A stretch of 64,000 nucleotides of DNA from Clostridium sp. Marseille-Q2269 (GTDB lineage: Bacteria; Bacillota; Clostridia; Clostridiales; Clostridiaceae): the NCBI RefSeq assembly GCF_943736985.1, contig NZ_CALSFS010000002.1, positions 372,001 through 436,000 of the forward strand. The letters are read 5' to 3'. A program made the position numbers and the translations under genes. The notes under the pieces are model-generated. The model saw only the letters and a program-made list of their open reading frames with translations, had not been told where the DNA came from and ran no database searches. Positions within the stretch are counted from its first letter, which is position 1. Every line of letters begins with the position of its first letter. Positions 1 to 64,000 of this stretch are shown here, one piece after another.

Positions 1-25
1 TCTTCGACTTTTTTAAATAAATTAA

Positions 26-1249
26 TTATCTTAATAATTGTAAAACACCTTGTGGTTGTTGATTAGCTTGTGCAAGCATTGCTTGTGCAGCTTGTTGAAG
101 AATGTTATTTTTAGAGAATGTCATCATTTCATTTGCCATGTCAACGTCTCTTACTCTTGATTCAGCTGCTTGTAAGTTCTCGCTTGATGTTCCTAAATTA
201 TTTATTGTATGTTCTAATCTATTTTGGTAAGCACCAAGTTTAGATCTTTCAGTTGATACTGTGTTTATAGCATTATTTAAAACTTCTATAGCATTTGTAG
301 CATTATCATGATTTGACACATCAAGAGCACTTTCTGATTCATTAGAGTCTGTTCCATTTGTAACTCCTTCTTTTGCAGTGAAAACAACACCTGCTGCTCC
401 TGTTTTTCCTGTTCCTAAAGATATTTTTAAAGCTTCTGATCTCATATCTTCAATTGTCATTGTGAAAGCTTGACCTTTGTTTGCACCAATTTGTAATGTA
501 GCTGAGAATTCTGTGCTTGGCATGTCATCTCCTATTTTTATCTCTTTTACTCCAGCTGTTGTTACAGTTACCGTACCTGAAGATGTTGGTTGAATAGAAT
601 CTTCGTGTCCTGCTTTTTGTTTTACAGTTATACCTTTAGTACCATCCGCAACAATATCATATTTAGCTTTTAAAGTAGCATTATTACCTAATTTTGTAAC
701 TAAATCTGCTAAATCCCCAGCTCCTTTTATAGTTTCACCATCTAATGTAAAGTCTTTTGTAGCATCTGCAATTGCTACTTTATATTCTCCTGCTTTTGCT
801 GCAACTACATCAGCTGCTGTTGCTTTTTTAACTCCACCATTTAACATTTTTTGAGTATTAAATTCAGTAGTGTTTCCTACTCTGTTTATTTCAGAAGTTA
901 ATTGATTTATTTCTTTTTGTATTTGATCTCTATCTTCTGTTGTGTTTGTATCATTTGATGCTTGAGTTGCAAGTTCTCTCATTCTTTGAAGAATTGAGTG
1001 AGTTTCGTTTAATGCACCTTCTGCAGTTTGTATCATTGATATACCATCTTGAGCATTTCTTGATGCTTGATCAAGACCTCTAACTTGTGCTCTCATTTTT
1101 TCTGAGATAGCTAGTCCTGCTGCATCATCTCCAGCTCTGTTTATTCTTAAACCTGAGCTTAATTTTTCCATTGATTTTCCTGCGCTTCTTACATTACCCA
1201 TCATATTTCTATGAGCGTTCATTGCATTCATGTTATGATTGATTATCAT
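26..1249 (-). CDS. fliC: Flagellin (filament subunit)
   Basis: Structural flagellin of about 407 residues. The N-terminal D0/D1 region (starting [15 protein letters not shown], with the [21 protein letters not shown] core) and the C-terminal D1/D0 region ([30 protein letters not shown] to the LLQQPQGVLQLLR-like end) are both present. Between them, roughly residues 140-300 form a variable domain rich in Thr, Ala and Lys. I moved the start 16 codons inside the longest ORF, because an AAGGAGGAATT ribosome binding site (1254-1264) sits just before the ATG at 1249 and the protein then begins like other flagellins. The longer ORF would begin inside a leader hairpin. The termini are nearly identical to those of the protease flagellin upstream, so the two are paralogues. 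A sigma-D-type promoter lies about 170 bases upstream and a CsrA-type hairpin lies in the leader. Confidence 0.96.
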   Translation of the reverse strand: MIINHNMNAMNAHRNMMGNVRSAGKSMEKLSSGLRINRAGDDAAGLAISEKMRAQVRGLDQASRNAQDGISMIQTAEGALNETHSILQRMRELATQASNDTNTTEDRDQIQKEINQLTSEINRVGNTTEFNTQKMLNGGVKKATAADVVAAKAGEYKVAIADATKDFTLDGETIKGAGDLADLVTKLGNNATLKAKYDIVADGTKGITVKQKAGHEDSIQPTSSGTVTVTTAGVKEIKIGDDMPSTEFSATLQIGANKGQAFTMTIEDMRSEALKISLGTGKTGAAGVVFTAKEGVTNGTDSNESESALDVSNHDNATNAIEVLNNAINTVSTERSKLGAYQNRLEHTINNLGTSSENLQAAESRVRDVDMANEMMTFSKNNILQQAAQAMLAQANQQPQGVLQLLR

Positions 1250-1253
1250 TTTA

Positions 1254-1297
1254 AATTCCTCCTTGAGTTTTAAATTGAAATGAGCATCCTTGCTCAT
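1254..1297 (-). promoter_or_regulatory. Flagellin leader with paired CsrA-type sites
   Basis: The leader holds a perfect 7-bp hairpin at 1280-1297 (arms ATGAGCA/TGCTCAT) with AGGA as the loop, so it displays GCAAGGATGC. A second CAAGGAGG overlaps the Shine-Dalgarno (around 1258-1265). The two GGA motifs are about 27 nt apart. CsrA of Bacillus binds the hag leader at a GGA hairpin plus an SD-overlapping site. That CsrA does the same here is inference, supported by csrA and fliW at 7418-8067 and by the same arrangement in the second flagellin gene. Confidence 0.72.
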
Positions 1298-1426
1298 TTT
1301 TTTATTTTAAGCATATAGCTTAATTGCAATTTCTTTGTTCATATTATAATACTATATTAAAACATAACTCTTAGATATGATTAAAATATAATATTTATAA
1401 ATTAGTTTATACTAATCATATTTTTT

Positions 1427-1453
1427 ATATCGGAATATAAAAACAATACTTTA
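1427..1453 (-). promoter_or_regulatory. Sigma-D (sigma-28) promoter of fliC
   Basis: On the minus strand TAAA (1453-1450) is followed after 16 bases by CCGATAT (1433-1427), a near-consensus flagellar sigma-D promoter. Transcription would start near 1420, giving a leader of about 170 nt. The same 16-base spacing recurs in the two other candidate sigma-D promoters of this window. Confidence 0.82.
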
Positions 1454-1824
1454 TATTTAAACTGAAATTTCTTATATATTTTTAAAATACCTAAAACATT
1501 GTGTTCATAAATTAATTCATATTAAATACCCTTTATATATAACCTTAAATTTCTCATATGCTTTTTAATATCTAAAATATTATATTTTTAATATAATTAT
1601 AATATGATAAATTACTTTAAATTAAATACATTATATATATCGATATATCACTATAATACTTTACATTAAAATTAAAAAATTTTACATAAATGTATTAAAA
1701 TTTATATGCTAAATTCCATATACTAAACTACCCAAACTCTACAAATATTTAAAACAAAGCAACTTCTCTTTTTAATTCAAGTTAAAAAGATTAATTAAAT
1801 AAATTTTAAAATCTATAAATTTAT
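1454..1824. other. AT-rich spacer between the two flagellin genes
   Basis: No ORF with a ribosome binding site was seen. A 9-bp AT-rich hairpin (arms TCTTTTTAA/TTAAAAAGA, 1767-1790) lies just downstream of the protease flagellin. It could be a weak terminator, but it lacks a clear U-run after the stem. Nothing else stands out. Confidence 0.4.
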
Positions 1825-3660
1825 TTATCTCAATAATTGAAGTATTCCTTGTGGTTGTTGATTAGCTTGTGCAAGCATTGCTTGTGCAGCTTGTTGAAGA
1901 ATATTATTTTTAGAGAATGTCATCATTTCTTGTGCCATATCAACATCTCTTATTCTACTTTCAGATGCTTGTAAGTTTTCACTTGATGTTCCTAAATTGT
2001 TTATTGTATGTTCTAATCTATTTTGGTAAGCACCAAGCTTTGCTCTTTCTGAGGATACCTTATTTATAGCATTGTTTATTATATCTATTGCATTGGTTCC
2101 ATTTTCATGATTTGATAAATCTAATGCGCTTTCAATCTGATTATTATCATTTCCATTTGTAACTTCTGCTTTAGTAGTAAAGGCTCCCCCTACAATGCCT
2201 GCTCCTTTTTGAGATATTCCTAAAGATTCTGCCCTCATATCTCCAATTAACATACTAAATGCTTGTCCTTTATTCGCACCTATTTGTAGATTTATTCCTT
2301 TTAATCTTGATGGATCATCCCATTCTATTTCAAAACCTGCTAAATTTTCTATGCCTACTGGAAGATTTCCTACATTACTCACTTCTTTAATGATATCTTG
2401 TGCACTTATTTCATTTGCTCCACCACTATCTTTTCCAAGAACTGATCCTGTATCCACATTGGTTAAGTCCACATCTGCTTCTGTTTTCATAGTAGCTATA
2501 TCTTTTACTGCTGCTTTAAATTTAGCTATAAAATCTGCTACATCATTAAATTTAGTTACTGTTGCTTTAGTAACATCTTGTAGTGCATCACTTAATGTTT
2601 TGTCTTGATTATTAAGATCCTTTAAATAATCAAATATAGCTTTAATTCCTCCTGCAGCATCAAGTTGTTTATCTAAATACCTAACCGCTAAGTAAGCTGC
2701 AGAGTATTCGTCACTTCCAGCATTTTGAGGCCAATTTATACCATTTCCTATTTTAGCTACTACAGCAGCTACACTTCCTAGTGATTTTATACTTTGATCC
2801 AATCTTTCATCTGCACCATGCACAAATTCTGCTGTACCTTCTTTAAACCAAGTTTCCAGTTCTCCAAAGTTCATAGTCTGAGACATTATAGCATGAGTAA
2901 GCTCATGAGCTATAATTCTGTCATTATAAACTGGACCCTTTCCACCATCTTTGTTTGTATTTAGATTTAAAGGTTTCATAGCATCCATGTTTATATGTAA
3001 CTCTAACAAAGCTCCCTTTCCTGTTAGTCCAGTTGGACTTGTAGGATCTTTTACATAAGATGCATTTACAAGAGCTGCTGTATTTCCTAATCCTTCATCT
3101 AATACTACTTTTATTTTAGTGCCATTGGGAACTTTTATTCCATAACTATCTTCTACAAGTTTAGACCCTCCTTGAATCCACCAACTTTTTAATGCTTTTA
3201 GCACATCTTCTTTTTCTTGTTTAGTTGATGATCCTGATCCTAAAGATCCATCTAGCACCTTTTGTGTGTTGAATTCAGTTGTATTTCCTATTCTGTTTAT
3301 TTCTGAAGTCAATTGATTAATTTCTTTTTGTATTTGTTGCCTATCCTCTTTTGTATTTGTATCATTTGCCCCTTGAGTTGCAAGTTCTCTCATCCTTTGA
3401 AGTATTGAATGAGTTTCGTTTAATGCACCTTCTGCTGTCTGTATCATTGAAATACCATCTTGTGCATTTCTTGATGCTTGATCAAGCCCCCTAACTTGTG
3501 CTCTCATTTTTTCTGATATAGCAAGTCCTGCCGCATCATCCCCAGCTCTGTTTATTCGAAGTCCTGAACTTAATTTTTCCATGGATTTTCCTGCGCTTCT
3601 TACGTTGCTCATCATATTTCTGTGAGCATTCATTGCATTCATGTTGTGATTGATTATCAT
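1825..3660 (-). CDS. Protease flagellin (flagellinolysin type)
   Basis: A 611-residue flagellin whose variable domain is replaced by a zinc metalloprotease. Residues 1 to about 140 and about 455-611 are flagellin D0/D1 halves, almost identical to those of the neighbouring fliC. The insert contains HELTH at residues 252-256 and WFKEGTAEF at 271-279. HExxH followed by EGTAEF is the gluzincin pattern of clostridial collagenases (family M9), so H252 and H256 are probable zinc ligands, E253 the catalytic base and E274 the third ligand by analogy. Proteolytic flagellins of this architecture (flagellinolysins) are described from Clostridium haemolyticum and relatives, where they polymerise into filaments and display proteolytic activity. 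The start is supported by AAGGAGGAATT just upstream. Substrate and activity here are not shown by sequence. Confidence 0.93.
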
Positions 3661-3667
3661 TTTAATT

Positions 3668-3697
3668 CCTCCTTGAATTTAGTAAGCATCCTTGCTT
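3668..3697 (-). promoter_or_regulatory. Protease-flagellin leader with paired CsrA-type sites
   Basis: A 5-bp hairpin at 3684-3697 (AAGCA/TGCTT) again has AGGA as its loop, displaying GCAAGGATGC. TTCAAGGAGG overlaps the Shine-Dalgarno at about 3668-3675, and the two GGA motifs are 19 nt apart. The hairpin differs in stem length and flanks from that of fliC but keeps the loop, which suggests selection on the loop. Confidence 0.68.
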
Positions 3698-3729
3698 TTT
3701 TTGTGCTTTTATTACTTTTTTATACAATA

Positions 3730-3756
3730 TTATCGTTTATCTTTATGCTTATCTTA
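3730..3756 (-). promoter_or_regulatory. Probable sigma-D promoter of the protease flagellin
   Basis: On the minus strand TAAG (3756-3753), then 16 bases, then ACGATAA (3736-3730). It deviates from TAAA/CCGATAT at two or three positions but has the same spacing as the fliC promoter. It lies between the upstream terminator and the gene, giving a leader of about 65 nt. Confidence 0.55.
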
Positions 3757-3814
3757 ATGATTTTTATTTATTTTTATTTTATAATAAAATATTTTTATAA
3801 TAAAATAAAAAAGA

Positions 3815-3855
3815 ACCTATAAACTACACACTTTTTTAGTGTCCAATCTATAGGT
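3815..3855 (-). terminator. Terminator of the flgM-to-fliT operon
   Basis: An 18-bp, nearly complete stem (outer pairs ACCTATA/TATAGGT, inner ACACT/AGTGT, with a few G-U pairs and one mismatch) closes on a loop of six A. On the minus strand it is followed by TTCTTTTTTATTT. It separates the fliD-side operon from the flagellin promoter. Confidence 0.85.
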
Positions 3856-3961
3856 ACCATACTACCCTTTATATATGATCTCTTTTTATTATTAAAACTT
3901 ATATGATTTTAAATATAAAATAGTAAATTTAATGAGCCATTAATAAATATCCTAATATACC

Positions 3962-4303
3962 TTATATTTTCTTACTAAATATAGCACAACCACCATATAT
4001 ATCTTTATTATATATTCTGCTTGCATTTCTTTTAAGTGCGTATTTTTTTATTTCTTTTTTATACTCTTCTTTTTTTGTTTTCATTAAAATTCCAAAGTCT
4101 TCATTGCATTTTATGATATCTAATTCTTTTACTAGATTCTCAAATTCTTCTTTTTTATATTGAAGTTTATTTATGCTTTCTATTAAGCGTTGTCTATCAT
4201 TCATTAATCTGTCTATGTCATCATAATTTTCTTTGTTTAAATTGTCTATAAGGTTTAAAGTTATTTCTTTAAACTCTTTCAAATATATATCTAAACATTC
4301 CAT
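3962..4303 (-). CDS. FliT-like flagellar protein
   Basis: A 113-residue, highly charged, mostly helical protein with coiled-coil character (residues about 5-85) and no membrane segment. It is the last gene of the operon, 17 bases after fliD. In enterobacteria the gene after fliD and fliS is fliT, an export chaperone for the cap protein FliD; small helical proteins occupy this place in many clostridia. Assignment rests on position, size and helicity rather than on a diagnostic motif. The last 15 or so residues are Gly/Ser/Lys rich and of unknown meaning. RBS: GGAGAACAT. Confidence 0.55.
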   Translation of the reverse strand: MECLDIYLKEFKEITLNLIDNLNKENYDDIDRLMNDRQRLIESINKLQYKKEEFENLVKELDIIKCNEDFGILMKTKKEEYKKEIKKYALKRNASRIYNKDIYGGCAIFSKKI

Positions 4304-4320
4304 GTTATGTTCTCCTTACT

Positions 4321-6258
4321 TTACATTGTTCCTCCACCAAATTGTTGAGAAAGCCATGCCATTTGTGAATTATAGTTATTCATAACACTTTCAAGCCTTG
4401 AAAATTTCATATATAGTTGTTCTTGTTTATCTTTCATCTTTTCTTCAAGACTCTTTATTACTTTATCTTTTCTATATATTTGATCCGGAATGCTGTCCCC
4501 TCCTGCTGTTCCAGAATAACTTTTATCCTCTTGCTTATTAGCATATTTAGTAAGTATAGCATCATTTAGTACACTTCCAGGTTTCCCAATATTATCTTGT
4601 AATATATTATTTATTCTTTGAAATATTCCAGAATTATTATAAATTATTTCTTTTTGTTCCTTTAGGGTTTTCTTACTATCTTCTTCTGTAAGTTCATAGG
4701 TTTTATTAAACAATTCAAAAACATCTTCTGGTCTTTCCTTTAGGGCTTTTTTTAATTTTTCTTCTCCCCCTAAAGTAAACTTAATTTGTCCATACTCTTT
4801 TAAAGAACTACTTGTATCAAGTCCTAAATCTTTTCTATTAAATGACATAGGTGAGTTTTCAATTTTATCAAAAAATCCTCCTCTTAAATCTCTAAGCATT
4901 CTTTGTAAGTTATCATCATTTTTTAATATTCCTTCTTTAGCTTTTTCCTCCCAGGCCTTTATTTGATCTTCTGTCATGTCTTTTTTTTGTTCTTCTGTTA
5001 ATGGCTTATAATCATACTGTCTTCTTTGAGAAATTTTATCTTGTATATTTCCTACCAATTTGTTATATTTTTCTCTAAATTCATTTATTCTATTAAAGGT
5101 TTTATCTATATCTCTGGTTACACTTATTTTAACTTCTGACGGTGTTTTAGATGATATTGTATAAGTAACTCCAGACATTTCTATAACATTACTTTCTGAT
5201 ATTGTGGATATGACAGTTCCTTCTGGATCTGTAACTTTTACTGATGCACTCTCCCCCATGTTAAATCCAGTATCCTCTACCATTCCGAAAGAATCTAAAA
5301 CATTCTTATCTCCTGTAATTTTTATTTGTTGAGAACTTCCCGTTTTTGATGTTGATATGCTGAATTTTCCTGTATAGGAATCAAATCCTGCTATAACTTT
5401 TCCGTTTAAATCTTCATCTTGTTTTATTTTATCTATAACATCTTCTATACTATCATCCGTATCTACATGAATAGCTTTATTTATCTCTTTTCCTGTTTCG
5501 TTTTTATATGTTATTGTAAAATCACCATTTGAACCTAATTTTTCAGAGGATGATACACTTTTTATCCTTCCACTTAAATTTGGATCTATAGAAGTTCCAT
5601 CTATAGTCACACTATTAGAGGTTAAATTATTAAATTTTATATATTCTTTCCCATCTTGCTTTATATAAGATACTGAAACTTTTCCTGCCAAATTTGAATT
5701 ACTACTTATTTGATTATTTAAATACGCTGCCACATCTGATGTATTTTCAATTTCAGTTGGATTGGTTTGTGTTGATTTAGATGGTATTGTTATATTTTCA
5801 CCATTTATTTTTATAGTTTTACTAGCCAAATTTAAAACATCATTAACTTCTACTTGTGTATTTAAAGTTCTTCCCTGTTTTAGAGCACTTTTAGCAACTC
5901 TTGAAATTTGTATACTATAAGTTCCTTCCTTGGCACCTTTACCAGCCACTGCTTTTACATAACCTTGGTCTTGGTCAGAAATTTTAGTATTAAAGTCAAA
6001 AAAATTACTAGATTTCAGCATAGAATTTTCTTTTAAAATATCAAAATATGAGTTTTGAACTTCTTTTGCCTCTGATATTATTTTTTGGTATATATCTTGT
6101 TTCCAAGTTAATATCTGTTTATCTTGCTCAACTCTATTTATTTTAATTTTATCTACCTCTAACATTTTCTTAATTGTACCATCTACATCAAGTCCTGACG
6201 CCATTCCTGTAATTCTTAATCTATTACTTGCACTTACTCCTAATAAATCATTACCCAT
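4321..6258 (-). CDS. fliD: Flagellar cap protein FliD
   Basis: Filament cap (hook-associated protein 2), 645 residues, exported through the filament to chaperone flagellin insertion at the tip. The N-terminus carries the FliD pattern RITGMASGLDVDGTIKKML, and the first 100 residues match the FliD N-terminal helical domain. The centre is a long beta-rich variable region. The C-terminal 200 residues return to helix, ending near YMKFSRLESVMNNYNSQMAWLSQQFGG, as in FliD proteins. It is larger than many FliD proteins because of the expanded middle. It lies 12 bases after fliS and 17 before the FliT-like gene. RBS AAAGGGGTG precedes the ATG. Confidence 0.95.
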   Translation of the reverse strand: MGNDLLGVSASNRLRITGMASGLDVDGTIKKMLEVDKIKINRVEQDKQILTWKQDIYQKIISEAKEVQNSYFDILKENSMLKSSNFFDFNTKISDQDQGYVKAVAGKGAKEGTYSIQISRVAKSALKQGRTLNTQVEVNDVLNLASKTIKINGENITIPSKSTQTNPTEIENTSDVAAYLNNQISSNSNLAGKVSVSYIKQDGKEYIKFNNLTSNSVTIDGTSIDPNLSGRIKSVSSSEKLGSNGDFTITYKNETGKEINKAIHVDTDDSIEDVIDKIKQDEDLNGKVIAGFDSYTGKFSISTSKTGSSQQIKITGDKNVLDSFGMVEDTGFNMGESASVKVTDPEGTVISTISESNVIEMSGVTYTISSKTPSEVKISVTRDIDKTFNRINEFREKYNKLVGNIQDKISQRRQYDYKPLTEEQKKDMTEDQIKAWEEKAKEGILKNDDNLQRMLRDLRGGFFDKIENSPMSFNRKDLGLDTSSSLKEYGQIKFTLGGEEKLKKALKERPEDVFELFNKTYELTEEDSKKTLKEQKEIIYNNSGIFQRINNILQDNIGKPGSVLNDAILTKYANKQEDKSYSGTAGGDSIPDQIYRKDKVIKSLEEKMKDKQEQLYMKFSRLESVMNNYNSQMAWLSQQFGGGTM

Positions 6259-6270
6259 AATTACACCCCT

Positions 6271-6657
6271 TTATTTACTTTCTTTAGATAATCTATAAGC
6301 TTGGTACCATGTATCCCTTATATCTTCTATTAATGGAATAACTTCATCCACTATATCTATATCCTTTTTTACATTAGCATCTCCAAGCCTTCTAACTATA
6401 AATTCGTAAATTGACATAAGCTGTTCTCCCCAAGTTCCTGCCTGGGTTACATCTAAAGTAGTCATTAATTCATAAAATATATCCTGAGTTTTTATTAAGT
6501 TTTCATGAACCTTTACTACATCTTTATCTAAAATAGCTTGTCTTGCTATCTTAGAAAATTTTGCAGCCCCATCCACTAGCATTAAAAGCAGTTGATCCTT
6601 TGAAGCAAAATTAACACTGTTATTTTTATAAGTATTGTATGCATTAGCTGTATACAT
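6271..6657 (-). CDS. fliS: Flagellin export chaperone FliS
   Basis: A cytoplasmic chaperone of 128 residues that binds the C-terminus of flagellin and prevents early polymerisation; in Bacillus it also strengthens the FliW-flagellin interaction. It shows the family pattern YxxNSVNFASKDQLLLMLVDGAAKF near the N-terminus and the helical-bundle body. A longer ORF begins at a GTG at 6666, but AGGAAGG then lies almost on the start. The ATG at 6657 has the correct spacing of 8 bases and the usual MYTANAYNTYKNN-type start. Confidence 0.94.
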   Translation of the reverse strand: MYTANAYNTYKNNSVNFASKDQLLLMLVDGAAKFSKIARQAILDKDVVKVHENLIKTQDIFYELMTTLDVTQAGTWGEQLMSIYEFIVRRLGDANVKKDIDIVDEVIPLIEDIRDTWYQAYRLSKESK

Positions 6658-6693
6658 TAAATACACCTTCCTCTTATATTGGAAAATTGAAAA

Positions 6694-6993
6694 TTATTTT
6701 TTTGCATCTATTATAGTTCCTACTATGATTGGTTTTCCTTCCATTTCTTCTTTTGTAGCTTCTATATCCAAGTTTTCACTTTTAACATATTTTGTTGCTT
6801 TTACTTTTATATTTTTGTTCTTATTTTCTCTTTGCTTTTTTAGTTGTTCATAGAAGCTTTTATCCTTTGAATTATTATCTCTGTGTTGTTTATTTATGGT
6901 TATATTTTTTTTCGAATGAACTTTCCCCTCTTTGGTTTGTTCTTTAATTCTATCTCTTACTTGTAAATCTATTTTATTTAATTTAAATTCCAT
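6694..6993 (-). CDS. Unknown 99-residue protein of the flagellar operon
   Basis: A small, very basic and Asn/Lys-rich soluble protein (start MEFKLNKIDLQVRDRIKEQ). It has no membrane segment, cysteines or motif I recognise. The middle (about residues 20-70) is low in complexity and probably disordered; the last 25 residues look like a small folded tail (EEMEGKPIIVGTIIDAKK). It has an AAGGTGG ribosome binding site and sits between flaG and fliS, so it is probably co-transcribed with them. A role in filament assembly or its timing is only inferred from position. Confidence 0.7.
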   Translation of the reverse strand: MEFKLNKIDLQVRDRIKEQTKEGKVHSKKNITINKQHRDNNSKDKSFYEQLKKQRENKNKNIKVKATKYVKSENLDIEATKEEMEGKPIIVGTIIDAKK

Positions 6994-7045
6994 AAATACA
7001 CCACCTTGTAAAATTTAAAATAATGTGATTTTCCATTTAGAAATA

Positions 7046-7402
7046 CTATGCTTTCTCATCTATTAATACTCCGGCCATTTCACATAGTTTTGCTACCATA
7101 TCAATTATTTTTCTAGGTGGTATCTCTTTTATTACTTCCTGTGTTTTGTTATCTATTAATCTTATGGTTAAGTCTCTGAATTTACCATATATTTCATATT
7201 CTAATCGTATATCTTTTTCCTCTAATAATTTGTTTAATTTATCCACAGAATCTTTAACATGTTCTGTACTCACTTTATCTAAATTATTATCGCTATCACT
7301 TAATTTTACATTTTCAGAATTTATATCCGAATCTGTGCCCATAACTATATTTTCAAGATTGTCTAATTGCGGTCTTCCTTGACCTATAACTTTTACTTCC
7401 AT
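7046..7402 (-). CDS. flaG: FlaG-family protein
   Basis: 118 residues. The C-terminal 75 residues match the FlaG family: an amphipathic helix (KDSVDKLNKLLEEKDIRLEYEIYGK) followed by RDLTIRLIDNKTQEVIKEIPPRKIIDMVAKLCEMAGVLID with the typical EIPP motif. The N-terminal 40 residues are acidic and Ser/Asn rich. In other bacteria FlaG affects filament length. It lies 15 bases downstream of csrA in the fliW-csrA-flaG-fliS-fliD order common to clostridia. Confidence 0.88.
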   Translation of the reverse strand: MEVKVIGQGRPQLDNLENIVMGTDSDINSENVKLSDSDNNLDKVSTEHVKDSVDKLNKLLEEKDIRLEYEIYGKFRDLTIRLIDNKTQEVIKEIPPRKIIDMVAKLCEMAGVLIDEKA

Positions 7403-7417
7403 GTGTTACACTTCCTT

Positions 7418-7636
7418 TTATTTATTTTTTAAATCTTTTAAAATAGAAGGATTAAAATTAGTAGCTTTTTTATTTTCTTCCTGAATTTCATTATAAAGCT
7501 CTTTTCTTAGTATAGTTAATTTTTTAGGGGCATCTATAGCTAATTTTGCAGAACCATCATCTAATTTGACCACAGTTATTTCTATGTCGTCTCCTATTAA
7601 GATAGATTCTCCTTTTTTTCTAGTTATAACTAGCAT
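7418..7636 (-). CDS. csrA: Translational regulator CsrA
   Basis: An RNA-binding homodimer of 72 residues that represses translation by binding GGA motifs near ribosome binding sites. The core [23 protein letters not shown] is canonical; Arg at position 44 (TILRKEL) matches the RNA-contact arginine of CsrA. It overlaps the end of fliW by 7 bases, so the two are translationally coupled. In Bacillus and Campylobacter FliW sequesters CsrA until flagellin drains FliW. Both flagellin leaders of this window carry CsrA-type hairpins, which makes flagellin the evident target. RBS GGAGGAAACTC. Confidence 0.97.
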
Positions 7637-8067
7637 TGAGTTTCCTCCTTAAATAGTGGATATTTTATAGAATATTTATCACTATTTATTATTATTTGTT
7701 CCCCTATATTTTCTTTTATATTTATAATAATTGGCGCTCTTAAATTTGCTGTTATTTTGTCTATATCCGAATTTAAGGTAACTGTATTTAAAACTAACAC
7801 ATCTTTTTCATTTTCTATTTTAAGATTTTTTCTTTGTTCTTCTTCTAAGTTGATCTCATAGTCTTCTTTTATATTAAAAGGAGAAGTCACTATAATACTT
7901 ATATCTTCTCTTTCTATAGAATGAAAAACTGAAAACACTTCATTATCTTCTACAGGAAACAATATAAAGTTTCTTAATTCTTCAAATCCTGGTATACCTT
8001 TTTCAAAATGGATCACATCTTTTTTTTCATAGTTTATGCACCCATAATATTTAGTATTTAAATTCAT
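7630..8067 (-). CDS. fliW: Flagellar assembly factor FliW
   Basis: A 145-residue antagonist of CsrA that also binds flagellin. It shows the FliW pattern [28 protein letters not shown] and the later [17 protein letters not shown] block. The longest ORF starts 14 codons earlier (8109), but only the ATG at 8067 has a ribosome binding site (GTGAGGTAAAT) at proper distance, and it gives the usual family length. It overlaps csrA by 7 bases. Confidence 0.95.
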
Positions 8068-8134
8068 ATTTACCTCACTTTCAATAGGAAAATTCATCAT
8101 TTTACACAAATATATTATTTGAATAACTTCTGTT

Positions 8135-9094
8135 TTATCTTAAATAATCCATAAGTGTAGGTTGTAATACTTTTGCACTCATCTGAAGAGATGATATATA
8201 TACAGATTGCAGTACTGCGTATTCCATGTTTTTTTCCACAATATCAATGTCCTCTACACTTGATAAAATTTCTGTCATATTAAAATTAGTCTCTTCATTC
8301 ATTTTTTTAGCTGAATCCATTCTATTTTGCTTAGCCCCTACTTCTGATCTTATTTTGAGTACATTATTTAAAGCTTTATCTATATTTCCTAAATCTTCAT
8401 TATATAATTTACTTACTTCTTTTTCATCGTTACTATCTAAATGAGTTACTATATCTTTTAAGACTTGTATTAAATTTACGCCTCCACCTTCTAGAATTTC
8501 TGTAGCCCCTACATTATATTCCATAATTACCCCTTCGGATATTTCAGTCTTTAAATCGGCTTGTATTTGAATATATTCATTATCACCTTTTTTTATCTCA
8601 GTCTTACCATCTTTACTCAAATATATTATTTCATTATTTCCGCCATTCTGCTGTATATTTGTAGGTTTTGCTGTAACTCTTGTGCCTGAAAATATATATT
8701 TACCATCAAATGTAGTATTTAAGCTTTGAGACATACTGCCTATAATCCCATTTATCTCGTCTTTCAAAGCTTTTCTTTCTGTTGGTCCATATCCTGGATT
8801 ACCTCCACCAAATAATTTATCTCTTATTGACCCTATTTGGTTTTCTACTTGCCCTAGTGCTGTATCCGTAACATCCAACCAATTTATTACATTATTTATA
8901 TTTTTATTATATTGCTTATTAGCATCTATACCTGTATAGAGTTGCATACTCCTTATAACTCCTGATGGATCATCAGATGGCTTAGAAAAGTTCTTACCTG
9001 AAGTAGATTGCTTTCTAATTTTATCTAGATTTTGCAAATTATTATTCATATCTGTTAAAAATGAATTTGCCATCATTCTATTTGTTATTCTCAA
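8135..9094 (-). CDS. flgL: Hook-filament junction protein FlgL
   Basis: Hook-associated protein 3, 319 residues, joining FlgK to the filament. The N-terminus [19 protein letters not shown] and the [20 protein letters not shown]-to-LMDYLR C-terminal helix are typical of FlgL. It starts at TTG (9092-9094), supported by GGGGAAGGTG seven bases upstream and by the canonical RITN start; the next ATG would remove the conserved residues. It lies 18 bases downstream of flgK. Confidence 0.95.
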
Positions 9095-9112
9095 AACTTA
9101 ACACCTTCCCCT

Positions 9113-11065
9113 TTATCTTTTCAATCCATTTATTACTACATCTAACAATTGATCTACAGTACTTATTATTTTTGCATTTGCTTGATAACAATGATTAAAC
9201 TGTACTAAATTAGAGAACTCTTCATCTAAAGATACACCTGATACAGAATCTCTAGATTGTTGAAATCCAGCTAATACTACTGCTTGATTTTTAACCATTC
9301 TTTGAGCCTCTCCTTCATCTACTCCAAGGCCACCTATAATATCATTAAAATAAGTATCTATGGTCATTCCTTTGGTGTTTTTCTGTATTGTGTATAAATT
9401 CTTTCCATTAAACTGAAATTCTTCATTTTCTTTAAATAAACTTTCATTTCCATTTTTTAAGAAACTTTGTCTATCTGTATTTTTATCTATTCCTTGTATA
9501 CCCATAAATATATCTTTTAGTTGTGCTATTGCTAAAGCTCTATTTCCGTCTCCCTCTCCAGAAGTTGGAGATACTCCTGTAATTATTTTCATAGGATCTT
9601 CTTTTATAATTTTATTTACTGTTATATTTCCTGCTTCAATTTCCATTTCACTGGTTGTTGGATTCTTTTGATCACTATCATTATTATTGACAAAGAAATT
9701 AACTGTTCCATCTTTAGGAGCATTGGCATCTAAGCTTTGGGTATAAATAGCATTTACAGAAAGAGCTAAGCCTTTTGCAAGTCTATTTAATTGATCTTGA
9801 TAAGCATCTATGTCCTGCTGTACAGACATTTGCCCTCTTAATTCTCCTGAAGGTGGTTCAAATAATTTTAAGCCCGAATCTTTGTCTAGATATATTGTCC
9901 CTCCAGTCCAACTAACATTTCCTGTAGTTTTATCTGTGGTACATTTTTTTTCTAATTCATTTTTATTATTAACAACTATAGGATTGCCATCTTTATCTGT
10001 CCAAAGAACTCTTCCTTCATCTAATCTTCTATATTGTTTCTGTGCTTCTTCCAATTCTCCATCAGTTGGTGGGTTTGAAAGTTTTCCTCCTATTTCAACT
10101 GTAATTGTCCTCTTATTACTTTCAGATTTTGTATCTGCTCCCACATAATATGTTATTTCATATTTACCTGGCTCACCTAATTTAATAGGATTTGGATTTG
10201 ATGCACTTGGTTTAATATCTTTTATATAAGAAAATCTGTACACGCTTTCTGGATTCATTCTTTGTACTAGATTAGCACTACTCCCATCTACTATAGGTGG
10301 TTCACCACCATATGTAGATGTTCTATCTTGATAGTCCATTGCATGGTTTGAAGTAGTTAAATCTATTCCTTGAAAGTTTTCTTTTTCTATTTCTATACCA
10401 AACTTTTCACTTAACTTGTCTAATAATAAATCTCTTCTATCCATTAGATCATTTGGTTGCTGTCCAGCTACTTTAACCTGTGTTATTTCCTGATTTATTT
10501 GATTTATTTGATCTATCATACTGTTAATCTCAAATGTTGTTTGTTGTATTTCCATTTGAGTATTTCCTTTTAATTGTGAAAGCTCATTAAAAGTATGGTT
10601 TAATTCATTGGCTAAAGCTGATGCTTGCTCCATTACTACAGATCTGGCATTAGAAGTTTGAGCATTAATCCCTAAATCATACCATGAACTAAAAAACTTT
10701 CCAAATAGGGTTGATATCCCTACATCTGTGGGTTCTTTTAATATATTCTCTATTTGAGATAAAAATTTGTTTCTGCTTGAAAAGTGACCTTGTATTCCTA
10801 ACTCTACTCTTGTTTGATAATCTAAAAAGCTATCTCTCACTCTATTTATGGCTGCAATTTGAACTCCTGTACCTACTTGTCCTGGGCCTGCAGCACTATT
10901 CATGCTTGGTTTACAATAAGGTCTTGTGGTTTGAAGTTCTACCCTTTGTCTTGAGTATCCTTCTGTGTTTGCATTAGCTATATTATGGGATGTGGTATTT
11001 ATTGCTCCTTGTTGTGCAAACATACCACTTTTACCTATATTCAAAGTTCCGAATAATCCGGACAT
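9113..11065 (-). CDS. flgK: Hook-associated protein FlgK
   Basis: Hook-associated protein 1, 650 residues, exported and placed at the hook end. The N-terminus MSGLFGTLNIGKSGMFAQQGAINTTSHNIANANTEGYSRQRV carries the flagellar rod/hook signature; the C-terminal SGVSLDEEFSNLVQFNHCYQANAKIISTVDQLLDVVING is also diagnostic. The middle (about residues 220-480) is long and variable. I take the second ATG (11065), because AGGGAG is spaced 9 bases from it and the protein then starts MSGLF as in the family. No sigma-D promoter was found directly upstream, so transcription probably continues from flgM-flgN past the hairpin at 11301-11351. Confidence 0.95.
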   Translation of the reverse strand: MSGLFGTLNIGKSGMFAQQGAINTTSHNIANANTEGYSRQRVELQTTRPYCKPSMNSAAGPGQVGTGVQIAAINRVRDSFLDYQTRVELGIQGHFSSRNKFLSQIENILKEPTDVGISTLFGKFFSSWYDLGINAQTSNARSVVMEQASALANELNHTFNELSQLKGNTQMEIQQTTFEINSMIDQINQINQEITQVKVAGQQPNDLMDRRDLLLDKLSEKFGIEIEKENFQGIDLTTSNHAMDYQDRTSTYGGEPPIVDGSSANLVQRMNPESVYRFSYIKDIKPSASNPNPIKLGEPGKYEITYYVGADTKSESNKRTITVEIGGKLSNPPTDGELEEAQKQYRRLDEGRVLWTDKDGNPIVVNNKNELEKKCTTDKTTGNVSWTGGTIYLDKDSGLKLFEPPSGELRGQMSVQQDIDAYQDQLNRLAKGLALSVNAIYTQSLDANAPKDGTVNFFVNNNDSDQKNPTTSEMEIEAGNITVNKIIKEDPMKIITGVSPTSGEGDGNRALAIAQLKDIFMGIQGIDKNTDRQSFLKNGNESLFKENEEFQFNGKNLYTIQKNTKGMTIDTYFNDIIGGLGVDEGEAQRMVKNQAVVLAGFQQSRDSVSGVSLDEEFSNLVQFNHCYQANAKIISTVDQLLDVVINGLKR

Positions 11066-11300
11066 TTCTCTCATCTCCCTGTCTATTTCTTTCTATCTTT
11101 ATTTTCGTAATTGCACTGTAAAAGCTTTAATATTATCTATTCATAATTATTTAGTTCAAAATACTTTAACAAAAATTAAAACTTCTACATATGTGCCATA
11201 TATCTATTAATTATATGTGGTGAATATTTGTAAATCTTTATGGAAAGTTAATGTATAATAACTATCTATAGGGAATTAATATTTATTAATATTTTGTATA

Positions 11301-11351
11301 AAAATAGGCAAAGACTATTTAAGGCTTATAGCCTTTTGTCCTGCCTATTTT
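11301..11351 (-). terminator. Terminator-like double hairpin after flgN
   Basis: Arms AAAATAGGCA/TGCCTATTTT enclose a second hairpin (AAGGC/GCCTT), followed on the minus strand by TTTTTAT. It starts inside the flgN stop codon. It may lower expression of flgK and downstream genes relative to flgM-flgN. Confidence 0.68.
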
Positions 11352-11754
11352 ATCGTGTCCCATAGGGTCCATAGGTTTTAGGTGTCCTATCTGGATTCAG
11401 TATAGTTAATATATTAGTGGTTAATGATATAGCCTGCCTTATTAACATATCATTACTATCTTTTTGAAGTTTTATCTCATCTAATATATTTGTAGCTTCT
11501 TTATATACACCTTTTAACTCTTCATCTTTTGTATTAGTTATAATTTCCTTCATAGATTTATCTCCTATTAGATTACGTCTATTCATTTCTTTTTTAGCTA
11601 ATTCTTTGCATTTTTCTTCTATATCTATAGCTATTTTGTCCATTTCAAAAGTTTTCTTATATGAAACAAATTTATGTTGATCCTCTAGAAGAAATAAAAG
11701 TTCCTTTAGCACTTTTATTTCTTCTATTAATGACTCTTTTATTTTATCTTCCAT
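11350..11754 (-). CDS. flgN: FlgN-like export chaperone
   Basis: 134 residues, helical (MEDKIKESLIEEIKVLKELLFLLEDQHKFV), matching the FlgN family of chaperones for the hook-filament junction proteins FlgK and FlgL, which are encoded next. The ATG at 11754 overlaps the flgM stop codon, so the pair is coupled; a TTG directly before it is possible but worse spaced from AAGGAG. The C-terminus (NPDRTPKTYGPYGTR) is unusual and probably disordered. Confidence 0.85.
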   Translation of the reverse strand: MEDKIKESLIEEIKVLKELLFLLEDQHKFVSYKKTFEMDKIAIDIEEKCKELAKKEMNRRNLIGDKSMKEIITNTKDEELKGVYKEATNILDEIKLQKDSNDMLIRQAISLTTNILTILNPDRTPKTYGPYGTR

Positions 11755-12035
11755 CAAAGCTTCTCCTTAATATTCTTTAATAATTTTTCTGCTACTAGTT
11801 TTGAATCAACTTTATAAGTACCCTTTTGTATTTTATGTTTTATTTCATTTATTCTATCTAATCTTTCCTTTTCATTTAAAAATTTATCATTTAAAGAATA
11901 AGTAATTAGACTTTTACCCAGTTTTGATATTTCTATTTTATCTTTTATTGCTTTTACTTCTTCTTTTCCATTTATTTTTTTGTTAGCATTGTAAGCATTT
12001 ATACTATTTGTTATACCTACACCCTTTATTTTCAT
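11754..12035 (-). CDS. flgM: Anti-sigma-28 factor FlgM
   Basis: 93 residues. It binds flagellar sigma-D until it is exported or antagonised after hook completion. The family pattern is visible: KIKGV...INAYN near the N-terminus, then DKIEISKLGKSL and the C-terminal helices IKHKIQKGTYKVDSKLVAEKLLKNI that contact the sigma factor. First gene of its operon, behind a sigma-D-type promoter, giving negative feedback. The cognate sigma gene is not in the window. Confidence 0.92.
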   Translation of the reverse strand: MKIKGVGITNSINAYNANKKINGKEEVKAIKDKIEISKLGKSLITYSLNDKFLNEKERLDRINEIKHKIQKGTYKVDSKLVAEKLLKNIKEKL

Positions 12036-12112
12036 ATATATACACTCCCAAATATATTTTTAACCTACAATCAACTGTGGTTTTATTATGCGTCTCCCTT
12101 GTTGTATTACTA

Positions 12113-12139
12113 TTATCGAAAAGGTTGTATTAAGGTTTA
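12113..12139 (-). promoter_or_regulatory. Sigma-D promoter of the flgM operon
   Basis: On the minus strand TAAA (12139-12136), 16 bases, TCGATAA (12119-12113). It has the same geometry as the fliC promoter. The predicted start is about 70 bases before the flgM ATG. Confidence 0.72.
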
Positions 12140-12403
12140 TACCCTTTAGATCTAATAAATTGGCTTTTTATTCATCAATGTCCCTCTATTTTTCTGCTTT
12201 AATTGTAAAATTAATCGTATTAAAATTTCAGTAATATACTCTATCTATCTTTCATTTATATTATTATCATTATATACAAATTTATTTCTAATGAAACTCC
12301 TACAAACACACAGCTTATTATATTATATTTTTTATGCCAAAGTATAGATTAATGAATAAACAAACATAAAAATTTAATATAATTTGCACTCTTATTTAAA
12401 TAA
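12140..12403. other. AT-rich spacer between the two flagellar operons
   Basis: The stretch between the flgM promoter and the fliY terminator. No ORF with a ribosome binding site and no clear structure were seen. Confidence 0.4.
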
Positions 12404-12450
12404 AAAAGCTATGAATTTACAAATATAATATTTATAAATTCATAGCTTTT
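12404..12450 (-). terminator. Terminator after fliY
   Basis: A perfect 16-bp stem (AAAAGCTATGAATTTA and its complement) with a 15-base AT-rich loop. On the minus strand it is followed by TT, because the A-run of the stem continues to 12402. It ends the fapA-to-fliY operon. Confidence 0.85.
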
Positions 12451-12504
12451 ATATTCCAATTATTTTAATAATACTTTCTCTTAACTAGAATAATTTATAT
12501 TTTT

Positions 12505-13668
12505 TTATTTTCCTAAAGATTTTATTCTTTCTTTATTACTAACTATACTAGTTATTCTTACACCAAAGTTTTCATCTACTACAACCACTTCTCCATAGGC
12601 TACTTTTTTACCATTGACTTGTATTTCTACTGGTTCCTCTGCCAATTTATCTAATTCTATTAGTGAGCCATTACCTAAATTTAATATATCTTTTACATTC
12701 ATTTTTGTTCTTCCTAATACCACAGATATTTGAAGTGGTACATCTAGTATTAAGTCTATGTTATTAGGCATAGTAGTTGCAGATTCCATTGTAGATAACG
12801 GTTCAAAAGAAGCTTGCTTTACTTCTACCTTTGGTGCTTCTCTTTCTATTGGTTTTTCATATACAATTTCTTGTTTTGGAGCTGATTTTGTTGCCGCCTC
12901 TACTTTAGTGGATTTTTTTTCTTCTACAGCTGGTGCTGGAGTTGGGTTATTTTGTTCTTCTGATTCTTCGATGTCTTCTTCTCCCATCATAATTCCAACT
13001 ATTTTTTTAGCTGTTTTCATAGGTAATAGTTGCATTATATTACTATCTACTAATTCTCCTATATTTAAAGAAAAAGATACTAGAACCACCGGTTCATCAT
13101 CGCTTATTCCCTCAGCTAGAGGGGCTGTTAAATCTGACCAAATCTTTGATAGTGGTGGTGATATATTAACTTCTCTTGCAAACATAGTAGCCATAGATGT
13201 AGCTGCTGAACCTATCATTTGGTTCATAGCTTCTGATACAGCACTTATTTCTATTTCTGATAGTTCTTTTATTTCTCCTTCAACAATCCCATTTCCACCC
13301 ATCATTAAGTTTGATATTACTGAGGCATCGTCAATTTTCATGACTAATAGGTTTTCTCCTACTATACCACTAGTATATTTAACTTCTAAGGCTATATTAG
13401 GAATTTCAAAAGAATTTTTTAATTTTTTTAAAGTTGTTACACTTACTACAGGTGTTGTTATATTTACCTGCTGATTTATTATAGTTGAAAGCGCTGTGGA
13501 GGCTGAACCCATAGATATATTTCCTACTTCTCCTAAAAGATCCTTTTCAAGATCTGTAAGATCAGGTAATTCATTATCTGTTGTTTCTTTTTTTTCTTCC
13601 TCCTCTTGGCTTCCCTCTCCATTTAGAAGAGCATTTATTTCTTCCTGTGAAAGAAACCCGTTACTCAT
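12505..13668 (-). CDS. fliY: Flagellar switch protein FliY
   Basis: 387 residues; a C-ring component and CheY-P phosphatase of Gram-positive bacteria. Order: an N-terminal CheY-binding peptide (FLSQEEINALL, residues 5-15), a CheC-like domain with both phosphatase centres (LEKDLLGEVGNISMGSAST and EISAVSEAMNQMIGSAATSM), a Pro/Glu/Lys-rich linker (about residues 235-300), and a FliN/SpoA domain (about 310-387, LDVPLQISVVLGRTKMNVKDILNLGNGSLIELD). The start was placed at ATG 13668 inside the end of fliM (ATGAGTAA overlap), not at the upstream in-frame ATG, which has no spacing from a ribosome binding site. Confidence 0.95.
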   Translation of the reverse strand: MSNGFLSQEEINALLNGEGSQEEEEKKETTDNELPDLTDLEKDLLGEVGNISMGSASTALSTIINQQVNITTPVVSVTTLKKLKNSFEIPNIALEVKYTSGIVGENLLVMKIDDASVISNLMMGGNGIVEGEIKELSEIEISAVSEAMNQMIGSAATSMATMFAREVNISPPLSKIWSDLTAPLAEGISDDEPVVLVSFSLNIGELVDSNIMQLLPMKTAKKIVGIMMGEEDIEESEEQNNPTPAPAVEEKKSTKVEAATKSAPKQEIVYEKPIEREAPKVEVKQASFEPLSTMESATTMPNNIDLILDVPLQISVVLGRTKMNVKDILNLGNGSLIELDKLAEEPVEIQVNGKKVAYGEVVVVDENFGVRITSIVSNKERIKSLGK

Positions 13669-14656
13669 AACTTTCCACATCCTTATCTATTTGATCTAGT
13701 ATCTGTAGCCCTATATTCTTGCCTACAATTCCTGGTTTAGCATAATACGCTGGTTCTTTTTCTATTAATAAGCGGACAGGTTCCTCAGCCTTGCTATCTA
13801 AGGTTACCACATCTCCTACAGACAATCTTAAAAATTCTTCTACTGTAACTAAAGCTCTTCCTAGCTCAGCAGTTAGTTCCATATTAACTATATTTATTCT
13901 TTCTTTTATTTTAGATGAAGATTCTTCCATGGATTCTTCATCATTTTCTCTAAACCAGTATTGAACTACTAGCTTATCTAAAACTTTTTCTATGCTCAAA
14001 TATGGTATACAAATATTTATAAACGTATTGCTTTTTCCCATTTCTACAGAGAAAGTTATTAAAGCTACAGGTTCTGTTGGAGCTAATGTTTGATTTAAAG
14101 CTGGATTGGTTTCTAAGCTTTCTATTTCAACATCTACTTCCATTACATCTTCCCAAGCTAATTTTAAATTTGTTATAAGTCCTGTGTTTATTTGTTTCAT
14201 TATATTTTTATCTATATCTGTAAACTCTCTCATTTTGTAGTTTCCATTACCAGTACCGCCTAAAAGTACATCTATCATTTGAAATACAAATTGGGGATTT
14301 GTCTCAAATAATATAGAACCATTTAAAGGTGGCATCTTAAATATAGTTAAAATTGTTGGATTTGGCACAGAGTGAATAAATTCTTCATAAGTTATCTGCT
14401 GAACTGATTCTATCTTAACTTTCACATTACTTCTAACTTGAGCTGTTAAATAATTTGATATTATTCTTGCATAATTATCATGTATAAGCTCTAAAGTTCT
14501 TATGTGATCCTTTGAGAACTTTTGAGGCCTTTTAAAATCATAAGGTTTTACTTTTTGTTTTTCCTCTTCTTTGGGAACCTCGTCTGGTGTTATTTCTCCT
14601 GAAGATAGAGCAGATAAAAGGGCATCTATTTCACCCTGGGATAATACTTCTGCCAT
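13661..14656 (-). CDS. fliM: Flagellar motor switch protein FliM
   Basis: 331 residues; C-ring protein that binds CheY-P and sets rotation direction. N-terminal CheY-P binding motif LSQGEIDALLSAL (residues 5-17), an acidic linker, then the CheC-like middle domain (YDFKRPQKFSKDHIRTLELIHDNYARIISNYL) and a C-terminal SpoA domain with LRLSVGDVVTLDSKAEEPV. It follows cheW1 by 27 bases and overlaps fliY by 8. Confidence 0.96.
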   Translation of the reverse strand: MAEVLSQGEIDALLSALSSGEITPDEVPKEEEKQKVKPYDFKRPQKFSKDHIRTLELIHDNYARIISNYLTAQVRSNVKVKIESVQQITYEEFIHSVPNPTILTIFKMPPLNGSILFETNPQFVFQMIDVLLGGTGNGNYKMREFTDIDKNIMKQINTGLITNLKLAWEDVMEVDVEIESLETNPALNQTLAPTEPVALITFSVEMGKSNTFINICIPYLSIEKVLDKLVVQYWFRENDEESMEESSSKIKERINIVNMELTAELGRALVTVEEFLRLSVGDVVTLDSKAEEPVRLLIEKEPAYYAKPGIVGKNIGLQILDQIDKDVESYE

Positions 14657-14683
14657 ATATTTCCCTCATTTCCTTTTTCAGAA

Positions 14684-15079
14684 TTATAATAGTTTATCTA
14701 TATCTATTAATGTTACTATTCTATCTTGAAAATTAATTATTCCTTCTATATATTCTTTTTTTCTTTCATCTGAGGATCTTTCTATTAAATTCTCTTCCAC
14801 ATCTAAAACTTCGTATACATCATCTACAGATATTCCTACTAATTCATCTTCCATTTCTAATATTATTATATTATTTTGTCCCTCATCTTCCTTTGGTATA
14901 TCCAATAAAAGATTTATATCCAAAAGTGATATAATATTCCCTCTTAAATTTATAAGACCCTTTATATGACTTGGAGCCTTAGGAACCTTGGTTATTTCCA
15001 TAGAATCATTTATACTTTGAATTTTATCAGTTTGAACTGCAAACTGTTCATTATTTAATTTAAATATTACAACTTGCAA
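14684..15079 (-). CDS. cheW: Chemotaxis coupling protein CheW
   Basis: 131 residues; a scaffold that links chemoreceptors to CheA. Two SH3-like subdomains; signature residues include VPKAPSHIKGLINLRGNIISLLDI. A TTG at 15079 is chosen, because GGAGG lies 7 bases upstream; the longer reading frame would begin inside the ribosome binding site. One of two cheW genes here (the other is 20655-21101). Confidence 0.94.
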   Translation of the reverse strand: MQVVIFKLNNEQFAVQTDKIQSINDSMEITKVPKAPSHIKGLINLRGNIISLLDINLLLDIPKEDEGQNNIIILEMEDELVGISVDDVYEVLDVEENLIERSSDERKKEYIEGIINFQDRIVTLIDIDKLL

Positions 15080-15108
15080 AGGAAATCCTCCTTTCAAAAT
15101 AAATTATT

Positions 15109-15137
15109 AGTGCATTAAGATACTGGCCTAATGCACT
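15109..15137 (-). other. Hairpin between cheY and cheW
   Basis: A perfect 9-bp inverted repeat (AGTGCATTA/TAATGCACT) with an 11-base loop lies in the only sizeable gap (about 104 bases) of the chemotaxis operon. On the minus strand it is not followed by a U-run. It is therefore more likely an mRNA stability or processing structure than a terminator. Confidence 0.5.
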
Positions 15138-15183
15138 TATAATTTTAAATTCCTAAAAAATTATATCTGTTTAATTTAATATA

Positions 15184-15543
15184 CTATCCTACAACCTTTT
15201 TTATAGCTTCTAAAACTCTATCTGCTTGGAATGGTTTTACTATAAAATCTTTTGCTCCTGCCTTTATTGCATCCATAACCATAGTTTGTTGTCCCATAGC
15301 ACTACACATTATTATTTTTGCAGAAGCATCAAATTCTCTTATGGCCTTTACTGCTTCTATTCCATCCATATCTGGCATAGTTATATCCATAGTTACTACA
15401 TCTGGTTGCTCTTTTTTATATAGTTCTACAGCTTTTAATCCATTATTAGCTTCTCCTACCACTTCAAATCCATTTTTCTCTAATATATCTTTTATCATCA
15501 TTCTCATAAATGCAGCGTCATCAACGATTAATACTTTTGCCAT
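15184..15543 (-). CDS. cheY: Chemotaxis response regulator CheY
   Basis: A single receiver domain of 119 residues. Acid pocket D8/D9, phospho-acceptor D53 (TMDITMP), S81 and K103 (VKPF) are all present. Phosphorylated by CheA, it binds FliM and FliY. The start is clear (MAKVLIVDDAAFMR, with GGAGGGAAAAGAA upstream). It lies between cheC and cheW1. Confidence 0.96.
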   Translation of the reverse strand: MAKVLIVDDAAFMRMMIKDILEKNGFEVVGEANNGLKAVELYKKEQPDVVTMDITMPDMDGIEAVKAIREFDASAKIIMCSAMGQQTMVMDAIKAGAKDFIVKPFQADRVLEAIKKVVG

Positions 15544-15571
15544 CTTTCTTTTCCCTCCAAATTAATACAAA

Positions 15572-16171
15572 TTAACTTACTCCTAATGTATTTAATATTT
15601 TTTCTAATGAACCAGGCATTGGTATATAATAAAAATGCCCACTTATTTCTGAGCCGTCCTCTTTGAATACAGTTTCAATATCCAAAACATGCTCATTGTA
15701 TTGTCCTGCTTCTATAAAAGTAGTGGACAATATTGCCCCTAGCATATCATAGGATATTGCTGGAACGGATGGTGTTATGGTTAAATTAGTGAATTTGGAT
15801 ATAGCATTCATATATGAAGCGGATATTATATTTCCTATTTCACACATTACTGAATTTCCCATCTCACTTAATTCTTCTTCTTGCATGCCAGTTAATCTAT
15901 GAACTAAATCTAATGCTGTACTTTTTTCAAATACAAATAATATATTGCCTGGAGTATCCCCTAATACTCTTACTAATACCCCTACAGCTACTTTCTCATC
16001 TCCTATTTCTGACATTACCTCTTCAAAAGGAACTATATTTATATCAGGTACATTCATATCTATCTTTCTACCTAAAAGTTGTGATAATGCTGTAGCCGCA
16101 TTTCCTGTACCTATATTAGATACTTCCTTAAGTGCATCTAACTGAAGAGGAGTCATACTATTGTAATCCAT
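15572..16171 (-). CDS. cheC: CheY-P phosphatase CheC
   Basis: 199 residues; removes phosphate from CheY-P and is stimulated by CheD. Two active-site helices are visible: LDALKEVSNIGTGNAATAL with E16 and N19, and MGNSVMCEIGNIISASYMNA. CheD is encoded in the same operon (20150-20638), completing the CheC-CheD adaptation loop known from Bacillus and Thermotoga. Confidence 0.95.
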   Translation of the reverse strand: MDYNSMTPLQLDALKEVSNIGTGNAATALSQLLGRKIDMNVPDINIVPFEEVMSEIGDEKVAVGVLVRVLGDTPGNILFVFEKSTALDLVHRLTGMQEEELSEMGNSVMCEIGNIISASYMNAISKFTNLTITPSVPAISYDMLGAILSTTFIEAGQYNEHVLDIETVFKEDGSEISGHFYYIPMPGSLEKILNTLGVS

Positions 16172-16198
16172 ATATATAAGCCCTCCTATGAGATTTTA

Positions 16199-18265
16199 TC
16201 ATACTAACGCTGCCACGTCTAAGATTAATGTTACAAGTCCATCTCCTAATATAGTTGCTCCTATATATTCTTTCAGACCTTGTAATGTCTTTCCAAATGG
16301 CTTTATAACTATTTCTTTTTGACCTAAAAGACCATCTACTAAAAGTCCTACAGTTTTTTCACCAGATTTAACTATTACTATATACTTTTTATCATCCTGT
16401 GATTCTTCTAAACCTAATTTTTCATTTACTCTAACAAAAGGTATAACATTACCTCTATATATTATAACTTCCTTATTATTGGTTTTCTTTACTATATCTT
16501 TATCATAATCTATTACTCTATCTATATATCCTAAGGATATAGCCATAGTTTCACTACCTACTTTAACTAAAAGGGCTTGTATTATTTGTAATGTTAAAGG
16601 GAGTCTTATGATAAAAGAAGATCCTTTTCCTTCTTCACTTATAAGATCTACAGTACCACCTAAAGCAGTAATCTTAGTTTTAACTACATCCATACCAACT
16701 CCTCTGCCGGATATGTCTGTTACAGCTTCGTTGGTGCTAAATCCTTGGGCAAATATTAAATTTTTTATATCATTATCTGACATTCCTTCAGTATTTATAC
16801 CTACTTTTTCTGCTTTAGCTTTGACTTTTTCTAAAGGTATTCCGCTACCATCATCTTCTACTTTTATAACAGCCTTTGTTCCTTCTTGATAGGCTATTAA
16901 TCTTATTTTACCTACAGGATCTTTTCCTTTTTTTATTCTCTCTTCTCTTGGTTCTACACCATGATCCGCTGCATTTCTTATTAAATGAATTAGAGGTTCT
17001 CCAATTTCATCTATTACTGTTCTGTCTAGTTCTGTGTCTGCTCCTTGTACTATAAGTTCCATTTCTTTATCTAATTCCACAGAAAGGTCTCTAACCATTC
17101 TTGGGAATCTGTTAAATACTATATCTAAAGGAAGCATTCTTATTTTCATAACTAGATCTTGTAAATCTGAAGTAGTTCTTGCTACTTGTTCCAAGGTTTC
17201 ATTTAAATCTGTTAATTTATGATTAGTACTTATTTGCTCCAATCTAGTTCTATGGATTACAAGTTCTGAAACCATATTCATAAATTTATCTAGTCTTTCT
17301 AAATCTACTCTTACAGATTGATGAGCCTTCTTATGATTATTTTCCCTTGGTTTTTCTGTGTTTTTATTAGCTTTTAATTTATTTCCATCTGCTTTATCAT
17401 TTCTATTTACAATATCTTCTTCTCTCTTTTTTGTATTTATATTATTTATTTGTTCCTTTACTTTTTCTTCTACTTCTTTACTTTCTATTTTTTCTTCTCT
17501 TTTTGATTGCATATTTACATTATCGATCATAATATTATCTACTTCAGATATATTTGTTAAAATATCATAAATTTCCTGCTTATCTTTAGTAGTTAAATAT
17601 ACTAAATCTATTTCAAAATCAAAGTTTTCATTTTCTATATCTTCTGCTCCAGGTATAGATTTTATTATTTCTCCATATTCTTCTAAGTTTTTAAATATTA
17701 AAAAAGCTCTGGCAGATTTTAAAAGTGTAGCTTCACTTAGTACTATTTTTATTTCATAAGCATTAAATCCCTTATCTTCTGCTTGTTTTATTACATTTAA
17801 GTCATACTCATTAAGTGGTATAATTATATTTTTTTCAAGTTCTTTTTCTTCTACAGATTCTTTTTTTTGCTCATCTGTAGCTATATCTCCATTTGCTGCC
17901 CTTTCTAATTCTTCTATTATATGATCTATAGGCACTTTTTCATCTACTTCTTCTGATATATTATTTACCATTTGTTCTAAAGTGTCTAGGCATTTAAAAA
18001 GTACAGTAACTACATCTTGAGTTACTTTTAAATCTCCCTCTCTAAAATTAGAAAGTACATCTTCCATTTTATGAGTTAACTCTGCCATTTCATTAAAACC
18101 CATAGTAGCTGCCATTCCTTTTATTGTGTGAGCAACTCTAAATATTTCATTTAACTTATCTATATCATCAGGCTCTTGTTCTAACTGAAGTAAGGAGTCA
18201 TTTAATGTTTGTAAATTGTCCATAGATTCTTCTAAGAACATTGACATATATTGTGATGTATCCAT
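16199..18265 (-). CDS. cheA: Chemotaxis histidine kinase CheA
   Basis: 688 residues. P1 domain with phospho-His H46 (AHTIKGMAATMGF), a P2 CheY-binding region (about 150-250), a Lys/Glu/Asn-rich linker, P3 dimerisation helices (about 310-375), the P4 ATPase domain with LIRNAADHGVE (N box), DDGSGIP and GRGVGMDVV (G boxes), and a C-terminal P5 CheW-like domain (about 555-688). It receives signals through CheW and phosphorylates CheY and CheB. RBS GGGGGAGATAAC. Confidence 0.97.
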   Translation of the reverse strand: MDTSQYMSMFLEESMDNLQTLNDSLLQLEQEPDDIDKLNEIFRVAHTIKGMAATMGFNEMAELTHKMEDVLSNFREGDLKVTQDVVTVLFKCLDTLEQMVNNISEEVDEKVPIDHIIEELERAANGDIATDEQKKESVEEKELEKNIIIPLNEYDLNVIKQAEDKGFNAYEIKIVLSEATLLKSARAFLIFKNLEEYGEIIKSIPGAEDIENENFDFEIDLVYLTTKDKQEIYDILTNISEVDNIMIDNVNMQSKREEKIESKEVEEKVKEQINNINTKKREEDIVNRNDKADGNKLKANKNTEKPRENNHKKAHQSVRVDLERLDKFMNMVSELVIHRTRLEQISTNHKLTDLNETLEQVARTTSDLQDLVMKIRMLPLDIVFNRFPRMVRDLSVELDKEMELIVQGADTELDRTVIDEIGEPLIHLIRNAADHGVEPREERIKKGKDPVGKIRLIAYQEGTKAVIKVEDDGSGIPLEKVKAKAEKVGINTEGMSDNDIKNLIFAQGFSTNEAVTDISGRGVGMDVVKTKITALGGTVDLISEEGKGSSFIIRLPLTLQIIQALLVKVGSETMAISLGYIDRVIDYDKDIVKKTNNKEVIIYRGNVIPFVRVNEKLGLEESQDDKKYIVIVKSGEKTVGLLVDGLLGQKEIVIKPFGKTLQGLKEYIGATILGDGLVTLILDVAALV

Positions 18266-18277
18266 GTTATCTCCCCC

Positions 18278-19048
18278 TTATATTTTTCTATATATAAATG
18301 TAGATACCTTGTCAAAACCATAGTCTTTATAGTTATATATACTTTCTGTGGCTCCTACAAAAAGTAATCCTCCCTTTTTTAGTGACTCTGAAAACTTCCT
18401 ATATATATCATCCTTTATATCTTGATTAAAATATATAACTACATTTCTACAAACTATGAGATCAAAATCTCTTTCATAATTGTCCAATATTAAGTCATGT
18501 TTTTTAAATGTAACCACACTTTTTACAGATGATTTTATTTTATATTTTTCTTCTGCTTTTTCAAAGTACTTTTCTAATCTTTCTCGTTTTACATTCTTAA
18601 TTTCAGCCTGAGTGTATATACCTTCTTTGGCCCTTTTAAGTATAGTCATATCTAAGTCTGTAGCTATTATTTTATGCTTTTTACTAGGTGATAGTTCATC
18701 CATTATCATAGCTAAAGAATAAGGCTCTGCACCAATAGAGCAAGCTGCACTCCAGATTTTTAAAGTTCCTGATGTTTTATTTAAAAGTTCTGACTTTATT
18801 TTTTTCTCTAATTCATCGAATATTTCTGGATTTCTAAAAAATTCAGATACATTTATAGTAATAAAATCTAAGAATTTTATTCTTTGATCTTTATCTTTTT
18901 TTAAAAGACTGATATATTCTTCTACAGAATTCACTCCAACCCTTGACATTAAACTCAATATTCTTCTTTGAAGTTGATTTTGCTTATAAGCCTTTAGATT
19001 TATTCCAAAATCCTTTAATACCCACTCTTGAAAATATTCTAAATCCAT
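18278..19048 (-). CDS. cheR: Chemoreceptor methyltransferase CheR
   Basis: 256 residues; SAM-dependent glutamate O-methyltransferase. N-terminal helical CheR_N domain, then the SAM-binding fold with LKIWSAACSIGAEPYSLAMI and the DLIVCRNVVIYF motif. The ATG at 19048 is preceded by GGAGGTAACT; the longer frame would start with TTG inside that site. It is the 14-base neighbour of cheB, so methylation and demethylation enzymes are co-expressed. Confidence 0.95.
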   Translation of the reverse strand: MDLEYFQEWVLKDFGINLKAYKQNQLQRRILSLMSRVGVNSVEEYISLLKKDKDQRIKFLDFITINVSEFFRNPEIFDELEKKIKSELLNKTSGTLKIWSAACSIGAEPYSLAMIMDELSPSKKHKIIATDLDMTILKRAKEGIYTQAEIKNVKRERLEKYFEKAEEKYKIKSSVKSVVTFKKHDLILDNYERDFDLIVCRNVVIYFNQDIKDDIYRKFSESLKKGGLLFVGATESIYNYKDYGFDKVSTFIYRKI

Positions 19049-19062
19049 AGTTACCTCCAAAA

Positions 19063-20127
19063 TTAAATATTTTTCAGTATTGTATCTGCAACATCATAAA
19101 GTGGTACCACAAAATCCACCTTTCCTGTTTCATAAGTTGCTTTAGGCATACCATATATAGTGCAAGTAGATTCATCCTCTGATATAGTTATACCCCCTCT
19201 ATCTTTTATGTAGGCTGTCCCATCTGCTCCGTCTCTTCCCATACCAGTTAAAACTACACTTATTAGGGCACTGCCATAAACCTTAGATGCTGACTTAAAC
19301 AACTTATCCACAGCAGGTCTTACACCCCAAAGGGTTGGTTCTAAATTTAAATGAATTCTTTTATCTTTTCCTACTTCCATGTGGAAGCCTCCTGGAGCTA
19401 CATAAACAGTGTTTTTTTCTATAGTTTGTAAATCCTCTGCTTCTACAACTTTCAATTTACTATTAGAATTCAACCTTTCTGAAAAAGCTTTTGTAAATCC
19501 TTTTGGCATATGTTGAACTACAAACACTGGAACATCTATTTTTTCCGGCAAAGCTGTTATTACAGAATATAGAGCTTTGGGTCCACCTGTGGAAGCTCCT
19601 ATAACTACAGCTTCTATTTTTTTTGAAGAAGAAATATTTTTTATAGAATATCTTTTTTCTTCCTCTTTTTTAACATTATTTTTTTCGTCTACTTTTAATA
19701 TATCTGAAGTATAATTATTTTTTATAATATTATTAGCTGCTCTTATTTTCTCTATTAACTCTTCTTTTACTTTATTTATATCTAATGATATAACGCCTGA
19801 TGGCTTAGGGACAAAATCAAAAGCTCCCCTTTGAAGACAATCCATAGTTAAACCTGCACCTTTTTTAGATAAACTACTAAGCATAATTACTGGTATATCT
19901 TTATAAAGTTTTTTAATGTTTACTAAAGCTTCTATTCCATCCATTTTAGGCATTTCTACATCTAATGTTATTACATCTGGTTCTATTTTTTTTAGTTTTT
20001 CTAAAAGATCCTCTCCATTCTTGGCAGTATCTATTACTTCCAAATCATTCTCTTCATTTATCATATCTGATATTATTTTTCTCATTAAAGCTGAGTCATC
20101 TACAACTAAAACTCTAATTTTATTCAA
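19063..20127 (-). CDS. cheB: Chemoreceptor methylesterase/deamidase CheB
   Basis: 354 residues from a TTG at 20127 (GGAG eight bases upstream); a GTG three codons earlier is the alternative. The receiver domain has D10/D11 and D56 (TLDVEMP). After a Lys-rich linker comes the esterase domain with catalytic Ser in GASTGG, His in QHMPKGFT and Asp in GMGRDGADG. It reverses CheR methylation when phosphorylated. Confidence 0.95.
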   Translation of the reverse strand: MNKIRVLVVDDSALMRKIISDMINEENDLEVIDTAKNGEDLLEKLKKIEPDVITLDVEMPKMDGIEALVNIKKLYKDIPVIMLSSLSKKGAGLTMDCLQRGAFDFVPKPSGVISLDINKVKEELIEKIRAANNIIKNNYTSDILKVDEKNNVKKEEEKRYSIKNISSSKKIEAVVIGASTGGPKALYSVITALPEKIDVPVFVVQHMPKGFTKAFSERLNSNSKLKVVEAEDLQTIEKNTVYVAPGGFHMEVGKDKRIHLNLEPTLWGVRPAVDKLFKSASKVYGSALISVVLTGMGRDGADGTAYIKDRGGITISEDESTCTIYGMPKATYETGKVDFVVPLYDVADTILKNI

Positions 20128-20149
20128 ATGAATCACTCCAATAACTTAT

Positions 20150-20638
20150 CTATATTTCCTTTGTTCCTAAGCCTACAGTTTTTATATATACTTTTCCCGT
20201 AGAGGTATCAAATATCATGGTTCTTCCTTTGTTACCTCCTATATCTTCCCCCATCAAAGGTATAGATAGCTCTTTTAATTTTTCTTTTACTGCTTTACCA
20301 TTTCTATTTCCTATATCCATAACCATACTTTTATCTGAAAAATTAAACATAGAAGCTCCACCACATATTTTAGCTTTTAATCCATTTTTCCTTGCTCCTA
20401 ATTTTGTCATTTTCTCTATCAATATAGGTATGGCTAAATCTGCGAATTTCATAGGGTTTGTAACCTTATTAAACTGGGTACTGTCTGGTAGCATTATATG
20501 TGAAAGTCCTCCTACACATTTTCCCCCATCATATAAGGCTATGCCTATGCAGGAACCTAGTCCTACAGTTATTATCTTATCTGGATTCTTACCTACATTT
20601 AAATCTGCAATACCCACTTTTATATCTTTCATATCCAT
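20150..20638 (-). CDS. cheD: Chemoreceptor glutamine deamidase CheD
   Basis: 162 residues. The catalytic Cys30 (VGLGSCIGIALYD) and His47 (GGLSHIMLPD) are present, as is the C-terminal KVYIKTVG-type tail of the family. It deamidates receptor glutamines and activates CheC. It lies between cheW2 and cheB. RBS GAGGGAG. Confidence 0.95.
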   Translation of the reverse strand: MDMKDIKVGIADLNVGKNPDKIITVGLGSCIGIALYDGGKCVGGLSHIMLPDSTQFNKVTNPMKFADLAIPILIEKMTKLGARKNGLKAKICGGASMFNFSDKSMVMDIGNRNGKAVKEKLKELSIPLMGEDIGGNKGRTMIFDTSTGKVYIKTVGLGTKEI

Positions 20639-20654
20639 ACAATTACTCCCTCAA

Positions 20655-21101
20655 CTATATCATTGATTTTTCTTCTTCTGTTAGTATAGTTGATAAATTT
20701 AAAAATATTATTATTTGATTTTCTATTTTTATTAATCCTTTTATATATCTCCTTGATATATCTGATACAATTTCTGGTGGTTCCTCTATATTATCAGCTT
20801 TTATATCTTTAACCTCTGAAACTACATCAACTATTATGCCTAATTTATTTTCTTCTTCTTTAACTACTATTATTTTAGCTTCATTTTTAATTTCTTCTTC
20901 TTTTAAATTAAATTTTCTACTAAGAGAAACTACAGGTAATATTTTGCCCTCATAGTTTATAACTCCCTTAACAAAACTTGCAGCATCAGGCAAATTTGTA
21001 GGTTCTTCATAACCTAGTATTCTTTCTATCTCCATTATATCTGCTGCATAATATTCTTTATTTACTTTAAATATTAATACTTTAGCTTCATTTATATCCA
21101 T
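20655..21101 (-). CDS. Second CheW-like coupling protein
   Basis: 148 residues, a complete CheW domain (EAKVLIFKVNKEYYAADIMEIERILGY; FVKGVINYEGKILPVVSLSRKF). It diverges clearly from the CheW at 14684-15079 and has a C-terminal extension of about 12 residues. It could serve a different receptor class or act as a CheV-like buffer, although the receiver domain of CheV is absent. First gene after the fapA-like gene. Confidence 0.9.
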   Translation of the reverse strand: MDINEAKVLIFKVNKEYYAADIMEIERILGYEEPTNLPDAASFVKGVINYEGKILPVVSLSRKFNLKEEEIKNEAKIIVVKEEENKLGIIVDVVSEVKDIKADNIEEPPEIVSDISRRYIKGLIKIENQIIIFLNLSTILTEEEKSMI

Positions 21102-21116
21102 TACTAAAATAACCTC

Positions 21117-23126
21117 CTATAATACAAACTTTTCTACTAGAATCTCTCCTTTTTTATCTAAATAAGCGTGTATATTTCTGCTTGGTGTCTCTAACAAATA
21201 CTCTCTATCCCATATAATAAATATGGTATTTTGATATGCTACATCCACATATATATGTCCCTTTTGTAAAGTTTGTAGTTTGGTAATAACTCCAGCTTCG
21301 CTACCTACCTCTTTACATCTTATTTCATTTCTAGCTATTATGTGCCCGCCTCTTGCTACACTATCCTCTTTAGTAAAGTAAATATTATTATTACTTGTTA
21401 GTTTCGATATATATTCACCCTTACCTGTTATGTAAATATCTCCTGTACTTTGTATCTTAGAATCTTGGCAATAACTAATGTTAACATTAACAGGTAATGA
21501 TATTCTTTCTTTACACATCTTTATTTTTTCATCTATAAGACTTACTATTTTTTCTAATTCTCCATAATTCTTTATATGAACAGGACCTAGTCCTATTAAT
21601 TTTTTTCTTATGACTCCTACGATTTCATCTTCTTTATCATCAATTCTACACATGTTTATATTAGCCATTATGGCTATACATACCTTAGTTAATCCCTTAA
21701 ATTTATTCTCTATTAATATTTTTATTATCTCTCCATCTTTTTTTCCTTCTCCAAGTAGATTAAATCTTTTTATTTCCTCCACAGCTGAAATTAATTCTGT
21801 AAGAATTCCTCTTAGTTTTTCTAATTTATTTACCACCATTACTTTTACGGTATCTTCTCCACCACCATATATATTAGAATTTATTATATTACCTTGTATA
21901 TTTAAATTACTCTTAGAAATAATTTCTGCTCTTTCTACATGTTTCTTTATTTCTACAGAGTTCCCTGCTTCTACTTTCATGCCTTCTTTTACGGAGCCTT
22001 GTACCACTACATCTCCTATAAATTTTATATTTCCTGTACTTATATCTACATCACCTTTAACTTCATGAACTTGATATACATAAAATACATTAGATTTTAC
22101 GCAGGGCTTTCCTTCTATAACAGCTACTATGGTATCCTGGTCTATTAAAGTACTGCCTTGACCAGGCTTTAATATAATTCTCTTTCCTGGTTTATATTTT
22201 TTTATTATGCCTTTTATATCAATTCCATCTTGTCCTTCTTTACCTTTTTTTCTTACAGCCAATACATCTCCTGGTTTAACAGATTCTATAGATCCTATAC
22301 TTTTAAAATCTACATTTCCGGTTTTATCCTCTTCTAATTTTAATTCTTTACTGTCTGTGGTGAATTTTATCTCTATAATTTCGTCCTCTTCATTAATAGT
22401 TTCTTTTCCTCTAGCTATTAATAATTCTATACAATTATTTTTTGTACATTGTTGTAAGTTCTCTTCTACTATTCCATAAACTATACCCATTTTCCCCAAA
22501 GCTTCTTTAATTTCTTCTTTTGTATAATGTGGCGGATCATTTTCTTCTATCTTAAAAGAACTTAATATTAAATAATCTTTTTCCTCTATATCCTTTACTT
22601 CATACTTTATCTCTGGTCTATAAGTTACTGAAATATAAGCTTCCATATTATCTTTATTTGTTTCAATATTTAGTTCTCTATGAGCTTTAATTTCTTCAAA
22701 AATCAATTCTATTTTATTTTGTTCAAATACTGCTTCCTTAGATTTTATTCTTTCTCCATCCACTAATATTATTATATTATCTCCTGGAGCTATAACTGCT
22801 GGGTTCCCGCCATCTTTAGGGTTGGTAACTATCACTTTGTTATGAACTACTTTTACCTTCCCATTATTTTTCTTCACTTCTTCATTTTTTTCTATTTCGT
22901 TAACTTTTATATCTTCTTGTTCATTATTTTCTATATGAGAATTCATATGTTTTTCATTAATCACTTCTTCTTTTCCATCAACTAATATGGTTGTCTTCTT
23001 CATGAAAAATCCTTGCTTCTCTTCTATAATTTCATAATTTAAATTTTCTTCTTCTATTCCTAATTCCTTACAAGCTTTGTTTATACATTTATCCAATGTG
23101 GAACAACTGTAGATTGTCTTTTTCAT
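21117..23126 (-). CDS. FapA-like (DUF342) protein with Jag-N domain
   Basis: 669 residues. The first 50 residues resemble the Jag-N domain (KTIYSCSTLDKCINKACKELGIEEENLNYEIIEEKQGFF). Residues about 80-120 are charged linker, and the remainder is a DUF342/FapA domain, including its beta-helical core (KPGDVLAVRKKGKEGQDGIDIKG; VKGDVDISTGNIKFIGDVVVQGSVKEGMKVEAG) and a coiled coil near residue 440. FapA-type proteins are encoded beside flagellar genes in many Firmicutes; their molecular role is not established. First gene of the chemotaxis operon; RBS AAGGGGGATT. Confidence 0.86.
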   Translation of the reverse strand: MKKTIYSCSTLDKCINKACKELGIEEENLNYEIIEEKQGFFMKKTTILVDGKEEVINEKHMNSHIENNEQEDIKVNEIEKNEEVKKNNGKVKVVHNKVIVTNPKDGGNPAVIAPGDNIIILVDGERIKSKEAVFEQNKIELIFEEIKAHRELNIETNKDNMEAYISVTYRPEIKYEVKDIEEKDYLILSSFKIEENDPPHYTKEEIKEALGKMGIVYGIVEENLQQCTKNNCIELLIARGKETINEEDEIIEIKFTTDSKELKLEEDKTGNVDFKSIGSIESVKPGDVLAVRKKGKEGQDGIDIKGIIKKYKPGKRIILKPGQGSTLIDQDTIVAVIEGKPCVKSNVFYVYQVHEVKGDVDISTGNIKFIGDVVVQGSVKEGMKVEAGNSVEIKKHVERAEIISKSNLNIQGNIINSNIYGGGEDTVKVMVVNKLEKLRGILTELISAVEEIKRFNLLGEGKKDGEIIKILIENKFKGLTKVCIAIMANINMCRIDDKEDEIVGVIRKKLIGLGPVHIKNYGELEKIVSLIDEKIKMCKERISLPVNVNISYCQDSKIQSTGDIYITGKGEYISKLTSNNNIYFTKEDSVARGGHIIARNEIRCKEVGSEAGVITKLQTLQKGHIYVDVAYQNTIFIIWDREYLLETPSRNIHAYLDKKGEILVEKFVL

Positions 23127-23373
23127 AATAATCCCCCTTAAATTTATTATCCGCCCCCTATTTTAAGGAATATAAAGATTTAAAATACAGTTATATATCT
23201 ATATTTTATATCATGTAATAATTTATTACAATTTATTTCAATTATTTACAATGACAATAATATACCTGCGTCTCAAATGTATTCTTTTATTATTTTCGTA
23301 ATATTTAATAAATAATATAGACAATAATTATAAAATAATTATTATATTGTATATAAATTTAATAATTTTTATG

Positions 23374-25329
23374 TTAATTTTTAATATAAGCTACTATTTC
23401 TTTTTCTTTTTTATAACCATACTCTATTTTTATTTCTCCATTTTCATTCAAATTTGTTATTATTATAGGAGATATTAAACTCTTGGCTTCTCTTTCTAAA
23501 AAATCTTTATCATAGCTTAATAAAAGTTCTCCTTTTTTAACCTTTTGTTTTTCTTCTATATAAGCTTTAAATCCCTTTCCATTAAGATCTACTGTATCTA
23601 TACCTATATGTAGTAAAATTTCTATACCTTCTTCATTTTCTATTACAATAGCATGATTACTAGGAAATAAAAATTTTATAGTCCCATCAATAGGAGCATA
23701 CACTTTATTTTTACACGGTCTTATAGCAAATCCATCTCCTAAAAGCCTTTCTGAAAAAACTTCATCTGGAACTTGCTCTAAAGGAAGTATTTCTCCATCA
23801 ATTGGGTTTATTAATTTAAGTGCTCTCTCATATTCTATTACTTGTTTAGGATTTACTCCATTTTTAATTATTTGTTCTATATTATATTTTATATTTTCAG
23901 CTTCTGTACCTAATATTATTTGTACTACACTGCCTGTTTGTACCAGTCCCGGTAAATTTATTTTTTCTAAATATGTCCTATCTAATTTTTTTTCATTATT
24001 TAAAGCTATTCTAAGTCTAGTTATGCAACAGTCCAAGTTTTTTATATTTTTTTCTCCTCCTAATGCTTGTAATATCATAGCTGCTTTCTCATTACTTTTT
24101 ATTTCCTTATTTTCTTTCAATATTATACCATCTCTACCTAGAGTCTTTATATCTCTTTTATTTATCACATAATTAAATACTATGAAATATATAAAAAAAT
24201 AAAATAAACCAATAGGAAATATTAAAATACCATTGTGTGAAAATTTATATCCTAAAACATAGTCTATAAAAGAAGCAGAAAAAGTGTATCCTAATCTTAT
24301 ATTAAAAATACTTGTTATGATTCCAGAAGTAAAAGCAGCCACAACATGAAATACAAATAACATAGGCGCTACAAATATAAAAGCAAATTCTATAGGCTCT
24401 GTAATTCCTGTAAGAAATGATACTAACGCAGCAGATAACATTATACTGCAAGTTTTTCTTCTATTTTCTTTTTTTGCTGCAAAAATCATAGCTATTGCCG
24501 CTCCTGGAAGTCCAAACATTAATATGGGAAATTCTGATGCCATAAAAACTCCTGCAGTAGGGTCTCCATGAAAATACCTTGAAAAATCCCCAAAATATTT
24601 AACTCCACTAGGGTCTACATAGTTTCCGAATTGATACAAGAAAGGTGGATAATACATATGATGCAGTCCCAGTGGAATTAAAAGTCTTTTTCCCGCCGCA
24701 TAAAATGCTGGTCCTAGCGGAGACGTAGTCGCAAACCTAGCAAAAGTATCAATATTTTTTTGTATCTCTGGCCATATTACTAAATTCATCATGCCAAAAG
24801 CAAAGGATATTATTGCTGTAAAAATAAGAACAAATCTTTTCCCACCAAAAAATCCTATAGTATTAGGTAATTTTATATTTTTATATTTATTGTATATTAT
24901 AGCTGCTATTATTCCTATTACTATACCACCAAAAACCCCCAGGTCTATATTAGTATTTCTTAATACTTCTTCATAGTATTTAGTATTCATAAAACTTTGT
25001 AAGGTCATATTTCTATCAGCTGCTATTCTTGAAGCTACTTCTTTAGCTGCCTTTGAGCTTCCCACATTTAATATGCCTTGTAATATTAATTGACCTACTA
25101 CTGCAGCTAATGCAGCTATTCCTTCTCCATCTGAAATTCCTATAGCAACTCCTATAGCAAATATTAAGGGAAGATTGCTAAATATAGCATCCCCAGCTTT
25201 TAACATATATAAATTATTTAAAAGATCTGGATACCCTAATCTTAAAAGCAAAGCTGCTGCAGGTAGTACAGATACTGGAAGCATTAAAGACTTGCCTATC
25301 TTTTGAAGAATAGTTAAAACATTTTTCAT
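23374..25329 (-). CDS. ptsG: PTS glucose-type transporter EIICBA
   Basis: 651 residues in the order EIIC (about 1-400, about ten membrane segments, GITEPIEFAFIFVAP signature), EIIB (about 410-485, phospho-Cys in LDCCITRLRI) and EIIA (about 510-640, phospho-His in LLHIGIDTVDLNG). It transports and phosphorylates a hexose. Glucose is most likely because a GlcT-like antiterminator lies directly upstream, although N-acetylglucosamine transporters share this architecture. The gap upstream holds a terminator, so expression probably depends on antitermination. Confidence 0.9.
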   Translation of the reverse strand: MKNVLTILQKIGKSLMLPVSVLPAAALLLRLGYPDLLNNLYMLKAGDAIFSNLPLIFAIGVAIGISDGEGIAALAAVVGQLILQGILNVGSSKAAKEVASRIAADRNMTLQSFMNTKYYEEVLRNTNIDLGVFGGIVIGIIAAIIYNKYKNIKLPNTIGFFGGKRFVLIFTAIISFAFGMMNLVIWPEIQKNIDTFARFATTSPLGPAFYAAGKRLLIPLGLHHMYYPPFLYQFGNYVDPSGVKYFGDFSRYFHGDPTAGVFMASEFPILMFGLPGAAIAMIFAAKKENRRKTCSIMLSAALVSFLTGITEPIEFAFIFVAPMLFVFHVVAAFTSGIITSIFNIRLGYTFSASFIDYVLGYKFSHNGILIFPIGLFYFFIYFIVFNYVINKRDIKTLGRDGIILKENKEIKSNEKAAMILQALGGEKNIKNLDCCITRLRIALNNEKKLDRTYLEKINLPGLVQTGSVVQIILGTEAENIKYNIEQIIKNGVNPKQVIEYERALKLINPIDGEILPLEQVPDEVFSERLLGDGFAIRPCKNKVYAPIDGTIKFLFPSNHAIVIENEEGIEILLHIGIDTVDLNGKGFKAYIEEKQKVKKGELLLSYDKDFLEREAKSLISPIIITNLNENGEIKIEYGYKKEKEIVAYIKN

Positions 25330-25356
25330 CTTTATACACCATCCTTAAGCCAGCTT

Positions 25357-25396
25357 ATAGTTTAAAAACCTTGCTTTTGCAAGGTTTTTAAACTAT
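25357..25396 (-). promoter_or_regulatory. Leader terminator between glcT and ptsG
   Basis: A perfect 18-bp stem with a four-base loop; its core is AAAAACCTTGC and GCAAGGTTTTT, an intrinsic terminator with the U-run inside the 3' arm. It lies 15 bases after the glcT stop and 28 before the ptsG start. BglG/GlcT-family proteins bind an RNA antiterminator overlapping such terminators. The overlapping RAT hairpin was not resolved by eye. Confidence 0.75.
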
Positions 25397-25410
25397 ATAT
25401 TTAATATATA

Positions 25411-26238
25411 TTAATATTGCCCTATCCTTTTTAAATGCAATGCAATATATCCTATTTCGTCTTCTGGTATGTTTATCTGAAATAATTTTTCTATAAGCAT
25501 GGCTACTTTTATTGCAATACCAAACTCACTTTTCATCTCTTCTTTTATACTATCTAATAGTTCATTTTTTATAGTTTTATTTTCTTTAACTCTTTCTATC
25601 ATAAAGTTTAAATGAGTTAAAGTTCTTACATAAGAAAGTGAGTTTTTGTCTAAAGGTCTACCCTTTAACTTAGAGATAAGTTCCATTACTTTACTTATTT
25701 TTTTAGTATATGCTAATGATTCTGAAACTTGTTGTTTGGTAATACCGGCCCTTATATGAAGACATATAAAACCAGCTTCATCTTTAGGGAGATTAACACT
25801 TAATCTGTTATTTATCATTTGAAGAGCTTTCATAGCTATTTTATATTCTTTAGGATAAATTATACCTAACTCTTCTAAAAAAGGATTTTCTATGTTTATT
25901 CCTTTTTCTATTCTTCTTAATGCAAAATTTATATGATCTGGTAAAGAGATATGGACTCCTTCATTTAATTTTGTATTTAAATATTTTTCGGAAAAACTTA
26001 TTATTTCTTCGGAAATACCAACTATTTTATTATCTATGTTATCTAAAACTTTATTATAGTTTTCTGCCATTTTTGAAGTAGTTTTTATATAAACCTTTTC
26101 TATTTTGTCCTTAGAAAGTATTTCTCCTTTTTTACAATTAAAACCTATACCTTTTCCTACTAGTATTGCATCTTCATCTCGCCAATTTGCTATTATTACA
26201 TTATTATTAAGAACCTTTTTTACTGTATAGTTCTCCAA
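25411..26238 (-). CDS. glcT: BglG-family transcription antiterminator (GlcT-like)
   Basis: 275 residues: an N-terminal RNA-binding CAT domain (about 1-55, YTVKKVLNNNVIIANWRDEDAILVGKGIGFNCKKG), PRD1 (about 65-170, conserved His in HISLPDHINFALRR) and PRD2 (about 175-275, LTHLNFMIERV and IALHLKRI). PRD histidines are phosphorylated by the PTS so that the protein acts when sugar is present. The gene starts at TTG, seven bases after GGAGTG. Position before ptsG with an intervening terminator matches glcT-ptsG of Bacillus. Confidence 0.9.
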   Translation of the reverse strand: MENYTVKKVLNNNVIIANWRDEDAILVGKGIGFNCKKGEILSKDKIEKVYIKTTSKMAENYNKVLDNIDNKIVGISEEIISFSEKYLNTKLNEGVHISLPDHINFALRRIEKGINIENPFLEELGIIYPKEYKIAMKALQMINNRLSVNLPKDEAGFICLHIRAGITKQQVSESLAYTKKISKVMELISKLKGRPLDKNSLSYVRTLTHLNFMIERVKENKTIKNELLDSIKEEMKSEFGIAIKVAMLIEKLFQINIPEDEIGYIALHLKRIGQY

Positions 26239-26480
26239 ATCTTAACACTCCAAACCTTATTCTTTCCAAACTTATATTTAACATAATCTTAAACTTTCTA
26301 CTCCTAATTCTATGTTGTAATTTATAATTTATTTGCTTATATACTACAAAATCTTCAAATATAATGTATTCTAATTTAGAATTATATTTTCTATTAAATA
26401 TTTTATCAATATATTCATGTTTTTTTATATTATTTTACTAACAAAATATTAATATCAATTTAATTTTTAATTAGTACCAT

Positions 26481-27302
26481 TTATTTTTTGTAATCTTTTA
26501 CATCCTTCTCCATAGCATCATTGTAGCCTTTCATAATTCTTACTATTAGTTGGTTTTCTGAAGATTTAAACTGTATGTTATCTACAGACTTTATAGGTAA
26601 AACTTTTGGTGATGTTCCTGATATGAATAATCCATCTAATTTATCTATGTCTTTATAATAAACTTTTTCTTCCTTAATTTTTAAATTCAATTTTTTGCAT
26701 ACATCTATTATATTTTGTCTTGTTATTCCTGGTAATACTTTTTCTACTGGGGCTGTTATTACCTTACCATCTTTTATCATAAATATATTAGATTTACTTC
26801 CTTCTGTTATGTATCCATTTCTATCAACTAGTATTGCTTCATATACCTTTTCTTCTTTTATCTTTTCTCCTACAACTTTTCTAAAATCCATATTAATAAC
26901 TTTTGCATTTGGATTTTCTCTTTCTCCATGATAAAGTATAGTTTTTACTCCCTCCTTATAATCTAATTCTTTTGGATAATTATGTTTTAAAAAATAGCAT
27001 AAAAATTTATTAGTTTTATTAAAATTGAATATTAGTTTTATGTTGCCTATAGATACTTTATTTACTTCTATAAGCTTATTTATTTTTTCTCTTATGTCTT
27101 TTTCATCTAACCATAGACTTAATCCCTCTAACTTAGCAGAATTATAAAATCTAGTTAGATGACTTTTCAAAAATAAAGGCGCTCCATCTATTATTCTTAT
27201 TACTTCATAAAGAGACTTACCTTCTTTAATCCATTTTTCTTCAAATAAATTACTTTCTTTTATTTTATTATCTTCTATAAAAAAATTATTAAAACATTCC
27301 AT
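26481..27302 (-). CDS. Class IV PLP-dependent aminotransferase/lyase
   Basis: 273 residues, fold type IV PLP enzyme. The probable PLP lysine is in NAKVINMDFRK and the PLP-contacting Glu in GYITEGSKSNIF; the phosphate loop is near LPGITRQNIIDVC and SGTSPKVLPI. The family includes branched-chain and D-amino-acid aminotransferases and aminodeoxychorismate lyase (PabC). The short length favours PabC or a D-amino-acid type over classical IlvE, but the neighbours give no pathway. RBS GGGGGATG. Confidence 0.82.
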   Translation of the reverse strand: MECFNNFFIEDNKIKESNLFEEKWIKEGKSLYEVIRIIDGAPLFLKSHLTRFYNSAKLEGLSLWLDEKDIREKINKLIEVNKVSIGNIKLIFNFNKTNKFLCYFLKHNYPKELDYKEGVKTILYHGERENPNAKVINMDFRKVVGEKIKEEKVYEAILVDRNGYITEGSKSNIFMIKDGKVITAPVEKVLPGITRQNIIDVCKKLNLKIKEEKVYYKDIDKLDGLFISGTSPKVLPIKSVDNIQFKSSENQLIVRIMKGYNDAMEKDVKDYKK

Positions 27303-27430
27303 TAATACATCCCCCTATTTATATCTATTATAAATAGCATAATATTTATGTTATCTATTAAATTAATTGTTTAAATATTTTTATGTTAAATCCACAGGGA
27401 GTAAAAATCCATTGTAAATTAATGCTTACT

Positions 27431-28072
27431 TTACTTCCAATTAAGTATTTCTATATTATTATACTTTTTCTTTGCATTTATAAGATAAGGCTTACCTACC
27501 AATTTAAATAAGGGTAAATCAGCTAAAGAATCTGAAAACATATAAGACGCCTTAAAGTCTACTTTTATATTTTCTTCTTTTAAAACTTCCATAAGTCTCC
27601 TTACCTTTTCTTCTCCCTTACAATTTTGCCCGATTATTTTTCGTCTATAGGCTCCTTGTTTAAGTGTAAATACAGTTCCAATTACTTTATCTACTTCTTT
27701 TATATTATAAAGTTCTTTTAAATAAAATTCTGCAGATGCAGATATAAGATATACCTTATATCCTTCATTCTTTAATTTTTTCATTGTATTTATTGCATCT
27801 TTGTATAGTATTTTACTTAACTTTTGGTCATAAAACTCTTTTACATATTTCTGCATTTCATCCTCAGTTATGCCATCTATGAACCCTATAAATATTTCTT
27901 TAGCCTTTCCTGCCTGAAATATTTTTAAAGCATAAAAAAGTCCAGATATAACTATTTTAGGAGCATGAAATATAAGAGAGGGTTTCTTCTTAATCATAAA
28001 TTTATAAAATTGTATTAGCGTTTCTTTCTTTGTAAGTGTATAATCAACATCAAATATTGCCAACTTTTCCAA
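27431..28072 (-). CDS. HAD-superfamily subfamily IB phosphatase
   Basis: 213 residues. Motif I is FDVDYTLT (nucleophile Asp8, acid Asp10), motif II YLISASAEF, motif IV MFSDSLADLPLF. An alpha-helical cap lies between motifs I and II. These features match the SerB-related HAD-IB group, which includes small-molecule phosphatases acting on serine phosphate and related compounds. Substrate unknown. It starts at TTG after GAGGTGG. Confidence 0.85.
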   Translation of the reverse strand: MEKLAIFDVDYTLTKKETLIQFYKFMIKKKPSLIFHAPKIVISGLFYALKIFQAGKAKEIFIGFIDGITEDEMQKYVKEFYDQKLSKILYKDAINTMKKLKNEGYKVYLISASAEFYLKELYNIKEVDKVIGTVFTLKQGAYRRKIIGQNCKGEEKVRRLMEVLKEENIKVDFKASYMFSDSLADLPLFKLVGKPYLINAKKKYNNIEILNWK

Positions 28073-28400
28073 TATACCACCTCTTTTATAAGCTGTATTA
28101 TTATATTATACTATATATTTTGTGATTTTTTATAATATATTCACTTTTTATTTATTATAATCTTATAAATTACATTATTAACTATATAAAATTTAAAATA
28201 ATTTAACTTTATTTTAAATAATTACAAACATATGTATATAATCATTTGTAAAATTATTATTAGTTATATAGCTAAAATCCATTATGTTTTTAATCATATA
28301 CCTAATAACAATTACCTAAATATAGTAAATATAAACTTCATGCAAATTAATCATTTGCTTATATTATATGCATTACAATAAAAACTACTAAATCTAAAAA
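28073..28400. other. AT-rich intergenic stretch
   Basis: Extremely AT-rich, with no ORF having a ribosome binding site and no conserved RNA motif recognised. It must contain the promoter of the HAD gene. Confidence 0.4.
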
Positions 28401-28424
28401 GAGTCTCTGAAATAACAGAGACTC
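28401..28424 (-). terminator. Terminator after the DUF1292 gene
   Basis: A perfect 9-bp stem (GAGTCTCTG/CAGAGACTC) with a six-base loop, followed on the minus strand by TTTTTAG. Confidence 0.88.
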
Positions 28425-28435
28425 CCTTTATAATA

Positions 28436-28834
28436 TTATTGTAAATTTTCGTAGTAAGCAGTTACTTCTTCAAATTCTTTTTCATCTGGGTTAACAAGTT
28501 CAACTTCATCCCCTTGACCTTCTTCTCTGAATAAGTATACTGAATTATTTTCTGGATTTTGTACTAATGCATATACGCTGTCTTTATATTCAAATTCTTC
28601 TATTACTTCACAAGTAACAGCATTTCCATTTTCATCTTGTAAGTCTACAAGAATTGTATCACCGCATTCTTCATCTTCGCATCCGCAACCACAATTATCC
28701 TCATGGCTATCTGTACAACCGCAACCGCAGTGATCTTCATGGTTATCACCACAACCACAACCGCAAGTATCTTTTTCTATTTCTTCTTCGTGGCCACAAC
28801 CGCAACCACAACTATTTATTTTTTCATCTTTCAT
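28436..28834 (-). CDS. Cys-rich CGCGC-repeat protein with DUF1292 domain
   Basis: 132 residues. The N-terminus has four CGCGC clusters at residues 9, 24, 36 and 48, separated by His/Asp/Glu-rich spacers (12-residue period for the last three), giving 13 cysteines in the first 57 residues. Residues about 60-130 match the DUF1292 family (TILVDLQDENGNAVTCEVIEEFEYKDSVYALVQ). DUF1292 proteins of Bacilli usually lack such a head. The Cys/His/acidic head looks like a metal-binding module, which is inference. RBS CAGGAGATTTT; own terminator follows. No signal peptide. Confidence 0.82.
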   Translation of the reverse strand: MKDEKINSCGCGCGHEEEIEKDTCGCGCGDNHEDHCGCGCTDSHEDNCGCGCEDEECGDTILVDLQDENGNAVTCEVIEEFEYKDSVYALVQNPENNSVYLFREEGQGDEVELVNPDEKEFEEVTAYYENLQ

Positions 28835-29008
28835 AAAATCTCCTGATAATAATTACCAGGATCTTCACCTCCTTTTTTCCTCTGTTCTAATTGTACCCTT
28901 AAACAAAGTTTTTTAAAAGAGTTTTTTTATTTTTCAACTAAATTATTTAATAATCATTATCATTATATTTATATTTTCAAAATTATTTCTATTAAACTCA
29001 TAAAAATA

Positions 29009-29039
29009 TACCAAGCAAATATATAATATCTACTTGGTA
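29009..29039 (-). terminator. Terminator-like hairpin after the 35-codon gene
   Basis: Arms TACCAAG/CTTGGTA with a 17-base AT-rich loop, followed on the minus strand by TATTTTTATG. It supports the view that the small gene upstream is real. Confidence 0.55.
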
Positions 29040-29050
29040 CTACACTCTTT

Positions 29051-29158
29051 CTATTTCTTCTTCATTTCTTTATTAATTTTCTTGAAACCTTTTTCTACAC
29101 TATCCATCATATTGTTTACTGCTTTTTCTACTGTTCTTTTTTTCATTTTTCTTCCCAT
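29051..29158 (-). CDS. Small basic protein of 35 residues
   Basis: A short ORF starting MGRKMKKRTVEKAVNNM and ending KKK, strongly basic, with one amphipathic helix and no membrane segment. GGGAG lies nine bases before the ATG at 29158 (an ATG three codons earlier sits on the ribosome binding site). A hairpin with a T-rich tail follows. No family recognised; the case rests on start signal, helical periodicity and terminator. Confidence 0.5.
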   Translation of the reverse strand: MGRKMKKRTVEKAVNNMMDSVEKGFKKINKEMKKK

Positions 29159-29220
29159 AACTTTCATCTCCCTTCAGAGGAAGTTATAGAATTATTTTGT
29201 CCATTTTTTATTTTTATATT

Positions 29221-29709
29221 CTATTTATAATTTACGAATACTTGCCTATTTTTTATTAATTTTACGAACAGAATTATTGCTAAAATCAAAAGTATAAAGC
29301 TAAAAACAGTGCCTATGAATGTAATCGTCTTTATCATAGAAATATCTATACTAAATTTACTGGCAATAGATAGAAATTCTCCTTTGAAATTTTCTTTTAT
29401 AGAATATACATATCTAATCCAAAGTACTGCTACAGAAGTTGATAGTGGAACTAATCCCATTGCTATATAGTAACCCACTTTCTTCCTGCTTTTTATTCCT
29501 GTAAGCCCTAAGTATATAGGAAGTATAAATAATATAGGAAACATATATCCTAAAAATTGAGGAGCCAACCCTAAAAACAATGCACTAACTAAAGCATAGT
29601 AAAATGATACTTCTCTAATCACTTTAACGTCTTTCAATATTTTATCATCTTTGACTATTTTACTTTCTCTAGCCATTTTATCTTTTCTAACTATCTTAGC
29701 CTGTTTCAT
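29221..29709 (-). CDS. Membrane protein with charged repeat head
   Basis: 162 residues, function unknown. Residues 1-33 are a repetitive, highly charged stretch (KIVRKDKMARESKIVKDDKIL) with a six- to seven-residue period. Three or four membrane segments follow (about residues 36-55, 57-70, 80-100, 125-150). It lies 13 bases after the 32-codon gene and may be co-transcribed with the NSS transporter. I do not recognise a family. Confidence 0.65.
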   Translation of the reverse strand: MKQAKIVRKDKMARESKIVKDDKILKDVKVIREVSFYYALVSALFLGLAPQFLGYMFPILFILPIYLGLTGIKSRKKVGYYIAMGLVPLSTSVAVLWIRYVYSIKENFKGEFLSIASKFSIDISMIKTITFIGTVFSFILLILAIILFVKLIKNRQVFVNYK

Positions 29710-29722
29710 TTAATCACCACAC

Positions 29723-29821
29723 TTATTTTTGATTTTTAGCTATAATCCTTAAAGTACTTATTGCTGAAATAAATATAATTAACCATACAGTTATCATAAA
29801 TATTAATCCTGAACTAGACAT
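29723..29821 (-). CDS. Probable small subunit of the NSS transporter (MetS-like)
   Basis: 32 codons; protein starts MSSSGLIFMITVWLIIFIS, i.e. a single membrane helix and a short basic tail ending KNQK. A strong AAGGAGG lies seven bases before the ATG. It is directly downstream of an NSS-family transporter. Short single-helix proteins in this position are known as MetS-type small subunits of methionine/alanine NSS importers (first described for Corynebacterium MetPS), and the MSxSxxIxMI start fits that group. Confidence 0.72.
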   Translation of the reverse strand: MSSSGLIFMITVWLIIFISAISTLRIIAKNQK

Positions 29822-29834
29822 ATTATACCTCCTT

Positions 29835-29856
29835 ATAAGGGTTTTTACACCCTTAT
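29835..29856 (-). other. Hairpin between NSS transporter and small subunit
   Basis: ATAAGGG and its complement pair around a short A-rich loop, and the 3' arm runs into the AAGGAGG of the small gene. It could set the ratio of the two products or mask the ribosome binding site. It lacks a U-run, so it is not a good terminator. Confidence 0.5.
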
Positions 29857-29871
29857 ATAATATTATTTATA

Positions 29872-31428
29872 TTATACAAAATCCTGTTTGTGAGCTTTCA
29901 TTATAGCATTATATGTTATAACAAAACCTATAACAAGCACTGTAACCAATACTACCCTTGCACCATTAACCCAAGGAATTAAATTTGGGAATTTTTCAAC
30001 AAAGGATGGCACTACTTTAAAATATCCTTCCTTTATATAGTCCATAGTAGACCCTATTAATACAACTATCATTATAATTGGAGTTACAAATTTAACTATA
30101 ACAGAATAGAACCATCTTGGTACCTTTATATAAGCCCCTCTATTAGTTTCTTCTAAAGATTTTTCTGTTCCAAATAACCAACCTGCAACTATAACCTCTA
30201 TGAGCCCAACAACTATTAATAAATAGCTACCAACCCAGTTATCTAACTCTGATAGATATACAAGTTCAGAAGTTTTAGTTAAAATTGGTTCTAACATTAC
30301 AGGGAGACCAACTATCATGTATAAAAAGAATACCGCAATTGATGCATTTTTTCTTGACACATTCATTTCTTCTTCTAATATAGCAACAACATAATTATAC
30401 ATTGCTATAGCAGATGTTACACCGGCAAAGAAGAACATAAAGAACCACATTGTTCCCATGAATTGCCCTCCACCCATAGCTCTAAATATATTTGGAAGAG
30501 CTATAAAAGTAAGTCCTACTCCTGATTGCAATCCATCCATACCCATAAATGCATAAGTTATTGGTATAACTATAGTACCACCTAATATAACTTCTGCAAA
30601 TTCATTTAATGATACTGTACATAATCCTGAAACAACTAAATCATCATCTTCTTTTAAATATGAAGCATAATTTTGAACTATACCCATACCTATAGATAAA
30701 GTAAAGAATATCTGACCGCAAGCTGCTAGCACTGTTTTAAAATTTAGCTCACTCCACCTTGGTGTCCATATATAACTAAGTCCTTTTAGAGATGACCATT
30801 CTGGTTTAACTGGAGAACCTAAAGTAATAGCTTTGAAAATTAATAAAAATCCAAATATATATAATAGCGGCATTAATACTTTCGCCCATGCTTCTATTCC
30901 TTTTTGTACTCCTCTTGCTAAAGCAAACCCTAAGAATGCTACTGATATAACCCAAAATACTATAACTTTTTCTGGTGATTGAATATAATTTACAAAAAAT
31001 TGTCCTGTAGACACACTCTTATCCATATATCCGCCTGTAATTGAAAGTACACTGTATCCTAAAGACCAACCTATAATGTGCAGATAATAAGAATTAACTA
31101 AGGTAACAACACCTATGATAATAGCCCCACATATTGAACCTAATATTGCAGACCCCTTAGGTCCCAACTTTTCTTTTGATTGAAGATAAATCATATGTCC
31201 TACTGTTCCACGCCCAATTTTACCTCCATAACGTCCTTGCATCCATTCTATTATAATTATTGGAATACCTAATAGAAGTAATGCAGCAATGTATGGAACC
31301 ATAAAAGCTCCCCCACCGTGTTTAGCTGCTTGATAAGGAAATCTCCAAAAATTTCCAAGACCTACAGCATTACCTGCCATTGCAAGAATAAGTCCTAATT
31401 TAGATCCCCAATTCTCTCTTTTAGCCAT
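29872..31428 (-). CDS. Sodium-dependent NSS-family amino acid transporter
   Basis: 518 residues, about 12 membrane helices. TM1 carries the NSS signature GNAVGLGNFWRFPYQAAKHGGGAF, whose unwound part forms the sodium and substrate sites in LeuT-fold transporters. The family imports amino acids or derivatives with Na+. The adjoining 32-codon gene suggests the methionine/alanine (MetP) branch. RBS AAGGAGGGAAATAAA. Confidence 0.92.
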   Translation of the reverse strand: MAKRENWGSKLGLILAMAGNAVGLGNFWRFPYQAAKHGGGAFMVPYIAALLLLGIPIIIIEWMQGRYGGKIGRGTVGHMIYLQSKEKLGPKGSAILGSICGAIIIGVVTLVNSYYLHIIGWSLGYSVLSITGGYMDKSVSTGQFFVNYIQSPEKVIVFWVISVAFLGFALARGVQKGIEAWAKVLMPLLYIFGFLLIFKAITLGSPVKPEWSSLKGLSYIWTPRWSELNFKTVLAACGQIFFTLSIGMGIVQNYASYLKEDDDLVVSGLCTVSLNEFAEVILGGTIVIPITYAFMGMDGLQSGVGLTFIALPNIFRAMGGGQFMGTMWFFMFFFAGVTSAIAMYNYVVAILEEEMNVSRKNASIAVFFLYMIVGLPVMLEPILTKTSELVYLSELDNWVGSYLLIVVGLIEVIVAGWLFGTEKSLEETNRGAYIKVPRWFYSVIVKFVTPIIMIVVLIGSTMDYIKEGYFKVVPSFVEKFPNLIPWVNGARVVLVTVLVIGFVITYNAIMKAHKQDFV

Positions 31429-31885
31429 TTTATTTCCCTCCTTATTGAATTTTTAATACTATTATTTATTCACTTATGAAGTTATATTTATGAATATAAT
31501 AGCAGATTATGTCGAAAGTTGCAAGAACATATTTTTTAACTTACATTTTTTTGATTTCTAAGTAATATTTCGATAATTGAATATAATGTAAACTTTTTCT
31601 TCATCAAGTATACGTATTCAATCTCTATCTTTTCATATTTTCCTTATATTCATTCCACTTAGATATTATAAAAAACATACTTTGTTAGCTTAATATGTAT
31701 ATTGAAAATAATAAATTATGCATTTATATACTTCATTCCCATTATATTTCACTTTTTACATTTATTAATAAAATTTATACACTCTATTAATAAATTAAAT
31801 ACAAAACTTTACTTTGATAACTTTACTATCATCCCTTAAATTTTCAATGTTCAATTCATCTAGTTTTATTATTAATACAAATAAA
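31429..31885. other. Intergenic stretch with NSS promoter
   Basis: Mostly AT-rich spacer without ORFs. On the minus strand TTGATG (31607-31602), 16 bases, TATATT (31585-31580) forms a plausible sigma-A promoter for the NSS gene, about 145 bases before its start. Confidence 0.5.
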
Positions 31886-31926
31886 AAAATCTTTATTATC
31901 ATAAAAATTATGATAATAAAGATTTT
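31886..31926. terminator. Long perfect hairpin downstream of nifJ
   Basis: A perfect 19-bp AT-rich stem (AAAATCTTTATTATCATAA and complement) with a three-base loop. It starts within an A-run that gives U-rich RNA on the minus strand. With the hairpin at 31968-31997 it forms a double termination region after nifJ. Confidence 0.65.
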
Positions 31927-31967
31927 AACCACAGATACTTTAAAGCTTACTTTTTTACATAAAATTA

Positions 31968-31997
31968 AATAAGAGAGCCTTAAAAGACTCCCTTATT
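31968..31997 (-). terminator. Terminator of nifJ
   Basis: An imperfect stem AATAAGGGAG/CTCTCTTATT, 12 bases after the nifJ stop, followed on the minus strand by TAATTTTATG. Confidence 0.65.
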
Positions 31998-32008
31998 ATT
32001 TAAAGCTA

Positions 32009-35000
32009 TTATTTATTAGCCATTTTCTTGTAGTTTTCTAATCTTTCTTTAGCATCTTGTTCTGTTTTTACAAATAATGCTTCAGCATCTTCTGGGAATT
32101 GTTTAGCAAGTGATGCATATCTTACTTCTCCCATTAAGAAGTCTCTAAAGCTTGCTTTAGGTTCTTTTGAATCTAATGAGAATCCATTTTTTCCTGCTTC
32201 AGCTAATTCAGGATTAAATCTATATAATCCCCAATATCCACAATCAACAGCTTTCTTTTCTTCTAATTGGCTGCAACCCATTCCTGCTTTTAATCCATGA
32301 TTTATACATGGAGCATAAGCTATTATTAATGATGGACCTGGATATGCTTCAGCTTCTGCTATTGCTTTTAATGTTTGGTTCTTGTCTGCTCCCATAGCGA
32401 TTTGTGCTACGTAAACATAACCATAAGTCATAGCCATTGCACCTAAGTCTTTTTTCTTAGTCTTCTTACCTGATGCTGCGAATTTAGCTATAGCTGCAGT
32501 TGGTGTAGCTTTTGAAGATTGACCACCTGTATTTGAGTAAACTTCTGTATCAAATACAAATATATTTACGTCTTCTCCTGAAGCAAGTACATGGTCTACT
32601 CCGCCGTATCCGATGTCATAAGCCCAACCGTCTCCACCAAATATCCAGTGTGATCTCTTAACTAAGAAATCTTTATTTTCATAGATTTCATTTAGTAGTT
32701 TGTCGCTTCCTTTTTCTTTTCCTACTAATTCTATAACTTTGTCTGCTCTTTCTCTAGTACCTTCTCCTAAATCTACATTGGTTAACCAATCTTCTAAAGC
32801 AGCTCTTAATTCTCCAGATATAACTGTTCCTGTCATATCTTTTTCTGAACAATCTTCTGTTCCTATTGCACAGCTTTGAAGATCTTCTGCTGATTTATAT
32901 CCTAATACAGCTTTTACGTCTTCACAAACCTTATCTCTTACTTGTTTTACTCCAAGATACATACCCATTCCAAATTCAGCATTATCTTCAAATAATGAGT
33001 TAGCCCAAGCTGGACCGTATCCTTTATGGTTTGTAGTATATGGAGTTGATGGTGCTGATGCTCCCCAAATTGATGAACAACCTGTAGCATTAGCTATCAT
33101 CATTCTGTCTCCAAATAATTGAGTTATAAGTTTAGCATATGGAGTTTCTCCACAACCTGCACAGGCTCCTGAGAACTCTAATAATGGTTGTTCAAATTGG
33201 CTACCCTTAACTGAGTTTTTCTTCATTGGATTAGCTTTTGGAGATACCTTCATTGCATATTCCCAATTCTTATCTTCTTCGATTTGAGAATCAAATGGTT
33301 TCATTATTAATGCTTTTTCCTTAGCTGGACATACATCCGCACAATTTCCACATCCTGTACAATCATATGGGCTTATAGCCATTGTGAAGTTTAATCCTTT
33401 TGCTCCTACAGCTGGTTTTGATTTAAATCCTTCTGGAGCATTTTTAGTTTCTTCATCATCTAAAAGAATTGGTCTTATAACTGCATGTGGACAAACATAT
33501 GAACATTGATTACATTGAATACATTTATCTACTTGCCACTCTGGAACGTTTATAGCAATTCCTCTCTTTTCATAAGCAGCTGTTCCTGATGGGAATGTAC
33601 CATCTTCCATTCCTTTGAATGCACTTACAGGAAGTTTGTCTCCTTCTTGTCTATTCATTGGTTCAACAATGTTTTTGATAAATTGTGGATTTTCTTTAGC
33701 TGTACATGAATCTTCGCATTTAGCGTCTTTCCATGAAGCTGGAACTTCTATTTTAACTGTAGCATTAACACCTTTATCTATAGCAGCATTGTTCATATCA
33801 ACAATCTTTTGACCTTTTTTACCGTAGTTAGTTACAACAGCGTCTTTTAGGTATTTAGCCGCGTCTTCTACTGGTATAATGTTTGCAATTTTGAAGAAAG
33901 CAGCTTGACAGATCATGTTTATTCTTCCGCCTAAACCTATTTCTTGTGCTATTTTAACAGCGTTTAATGTATAGAATTCTATATCATTTTCAGCAATGTA
34001 TTTTTTCATTGAAGCTGGTAGATGAGTTTCTACTTCTTCTGGGCTCCAGATAGTATTTAATAAGAATCTTCCACCTTTTTTCAATCCTTCTAATACATTG
34101 TATTTATATACATAAGATTGATTATGGCAAGCTACAAAATCAGCTTGGTTGATTAGGTATGGTGATTGTATAGGTGATTTACCAAATCTTAAGTGAGAAA
34201 TTGTTATACCACCAGATTTTTTAGAGTCATATGCAAAATATCCTTGTGCATACATATCTGTATGGTCACCTATTATTTTTATAGCACTCTTGTTAGCTCC
34301 AACAGTACCATCTGATCCTAATCCCCAGAACTTACATGCAGTAGTTCCAGCTGGAGTTGTGTTTATAGCTTCTGCATCTTCTAATGATGTATTTGTAACA
34401 TCATCTACTATACCTATAGTAAATCCATCCTTTGGTTCATCTTTCTTTAAGTTTTCATATACACTTAATATGTGTGATGGATAAGTTTCTTTTGAACCTA
34501 AGCCATATCTTCCTCCAACGATTGTTGGTTGCCATTCTTTTCCATAGAACGCATTTTTAACGTCTAAGTATAATGGTTCCGCTAAAGCACCTGGTTCTTT
34601 AGTTCTATCTAAAACAGCAATATTCTTAACTGTTTTTGGTATATATTTAAAGAAGTGTTCTAATGAGAATGGTCTATATAAATGTACTGTTAATAAACCA
34701 ACTTTTTCTCCCTTAGCCATTAAATAATCAACAACTTCTTCTACAGTATCACATACTGATCCCATAGCTACTATTAATCTTTCTGCATCTTCTGCACCAT
34801 AGTAGTTGAATAGGTGATATTCTCTTCCTGTTAATTTTGAGATTTCTCCCATGTATTTTTCAACTAATGCAGGAAGTTCTTCATAATAGTTGTTAGATAT
34901 TTCTCTTTCTTGGAAATAAATATCAGGATTTTGGGCTGTACCTCTTATAACTGGGTGATCTGGATTTAAAGCTCTTCTTCTGAAAGCTTTTACTGCATCC

Positions 35001-35587
35001 ATATCAACTAAATTTTCTAATTCATCATATTCTAAAACTTCTACTTTTTGAATTTCATGAGATGTTCTAAATCCATCAAAGAAGTTTATGAAAGGAACTC
35101 GTCCTTCTATAGCTGTTAAATGTGCAACTGCTGATAAATCCATAACTTGTTGTACACTACTTTCAGCTAATAAAGCTAGTCCTGTTTGTCTAGCTGCCAT
35201 AACATCTTGATGATCTCCAAATATATTTAGAGAATTTGCAGCTAATGCTCTAGCACTTACATGAAATACTCCTGGTAAAAGTTCTCCAGCGATTTTGTAC
35301 ATATTAGGGATCATAAGTAATAAACCTTGAGATGCTGTATAAGTTGTTGTTAATGCACCTGCTTGTAATGAACCGTGAACAGCACCAGCTGCACCAGCTT
35401 CAGATTGCATTTCCATAACTTTTACTGGTTGACCAAATATATTTTTCTTTCCTTGAGCTACCCATTCATCAACATGTTCTGCCATTGGTGATGAAGGTGT
35501 TATTGGATAAATAGCTGCTACATCTGTAAATGCATATGATATATATGCTGCAGCAGTATTACCATCCATAGTTTTCATTCTTCTCAT
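32009..35587 (-). CDS. nifJ: Pyruvate:ferredoxin (flavodoxin) oxidoreductase
   Basis: 1192 residues, the single-chain homodimeric form. It oxidises pyruvate with CoA to acetyl-CoA and CO2, passing electrons to ferredoxin or flavodoxin. Domain order: pyruvate/TPP half (from MDGNTAAAYISYAFTDVAAIYPITPSSPMAE), gamma-type domain, an 8Fe insert with CIQCNQCSYVCP (near residue 690) and CTGCGNCADVCP (near 745), then the TPP-binding half with CAGCGETPY (near 810) and GGDGWAYDIGYGGVDH (near 980). Length and motifs are complete. The ATG at 35587 has AAGGGA at seven bases. Confidence 0.97.
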   Translation of the reverse strand: MRRMKTMDGNTAAAYISYAFTDVAAIYPITPSSPMAEHVDEWVAQGKKNIFGQPVKVMEMQSEAGAAGAVHGSLQAGALTTTYTASQGLLLMIPNMYKIAGELLPGVFHVSARALAANSLNIFGDHQDVMAARQTGLALLAESSVQQVMDLSAVAHLTAIEGRVPFINFFDGFRTSHEIQKVEVLEYDELENLVDMDAVKAFRRRALNPDHPVIRGTAQNPDIYFQEREISNNYYEELPALVEKYMGEISKLTGREYHLFNYYGAEDAERLIVAMGSVCDTVEEVVDYLMAKGEKVGLLTVHLYRPFSLEHFFKYIPKTVKNIAVLDRTKEPGALAEPLYLDVKNAFYGKEWQPTIVGGRYGLGSKETYPSHILSVYENLKKDEPKDGFTIGIVDDVTNTSLEDAEAINTTPAGTTACKFWGLGSDGTVGANKSAIKIIGDHTDMYAQGYFAYDSKKSGGITISHLRFGKSPIQSPYLINQADFVACHNQSYVYKYNVLEGLKKGGRFLLNTIWSPEEVETHLPASMKKYIAENDIEFYTLNAVKIAQEIGLGGRINMICQAAFFKIANIIPVEDAAKYLKDAVVTNYGKKGQKIVDMNNAAIDKGVNATVKIEVPASWKDAKCEDSCTAKENPQFIKNIVEPMNRQEGDKLPVSAFKGMEDGTFPSGTAAYEKRGIAINVPEWQVDKCIQCNQCSYVCPHAVIRPILLDDEETKNAPEGFKSKPAVGAKGLNFTMAISPYDCTGCGNCADVCPAKEKALIMKPFDSQIEEDKNWEYAMKVSPKANPMKKNSVKGSQFEQPLLEFSGACAGCGETPYAKLITQLFGDRMMIANATGCSSIWGASAPSTPYTTNHKGYGPAWANSLFEDNAEFGMGMYLGVKQVRDKVCEDVKAVLGYKSAEDLQSCAIGTEDCSEKDMTGTVISGELRAALEDWLTNVDLGEGTRERADKVIELVGKEKGSDKLLNEIYENKDFLVKRSHWIFGGDGWAYDIGYGGVDHVLASGEDVNIFVFDTEVYSNTGGQSSKATPTAAIAKFAASGKKTKKKDLGAMAMTYGYVYVAQIAMGADKNQTLKAIAEAEAYPGPSLIIAYAPCINHGLKAGMGCSQLEEKKAVDCGYWGLYRFNPELAEAGKNGFSLDSKEPKASFRDFLMGEVRYASLAKQFPEDAEALFVKTEQDAKERLENYKKMANK

Positions 35588-35960
35588 AGAAAATTCCCTT
35601 CTTTCCCTTTAATTTATATAAAATTCGCGGAATAAATCCGCAAAATAATTAACAATTTGTACAATTTTGCCTTATAAAACTGTAAAATTTTACTTTTTTC
35701 TTCAAAGTTAATTATCAATATACACCAAAAATTTTTATATGTAAAATCCTTTTCAGTGTTTATGCATAAAATACCACTTTAAAGCATAAAAAACATTTTA
35801 AATCGCAAAATTTCAAAAACTCTTACAAGACACATTATAACATTAATATGTTTTTATGCCACTATATAAAAGTAAAATATATAAAATTTTATATAATGGT
35901 TATACATACTTTATACATTCTTAATTTCGCCAGCACTGGTAAGACCAAAAACCACATGAT
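35588..35960. other. nifJ upstream region
   Basis: No ORF. A good -10 (TATAAT, minus 35839-35834, preceded by TG) suggests a leader of about 240 nt. The leader contains a small GC-rich hairpin (GCGGA/TCCGC near 35628-35642). The motif GCATAAAA occurs several times on both strands. No known riboswitch recognised. Confidence 0.45.
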
Positions 35961-36027
35961 TAAGTAACAAATTTTTAAAGATCTCATTATGATGTATGAA
36001 TTTTTATCTTTAAAAATTTGTTGCTTA
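35961..36027. repeat. Long inverted repeat between murG and nifJ
   Basis: Arms of 22 bases (35961-35982 and 36006-36027) pair with a single mismatch around a 23-base loop. On the plus strand a T-run follows; on the minus strand GGTTTTTGG follows a few bases later. It may end murG transcription or be a bidirectional barrier. Nothing else recognised from 36028 to 36234. Confidence 0.6.
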
Positions 36028-36234
36028 TTTTTATTATAATACTTAAAGAAATAAATTCAATGGTATATTTTTAAATATTTAACCGTTAAAGGCTAAAATA
36101 ACCAAACAATATATGTATATTAACATTTAATAAATTTATAAAATTATTATTCTGTATTTAACTTAATATACATTATTTTTTGAATTTATTAAACTAATGC
36201 AATATTATCGTGATGCATCTTTAATGTTTTGTGT

Positions 36235-37299
36235 TTATATTGTATATTTTTTTATCAATTCTGTTATATTTTTAACACCATTATCCATTTTACTTTTGGA
36301 CATATTATTTATATAAACATTTTTATTTTCATACAAATAATTTAACTTTTCTATTAAAGTTTTATCTGAAACTTCTTCTTCTTTTAGCACTAAACTATAT
36401 CCACTTCTTTCGAAAGATGCTGCATTTAAAATTTGATCTCCCCTACTAGATTTTTTAGACAAAGGTATTAACAGATTTGGTTTTTTCAGTGCTAAAAGCT
36501 CATATATTACATTGGCTCCTGCTCTTGATATTACCAAATCTGCGGCTTTCATTAAATGAGGTAAATCTTCATTCACATACTCAAATTGGGTATAGCCCCT
36601 TCTATTTTCTAAATTTTCATCCAAATTAGACTTTCCGCAAATGTGTATTATATTGAATTTTGAAAGTATCTCATCCAAATTTTTTCTGACTATTTCGTTT
36701 ATAACCTTTGAACCTAAACTTCCTCCGATTATTAAGAGAATTGGTCTATCTTCTTTAAATTTGCATAAATCTACAGCCTTACTTTTACTCCCTTCTAATA
36801 ATTCTTTTCTTATTGGAGTACCTGTTAGTACTGCCTTATTTCCTTTTATATGCTTTACTGACTCAGGAAAAGTAACACATACCTTTGTACAATAAGGTGT
36901 AGCAAGTTTATTTGCAAGTCCAGGAGTTATATCTGATTCATGGGCTATAACTGGTATCTTATTCAAATGTGCTGCTATAACCACTGGAACAGTTACGAAG
37001 CCTCCCTTTGAAAAGATTATATCTGGTTTTTCTCTCTTAATTATTTTCTTAGCTTGAAACAATCCCTTCAATACTTTAAATGGGTCTGAGAAATTTTTCA
37101 AATCAAAATATCTTCTTAACTTCCCACTAGAAATAGGAAAATATTCAATGCCTTCTTTCTCTATAATTTGTCTTTCTATTCCTTGTATACTACCTATATA
37201 TTTAATTTCATATCCCATTTTCTTTAATTCTGGAACTAATGCTAAATTTGGAGTAACGTGTCCTGCTGTTCCCCCACCTGTCATTATAATCTTTTTCAA
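36235..37299 (-). CDS. murG: UDP-GlcNAc transferase MurG
   Basis: 354 residues; adds GlcNAc to lipid I to make lipid II on the inner face of the membrane. N-terminal glycine-rich loop [28 protein letters not shown], and the C-terminal UDP-GlcNAc site [11 protein letters not shown] and [23 protein letters not shown]. It starts at TTG (37299) eight bases after AAAGGAGA. Not in a dcw cluster here. Confidence 0.96.
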
Positions 37300-37592
37300 A
37301 ATTATATTCTCCTTTCTTGAATTTGTTATATATTTTATTTTTAGTCATATCTATTATATAAAAATAAAGTCCAATATTAATAATACTATAAATATTATTT
37401 TTTCAAATACTTTTTAATTATATATAAATTATATTTTTTATATTATAATATATATAATTTATTATTGATTACTATATTACTTATTCAATATACTACTTTT
37501 TTATATCAAATTGATAATATATAATAATTTTAATTAGGATAATGATAAGAAGTTAACAATATTTTAAAATAAATATGTTTTATATAAATAAC
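37300..37592. other. AT-rich spacer upstream of murG
   Basis: No ORF or structure recognised apart from the terminator that follows at 37593-37639. It must hold the murG promoter. Confidence 0.35.
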
Positions 37593-37639
37593 AAAAGCCT
37601 CATTTAATTGTAAATTTTATTTACTTAAATAAGGCTTTT
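37593..37639 (-). terminator. Terminator of the PAS histidine kinase
   Basis: Stem AAAAGCCT(T)ATTTAA with its complement (one mismatch), a 17-base loop, followed on the minus strand by TTTTGTTATT. It starts five bases after the kinase stop. Confidence 0.75.
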
Positions 37640-37644
37640 ATATT

Positions 37645-39753
37645 TTAGTTTATGTCTGAAAATTCTATATGTATCTTCTTAGAAATATTACTATGTATAA
37701 CAGTTTTCTCTGATTTAGGGCATGATTTATCCATATTTTTATTTATTTTAACAGTAAATGTAGTACCTTTTCCTACAGTACTATCAACCTTTATTTCTCC
37801 ACCCATAAAATCTACAATTTTTTTTACTAAGGAAAGCCCAATACCTGTTCCTTCCGCATTTCTTGATAATGAACTATTTACTTGTGCAAATCTATTAAAA
37901 ATACAATCTATTTTATCTTTAGGTATTCCTATTCCTTCATCTTTTACTATCAATTTAAAGCTATCCTTGTAGATTGCAATGCTAACATATATAGATTTAT
38001 TTTCTTGAGTAAATTTTGCAGCATTAGATAATAAATTTAATAATATTTTTTCATACTTCTCCTTATCAATACAAACCTTTTCCTCTTCTTTTGTAGTATC
38101 AAATATTAAATTTATATTTTTACAACTAGCATAATTCACTATGGAATTAACTATATTTTCCGTTTCTAATACTATATCAAAATATTCATTATTCAAAGTC
38201 AAAAAACCAGCTTCTGCCTTTGATATATCTAATATATTATTTATAAGTTTTAAAAGCCTTGATGTGTTCTGATTTATTCTTTTTAAAATCTTATCGATAT
38301 TTGAATTTATGTCCTTAGAATAAATATCATAGGCTAATTGTAATGAGGAATAAATTATTGTAAGAGGTGTTCTTAGTTCATGGGATATTATTGTAAAAAA
38401 CTCATCTTTAAGTTTGTTTACCTCTTCTAATTCTATATTACTTTTAAATTCTTCTGTTACGTCTGACCCATGTATATGAACTCTTTTTTTATTTTTAATT
38501 TCATGATAAATATATTTTATTTTATAAAATCTCTCTTCCCCTGAATCTAGAACAAACTTTGTAGGAGAAAATGTGTGTTCTTTTATTTCGCCTTCTTTCA
38601 TGTCTTTTAATACTTTTAGCTTTTCATTAAATTCTTCTTTTGTAAATACTTCTTCTACAGTATGTCCATACAGGTTACCTTTTATTTTCTTAGTGTATAA
38701 TCTTTCTACTAATTGCTCATACCTTTCATTAACTAATTTATATGTTAAATTAGGATAATCTAATACAGCTAAAGGTAATTCTACACAATCCACTACATAT
38801 TTTATAAACTCTGCTCTCTCTTCAACAGTTATTTGACTTTCAGTTAAGTCTGTAACATCTTTTACGCTAGATATAGTATAAGATATTTCCCCATTTTCAT
38901 CTTTAATAGGATTGCTGTTATACTCTATGTATCTAACCTGATTACTATCCTTTTTTACTAATTTCAATAATATAGTATCTACTCTTCTTTTATAGTCCAG
39001 ATTAACAGTCTTTATTTCATATTTAGTATTTTTAACGTCATCCAATGTGTATATATCATATTGGTTAATTACATCCTTAATATCTCGTAAATGTTTAACT
39101 TTCATTCCAGCTATTTGTTCAATAGCTTTATTGCATAATATTAATTTTGAATTCTTATCAAAAACCATTATTCCTTCTGAGATATTATTAATTACATTAT
39201 TAAGATATTTTATATAAGATAATTGTTTTTTAGTTAAAGCTTCTATAATTTCACTTTTATTTCTTATTTCTTCTGAGATATTTAAAATTTCTTTTTTATC
39301 TTTCTGTATACTTTTTTTATATATACATTCCTTGGTAATATCCCTTAAATTTATTAATGCGCCCTTATGGGTTCCCTCTAAATTTATAGGTATTACATCT
39401 AAATTAAAATATATATTTTTCCCACTAATATTGGTAAGCATTAATGTAACTTCTTTTATCTCCCTTTGCTCTTTAAGTGCTATAAAAACAGGGAAGTTTT
39501 TTTCTGTAACTAATCCACCATCTTTAAACTTTATTTCATACTCATTTAGGCAATCCATCAATGTTTTTTCTTCTCCTGGCTGTAGCTTGGAACTAGATTT
39601 TCTTTTTAATTCCTTACTTAAATCTAAAGCTACATTATTTACATAGATTAAATCGTACTTATCATTTACAATATAGCACGCATAAGGAATACTATCAATT
39701 ATACTTTTTATTGTACTTCTATCTTGCAAAAAAACACTTCCTATTGCTTCCAT
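37645..39753 (-). CDS. Cytosolic PAS-domain sensor histidine kinase
   Basis: 702 residues with no membrane segment. About three PAS-like domains (residues about 10-130, 175-300, 315-440; for example IIDSIPYACYIVNDKYDLIYVN and GIMVFDKNSKLILCNKAIEQIAG), then the HisKA domain with H458 (IISHELRTPLT) and the ATPase domain (LLNLLSNAAKFT, DEGIGIPKDKID, GTGIGLSLVKKI). No response regulator gene is adjacent, so it is an orphan kinase. In clostridia such kinases may feed Spo0A or other regulators; that is inference only. RBS AGGGAGGAATT. Confidence 0.9.
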   Translation of the reverse strand: MEAIGSVFLQDRSTIKSIIDSIPYACYIVNDKYDLIYVNNVALDLSKELKRKSSSKLQPGEEKTLMDCLNEYEIKFKDGGLVTEKNFPVFIALKEQREIKEVTLMLTNISGKNIYFNLDVIPINLEGTHKGALINLRDITKECIYKKSIQKDKKEILNISEEIRNKSEIIEALTKKQLSYIKYLNNVINNISEGIMVFDKNSKLILCNKAIEQIAGMKVKHLRDIKDVINQYDIYTLDDVKNTKYEIKTVNLDYKRRVDTILLKLVKKDSNQVRYIEYNSNPIKDENGEISYTISSVKDVTDLTESQITVEERAEFIKYVVDCVELPLAVLDYPNLTYKLVNERYEQLVERLYTKKIKGNLYGHTVEEVFTKEEFNEKLKVLKDMKEGEIKEHTFSPTKFVLDSGEERFYKIKYIYHEIKNKKRVHIHGSDVTEEFKSNIELEEVNKLKDEFFTIISHELRTPLTIIYSSLQLAYDIYSKDINSNIDKILKRINQNTSRLLKLINNILDISKAEAGFLTLNNEYFDIVLETENIVNSIVNYASCKNINLIFDTTKEEEKVCIDKEKYEKILLNLLSNAAKFTQENKSIYVSIAIYKDSFKLIVKDEGIGIPKDKIDCIFNRFAQVNSSLSRNAEGTGIGLSLVKKIVDFMGGEIKVDSTVGKGTTFTVKINKNMDKSCPKSEKTVIHSNISKKIHIEFSDIN

Positions 39754-39877
39754 AATTCCTCCCTATTATTAAAATCATTTTTTATAGTGTACTCTCTTTT
39801 TATCATATTAGTCAATAATTAAGTTAATATCCATTTAAAGTTTATTCACAATATTTTTAATACACATATTAGTAAAC

Positions 39878-39917
39878 ATTAAGAAACATATTAGTATGAA
39901 CTAACATGTTTCTTAAT
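39878..39917 (-). terminator. Hairpin after recJ
   Basis: Arms ATTAAGAAACAT/ATGTTTCTTAAT with an inner TTAGT/ACTAA extension, about 60 bases past the recJ stop; T-rich sequence follows on the minus strand. Confidence 0.6.
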
Positions 39918-39977
39918 TAAATTTATTCCATTGTCCAAATCCACATGAAGATTTAGTTTTTTTAATTAGTGTTTAAA

Positions 39978-41756
39978 CTAGATTATTCTGTAGTCTATCA
40001 TTTTTAACTGCACACACACATTGCCATTATACTCATTTATAATTGGATAATATATTAAATCTAATTTCAAACCTGCTATAAGAGGATTACTCATAACATT
40101 CTCCACATTTTCAACTCCATATATGTTCTCTAGATCTTTTTTAAATGATTCCACTTTTCCAAAGGCCATAGCATCTATTCTTTTATTTGCGCCTTCTACT
40201 CTACATATTAATTTTAACGTATTTTTATCTTTACCTAATACCCTAATCCCCTCTACTTTTATATTTTTTTCTGCTAATACTGGAGAACTATTTCCTTTTC
40301 CAAATGGTTCTAAACATTGAAGATTATCTATTAGTTCTAAAGTTACTTCTCTTAATGGAACTTTTTTATCTATTCTAATTTTAGGAATAAAATCTTCATC
40401 TTTCAAATCACAATTTCCATTTAACTCATCTCTTAGCTTATCTATGTTTTTTTCTTCTATACTAAGTCCTGCAGCCATTGGATGTCCTCCAAATTTACAT
40501 ATGTATTGTTTGCATTTCATAAGTTCTTCAAAAAGATTATATCCATCTATAGATCTTCCTGATCCTTTTGGCATTTCTTTTCCTTTAGTCAAAACTATTG
40601 TTGGCCTATTATACGCATCTTTTATTCTTCCAGCCACTATACCTGCTATACTTTCGTGTATATTTTCTTTATAAACAACTAATACTTTATCTTCTTTTAA
40701 TGCTGAATTTTCTATGGTATATATTATTTCATCTACCCCTTCCATAGTAAGTTCTTGTCTCTCAGCATTTAAATTTCTTAATTTCTTCGCCAATTCTTCT
40801 GCTTTTTTTACATCCTTACACAAAAATAACTCTACAGATAATGCAGCTGTGTTTAATCTTCCTGTAGCATTTATACAAGGTCCTATTACAAACCCTACAT
40901 TGTAAGAAGTTATATTCTTGCCATCTAAAGAAGCTTCTTTTATAAGAGCTTTTAAACCTAAATTATTTGTATTATTTAGACTCTTTAAGCCTAATTTGGC
41001 TATTATTCTATTTTCATCTTTTAAATCTACTACATCACATATAGTTCCTATAGCAGCAAACTGTAACAAATCTTTATATTTATTAGGATTCATATTTAGT
41101 TTTTCATATAAAAGCTTTGAAAACTTAAAAGCTATTCCAGCCCCACAAAGCATTTTAAAGGGATAATAGCAATCCTTTTGTTTAGGGTTTACTATAGCAT
41201 CTGCTTTAGGCACAACATACTCTCTTTCTCCATTTTCACATTCTATAAATGGTAACTCATGATGATCAGTAATTACTACAGTCATACCTAATTCCTTTGC
41301 TCGTTCTACTTGTTCTAATGCAGCTATGCCATTATCGCATGTAATTATAACTTCTACCCCTTCTTCTTTTAGCTTTTCAACTCTATCTGTACACATTCCA
41401 TATCCTTCTGTTTCACGATCTGGTATATAATAAATTAAATTAGCTCCACATTCTTTTAAAGCTGTATATAATATTACAGTACTAGTGACACCATCTGCAT
41501 CATAGTCTCCATAAACAGCTATTTTCTTTTTATCTATTATTGATTTCTTTATTATTTCTGTACCTTTATCCATATCCTTCATTAACAAAGGATTATAAAG
41601 ATTTTCTAAAGAAGGATTTAAAAATTCTTTTATATATTCTAACTTAAATATATCTCTGTTAACTAATATAGTGCATAAAGTTTCACTTATACCTGCCTTA
41701 TGTGCTATATCTTTTATATTCAATCTGCTTCTTCTTAACATCCACTTTTTTTCCAA
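39978..41756 (-). CDS. recJ: Single-strand-specific exonuclease RecJ
   Basis: 592 residues; 5'-3' ssDNA exonuclease of recombination and repair. The DHH domain has YGDYDADGVTSTVI and TDHHE; the DHHA1 domain has FGGHPMAAGLS; a C-terminal OB-like region follows. The start is set at a TTG (41756) eight bases after AGAGG, giving the usual MEKKWMLRRS-type N-terminus; the longer frame begins with GTG inside the ribosome binding site. Confidence 0.94.
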   Translation of the reverse strand: MEKKWMLRRSRLNIKDIAHKAGISETLCTILVNRDIFKLEYIKEFLNPSLENLYNPLLMKDMDKGTEIIKKSIIDKKKIAVYGDYDADGVTSTVILYTALKECGANLIYYIPDRETEGYGMCTDRVEKLKEEGVEVIITCDNGIAALEQVERAKELGMTVVITDHHELPFIECENGEREYVVPKADAIVNPKQKDCYYPFKMLCGAGIAFKFSKLLYEKLNMNPNKYKDLLQFAAIGTICDVVDLKDENRIIAKLGLKSLNNTNNLGLKALIKEASLDGKNITSYNVGFVIGPCINATGRLNTAALSVELFLCKDVKKAEELAKKLRNLNAERQELTMEGVDEIIYTIENSALKEDKVLVVYKENIHESIAGIVAGRIKDAYNRPTIVLTKGKEMPKGSGRSIDGYNLFEELMKCKQYICKFGGHPMAAGLSIEEKNIDKLRDELNGNCDLKDEDFIPKIRIDKKVPLREVTLELIDNLQCLEPFGKGNSSPVLAEKNIKVEGIRVLGKDKNTLKLICRVEGANKRIDAMAFGKVESFKKDLENIYGVENVENVMSNPLIAGLKLDLIYYPIINEYNGNVCVQLKMIDYRII

Positions 41757-41928
41757 GACACACACCTCTTCCTTGCTAATTATACCATTAACATTAATAT
41801 TTTTGTATTAATTTTACTTAGTATTGATTTTACATCTTGTTGTAAATATTATATAATAATCATTATTACATTAAATTATATTTGTATAATTTAATACATA
41901 TTAAATTGAATTAATGGAGGTTTTATTT

Positions 41929-42747
41929 ATGGATAGATTAATTTTTGGTATTTCTGGTTTGCCTATTGGTGAAGGTAGCACTAAATTTAATTACAAATCT
42001 GGTATAGAATATTTAAATAGCATAGGATTAAATGCTATGGAATTGCCCTTTGTAAGATCTGTTAATGTTACTGATAAAAATAAAGAAGGTATACTTGAAG
42101 AAAAAAATAATAACAATTTTTATTTATCTGCCCATGGATCTTATTTTATAAATCTAAATGCAGATGAAATAGAAAAGCAAGAGAAATCCATAGAAAGAAT
42201 AATTCAAGGGGTTCACGGATTAAAAAAAGTTGAAGGAAGAAGTTTGATATTTCATCCTGGATTTTATCTTAAAGATTCCAAAGAAGAAGCATTCCAAACT
42301 ATTTTGAATAACTTAAAAAAATTGCCAGACTTAGGGGTGAATTATAGATTAGAAACCACAGGAAAAGGAACTCAATTTGGTTCCTTAGAAGAGAATGTAG
42401 CACTATGCAAAGAAGTATCAACCTGCAAATTGTGTATAGACTTTTCTCATATACATGCCAGATATAATGGTGGATTAAAAGAATATAAAGATTTTTATAA
42501 TATATTAAGTTATGTTGAAAAGAATTTAGGACGATCCGCTTTAGATGATATGCATATACATATTTCTGGAATACATTACAGTGAAAAAGGTGAACGAAAT
42601 CATCTTCCACTTGAAGAAAGTGATTTTAACTATATTGCTTGCCTTAAAGCTTTCAAAGACTTTGATATTAAAGGTTGTGTAATTTGTGAAAGCCCTATAC
42701 TTGAAAGGGATGCTCTTCTTCTTAAAAATTCGTATTACGAACTTTAA
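41929..42747 (+). CDS. Endonuclease IV-like TIM-barrel protein
   Basis: 272 residues. Metal-ligand motifs of the endonuclease IV (Nfo) fold occur in order: SAHGSYF, FHPGFYL, RLETTGKGTQFGS, CIDFSHIHA, HIHISGIHYS and CESP. Nfo cuts DNA at abasic sites. The protein fits but is diverged from classical Nfo, so another xylose-isomerase-like activity is possible. The ATG at 41929 is chosen because TGGAGG precedes it; the longer frame starts within that site. Divergent from recJ, with a shared 170-base upstream region. Confidence 0.83.
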   Translation: MDRLIFGISGLPIGEGSTKFNYKSGIEYLNSIGLNAMELPFVRSVNVTDKNKEGILEEKNNNNFYLSAHGSYFINLNADEIEKQEKSIERIIQGVHGLKKVEGRSLIFHPGFYLKDSKEEAFQTILNNLKKLPDLGVNYRLETTGKGTQFGSLEENVALCKEVSTCKLCIDFSHIHARYNGGLKEYKDFYNILSYVEKNLGRSALDDMHIHISGIHYSEKGERNHLPLEESDFNYIACLKAFKDFDIKGCVICESPILERDALLLKNSYYEL

Positions 42748-42772
42748 GGAAAGTGTTCTACACACTTTCCTT
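42746..42772. terminator. Bidirectional terminator between convergent genes
   Basis: A perfect 10-bp stem (AAGGAAAGTG/CACTTTCCTT) with a seven-base loop overlaps both stop codons and is followed by TATTTAAT on the plus strand. Confidence 0.82.
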
Positions 42773-44177
42773 ATTTAATACTTATCTTCTCTATTTTACC
42801 ACCGTTAGTATCACATAGATATATATCATCTACATATATATCTATTCCATTTGGCTCATTTAGTCCTTTTTTTATTATTTCTACTTTTTCATTTATGATA
42901 TCCACTTTTATTATCCTATTATTATAAGTATCTGCTATATATAATATATTATTTTTATACTTTAAATCTAATGGATGCTGAAGCATAGTATTTTCAAAAT
43001 TTCCAATTTTATTTCCAAAATAAAATAATCCTTTTCCTATAAGGGTATGCACTTTATGTTCTTCTAAATCTGCATATCTTATAGAACTCGTCTCTGAATC
43101 TATAAAATATAATCTATTTTTCCCATCATAACTTAAAGCAGAAGTTTGAGCTAATAAACATTTATCAAAACTTCCATCTCTTATATTTTCTCCTCCAGTA
43201 CCTATATGACTTTCTATACTATTATCCTTCATATTATATTTCCAGATTTGATGATTTCCTGCCATAGCTATATATATATATTCTTCCACAATTTCTAAAT
43301 CCCATGGAGAATTTAAGCTTACATTTAAAGCATCTCCCCTTGCCATAGGACTATATTCTTTTTCACCATTACCTGCTATAGTCTTAACCATCTCTTTCTC
43401 TAAATCACATTCTCTTATAGTATGATTTTCTGTATCTGCAACATAAATTTTATTTTTTATAAATCTTATTCCTTCTGGCGCTTTAAATTCTGCTTCCTTA
43501 AAATTTCCATCCTTTAATCCATATTTACTATTACCTATTATTTTGATCTCATCTAATTTTTCATCTAATATGATTATTCTATTTTTCCCTTTTTCGGAAA
43601 AAGCTATTAATCCACTTTCATTTATAGATATTTTAGAAGGGTATATATATCCTTCTCCTTCACATTTATTTTCTACAACTATATTTTTATCTGACCAATT
43701 TATCTTATCATCAAAGTATTGTATTGTATCATTTATTATTTCATCTAATAATTCTCTATTTCCTTCTCCTGATACCATGGCAAAAGCATACCCTTCTGGA
43801 TCTATTAATACAAATGTGGGCCATGAATTTACTGTATAATTATCCCATATGGTTTTGTTTTTATCATTTACCACAGGATGATTTATGCCATATTTCTTCA
43901 TAGCATTTAATACAGCTTTACTGTTTTTTTCATATTTAAATTTAGGTGAATGCACACCTATAACTTGCAACTTATTACCATATTTTCTTTCTAAGTATTC
44001 TAGATCTTCTATTACATGTATACAATTTATGCAACAAAATGTCCAGAAATCTAAAAGTATTACTCTATTCTTTAGTTTATCAAGATTTGTCCTTTTTGTA
44101 CCTAGCCATTCTGTAGTTATCGGGAAATTAGGGGCATGAACTTTAGCATTTTTATATTTTTCATACAGATTACTCAT
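42771..44177 (-). CDS. Thioredoxin-NHL repeat protein (NHLRC2-like)
   Basis: 468 residues, no signal peptide. Residues about 15-160 form a thioredoxin/TlpA-like domain with FWTFCCINCIHV (redox CINC preceded by Cys) and the cis-Pro motif SWPTFVLIDPEG. Residues about 175-468 are NHL-type beta-propeller blades (APEGIRFIKNKIYVADTENHTIRE; SPWDLEI; HPLDLKYKNNILYIADTYNNRIIK). The same order and the CCINC motif occur in animal NHLRC2 and related bacterial proteins. Function unknown. The ribosome binding site is far from the ATG but bridged by a hairpin (44185-44209). Confidence 0.88.
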   Translation of the reverse strand: MSNLYEKYKNAKVHAPNFPITTEWLGTKRTNLDKLKNRVILLDFWTFCCINCIHVIEDLEYLERKYGNKLQVIGVHSPKFKYEKNSKAVLNAMKKYGINHPVVNDKNKTIWDNYTVNSWPTFVLIDPEGYAFAMVSGEGNRELLDEIINDTIQYFDDKINWSDKNIVVENKCEGEGYIYPSKISINESGLIAFSEKGKNRIIILDEKLDEIKIIGNSKYGLKDGNFKEAEFKAPEGIRFIKNKIYVADTENHTIRECDLEKEMVKTIAGNGEKEYSPMARGDALNVSLNSPWDLEIVEEYIYIAMAGNHQIWKYNMKDNSIESHIGTGGENIRDGSFDKCLLAQTSALSYDGKNRLYFIDSETSSIRYADLEEHKVHTLIGKGLFYFGNKIGNFENTMLQHPLDLKYKNNILYIADTYNNRIIKVDIINEKVEIIKKGLNEPNGIDIYVDDIYLCDTNGGKIEKISIK

Positions 44178-44184
44178 ATATTTA

Positions 44185-44218
44185 TAAGGATATTTTAACT
44201 ATATCCTTATTACCTCCT
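44185..44218 (-). promoter_or_regulatory. Shine-Dalgarno and start joined across a hairpin
   Basis: On the minus strand AGGAGGT (44218-44212) is followed by a 9-bp hairpin (TAAGGATAT/ATATCCTTA, 44209-44185) and then, seven bases later, by the ATG at 44177. Folding brings the two to about 10 bases. No other start codon lies nearer. Confidence 0.6.
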
Positions 44219-44635
44219 CTCAAATTTCCTCATTTCTATTAATGTAATATATTTACATTTAAATATATCTTTATATTTTTTAAACTTTATATACTAATAA
44301 AACTATATTCTTATCTATGTGTATTTATTTCATATATATAAAATTTTCTTGTATACGTTTTAATTATAATAATCTTGCGACTTTTTTATAAGCATCACAA
44401 CAATAAATTTAATTTTTTTCACTAAATTTATACAATTATATATATATCAATGTTATGAATACTAAATACATAAATTTATTTTTAATATTTTATATACATA
44501 TTGTTTAATATATATTATATGCTAATATATTTTTTGTATAATTTATATATGATATTATAATAAATACAAATATTTTTATTTAAAAATTAAATTAACTTGT
44601 TATGCTAATTAAATTATTATACTAAGGAGATTAAA
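44219..44635. other. Divergent promoter region before uvsE
   Basis: Very AT-rich, no ORF. On the plus strand TTGTAT (44534-44539), 16 bases, TATAAT (44556-44561) is a good sigma-A promoter for uvsE. No LexA-like box seen here. Confidence 0.5.
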
Positions 44636-45907
44636 ATGAAAATAGGTTATGCTTGTATCCCTATGACCATAGATGCTAAGAATTCCAGAAGTTTTATGCT
44701 GAAAAATTTTTCTTATGAAAATTTTTATAGAGCAAGTAAATTAAATTTACAGGATCTTTATACTATATTAAATTATAATATTTCTAAAGATATTTACATG
44801 TTTAGAATAAGCTCTGATATTATTCCTTTTGGTAGTCATACTATAAATAATATAAAATGGTGGAATTTATTTAAGGAATATTTTTATAGCTGTGGCAATT
44901 TTATTAAAGAAAATAATATAAGGGTATCTATGCACCCTGGCCAATATACAGTATTAAATTCTCCTTCAGAAGATGTAATGAAAAAGAGTATCAAAGATAT
45001 AGAATATCACACAAAATTTTTAGATTCTTTGGAATTAGATTATTCAAATAAAATAGTTCTTCATCTAGGAGGCGTTTATAACAATAAGTTAGATGCCATG
45101 AAAAGATTTGAAAAAAATTTCAAATATCTTTCATCTTCTGCAAAAAAAAGATTAATACTAGAAAATGATGAGAGAAATTATCATATTCAAGATATACTTT
45201 CTATTTGCAATACACTACAGATCCCTGCTGTTTTTGATAATCTGCATCATAGAGTCAAAATAGGTAAGGACTTTGACGATTTAGAAGAAATAAACCAGAT
45301 ACTAAATTTTGTTAAAGATACTTGGACTAAAGAAGATGGCAATATTAAGGTTCATTATTCTAATCAAGATCCTTATAAAAAACCTGGTGCTCACTCTCAA
45401 TTTATATTTGCAAATAATTTTTTAACATATTTTAATATTTTGAAGAAATTTAATGCAGATACTATGTTAGAAGTTAAAGATAAGGAAATATCCGCTATTA
45501 AATGTATAAACTCCTTAAAAAAGGATCTTAATAACTCATTTATTTATAACGAATTGGAAAAATATAAGTATTCTATTATAGAAAAAAACTACCATATTTA
45601 TGAGGAATGTAATAAATTAATAAATTCTAATACAGAAAATAAAATTATACAATTGTATGAACTAATAGACAAAGCCTTAATTACTGATTTTGATAAAAAA
45701 AATTATAGAAATGCTCTTCTTAATGTTTTTGAATGTATTAAAAATAAAATTAATGAAAAAGAAAAAAACAACTTCTATTCTTTATATAAAATTTTTGAAC
45801 AAAATTCTAATATACAATGTGGGACAAAAACGAAAAACTTTCTTCATAGACTGTGCAAAAAATATAGTGTGGATTATATTCTAAATTCATATTATTTTAT
45901 TTATTAA
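44636..45907 (+). CDS. uvsE: UV damage endonuclease UvsE with C-terminal extension
   Basis: 423 residues. The first 290 or so match UvdE/UvsE, a TIM-barrel nuclease that nicks 5' of UV photoproducts: MKIGYACIPMTI, RISSDIIPFGSH, SMHPGQYTVLNSP, VLHLGGVYNNK, LILENDERNY, FDNLHHR and HYSNQDPYKKPGAHSQF. The remaining 130 residues are not part of classical UvsE; their pattern (RNALLNVFECIKNKINEKEK then a YSVDYILNSYYF end) recalls the DUF1722/YbgA domain, which I infer with modest confidence. RBS AAGGAGATTAAA. Confidence 0.92.
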   Translation: MKIGYACIPMTIDAKNSRSFMLKNFSYENFYRASKLNLQDLYTILNYNISKDIYMFRISSDIIPFGSHTINNIKWWNLFKEYFYSCGNFIKENNIRVSMHPGQYTVLNSPSEDVMKKSIKDIEYHTKFLDSLELDYSNKIVLHLGGVYNNKLDAMKRFEKNFKYLSSSAKKRLILENDERNYHIQDILSICNTLQIPAVFDNLHHRVKIGKDFDDLEEINQILNFVKDTWTKEDGNIKVHYSNQDPYKKPGAHSQFIFANNFLTYFNILKKFNADTMLEVKDKEISAIKCINSLKKDLNNSFIYNELEKYKYSIIEKNYHIYEECNKLINSNTENKIIQLYELIDKALITDFDKKNYRNALLNVFECIKNKINEKEKNNFYSLYKIFEQNSNIQCGTKTKNFLHRLCKKYSVDYILNSYYFIY

Positions 45908-46066
45908 ATTTAGTATATAATATTTCTATTATAATTATCTATTATATAAACTTTATAAAAAAACTAAAAATCATCCTATTTAAATCTATAATAATTTTTA
46001 AAATTCTTTTAACTATTATAATAATTTATTTTCCTCTATTATACTAGTTCCTTGAAAATACTATAC

Positions 46067-46279
46067 TAACTTTTTGTGCTAGTTAAAGTAGCTCTAGGAA
46101 TCATATTTTGATAAGCTAAACTTTGAGCCAATCTTACTTACAATTATATTAGTGTTTTAAAAGTTCCGTGAGCTGAATTCAACTAGCACAACAGATTATA
46201 CTAATATTTTCATATTTAAAAATTTATCTCTTTAAAAAAGTTATTTCAATATAAAAAAATTAACTAGCACAAAAAGTTA
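46067..46279. repeat. 213-bp segment bounded by 20-bp inverted repeats
   Basis: A 20-base sequence (46067-46086, core CTTTTTGTGCTAGTT) is repeated exactly in inverted orientation at 46260-46279, with a shorter third copy (AACTAGCACAA) near 46184. The right repeat contains the stop codon of the M16 peptidase. The interior has no ORF. It looks like a MITE or insertion-sequence relic, or a very long hairpin acting as a terminator. The region 45908-46066 shows nothing else. Confidence 0.65.
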
Positions 46280-47494
46280 TTTTAATATTTGTATTATTTT
46301 ATTTTTTAACACCTTTTCTAATACATTTTTTATATCTTCTTCTCTTATTAATCCTAATTCATCTATAGAATCATTTATATCTAATTTTCCGTTATACATA
46401 AGTTCATAAGTTGTAATATCTAAAGCTAATCTTATAGACATCTCATGTCTTATAGATTTCTTTAGCTTTATACTTTTTATAGCTCTACGTATATTCTCCT
46501 CTTTAAAATATTCCTTACTGCATATTAATTTTTCTAAAGTTCCATCCATTATATTAATGGTTTTATTTATTTTTTCTTTGGATGTACCTATGTAAAAATT
46601 TAGTAATTTTACACCTCTTTCATTTTTAAAATAACTTCCTACATCATAAGCTAATCCATGTTCAGTTCTTATGTTATTAAATAAAATACTGCTTGTACCT
46701 TGTGCAAATATCTCATTAAATATCTTGAGAGTTATTATTTCTTTTTTATTTAATTCATGTATATCATAGCTATATATTATTTTAGCACCTTCTATACCAT
46801 TTTTATGATTAACATATATACTTTCTTTTCTATTGTTATATCCTATTTCTTCTACTTTTTTATAGGATCTTTTAAAATTTCCAAAGAATTTCTTTATGGA
46901 TTTAACAGCCTCTTGTTCATCTACTGATGTTACTATAGTAATAACACAATTTTTAGGGCTATAATATGCATTATAAAAATCTTTTATATGATTTAAAGTA
47001 ATATTTTCTATAGTCTTTTCATTTCCTATAATCAATTCTTTTATTCTTCTTTTTTTAAAAGAATTTTTTAACATCTGATCCTCACAAAATTGATAAGGAT
47101 CCTCTCTCCATTCCTTTAATTCCTCTAATATAATAGATTTTTCTTCCTCAAAATCCTTTGCTTGAAACTTTGGATTTAATAAAATATCACTATAAAAATC
47201 TAAAGCTTTTTTTAAATCTTCCTTTAAGAAACTTCCATAATAGACCACATAAGGATAATTAGTCATTGCATTTTCAAATCCAAATATACTATCTGCTAAA
47301 ATATTGATTTGTTTTTCTGTTCTATTAGATGTACCTTTAGAAACCATATGCTCAACAGCATGGGCTGTGCCAAATGGAAAATCGATTTTTTCTTCTAAGG
47401 CTCCTGCATTAAATCCTATACAAATAGAACTTATATCGCTCAAACTTTTTTCATAAATTATTGTTATTCCATTTTTTAATTTAAATTTTTTCAT
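46277..47494 (-). CDS. M16-family zinc peptidase
   Basis: 405 residues, pitrilysin/processing-peptidase family. The inverted zinc motif HAVEH (residues 45-49, in GTAHAVEHMVSKGT) and the downstream acidic stretch EEEKSIILEELKEW supply the expected ligands; the second, inactive M16 half follows (ARTEHGLAYDVGSYF). It is probably an intracellular oligopeptidase. The Shine-Dalgarno is weak (AAAGTG). The C-terminal codons lie within an inverted repeat, so the natural end may have been altered. NrdR-like boxes lie 42-86 bases upstream. Confidence 0.9.
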   Translation of the reverse strand: MKKFKLKNGITIIYEKSLSDISSICIGFNAGALEEKIDFPFGTAHAVEHMVSKGTSNRTEKQINILADSIFGFENAMTNYPYVVYYGSFLKEDLKKALDFYSDILLNPKFQAKDFEEEKSIILEELKEWREDPYQFCEDQMLKNSFKKRRIKELIIGNEKTIENITLNHIKDFYNAYYSPKNCVITIVTSVDEQEAVKSIKKFFGNFKRSYKKVEEIGYNNRKESIYVNHKNGIEGAKIIYSYDIHELNKKEIITLKIFNEIFAQGTSSILFNNIRTEHGLAYDVGSYFKNERGVKLLNFYIGTSKEKINKTINIMDGTLEKLICSKEYFKEENIRRAIKSIKLKKSIRHEMSIRLALDITTYELMYNGKLDINDSIDELGLIREEDIKNVLEKVLKNKIIQILK

Positions 47495-47535
47495 GGTTTA
47501 CACTTTAATGAGGCTGTCGTATTAAAGAATTTAAG

Positions 47536-47580
47536 CACAATATATTGTTTTACAAGTTTAAAGTTATCACAATATATTGT
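47536..47580. promoter_or_regulatory. Pair of NrdR-like palindromes, 32 bp apart
   Basis: CACAATATATTGT occurs exactly twice (47536-47548 and 47568-47580). The core CAATATATTG matches the NrdR box consensus CWATATATWG, and natural NrdR boxes occur as pairs about 31-32 bp centre to centre. No ribonucleotide reductase gene is near; the flanking genes are an M16 peptidase (minus) and a GtrA-like gene (plus). The rest of 47495-47944 is AT-rich spacer without ORFs. Confidence 0.5.
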
Positions 47581-47944
47581 AGAATTTGTTCTTAGTGTGA
47601 TAGCTCCATGTTACCTCTCTTATATTATTTTAAGTTTATTATTAATTTTTATATAATAAATTTATATTTAAAATTATTTTTTATATATTATGGTATGATA
47701 AAATACTTTTAAATTATTATACAATAAGTTTATATATACTATAATAACAAAAATAATACTTAAGTTTATTATTAAGAATATAAAAATACCTATTAAAATT
47801 ATTTCTCATTCAAATATTCTATAGTTCTATAAATTTCATTTCATCTAAATAATGTTATTTATTTGAAGATGTATACTTTAAATTATGTAATTTATGATAT
47901 AATTTATTATAAAATATCAATTAATATGAAATAGAAGGGATTTT

Positions 47945-48355
47945 ATGATTACTAATAAAAATTTTATACAATTCATAAAATATGCCTCCATAGGAGTCTT
48001 AAATGTACTTATAGATTTTTTAATATTAAATTTATTATGGTTTATTACTGGTATATATAGTGGAAATATTAATTATCTATTTAAAGTTATTTCTTTTTCA
48101 GCCTACTCTATGAGTGGATATTTTTTAAATAGAAAGTTCACATTTAAATCTAACTCTAGCTCTTATATACAATATGCTTCAGTTATTGGTATAGCTGCCA
48201 TATTAAATAGCATAATATTATCTAATCTATCTTCTTATAATTTATTAAATGTATCTCAAATTATTTGGTCTAATATATCTGCGCTTATAGCTTCAATGTG
48301 TACTGGTATTTTATCTTTTTTAATAAACAAGCTTTTTGTATTTAAAAAAAATTAA
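47945..48355 (+). CDS. GtrA-family membrane protein
   Basis: 136 residues with four membrane segments (about 8-30, 40-62, 72-92, 105-130). FIKYASIGVLNVLIDFLILNLL and SGYFLNRKFTFKS match the GtrA family, which is thought to flip lipid-linked sugars for cell-wall glycosylation. No glycosyltransferase partner is adjacent. RBS GAAGGGATTTT. Confidence 0.85.
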   Translation: MITNKNFIQFIKYASIGVLNVLIDFLILNLLWFITGIYSGNINYLFKVISFSAYSMSGYFLNRKFTFKSNSSSYIQYASVIGIAAILNSIILSNLSSYNLLNVSQIIWSNISALIASMCTGILSFLINKLFVFKKN

Positions 48356-48418
48356 TATTATTTTCAAATTATTTACATAGATGATATAATAACTAAGAAT
48401 ATTGAAGGAGGAAAATTC

Positions 48419-48970
48419 ATGAAAAAAGCTTTAGTATTTATAGCAGAGGGATTTGAAGAAATCGAAGCTCTTACCGTAGTAGATGTATTAAGGAGAGGCG
48501 GTATTGAATGTCATATGTGCAGTATCACCTCTGAAAAAATTATAAAAGGTGCTCATAATATTGATGTTAATGTAGATATAACTTTACAAGAACTTAAAAG
48601 CAATGAATATGATGCTTTAGTTATTCCTGGAGGTATGCCTGGTGCAATTAATTTAAGAGATAATTGTACAGTTATAGATTTGGTAACCCAGTTCAATAAA
48701 AACAAAAAATTGATAGCTGCCATATGTGCTGGACCCATAGTTTTAAGTAAAGCAAATATAATAAAAGGAAAACAAGTCACTTCTTATCCTGGATTTGAAA
48801 AACATTTAAAAGAAGGCATTTATAAAGAAGATCTAATTGTTCAAGATAGTAATATAATAACCAGCAGAGGACCAGCTATAGCAATGAATTTTGCTTTTAA
48901 AATACTAGAAAATTTTAAAAAGGATTCTGTTGAATTGATAAAGGAAGATATGCTTTCAAATCTTCTTTAA
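48419..48970 (+). CDS. DJ-1/PfpI-family protein
   Basis: 183 residues. The nucleophile-elbow Cys is in AAICAGPIVL, and the conserved Glu in the N-terminal EGFEEIEALTVVDVLRRGG. These features match the DJ-1/YajL/ThiJ group (4-methyl-5-thiazole monophosphate synthesis-like annotation), with proposed chaperone or deglycase roles that remain debated. RBS GGAGGAAAATTC. It follows the gtrA-like gene by 63 bases on the same strand. Confidence 0.9.
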   Translation: MKKALVFIAEGFEEIEALTVVDVLRRGGIECHMCSITSEKIIKGAHNIDVNVDITLQELKSNEYDALVIPGGMPGAINLRDNCTVIDLVTQFNKNKKLIAAICAGPIVLSKANIIKGKQVTSYPGFEKHLKEGIYKEDLIVQDSNIITSRGPAIAMNFAFKILENFKKDSVELIKEDMLSNLL

Positions 48971-49070
48971 TATTATTTATTTTTCTGTATAATATAAAAA
49001 TCATAATATGATTTCCTATAAATAAAATGCTTGTATATTATCTTTAAAGTTTTGTTACTTTTAATAAAAA

Positions 49071-49121
49071 ACCATATGCGGCATATTGATAGATTTATCT
49101 ATTTTTTATGCCCCATATGGT
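49071..49121 (-). terminator. Terminator between convergent DJ-1 and glpP genes
   Basis: Arms ACCATATG/CATATGGT and GGCATA/TATGCC, separated by a C-C mismatch, enclose a small inner hairpin (TAGAT/ATCTA). On the minus strand TTTTTTATT follows, so it chiefly serves glpP. Confidence 0.78.
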
Positions 49122-49221
49122 TATGTTTATTTATTAATTATAAAATTTTTTATTTATTAAAACATAAAACTTCACATTTCAATTTAAAATTCATTAGTAA
49201 ATAACCTAACATCTTATATTA

Positions 49222-49785
49222 TTAAAGATCCCAAAGCTCCCAACAAGTAGTTGATATAGCCACTGCCCCTGCAGATAAAGATTCTATTACATCTTTTTTC
49301 TCTTTTATTAATCCACCTGCTATTATAGGAATATTTTTTATTTTAGGTTCCAATTGATTTATTATTTTACTAGCTATTCCTGGCATAACCTCTACTGCCG
49401 TAGGCTTATGTTCTAGTATATTTTTTATTCCTGTTTTTAAAGATAGTGAGTCTATTATAAAAATTCTTTGTATTGCATACAATCCAACTTGTGTAGCATG
49501 TTTTATATTAGAAGTTTTTGTACTTATTATACCATCCAATTCTACACATTCTTTTAAATATTCTATTCCTGATGAATCTCCTTTTAATCCATCTATCATA
49601 TCCACATGAACAAAAATTTTCTTTTCTGTTTGCTTTAATTTGTGACAAATACCTTTTATGTTTATAACACTACCAAAAAGTACAAATACTATATTAGCTT
49701 TGCTTTCCAATGCCTTTTCTAAGTCTTTTTCATTTCTTACTGCTGCTATTACTGGATTTTCAATGAATACTTCTGTTAAATTCAT
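49222..49785 (-). CDS. glpP: GlpP-family glycerol antiterminator
   Basis: 187 residues, a TIM-barrel-like RNA-binding regulator. ENPVIAAVRNEKDLEKAL, VHVDMIDGLKGDSSGIEYL, GIISTKTSNIKHATQVGL and EVMPGIASKII match GlpP, which with glycerol-3-phosphate binds leader mRNA of glp genes and prevents termination. No glp operon is in the window, so its targets lie elsewhere. RBS AAGGAGCATTATAT; 46 bases after parC. Confidence 0.92.
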   Translation of the reverse strand: MNLTEVFIENPVIAAVRNEKDLEKALESKANIVFVLFGSVINIKGICHKLKQTEKKIFVHVDMIDGLKGDSSGIEYLKECVELDGIISTKTSNIKHATQVGLYAIQRIFIIDSLSLKTGIKNILEHKPTAVEVMPGIASKIINQLEPKIKNIPIIAGGLIKEKKDVIESLSAGAVAISTTCWELWDL

Positions 49786-49831
49786 ATATAATGCTCCTTC
49801 TTATATTAATTTTAATGTTTAGTCTGTTATG

Positions 49832-52702
49832 TTATTTATGAAATTGCACTGTGTCCACAAAATCGTTTAATAATAGAGGCATTAAGCTATTTCCTATACC
49901 TGCTCTATTTTGAATCTTTATTTTACTTATTTCTATATTTCCCTTATCCTTTGCCTTTGTCTTTATTTTGATTTTTCCTGTACTTTTCTCGTCTATTATA
50001 ACAGCTAGAATTGCCTTATCCGTATCTTTTAAACTTATGCCTGTAACTCCTGATGCCATTTTGCCCATGGGATTTACAACTTCACTTTTAAATCTTATAG
50101 CCATAGCTTTTTGTGTTATTATTAATATATTTTTTTCTTCTTCATTGTTTTTAATAAGTATACTTACTAATTTATCTTCTTTATCTTTGAATTTATAAAC
50201 TTGAGCTGAATTGCCTTCTATTTTTAGTTCACTCAATAATGTTCTCTTTATAAATCCTTTTTCAGATGCAAAGTATATACTCACATCCTCTTCAAACTTA
50301 AATGTAGATATTGCATTTAGGAATTTTATTTTACACCCAATAAGTTCTGAAATATTTATTCCTTGTTTTTTTATACTTTGAATCATAAAAGCTGGTATAT
50401 AATAAGCTTTGCCTTCATTATCAAATATAACTATAGTTTTAGAGGAATCTGTAAATAAACTTATATGGGCTTTGTCATCTTTCAAATCTGATATACTTAC
50501 TAATCCATCTTTAGATATATTCACATAAAAACTCTTATATTCATAATCTTCACAAAAATCCACCTGTTTTATAATATCCCCAGGAAGAACATCAAATAAT
50601 TTATAGCCAATTATATTTCTATCCACTGCCTCTAAACTAGGCTCCTCTATATTAAATCTTAATCCTTTTTGTGTTATTATATTTAGGAATTTTTCCTCTC
50701 TGGTTCTATCCACTAAATTAATTTTAACAAGATTTTCTTGTTTTTTAAGCTTTAGAGCCATTATTTTAGTATAATTTGTATTAAATTTATCCAATGTAGT
50801 TTTTTTAATATATCCACTATCCGTTATAAATAAAATATCCTTTTGAGCAGTAAAATCTTCTATAGAAAAAGCTTCTATTATAGTTTCAGATAAATCTATA
50901 GTCCTTATTATTTCATCTAATTTAACTCCTTTTTCTTTCCACTTAAGCTCTGGTATATTTATAACTTTTATCTGATACATATTTCCTTCTTTAGTAGGTA
51001 AGCAAAGAGTATCTTTTGTATTGCACTGTATTAAAAATCTATTGAAGTCTCCTTCTCTATAATCTATATCTTCCACATTAGCGCTAGATCTATTATAGGA
51101 TTTAAGAGATATTCTTTTTATAAATCCTTCATTGGATAGAGTCACAACCACATCTTCTTCTACTATTATTTCTTCTATATCTATTTTTGCTTTTTCGTCG
51201 TCTTCTATTATAGATGTCCTTCTCTTATCATTATAGGTTTCTTTAACCTCGGTTAATTCTTTCTTTATAACCTTTAAAAGTTCCTTTTCACTATTTAATA
51301 TTTTTTTTAGTTTATTTATTAATTTTTCTAATTCCTTATATTCTTTTTCAAAAGCTACTATTTCAAGACCTGTTAATTTATATAGCATAAGCTCTAATAT
51401 AGCCTCTGCTTGAATATCAGTAAAAGAGAATTTTTCCATTAGATTTTCTCTAGCATTTTTTTTAGATTTTGATTCTCTTATGGTTTTTATGATTTCATCC
51501 ATTATTCCTATAGCTTTTATAAACCCTTCTACTATATGAAATCTTTTTTCTGCTATTTTTAATTCTGTGTTAGTCTTTCTTGTGACCACTTCTTTTTGAT
51601 GTTCCACATAGTATTTTAACATAGATTTTAGTCCTAAAGTTTTTGGTTTTCCATCTGCTAAAGCCACCATATTAAAAGATATGTTACTTTGCAAATCTGT
51701 CTTTTTATATAGGTATTTCAAAGTCTTTTCTACTAAATCCTCTGTGGCCATTTTTTTAAATTCTATTACAGCTCTTATTCCATTTCTATCAGATTCATCC
51801 CTTATATCTGTAATATTTTCTAAGGCTTTAGAGTGTTTTTTATCCGCTGTCATCTCTGATATAAATTGAAGAAGTTTGGCTTTGTTTTTTCTAAAAGGAA
51901 ATTCAGTAATTACAATAGCTAACTTGCCATTTTCTAATTTTTCTATTTTAGTTTTAGCTCTTAAAGTTACTCTTCCCTCTCCTGTTTCATAGGCAGATAG
52001 CATAGAATTTTTGCCTATTATTACTCCTCCTGTTGGAAGATCTGGTCCCTTTATGTAATTTAATAATTCCTTAGTAGTTATTTCATTATTATCTATGTAA
52101 GCTAAAGTTCCATCTATAACTTCTCCTAAATTATGAGGTGGTATATTAGTAGCTAATCCTACAGCTATTCCAAAAGCTCCATTTACAAGTATATTAGGAA
52201 ATTTAGCTGGTAATACTTCTGGCTCCTTTTCTGAATTTGAATAGTTATCTACCATATTAACTACATCTTTATCTATATCTTTTATTATTTCCATAGCAAT
52301 AGGAGTAAGTCTTGCTTCTGTATAACGCATAGCTGCTGCACTATCACCATCTTGACTTCCCCAGTTTCCATGTCCATCTATAAGAGGCATTCTTGTTGTG
52401 AAATTTTGTGCCAATATTACCATGGCATCATAAACAGAGGAATCTCCATGAGGATGATATTTACCTAAGATATCACCTACTATTCTGGCAGATTTATAAT
52501 AAGGCTTATCAGGAAAGGCTCTTAACATATATGAACCGTAAACTATTCTTCTTTGTACGGGTTTTAATCCATCCCTAACATCCGGCAACGCTCTTTCTTT
52601 TGCTACTTCTACTGCATAAGGCAAATAATTTTCTGGCATAGCTTCTTCTAATGGAAACGCTATTATATTATTATCTTTAGGTATTACTACTTTTTTAGCC
52701 AT
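49832..52702 (-). CDS. parC: DNA topoisomerase IV subunit A
   Basis: 956 residues. Catalytic Tyr127 lies in [11 protein letters not shown]; the quinolone-resistance region is [12 protein letters not shown], i.e. the sensitive-type Ser and Asp. N-terminal breakage-reunion domain, coiled tower (about 430-480), then a C-terminal beta-pinwheel. I saw no GyrA box (QRRGGRG-like), which supports ParC over GyrA. It follows parE by 74 bases, a gap that holds a hairpin (52745-52769). RBS GGGAGGATTTTGT. Confidence 0.92.
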
Positions 52703-52744
52703 ACAAAATCCTCCCTGTACTTCTATATTTATTTACATGGCAAA

Positions 52745-52769
52745 GGCTAAATATATAAATTATTTAGCC
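52745..52769. other. Hairpin between parE and parC
   Basis: An 8-bp stem (GGCTAAAT/ATTTAGCC) with a nine-base AT-rich loop; on the minus strand only TTTG follows. It is weak as a terminator and may modulate parC expression. Confidence 0.45.
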
Positions 52770-52776
52770 CTTATAT

Positions 52777-54732
52777 CTAAAATTCTGCATATTTATATAA
52801 ATAATTTTTTCGTGGTTCTACTACGTCCCCCATAAGTAAAGATACCATTTTTTCAGCCTTTGCTGCATCTTCTATTGTTATTCTTTGAAGAGTTCTTGTT
52901 TCAGGATTTAATGTAGTTTCCCATAATTGTTCTGGATTCATTTCTCCTAGACCTTTATATCTTTGAATTAAATATCCTTTGCCAATTTTCTTTTTAGCTT
53001 TTTCTAGCTCTTCATCATTATAGCAATACATTGACCTTTCACCTTTTTTATCTTTCTTATAAACTTTATATAAAGGTGGCATAGCTATATAAAGGTGTCC
53101 ATTGGCCACTAATGGTTTCATATATCTATATATATATGTCATCCATAAAGTCCTAATATGATATCCATCTACATCTGCATCACTTAATATTATTATTTTA
53201 TTATATTTTAAATCATCATCCTTATAATTTTCTAATACACCTGTTCCTATAGCAGTATTAAATATTTTTAACTCTTCACTACCTAATACGTTTTCTATCT
53301 TTTGTTTTTCAGTATTCATAATCTTACCCTTAGAAGGCATTATACTTTGGAATCTTCTGTCTCTTGCTTGTTTTGCAGAACCTCCTGCTGAATCTCCTTC
53401 CACTACTATAAATTCTGTAGTATTTGAATCTCTCAGCGTGCAAACAGCTATTTTACCTGCTAATGGTGCTAATCCCTTACCTATCTTTTTCTTTTCCGCT
53501 TCGTTTATTTTTTTTATTTTCTCTCTTCTAGCCGCAGCAGCTAAAGCATTATTTATAATTAATGTAGAAGTTTCTTTATTATCCTCTATCCATTCTAAAA
53601 ATTTAGTATAAGCTAAATCATTCATCATGGTATAGGCTTCATTGTTTCCAAGTTTAGTTTTTGTTTGCCCTTCAAATACAGGATTACTTATTTTAATTCT
53701 AACTATAACTGTAATTCCCTCTCTAAGATCAGATCCATCAAATTCTTTATCTTTTTCTTTTATTAAATTTAGTTTCTTAGCTCCTTCTTTAAAAGCTCTA
53801 GTCATACCTGTTTTAAAGCCTGTTTCATGTGTACCAGCCTCTGTAGTTGGGATGTTATTAACATAACTGGCTATGTTTTCTGTTGATGAATCTGTAAATT
53901 GAAAACATATTTCCCCTTCCATTTTTAAATTATTTATTTCCTTTTCTCCCTCAAATAATACTGCAGGATTATGTATTGGGGTTTTACTCTCATTTAAATA
54001 ATCTATAAAATCTAAAAGTCCTCTTTCAGAATGGTACTCCTTTATTTCAGGTTCATCTTTTCTATTGTCTATTAGTTTTAATCTTATTCCTTTATTTTGA
54101 AATGCTAATTCTTGCAATCTTTCATCTATAACATCAAATTTAAAATCTACAGTTGAAAATACTTCTTTATCTGGTTTAAAAGTGACTTTTGTACCAGTTT
54201 TATCTGTAGTCCCTATAACTTTAAGTTTTGTTACAGGTGTTCCTGGCATTTTCTTATTAACCTTTTTATCTAAAGCATACTCAAATCTTTGTTTATATAT
54301 GTTGCTATTTTGATAAACTTCAACTTCTGTCCATTCTGATAAAGCATTAACTACTGATGCTCCTACACCATGAAGACCTCCTGAAGTTTTATATATTGAA
54401 TTATTAAACTTTCCTCCGGTATGTAGTTCTGTAAAAACCATCTCCACACCAGACTTCTTTTTAATGGGATGTATCCCTGTAGGAATACCTCTTCCATTAT
54501 CTATAACTGTAACACTTTTATCTTCATTTAATATAACCTCTGCCGTATCTCCATATCCATTTGAAATTTCATCAATTGCATTATCTAGTATCTCCCAAAT
54601 GCAATGATGAAGTCCCTTGGTTCCTGTGGACCCTATATACATTCCTGGTCTCACTCTTACAGGCTCTAATTTTTCCAAAGAGGTCAACTTGGTAACATCA
54701 TAATCTTCTATGTTATCTACTCTTTCCTCCAT
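52777..54732 (-). CDS. parE: DNA topoisomerase IV subunit B
   Basis: 651 residues, GHKL ATPase plus TOPRIM. EPVRVRPGMYIGSTGTKGLHHCIWEILDNAIDE (ATP site Asn), DNGRGIPTGIHP, GGLHGVGASVVNALS, the QTKTKLGN transducer lysine, and TOPRIM EGDSAGGSAKQARDRRFQ with DADVDGYHIRTL. It pairs with parC downstream for decatenation. GyrB is very similar; the assignment rests on pairing with a GyrA-box-less ParC away from dnaA genes. Confidence 0.92.
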   Translation of the reverse strand: MEERVDNIEDYDVTKLTSLEKLEPVRVRPGMYIGSTGTKGLHHCIWEILDNAIDEISNGYGDTAEVILNEDKSVTVIDNGRGIPTGIHPIKKKSGVEMVFTELHTGGKFNNSIYKTSGGLHGVGASVVNALSEWTEVEVYQNSNIYKQRFEYALDKKVNKKMPGTPVTKLKVIGTTDKTGTKVTFKPDKEVFSTVDFKFDVIDERLQELAFQNKGIRLKLIDNRKDEPEIKEYHSERGLLDFIDYLNESKTPIHNPAVLFEGEKEINNLKMEGEICFQFTDSSTENIASYVNNIPTTEAGTHETGFKTGMTRAFKEGAKKLNLIKEKDKEFDGSDLREGITVIVRIKISNPVFEGQTKTKLGNNEAYTMMNDLAYTKFLEWIEDNKETSTLIINNALAAAARREKIKKINEAEKKKIGKGLAPLAGKIAVCTLRDSNTTEFIVVEGDSAGGSAKQARDRRFQSIMPSKGKIMNTEKQKIENVLGSEELKIFNTAIGTGVLENYKDDDLKYNKIIILSDADVDGYHIRTLWMTYIYRYMKPLVANGHLYIAMPPLYKVYKKDKKGERSMYCYNDEELEKAKKKIGKGYLIQRYKGLGEMNPEQLWETTLNPETRTLQRITIEDAAKAEKMVSLLMGDVVEPRKNYLYKYAEF

Positions 54733-54912
54733 TTTTATCCTCCAAATCTATGCATACTATTATATAAAATTTGATTATTTTTATATAATTATACTTTTAC
54801 ATTTTATTCCATGTGTTTCATTACTGTTTATTATACATTAAAAAACTTACTTATTGTAGTTTTCATAATATGTAAATAAAACATTAACTTTAATTTATCC
54901 AATCTCATACTG

Positions 54913-54947
54913 ATTATAACAAAGAATTATTCTTAAAACAAATGTTC
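54913..54947 (-). promoter_or_regulatory. parE-parC promoter with LexA-like box
   Basis: On the minus strand TTGTTT (54941-54936), 17 bases, TATAAT (54918-54913). The sequence GAACATTTGTTT (54947-54936) covers the -35 and matches the Firmicute LexA box pattern GAAC-N4-GTTY. Start would be near 54906, giving a leader of about 175 nt. The remaining stretch 54733-55076 shows no ORF. In Bacillus subtilis the parEC operon is reported to be LexA-regulated. Confidence 0.6.
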
Positions 54948-55076
54948 TTATTTTTCAGGTCTAAAAAATAATATGCTGATAAAATATCTGCATATTAAAG
55001 TAGTATATATAATTACTCTAGTTATTATATATTAAAAAACAAAAATTTTAAATATTACATCTATAATTAAATGAAA

Positions 55077-55463
55077 TTATTTATGTGTTTCATTCATTAG
55101 AGCACAATTTATTCTTATTAAATATATTAAGGCATTTTCATTTATTTTTCCTTTTAATTTATATTCTTGGAGTAACCTTTCTGCTGTATCTAAGGCTTTA
55201 TCTTCTTTTACATTATTCGGCTCTAGCTTATAATTTTTTTCTACATCCCTTACAGAATCTCCTATAGCTCTTAATATAATTTTTATATTTTCTCTATTTT
55301 TAGTGTCTTCACCATTGCTATCTATTATTATATCAGAAAGTCCATAATAATTTTCCATATGATTTTCATTTTTACTTCTAATTAAATATAAAAAATAACC
55401 TATGGCTATTATCAGTATAGCCATTAATATATATTGAGCTACTACATATTTCAAATTATTCAC
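55077..55463 (-). CDS. Membrane-anchored protein of unknown function
   Basis: Up to 128 residues. One N-terminal membrane helix (about residues 8-28, YILMAILIIAIGYFLYLI) with the rest hydrophilic and helical. The pattern in the last 60 residues (VEKNYKLEPNNVKEDKALDTAERLL) distantly recalls LLH-type phage holins, but no phage genes are near. The start may be GTG 55463 or, with better spacing from AAGGGAG, TTG 55454. Confidence 0.6.
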   Translation of the reverse strand: MNNLKYVVAQYILMAILIIAIGYFLYLIRSKNENHMENYYGLSDIIIDSNGEDTKNRENIKIILRAIGDSVRDVEKNYKLEPNNVKEDKALDTAERLLQEYKLKGKINENALIYLIRINCALMNETHK

Positions 55464-55637
55464 ACTCCCTTAATAATCCTCTTATTATCTTTATATGCTG
55501 TATATTTTTTTTGGATAGATATTATTTATAAATTTGATATATTACATTTATTTGTTGTATACTTAATATGAAAAAATTTTAAAATTTCTATATAAATTTT
55601 AAAATTAAATATATTTTAGTTAAGGGAGGAATATTCT

Positions 55638-56810
55638 ATGAATCCATTTGTAGGAGTCGGTATTGCCCTTATTGTTGGTGTGCTTTTTGGCAAAATAATG
55701 AATCAATTCAAGATACCATCAGTAGCGGGCTATATCATAGCTGGCCTGGTGCTTGGAGTGTCGGGTTTAAACTTAGAAAACAATATTATGATTGAAAAAT
55801 TATCCTTTATAGGAGATTTTGCTTTAGGAATTATAGCTTTTAATATAGGTAGTGAATTAGAAATATCTGTTATAAAAAAATTGGGTAAGCCTATTTTTAT
55901 AATTGCATTTTTTGAGGCTACTTTAGCCTTTGCCGCAGTTACCATGATTACACTAGTATTAGGAGAAAAAATATATACTGCTCTAATACTAGGCGCCGTA
56001 GCCTCTGCAACAGCTCCAGCGGCCACAGTAATGGTACTTAAAGAACTGAAGGCTAAAGGTCCTTTAACAACTACTTTACTTGGTGTAGTGGCTGTAGATG
56101 ATGCTATATGCCTTATGATATATTCTATAGCTTCTTCTTTAGCAAAAGTTTTTATTGCAAATAAACCTATTAGTGCTTACTCTATAATAGTTCCACCCCT
56201 TTTAGAAATATTCTTTTCTCTTTTAGCGGGTTTTGTTTTAGGTTCAATTTTAATTTATATAATCAATAAATGTTCTAGAGATTCAGAAATTCAGACATTA
56301 ACATTGGGCGCAATTGTAATACTTACAGGAATATGTATAAAATTTAATTTATCTTCTCTTTTAGCTTCTATGTGTTTAGGTATAACTGTTGCAAATTTAT
56401 CTTCCCATAGCAATGAAATTTTTGCTACTATAGAAAATTTTGGTTCTCCTATTATAACAGCATTCTTTGTATTAGCTGGTGCTAGATTAGATATAAAAAT
56501 GATACCTAAAATAGGTATACTAGGTATGTGTTATCTTATATTTAGAATGATAGGAAAAATATCAGGAGCTTCCTTAGGAGCTATAATTTCTAAAGCACCT
56601 AAAACAGTAAAAAAATACATAGGCTACGGTCTATTTTCACAAATAGGAGTAGCTGTAGGTTTAGCTATTATAGTAAGTAGAGAGTTTAAAGGAACTGGAC
56701 TTGACACAAAAGTTTTAACCATACTTTTAGCAACTACAATTATTACAGAAATAATAGGACCATTATCTACAAAAACTGCTATAATAAAAGCTAAAGAAGC
56801 AAATATATAA
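55638..56810 (+). CDS. CPA2-type cation/proton antiporter
   Basis: 390 residues with about 11-13 membrane segments. The aspartate pair in VVAVDDAICLMIYS is the ion-binding DD motif of the Na+/H+ antiporter family; the N-terminal PSVAGYIIAGLVLG is also typical. No C-terminal TrkA-N or RCK domain is present; a separate PII-like protein follows 12 bases later and may take over regulation. RBS GGGAGGAATATTCT. Confidence 0.9.
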   Translation: MNPFVGVGIALIVGVLFGKIMNQFKIPSVAGYIIAGLVLGVSGLNLENNIMIEKLSFIGDFALGIIAFNIGSELEISVIKKLGKPIFIIAFFEATLAFAAVTMITLVLGEKIYTALILGAVASATAPAATVMVLKELKAKGPLTTTLLGVVAVDDAICLMIYSIASSLAKVFIANKPISAYSIIVPPLLEIFFSLLAGFVLGSILIYIINKCSRDSEIQTLTLGAIVILTGICIKFNLSSLLASMCLGITVANLSSHSNEIFATIENFGSPIITAFFVLAGARLDIKMIPKIGILGMCYLIFRMIGKISGASLGAIISKAPKTVKKYIGYGLFSQIGVAVGLAIIVSREFKGTGLDTKVLTILLATTIITEIIGPLSTKTAIIKAKEANI

Positions 56811-56822
56811 AGGAGGCTTTTT

Positions 56823-57173
56823 ATGTACGCTCTTTTTTTAATACTTAATGATACAAAGAAATTACATGAAATAAACGAAATATTTTATGAAGAAAATTGT
56901 GGAGCTACTAATATGAATAGTAGAGGTCTTGGTAAAATTTTATTAGAAAACAATCTAGAGGTACCTGTTTTTGCTGGTCTAAGAAAGCTTATAGAAGGGG
57001 ATGTGCCTTATAGTAAAACAATAATCAGTGTAATAAATTCTGAAGAAAAGAAAAATACAATAACAAAACGAATACGAAAAACTTTAGATATAGATACTAA
57101 GCCTGGAATAGGTTTTATGTTTATAGTTCCAGTAATAGAATGCTTTGGATGTAAAACTGATTCTCATCAGTAA
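56823..57173 (+). CDS. PII-like protein paired with antiporter
   Basis: 116 residues. Size, the alternating beta-alpha pattern (MYALFLILNDTKKLHEINEIFYEENCGAT; VPYSKTIISVI; GIGFMFIVPVIECFGCK) and genetic context suggest a ferredoxin-like PII-related trimer. The classical T-loop Tyr and the GxGxxxG nucleotide pattern of GlnB are not evident. It ends with FGCK and a short polar tail. Co-transcribed with the antiporter upstream (RBS AAGGAGGC). PII-like partners regulate several bacterial transporters; here it is inferred. Confidence 0.65.
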   Translation: MYALFLILNDTKKLHEINEIFYEENCGATNMNSRGLGKILLENNLEVPVFAGLRKLIEGDVPYSKTIISVINSEEKKNTITKRIRKTLDIDTKPGIGFMFIVPVIECFGCKTDSHQ

Positions 57174-57254
57174 CATAATAAAGTATATTAATGCCTTACG
57201 CCATAAAGTTTAACTTTATACAAACCCGGTATTTATTTAATACATCTTTATACT

Positions 57255-57295
57255 AAGGTGATATATGAAAATTTTACTTTTATATATCATCTTTT
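57255..57295 (+). terminator. Terminator of the antiporter operon
   Basis: Stem AAGGTGATATA with its complement TATATCATCTTT (G-U pairs), a loop of about 15 bases, followed by ATTTTTTT. Confidence 0.75.
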
Positions 57296-57430
57296 ATTTT
57301 TTTACATTGTTACTTTATTGTTACAAATGACAAAATATATATATGTATAATATAATATATATAATAAAGGAACAAATTGTTGTAAAAACAATTAATATTA
57401 TAAAAATTTTGTTGAAAGGGAGCGATCACA

Positions 57431-57667
57431 TTGAGAGGAAGATCTCAATCTAGACTAGTTTTTTTACTAGCTGTTACGGTTATTTTATTTGTATTTAGTT
57501 ATATTAACATAAATAGATTAAATACCTATAAAAATAAAAATGAAAATCTAAATAACAACTTAAAAATTTTGCAAGATGAAAACTCAAAATTAAGTTCACA
57601 AAAACAGCAATTGGACAAAAAGTATAAGGAAATAAAAAATAAAGTTTCTAATTTAAAAGGAGTTTAA
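57431..57667 (+). CDS. Single-TM coiled-coil protein (DivIC/FtsB-like shape)
   Basis: 78 residues: a membrane helix (about 9-26, VFLLAVTVILFVFSYINI) followed by a coiled coil to residue 74 (LNNNLKILQDENSKLSSQKQQL). The shape matches FtsB/DivIC/FtsL-type proteins but no family motif is visible. It starts at TTG eight bases after GGGAG. It is 19 bases before a polysaccharide deacetylase that also has TM plus coiled coil, so the two may pair through these helices. Confidence 0.75.
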   Translation: MRGRSQSRLVFLLAVTVILFVFSYININRLNTYKNKNENLNNNLKILQDENSKLSSQKQQLDKKYKEIKNKVSNLKGV

Positions 57668-57686
57668 TAAAAACGAGGGGTTAGTT

Positions 57687-58580
57687 ATGAGAAATTGTAG
57701 AAATAATATTTATGGTCAAAAAAAACATCATGATTTAAGAAACACCGTTACAATATGTTTATTACTTCTTTCAGTAATAAGCACTTTTATAACTGGTGGA
57801 AGATTTTTAAAAGTAAAAGTTCAAAATAGTATGCTAGCAAAAAAAATTAATTCTATGTCTTCTGAGAATAAGAATATAAAAGATGGAAATATCAAACTTA
57901 TGTCTGATATAGATAAAGAAAATGAAGCATACAAAGAAAAGATGAAAAATGTAAAGATAGCATATTTAACATTTGATGATGGTCCATCTAGACACACTGA
58001 AGATATTTTAAAAATATTAAGAGAAAATGACGTTAAGGCTACGTTCTTTGTTAATGGACATCCTGGTTTAAAAGAAGCATATAAAGCCATTGTAAAAGAT
58101 GGAAATGTCATAGCCAATCATACTTATAGCCATGACTATAAAAAAGTTTATATGTCTCCTGAAAACTTTGAAAAAGATGTAAAAAAATTAGACAAGTATA
58201 TTGAAGAAGCTATTGGTCAAAAGCCAAACCATATACTTAGATATCCTGGCGGTTCTAATAACACAGTAAGCTATAATTATGGTGGTCGTGGTGTAATGAA
58301 AGAAATAATATCTCACATGAATAAATTAGGATATACGCATTTTGATTGGAATGTAGATTCTACTGATGCTTCAGCTTTCTGCCAAAAAGAAGATAAAATT
58401 ATACATTCTGTTTTAACTGAAAGTAAAGGTCAGCATAAAATTGTAATATTAATGCATGATACTGATCCTAAAGTTACAACTGTACAAGCTTTACCTACAG
58501 TTATAAAAGGATTAAAAGAACAAGGATTTATATTTGATGTAATAACTAAAGATACACCACAGATAAGTTTCACAAAATAA
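57687..58580 (+). CDS. Polysaccharide deacetylase (NodB family)
   Basis: 297 residues. A membrane anchor (about 20-40), a coiled-coil stalk (about 45-90), then the NodB domain with TFDDGPS (catalytic Asp pair), NHTYSHDY (zinc His pair), RYPGG and a late MHDTD motif. It probably removes acetyl groups from peptidoglycan or another cell-surface glycan outside the membrane, conferring lysozyme resistance in related PgdA proteins. RBS GAGGGGTTAGTT. Confidence 0.9.
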   Translation: MRNCRNNIYGQKKHHDLRNTVTICLLLLSVISTFITGGRFLKVKVQNSMLAKKINSMSSENKNIKDGNIKLMSDIDKENEAYKEKMKNVKIAYLTFDDGPSRHTEDILKILRENDVKATFFVNGHPGLKEAYKAIVKDGNVIANHTYSHDYKKVYMSPENFEKDVKKLDKYIEEAIGQKPNHILRYPGGSNNTVSYNYGGRGVMKEIISHMNKLGYTHFDWNVDSTDASAFCQKEDKIIHSVLTESKGQHKIVILMHDTDPKVTTVQALPTVIKGLKEQGFIFDVITKDTPQISFTK

Positions 58581-58606
58581 GGAGAGTGCATAGCACTTTC
58601 CTTATT
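58576..58606. terminator. Bidirectional terminator after the deacetylase
   Basis: A 13-bp stem with one wobble (AATAAGGAGAGTG/CACTTTCCTTATT), five-base loop, TTTTAAT on the plus strand. It lies between convergent genes and overlaps the deacetylase stop. Confidence 0.82.
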
Positions 58607-58631
58607 TTTAATATTTTCATTTGTAAATTTA

Positions 58632-59993
58632 TTATACTGTTACATTTCTTATCCATTTATTTGATCTAAGTCTTCTCAATCCTATTACAAACTTACTCAT
58701 CTCTTCTGCAGTAGATAGAGCTACCACCCAATATACTGGCAATTTAAAAACAAATGCACCTAATAAAGCTAATGGTACCCCTATACACCACATGGTAAAG
58801 GCTTCTATAAATAGAGGGGTTTTAGCATCCCCTCCTCCTCTTAAAATCCCTACTATTAATGTTATATTAAATACTCTAACTATCATTACTAATGCTGTTA
58901 TATATAATATTTTTAAAGAATCTTGTATTACTTCTTGGGATACAGTAAATATAGATAATATAACATTGGCACTAAGGGCTATTATGATACCTAATATAAG
59001 TCCTGCCATTACCCCCAATACTGCAAATCTTTTAGCATATAATTTACCTTTTTTTTCATCAGATGCTCCTATTTCATGGCCTATCATCACTGTAGAAGCA
59101 TTAGCTAACCCAAAGCTTATTACCATAAATAAATTCTGTACTGTAGTACATATTTGAACTGAAGCTATAGCTCTAGTTCCTATTCTTCCATATACTGCTG
59201 AATATACTGTCATACCTAAACCCCAGCAAACTTCATTTAAAACTACTGGTATTATGGTTCTTATACATTTTGTAAAAAACACTTTATCATCACTTATCAT
59301 TTCTCTTGGCTTAACTGCTAAAACTGTTTTTTTATGATAAACATATATTATTGTAGCTGAACTTTCTATAATTCTTGCTATTAGTGTAGCTATTGCAGCT
59401 CCCTTTACGCCCATTGGTTTAAAGCCAAAATTTCCAAATATAAAAGTATAGTTTAAAGCAGTATTCACTAAAAGAGCCATCATACTTATTAACATAGGTA
59501 CTGTTGCCTTTTCTATACATCTTAATCCAATGCCATAATTGAATGTTATAGCTGTAAATATATAACTTATACTAACTATTACTAAATAATCTGCTCCAAG
59601 TTTTACTACATTTGCATCCTTATTATAGAATAATATTATTTTGTGTGGCATACTTAAAGCTATAGCAGTAAAAATTATAGATATTAAGAAACTTATTATT
59701 AACCCTATACCTAATATTTTTTTTATACTCTTTTTATCTCTTTTTCCCCAAAATTGAGATATAAAAATACTGCATCCAGATGTAAAACCTGTAATAAATA
59801 AACTAAACAGTAGAAAATACTGATTTGCAATACCTACAGCAGCGATCTCTGCTTCTCCCACTTTTCCTATCATCATAGTATCTACCATGTTTAAAGAGGA
59901 TGCTATGAAACTTTGTATAACTACTGGTAATGCTATTTTTAAAAGTTTGCTGTAAAATACTTTGTCCCCAAATAAATTTTTACTGTTAACCAT
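58632..59993 (-). CDS. MATE-family efflux transporter
   Basis: 453 residues with 12 membrane segments in two halves. SFIASSLNMVDTMMIGKVGEAEIAAVGIANQ is the MATE N-terminal signature, and the second half repeats it (GTRAIASVQICTTVQNLFM). NorM-like Na+/H+-driven export of drugs or metabolites. No regulator adjoins. Convergent with the deacetylase gene. No striking oddity. Confidence 0.92.
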   Translation of the reverse strand: MVNSKNLFGDKVFYSKLLKIALPVVIQSFIASSLNMVDTMMIGKVGEAEIAAVGIANQYFLLFSLFITGFTSGCSIFISQFWGKRDKKSIKKILGIGLIISFLISIIFTAIALSMPHKIILFYNKDANVVKLGADYLVIVSISYIFTAITFNYGIGLRCIEKATVPMLISMMALLVNTALNYTFIFGNFGFKPMGVKGAAIATLIARIIESSATIIYVYHKKTVLAVKPREMISDDKVFFTKCIRTIIPVVLNEVCWGLGMTVYSAVYGRIGTRAIASVQICTTVQNLFMVISFGLANASTVMIGHEIGASDEKKGKLYAKRFAVLGVMAGLILGIIIALSANVILSIFTVSQEVIQDSLKILYITALVMIVRVFNITLIVGILRGGGDAKTPLFIEAFTMWCIGVPLALLGAFVFKLPVYWVVALSTAEEMSKFVIGLRRLRSNKWIRNVTV

Positions 59994-60062
59994 AAACTAT
60001 ACACTCCCATAAATTATTATATTTTTTGTTTATATATTGCTAAATCATTTAAAACATAATAA

Positions 60063-60091
60063 AACCACCTTGAAGTTTTTTCAAAGTGGTT
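60063..60091 (-). terminator. Terminator downstream of the propeller gene
   Basis: Stem AACCAC-TTGAA with its complement (one mismatch), small loop, TTTTATTATG on the minus strand. The remaining parts of 59994-60305 are AT-rich spacer with nothing recognised. Confidence 0.65.
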
Positions 60092-60305
60092 AACACTCTC
60101 CTATAAAACTATCTATTCTATATCTTTATAAATTATGTTATTTAATATATAAATTTTTTATATTATATTCTATCATATATCTAACATAAAACTATAAAAT
60201 AAATAATATTATATTCTATCATAATCATATATTAAATTTTAAAACTTATGTAAATATAAGTATAATTGTTTTATAAAATTTTAAAATGTATCATGAAAAA
60301 TTATA

Positions 60306-61592
60306 CTACGAAATTTTTTGTTTTTTATAATTACATAAATTAATTCTAAATAATTTCATACTGAGCGCTTCCAAATTAAGTTTATAATAATAAATCCAAT
60401 TTTCTACTATATCCATTCCTACAGCATTATCTTTAGTTACTGTACAAACTTCTCCACCTTCTTTATGAACTTTATATATTCCTTTCTGGTTATTTCCTGA
60501 AAAATATATATTATCAGCGGTACAAATTATGCCTCTTGAGCAATCTTTTTCACATATTTTTTTTCTTCCTAATCCATCTATATTTATTCTATATAAATAG
60601 GTTTGATTATTATCCATATCCTTTGCATAAAAAATATAATTATTATCTATTACAGCATTTACACAACTATCTTTATTTAGTTTTTCTTCATAGTCTCCAT
60701 CCAGTGTTATTCTATATAAATTATTACCTAATTCTTCATTAATATAATATATCCATCCATGCTTAATCTTCATAAAAATTCTGCTAGAGTAATTATTTAT
60801 TTTTTTCACATCTTGTCCATCTAATCTTATTCTATATATAGAGTAATTATCATCTACATTTAAATAGTAAAGAAAAGGACCTTGTATTATAACATTTTTA
60901 CCTTTTATATTAAGACTTGTTTTATTAGATCCATCTTTTTTTATTCTGTATATTTTGTAATTATCTTTACTAAATGATCCTATGTATTCTGAATAAAATA
61001 TATAGTTATCTGAAAAGGCTATAGAGTCCACAGTAGCATCTGTTAAACGTACTCTAGAATTTCCATCTTTTTTTATTCTATATAGATAATTTTCTTCATT
61101 TGTTCCTACATTGTTTATATAGTATATCCATTGATCATTTATCCAAATACTACTTGCAAAATCATCACAAAGCTTTATATCTATGGATCCATCAATGTTA
61201 ACCTTTCTTATTGATCCATGTGGATTACAATCCATATATGTATAAATTTTTTCATTGCTAGTATAATAGATCCAGTTATCTTCTCTCACTACTCTTGTAC
61301 CATTATTTTGTATTATACCCTTGTTTAAACAAAACTTTATATTGTTTAATTGTTTAAAAGCCTTTCCACTTGTAGAATATATAGAATCTTTAAACTCTAA
61401 TATGTACTCATTATTAATACACTTCTCATCTGTTTTTATCCTTATATTAAGTATATTTTTTTGTACTACTTTTATATTAAAATTCACTTTTTTCCCATGT
61501 GTATCTGTTATAACTATATTGTTTGAGTGTATGGATTTATCATCTATTTCCTCATTAAATTTCAAATTCAAATCTACATATTTATCTTCCAT
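60306..61592 (-). CDS. DUF5050-like beta-propeller protein with Ig-like head
   Basis: 428 residues, no signal peptide. Residues about 5-90 resemble a bacterial Ig-like domain of the SbsA/Big_5 kind (LNLKFNEEIDDKSIHSNNIVI; NEYILEFKDSIYSTSGKAF). The rest is made of six to seven repeats with the pattern WIYY...LYRIxxDG (for example NWIYYTSNEKIY; YLYRIKKDGNSRVRLT; YKIYRIKKDGSNKT), typical of DUF5050 propellers. Function unknown. RBS AGGGAG lies about 14 bases before the ATG, which is long. Confidence 0.8.
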   Translation of the reverse strand: MEDKYVDLNLKFNEEIDDKSIHSNNIVITDTHGKKVNFNIKVVQKNILNIRIKTDEKCINNEYILEFKDSIYSTSGKAFKQLNNIKFCLNKGIIQNNGTRVVREDNWIYYTSNEKIYTYMDCNPHGSIRKVNIDGSIDIKLCDDFASSIWINDQWIYYINNVGTNEENYLYRIKKDGNSRVRLTDATVDSIAFSDNYIFYSEYIGSFSKDNYKIYRIKKDGSNKTSLNIKGKNVIIQGPFLYYLNVDDNYSIYRIRLDGQDVKKINNYSSRIFMKIKHGWIYYINEELGNNLYRITLDGDYEEKLNKDSCVNAVIDNNYIFYAKDMDNNQTYLYRINIDGLGRKKICEKDCSRGIICTADNIYFSGNNQKGIYKVHKEGGEVCTVTKDNAVGMDIVENWIYYYKLNLEALSMKLFRINLCNYKKQKIS

Positions 61593-61644
61593 AATTTAAA
61601 ATTACACTCCCTTATATTTATTTCATAATTTAATACATATTATC

Positions 61645-61672
61645 ATTAGTTATTTCAGTTTAAATAACTAAT
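61645..61672. repeat. Hairpin or operator upstream of the propeller gene
   Basis: A perfect 11-bp inverted repeat (ATTAGTTATTT/AAATAACTAAT) with a six-base centre, about 55 bases before the propeller gene start. No U-run follows on either strand, so an operator or leader structure is more likely than a terminator. Confidence 0.45.
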
Positions 61673-61740
61673 GTATATACTATTAATTATACACATTATT
61701 TCTATATTACTCTATTAAAAGAAGTAATTTATTATTTTTA

Positions 61741-61878
61741 AAAAAATAATAAAAAGCAGTGCATGCTCAATATTTATATAGAAATGATTTTGATAACTAT
61801 TTTTCAACTATACAACATTCTGTCTGGAGGACAGCTATCCTATATAAAATATTAAACTATGCACTGTTTTATGCTTTA
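61741..61878 (-). ncRNA. Candidate structured small RNA, about 135 nt
   Basis: Read on the minus strand: an 8-bp closing stem CAGTGCAT/ATGCACTG, a small internal loop, a 13-bp stem (AATATT-TATATAG with one bulge) and an apical region with two hairpins, CTGTC-CTCCA-GACAG and AATGTTG paired with CAA..CATT, i.e. a plausible three-way junction. The closing stem is followed by CTTTTTATTATTTTTTT. Its own promoter lies at 61885-61912. No ORF with a ribosome binding site is present. I do not recognise it as 6S, SRP, tmRNA or a known riboswitch. It could instead be an elaborate flavodoxin terminator or a leader for the propeller gene. Confidence 0.55.
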
Positions 61879-61884
61879 TGTGTA

Positions 61885-61912
61885 ATTATAAACTATTAAC
61901 TTGTTTTAACAA
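61885..61912 (-). promoter_or_regulatory. Sigma-A promoter of the candidate small RNA
   Basis: On the minus strand TTGTTA (61912-61907), 16 bases, TATAAT (61890-61885). It lies in the short gap between the flavodoxin stop and the structured element, with a start near 61878, immediately before the closing stem. Confidence 0.65.
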
Positions 61913-61928
61913 TATGTTACTTTTTAAA

Positions 61929-62348
61929 CTATATTAATTTTTTTGCAAAATTTTTGCACTCTTCTAAAGTTGAGTCATCTGGTTCTCCTTGATGTATTAA
62001 GCTTTCAACCTTTATTTCTGCATCATAACTCTCCATTCTTTCTTCCCAATCTCTCATCCACTGGCCATCTCCCCAGCCATAGGATCCAAATAATCCTACC
62101 TTTTTACCTTTAACTATATTTCTTATGGAATCTACAAAAGGTTCCATCTCTCCTTCTTCTAATACCTCATCTCCCATAGATGGACAACCTAATATTAATA
62201 CTTCTGCTTCCTCTACATCTTTTGTAGTAGCATCAGATACAGATAATAGTTTTACTTCTGCTTCAGATTCTAATCCACCTTTAATAGCTTCAGCCATTCT
62301 TTCTGTATTTCCTGTACCGCTCCAATAAATTATATTTACCTTTGCCAT
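61929..62348 (-). CDS. Flavodoxin
   Basis: 139 residues; small FMN electron carrier. The phosphate-binding loop is YWSGTGNTERMAEAI (residues 8-22), and the second FMN loop GCPSMGDEVLEEGEMEPF; GLFGSYGWGDGQWMRDWEERM completes the fold. It may accept electrons from the pyruvate oxidoreductase encoded at 32009-35587. The start is set at ATG 62348, preceded by GAGGGAGTGATATA; the longest ORF adds 12 residues before the normal flavodoxin start. Confidence 0.95.
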   Translation of the reverse strand: MAKVNIIYWSGTGNTERMAEAIKGGLESEAEVKLLSVSDATTKDVEEAEVLILGCPSMGDEVLEEGEMEPFVDSIRNIVKGKKVGLFGSYGWGDGQWMRDWEERMESYDAEIKVESLIHQGEPDDSTLEECKNFAKKLI

Positions 62349-62582
62349 TATATCACTCCCTCGTTCATCGAAAAAGATTTTCATTTACAATTAATATTAT
62401 ATATCATTTTCTTTTTTTGTCAATATATATTCTAAAATAAATCCATAGAAATTAGATAAAATTTATAGGTGTATTGTATTATATACACCTATTTTATATA
62501 CTACTTTATATAAGCACCGCAAATATAATCTTAATATCTTACACATTATTCTAAGATCTTGTTCATAATTTAAAATTAATAT
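62349..62582. other. Flavodoxin upstream region
   Basis: AT-rich, no ORF. A hairpin at 62465-62492 (ATAGGTGTAT/ATACACCTAT) lies about 120 bases before the flavodoxin start. It lacks a U-run on the minus strand, but TTTATATA follows on the plus strand. Confidence 0.4.
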
Positions 62583-62634
62583 AAAAAACACTATTAAATT
62601 TTATTGAAACCCAATAATATTGGTAGTGTTTTTT
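62583..62634. terminator. Terminator of the second MATE gene
   Basis: Arms AAAAAACACTA/TAGTGTTTTTT enclose an inner TTATTG/CAATAA hairpin; T-runs on both strands. It lies about 100 bases past the MATE stop. Confidence 0.78.
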
Positions 62635-62730
62635 TATATTAGTATAACTTTTTATTTTAATTAATTGTTAAATACCATTGTCATTATGCATTTTTTCCTA
62701 GTCTGTCTCTTTTCTTTACTATTATAGCCT

Positions 62731-64000
62731 TTAAACGCCACCTGCTTCTAAGGATCTACCCCTAAATGATTTTGCTTTACTCTCTTTTTCATATTGTTGA
62801 GCTTCTATAGCCTTATCTTTTTCTTTTAAGGCCACTCTTACATATATTATTCCTGTAATAGATGCTATTAAATCTGAAATTGGGTAAGCAATCCAAGCTC
62901 CCATAATATTAAATTTATTAACCAATATAAACAATAAAGGTATAAATATTATCATTTGTCTGTACACAGATAATATAAGAGCTGTTTTGGCTTTACCCAT
63001 AGATTGATAATAATATATTGACACATAATATATTCCTATAGTTGGGAATATAGATATTATTATTCTAAATGCTTTCACCGTTTCACCTAAAAGACTTTTA
63101 TCCTTTAAAAATATTCCTATTATAGGATTTGCAAATACCATCATTGCTGCCCATAATATTAACGTCGCTCCTGTTACAGCTACTATGGTTTTTATAACTA
63201 CTTCTTTTACTCGAATCAAATCTTTTGCTCCATAATTGAAGGCTGCTATAGGTTGCATTGCCGAACTTATACCTATAACTGTTATAAATAAGAACATAGA
63301 TATTTTAGTGGTTACCCCTACTATAATTAATGCCTTATCGCCTCCATAAATAGAAAGTATATTATTCAATATTACAGCCACTACAGCATCAGATATTTCT
63401 ATAATAAAAGTTGCAAATCCTACTGCTAAAATTGGCTTTAATATATCTAGTTTAATTTTAAAACTAAAATTAAAATTTAATCCTACTTTTTTCTTAACCT
63501 TATTAAATGTGTATACAGTATACACTAATGCTACTATTTGTGAAACTACAGTAGCTACAGCTGCTCCTGCTATACCAAAGTTTAAATGCATAACTAGAAA
63601 GTAATCTATTATAATATTTAATATAGCTCCTACTGAAGTAGCTTTTAAAGTTATATTAGTGTATCCTAAAGAAGTCATTATATAACAAATAACTAAAGTT
63701 AAAGATTGAAATAATCCACCAATTACTACTATAGAAATGTATTCCTCTGCATAAGGATAAATGACTTGACTAGCCCCTAATAATCCTGTTATCATTTGCT
63801 TTTTAAAAAGTGACATTAGAAAGGTTAAAATCACCATTATAATTATAGTAATATTTATAGCATTTAATATTACTGATTTTAAACTTTTATAATCTTTCTT
63901 ACCTAAACTTCTAGCTACAGCAGTAGATGCACCTACTGCTATCATCATCCCAAGTGAAGACATAAGTCTTTGTACTGGAAAGGCTATAGTTAATGCCCCT
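62731..64000 (-). CDS. MATE-family transporter, 5' end outside window
   Basis: The frame stays open to the window edge (GALTIAFPVQRLMSSLGMMI at the cut), so the gene is incomplete at its N-terminus; at least 422 residues are visible. SSLGMMIAVGASTAVARSLGKKDYKS is the conserved MATE loop after TM2, and about ten membrane segments follow, with the second half repeating GISSAMQPIAAFNYGAKD. It belongs to a different MATE branch (DinF/VmrA-like) from the gene at 58632-59993. The C-terminal 30 residues are charged. Confidence 0.9.
   Translation of the reverse strand, partial: GALTIAFPVQRLMSSLGMMIAVGASTAVARSLGKKDYKSLKSVILNAINITIIIMVILTFLMSLFKKQMITGLLGASQVIYPYAEEYISIVVIGGLFQSLTLVICYIMTSLGYTNITLKATSVGAILNIIIDYFLVMHLNFGIAGAAVATVVSQIVALVYTVYTFNKVKKKVGLNFNFSFKIKLDILKPILAVGFATFIIEISDAVVAVILNNILSIYGGDKALIIVGVTTKISMFLFITVIGISSAMQPIAAFNYGAKDLIRVKEVVIKTIVAVTGATLILWAAMMVFANPIIGIFLKDKSLLGETVKAFRIIISIFPTIGIYYVSIYYYQSMGKAKTALILSVYRQMIIFIPLLFILVNKFNIMGAWIAYPISDLIASITGIIYVRVALKEKDKAIEAQQYEKESKAKSFRGRSLEAGGV

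What the first reader, a model, noticed from the sequence alone, without database searches (positions are those of the whole stretch)
61741..61912. Possible new structured small RNA with its own promoter and terminator
In the 336-base gap between flavodoxin and a propeller gene, the minus strand carries TTGTTA-N16-TATAAT. Six or seven bases later begins an element of about 135 nt with a closing stem (CAGTGCAT/ATGCACTG), a second long stem, two apical hairpins and then a T-rich run. One apical loop exposes CTCCA inside TCCTCC, which could pair with Shine-Dalgarno sequences. The promoter, structure and terminator fit within the gap, and the element matches no RNA family I know. A mere flavodoxin terminator would not need such size.
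Basis: partly seen in the sequence, partly recalled or inferred. Interest (0 to 1): 0.72.

Follow-up and report, generated by a model that had tools for sequence, protein, structure and literature searches.

The report
Oversized hairpin terminator, possible small RNA
Between a flavodoxin gene and its neighbour in an unidentified clostridium lies an unusually long RNA hairpin that looks like a transcription stop signal and may also be a small regulatory RNA, but no relative was found that would let either reading be tested.

Summary
The sequence features are real. On the minus strand a TTGTTA-N16-TATAAT site lies upstream of a long hairpin (61866-61757) that ends in a T-rich run. Its arms pair at about -25 kcal/mol; 0 of 300 shuffles of the gap do as well. 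No Rfam family matches. The promoter is weak evidence: such sites are common by chance here. The two apical hairpins are one of several near-equal folds, and folding z-scores this good are common in the window's gaps. The outer rod has the shape of an ordinary long-stem terminator with an extra apical part: a model of the element picks up plain terminator-like hairpins elsewhere. No convincing homologue was found in 206 Clostridiaceae genomes or in 391 genomes sampled from the class (strict filters), and the ten closest genomes read do not show the same neighbours, so covariation could not be tested. Most likely it is the flavodoxin terminator, perhaps doubling as a species-restricted sRNA with its own promoter. 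Transcription and function are not shown.

The parts
61885..61912 (-). promoter-like site TTGTTA-N16-TATAAT (10 of 12); presumed start near 61878
   Evidence: common class of match, expected often by chance
61757..61866 (-). long imperfect hairpin: arms 61866-61840 and 61781-61757 (27 and 25 nt), then a 10-nt bulge on the 3' side and an apical part with several near-equal folds
   Evidence: 0 of 200 and 0 of 300 shuffles as good
61820..61834 (-). apical hairpin CTGTC-CTCCA-GACAG; the loop is complementary to the core of Shine-Dalgarno sequences
   Evidence: the five loop bases are 70-97% unpaired in the predicted ensemble
61740..61756 (-). C and then a T-rich run after the closing stem, with AAAA before the 5' arm: terminator-like ends
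   Evidence: sequence; (7 T in 8 on the minus strand, 5 in 8 on the plus strand)
61929..62384 (-). flavodoxin gene upstream (likely start 62348), whose transcript needs an end here
   Evidence: PF00258, E 1.7e-16
60306..61592 (-).
   Evidence: PF16472, E 1.6e-45

Best explanation
The element is the transcription end point of the flavodoxin unit: an imperfect rod with arms of 25-27 nt, an A-tract before it and a U-rich run after it, carrying an apical domain of about 58 nt. RNA polymerase coming from flavodoxin, or starting at the promoter-like site at 61912-61885, would stop after the rod forms. From the local promoter this would release a ~135-nt RNA. The apical CUCC loop could then pair with Shine-Dalgarno sequences and block translation, as C-rich regions do in some Firmicutes sRNAs. 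Shown: the sequence parts and the strong predicted rod. Inferred: termination. Inferred and weaker: use of the local promoter, a stable short RNA, and any trans-acting role.
For: Arm pairing -24.9 kcal/mol in the gap against a shuffle mean of -13.8 and a best of -20.7, 0 of 300 reaching it. An 8-bp long-range closing stem with at least 4 G/C and a T-tract is expected 0.06 times over the window's 31 gaps, both strands, and is seen at this place alone (it counts on both of its strands). The T-run follows on the minus strand (7 in 8 against 5 in 8 on the plus strand). A model of the element picks up plain long-stem hairpins without the apical part, the best at E 5.4e-6. The only minus-strand promoter-like site of 9 of 12 or better in the gap sits directly upstream. 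CCTCC occurs 8 times on the minus strand of the 64 kb, this one included, so one inside 125 nt is uncommon, roughly 1.6% (my arithmetic). An sRNA with its own promoter plus read-through from an upstream gene is documented for RsaG and RsaE (PMC5826253, passages).
Against: The promoter class is mostly chance. No homologue, so no covariation test. Folding z-scores as good are common in this window's gaps, and in that survey the plus strand of the element scored better than the minus strand. Folded within a longer leader, the minimum-energy structure opens the rod, while the centroid keeps it. Another gap (45908-46276) holds a stronger long-range hairpin without a T-tract after it, so such hairpins need not be terminators here. 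The UCCC motif itself is absent. A CUCC loop would fit very many genes: 25 of 49 starts examined have GGAG within 22 nt upstream, and the two neighbouring genes are weak partners (-8.6 and -6.8).
Confidence: 0.45

Rival explanations
1. Only a flavodoxin 3' UTR and terminator: the local promoter is a chance match and the apical insert has no separate role.
For: Promoter-like sites of this score are frequent (55 observed, 37.8 expected). The rod and T-tract alone look like ordinary terminators. Flavodoxin needs an end here and has a perfect promoter match of its own at 62423-62396.
Against: The hairpin is longer than the compact terminators recognisable in the window (about 20-65 nt, read by eye from the brackets). 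The promoter-like site is well placed.
Confidence: 0.33
2. A palindromic DNA element (a MITE-like insertion or its remnant) that happens to lie in the gap.
For: The arms are long inverted repeats around a core of about 58 nt. An apparently unrelated hairpin of similar size lies at 46050-46215 in the same window.
Against: No second copy in the window; only short chance-level matches in plasmids and phages; no full-length match in searched genomes. No target duplication seen by eye at the ends. The T-tract and strand asymmetry are not explained. The source genome itself could not be searched.
Confidence: 0.14
3. A cis-acting leader or attenuator of the DUF5050 gene, transcribed from the 61912 site.
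For: No other minus-strand site of 9 of 12 or better lies in the gap; the element lies 5' of that gene. The minimum-energy fold of the 319-nt leader opens the rod, and one search lists a 24-nt inverted repeat (79%) that pairs 61776-61799, part of the 3' arm, with 61684-61707 downstream.
Against: The rod starts about 12 nt after the presumed start, leaving little room for an upstream sensor. As single duplexes the arms prefer each other (-25.3) to anything downstream (-11.7 and -13.8), and the leader's centroid keeps the rod. A separate exact TATAAT lies at 61691-61686, nearer the DUF5050 gene (read). No Rfam riboswitch match.
Confidence: 0.08

Closest known systems
RsaG/RsaE-type Staphylococcus sRNA genes (own promoter plus read-through from the upstream gene)
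   Same: Layout: upstream gene, local promoter, RNA of about 100-225 nt, terminator (PMC5826253, passages seen).
   Different: No shared sequence or family was shown; transcription is unproven here; the UCCC motif is absent.
IsrR, an iron-sparing sRNA with C-rich regions
   Same: Single-stranded C-rich loop complementary to Shine-Dalgarno sequences (PMC9410917, passages seen).
   Different: IsrR has three C-rich regions, two Fur boxes and a separate canonical terminator. Here there is one such loop and no convincing Fur box: the best in the gap matches 13 of 19 of a recalled consensus, and 37 places on the window's plus strand match 13 or more.
Ordinary intrinsic terminators of clostridia
   Same: A-tract, rod, T-tract; picked up by a model of the element.
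   Different: Those have loops of a few nt; this one carries an apical domain of about 58 nt.

Membership tests
bona fide sRNA gene (definition of PMC5826253, passages) | own promoter | tested here: inconclusive
   10 of 12 site well placed, but the class is common by chance
bona fide sRNA gene (definition of PMC5826253, passages) | own transcription terminator | tested here: inconclusive
   long-range rod plus T-tract; no short-loop hairpin with a T-tract of 6 in 8 in the gap
bona fide sRNA gene (definition of PMC5826253, passages) | discrete transcript without antisense overlap | not testable with these tools
   no transcript data for this organism
Firmicutes C-rich-loop sRNAs | UCCC motif in an unpaired region (present in 48% of the sRNAs of PMC5826253, so not strictly required) | tested here: not met
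   loop is CUCCA within UCCUCC; UCCC does not occur in the element (sequence)
canonical intrinsic terminator | short-loop G+C-rich hairpin directly before a T-tract | tested here: not met
   T-tract present, but the closing stem spans 94 nt
any Rfam family | score at or above the curated cut-off | tested here: not met
   0 matches in the window; two chance-level matches in the gap, E 2.1 and 3.6
MITE | several copies with target duplications | tested here: inconclusive
   no second copy in 64 kb; the genome itself is not held
transcription-attenuation leader | mutually exclusive antiterminator | tested here: inconclusive
   arms prefer each other as single duplexes, but the minimum-energy fold of the whole leader opens the rod while its centroid keeps it

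The most novel reading that the evidence does not exclude
A species- or group-restricted sRNA, expressed from a promoter inside the flavodoxin 3' region, whose rod doubles as its terminator and whose apical CCUCC loop represses mRNAs by covering Shine-Dalgarno sequences, linking flavodoxin expression to wider control.
Probability: 0.22. Interest if true: 0.45.

Novelty: new member of a known kind. Interest (0 to 1): 0.22.

Why it matters
If transcribed, it would add one more candidate to the sRNAs of clostridia, where many are predicted (more than 200 in group I and II C. botulinum and 137 in C. tetani E88, as reported in PMC9229411, passages), and would be an example of a terminator whose rod carries a regulatory loop. 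If it is only a terminator, it is an unusually large but otherwise ordinary transcription end.

Tried and rejected
Homologues. Element DNA in 6 genomes (all 6 had only short AT-rich pieces, best E 9e-4; L001 was not searched). The gap's DNA in plasmids (8 records with partial matches, best E 2e-3), phages (7 records, best E 8e-3), and against the window and 128 loci (best other match 40 nt, E 5e-5; nhmmer found only the element itself and one match at E 5). Two patterns in viral contigs (none). The DUF5050 protein in 206 genomes (none at 1e-60, a strict limit), plasmids (one record, 32% identity) and viral contigs (none confirmed); flavodoxin in viral contigs (none confirmed). Antiporter DNA in 225 genomes of the order (6 with a match, at most 69% identity).

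Structure model built from this one sequence: 0 of 206 and 0 of 391 genomes at E 0.1. In the genomes listed these scans scored at most 17 and 9 candidates each, so weak relatives can be missed. With laxer filters, 7 of 28 chosen genomes gave 8 matches at E 1 or better, which is no more than chance over 28 genomes, except one at E 5.4e-6. I viewed four of the 8: L145 (the E 5.4e-6 match), L146 and L147 are hairpins without the apical part; L148 (E 0.03, 102 nt) is a larger AT-rich fold without a clear T-run, expected about once by chance in 28 genomes, which I did not pursue. Of the 144 loci held I gave 76; 7 matches at E 1 or better came back, and I saw the alignments of 2, both hairpins without the apical part.

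Synteny. In ten stretches of 11-16.5 kb beside ParE from the ten best ParE matches, neither flavodoxin nor the DUF5050 protein was found; the protein of 55077 had relatives in 4 of 10, the deacetylase in 1 (38%), and both MATE proteins gave weak matches (22-26%) in 1.

Flavodoxin 3' ends. A first script was faulty because it tested the T-tract only at full stem extension. The repaired one found a short-loop terminator in 20 of 102 distinct downstream stretches (1 of 102 after one shuffle each; 2 of 30 among the genome-search loci). In several of the 11 stretches printed another reading frame seems to follow flavodoxin closely (by eye), so this comparison says little.

Considered. Fur or Rex control: no convincing site. 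A small peptide on the plus strand (30 aa at 61763): no Shine-Dalgarno sequence before it. Specific mRNA targets: the best duplex is with the start of the ParE-like gene at 54732 (-15.1), but half of the genes offer GGAG, so this is not evidence. Organism by solved structures: matches of the expected families, no identification.

Papers. Listings only: 40 papers with four of five terms, 20 listed; 2; 23, 10 listed; 3; 5; 0 with sRNA, flavodoxin, Clostridium and intrinsic terminator. Passages: PMC5826253, PMC9410917, PMC9229411. The clostridial sRNA survey PMC3025663 is not held, so whether this locus is among its predictions is unknown.

Full report
What was checked. The window is 27.7% GC with clostridial gene content (flagellar and chemotaxis genes, a ParE/ParC-like topoisomerase, flavodoxin; names partly from Pfam, partly recalled from the sequences). 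The organism was not identified: the closest ParE DNA among 200 searched Clostridiaceae genomes is 81% identical, and the closest flavodoxins found are 62-63% identical. The gap 61593-61928 lies between two minus-strand genes, a flavodoxin (PF00258) and a DUF5050 protein (PF16472).

The element. On the minus strand the order is: TTGTTA-N16-TATAAT (61912-61885), presumed start near 61878, AAAA, arm CAGTGCATAGTTTAATATTTTATATAG (61866-61840), an apical part of 58 nt, arm CTATATAAATATTGAGCATGCACTG (61781-61757), then C and a T-rich run to 61740. Folded as 146 nt, the minus strand gives -33.5 kcal/mol (z -4.14, 0 of 200 shuffles as good) and the plus strand -28.8 (z -3.81, 1 of 200). The 125-nt core on the minus strand gives -32.7 (z -4.66, 0 of 200). 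The two arms alone pair at -25.3. In 300 shuffles of the gap the best comparable long-range pairing was -20.7, against -24.9 in the real gap. The CUCCA loop bases are 70-97% unpaired in the ensemble.

How unusual it is. z-scores of -4 or lower occur in 61 of 760 overlapping gap windows, both strands counted, 60 shuffles each, so strong folding is ordinary here. The 30 best include the element's plus strand (rank 19) but not its minus strand. What stands out is the long-range pairing: among the 25 gaps of about 150 bases or more, this gap has the second strongest. The strongest, at 46050-46215, is a large hairpin of no evident sequence relation and without a T-tract after it. In one search I looked at 28 gene ends. 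The compact hairpins that I could recognise there by eye are about 20-65 nt long; several other ends gave long, weak AT-rich folds that I did not count as terminators, and the printed spans run up to 140 nt because of how the script extends them. The element has the lowest energy of the 28 (-32.9; next -30.4).

The promoter. The site matches 10 of 12 with an exact TATAAT, and it is the only minus-strand site of 9 of 12 or better in the gap. The window's gaps hold 55 sites of 10 of 12 or better against a mean of 37.8 (maximum 53) in 20 shuffles. The class is somewhat enriched, so some are real, but a single one cannot be taken as shown.

Relatives. Rfam gives nothing. A covariance model of this one sequence found nothing at E 0.1 in 206 Clostridiaceae genomes or in 391 genomes drawn from the class (the sets overlap to an unknown extent). 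Both scans used strict filters and scored few candidates per genome. With laxer filters on 28 chosen genomes there were 8 matches at E 1 or better in 7 genomes, no more than chance except one at E 5.4e-6. That one is a 61-nt hairpin with a T-run and no apical part; of the three others viewed, two are plain hairpins and one is a larger AT-rich fold at chance level. In 76 of the 144 loci then held there were seven weak matches, the best two of them hairpins without the apical part. The outer element is therefore terminator-like, and the apical domain is what is peculiar. In the ten closest genomes read, flavodoxin and the DUF5050 gene do not lie beside ParE as they do here.

Mechanism. The best-supported reading is transcription termination of the flavodoxin unit by the rod and T-run. 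A second product, a ~135-nt RNA from the local promoter, is plausible. An own promoter plus read-through is documented for RsaG and RsaE in Staphylococcus aureus, and 48% of the bona fide sRNAs listed there carry a UCCC motif (PMC5826253, passages). IsrR acts on mRNAs through C-rich regions (PMC9410917, passages). Here the loop is CUCC inside UCCUCC, not UCCC. CCTCC is rare on this strand (8 in 64 kb), which slightly favours a meaning, but 25 of 49 gene starts examined offer a GGAG partner, so no target can be named. A leader role for the DUF5050 gene is not excluded: the minimum-energy fold of the 319-nt leader opens the rod, its centroid keeps it, and a downstream partner for part of the 3' arm exists. 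Absence of homologues does not refute an sRNA: the S. [quoted passage not shown]

Verdict. The element is best filed as an oversized terminator hairpin and sRNA candidate, not as a new RNA class.

Noticed in passing
46050-46215: A second large long-range hairpin (35-nt arms, 77% complementary, 90 nt apart; z -5.16 on the minus strand, -4.36 on the plus strand) in the convergent gap 45908-46276, with an inverted 17-nt copy of its end at 46260-46276; no Rfam match near a cut-off, no plasmid match, no match at E 0.001 in 15 genomes, and no T-tract after the stem.
   Followed up: partly
61644-61673: Perfect 12-bp palindrome (arms 61644-61655 and 61662-61673) between an exact TATAAT at 61691-61686 (minus strand) and the start of the DUF5050 gene; it could be an operator or a 5' leader hairpin (read).
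   Followed up: no
62396-62423: Perfect 12 of 12 promoter match TTGACA-N16-TATAAT before the flavodoxin gene.
   Followed up: no
26-3660: Two tandem flagellin-like genes (423 and 611 aa) with nearly identical beginnings (name recalled from the sequence).
   Followed up: no
28436-28834: Small protein with a repeated cysteine-glycine motif before a DUF1292 domain.
   Followed up: no
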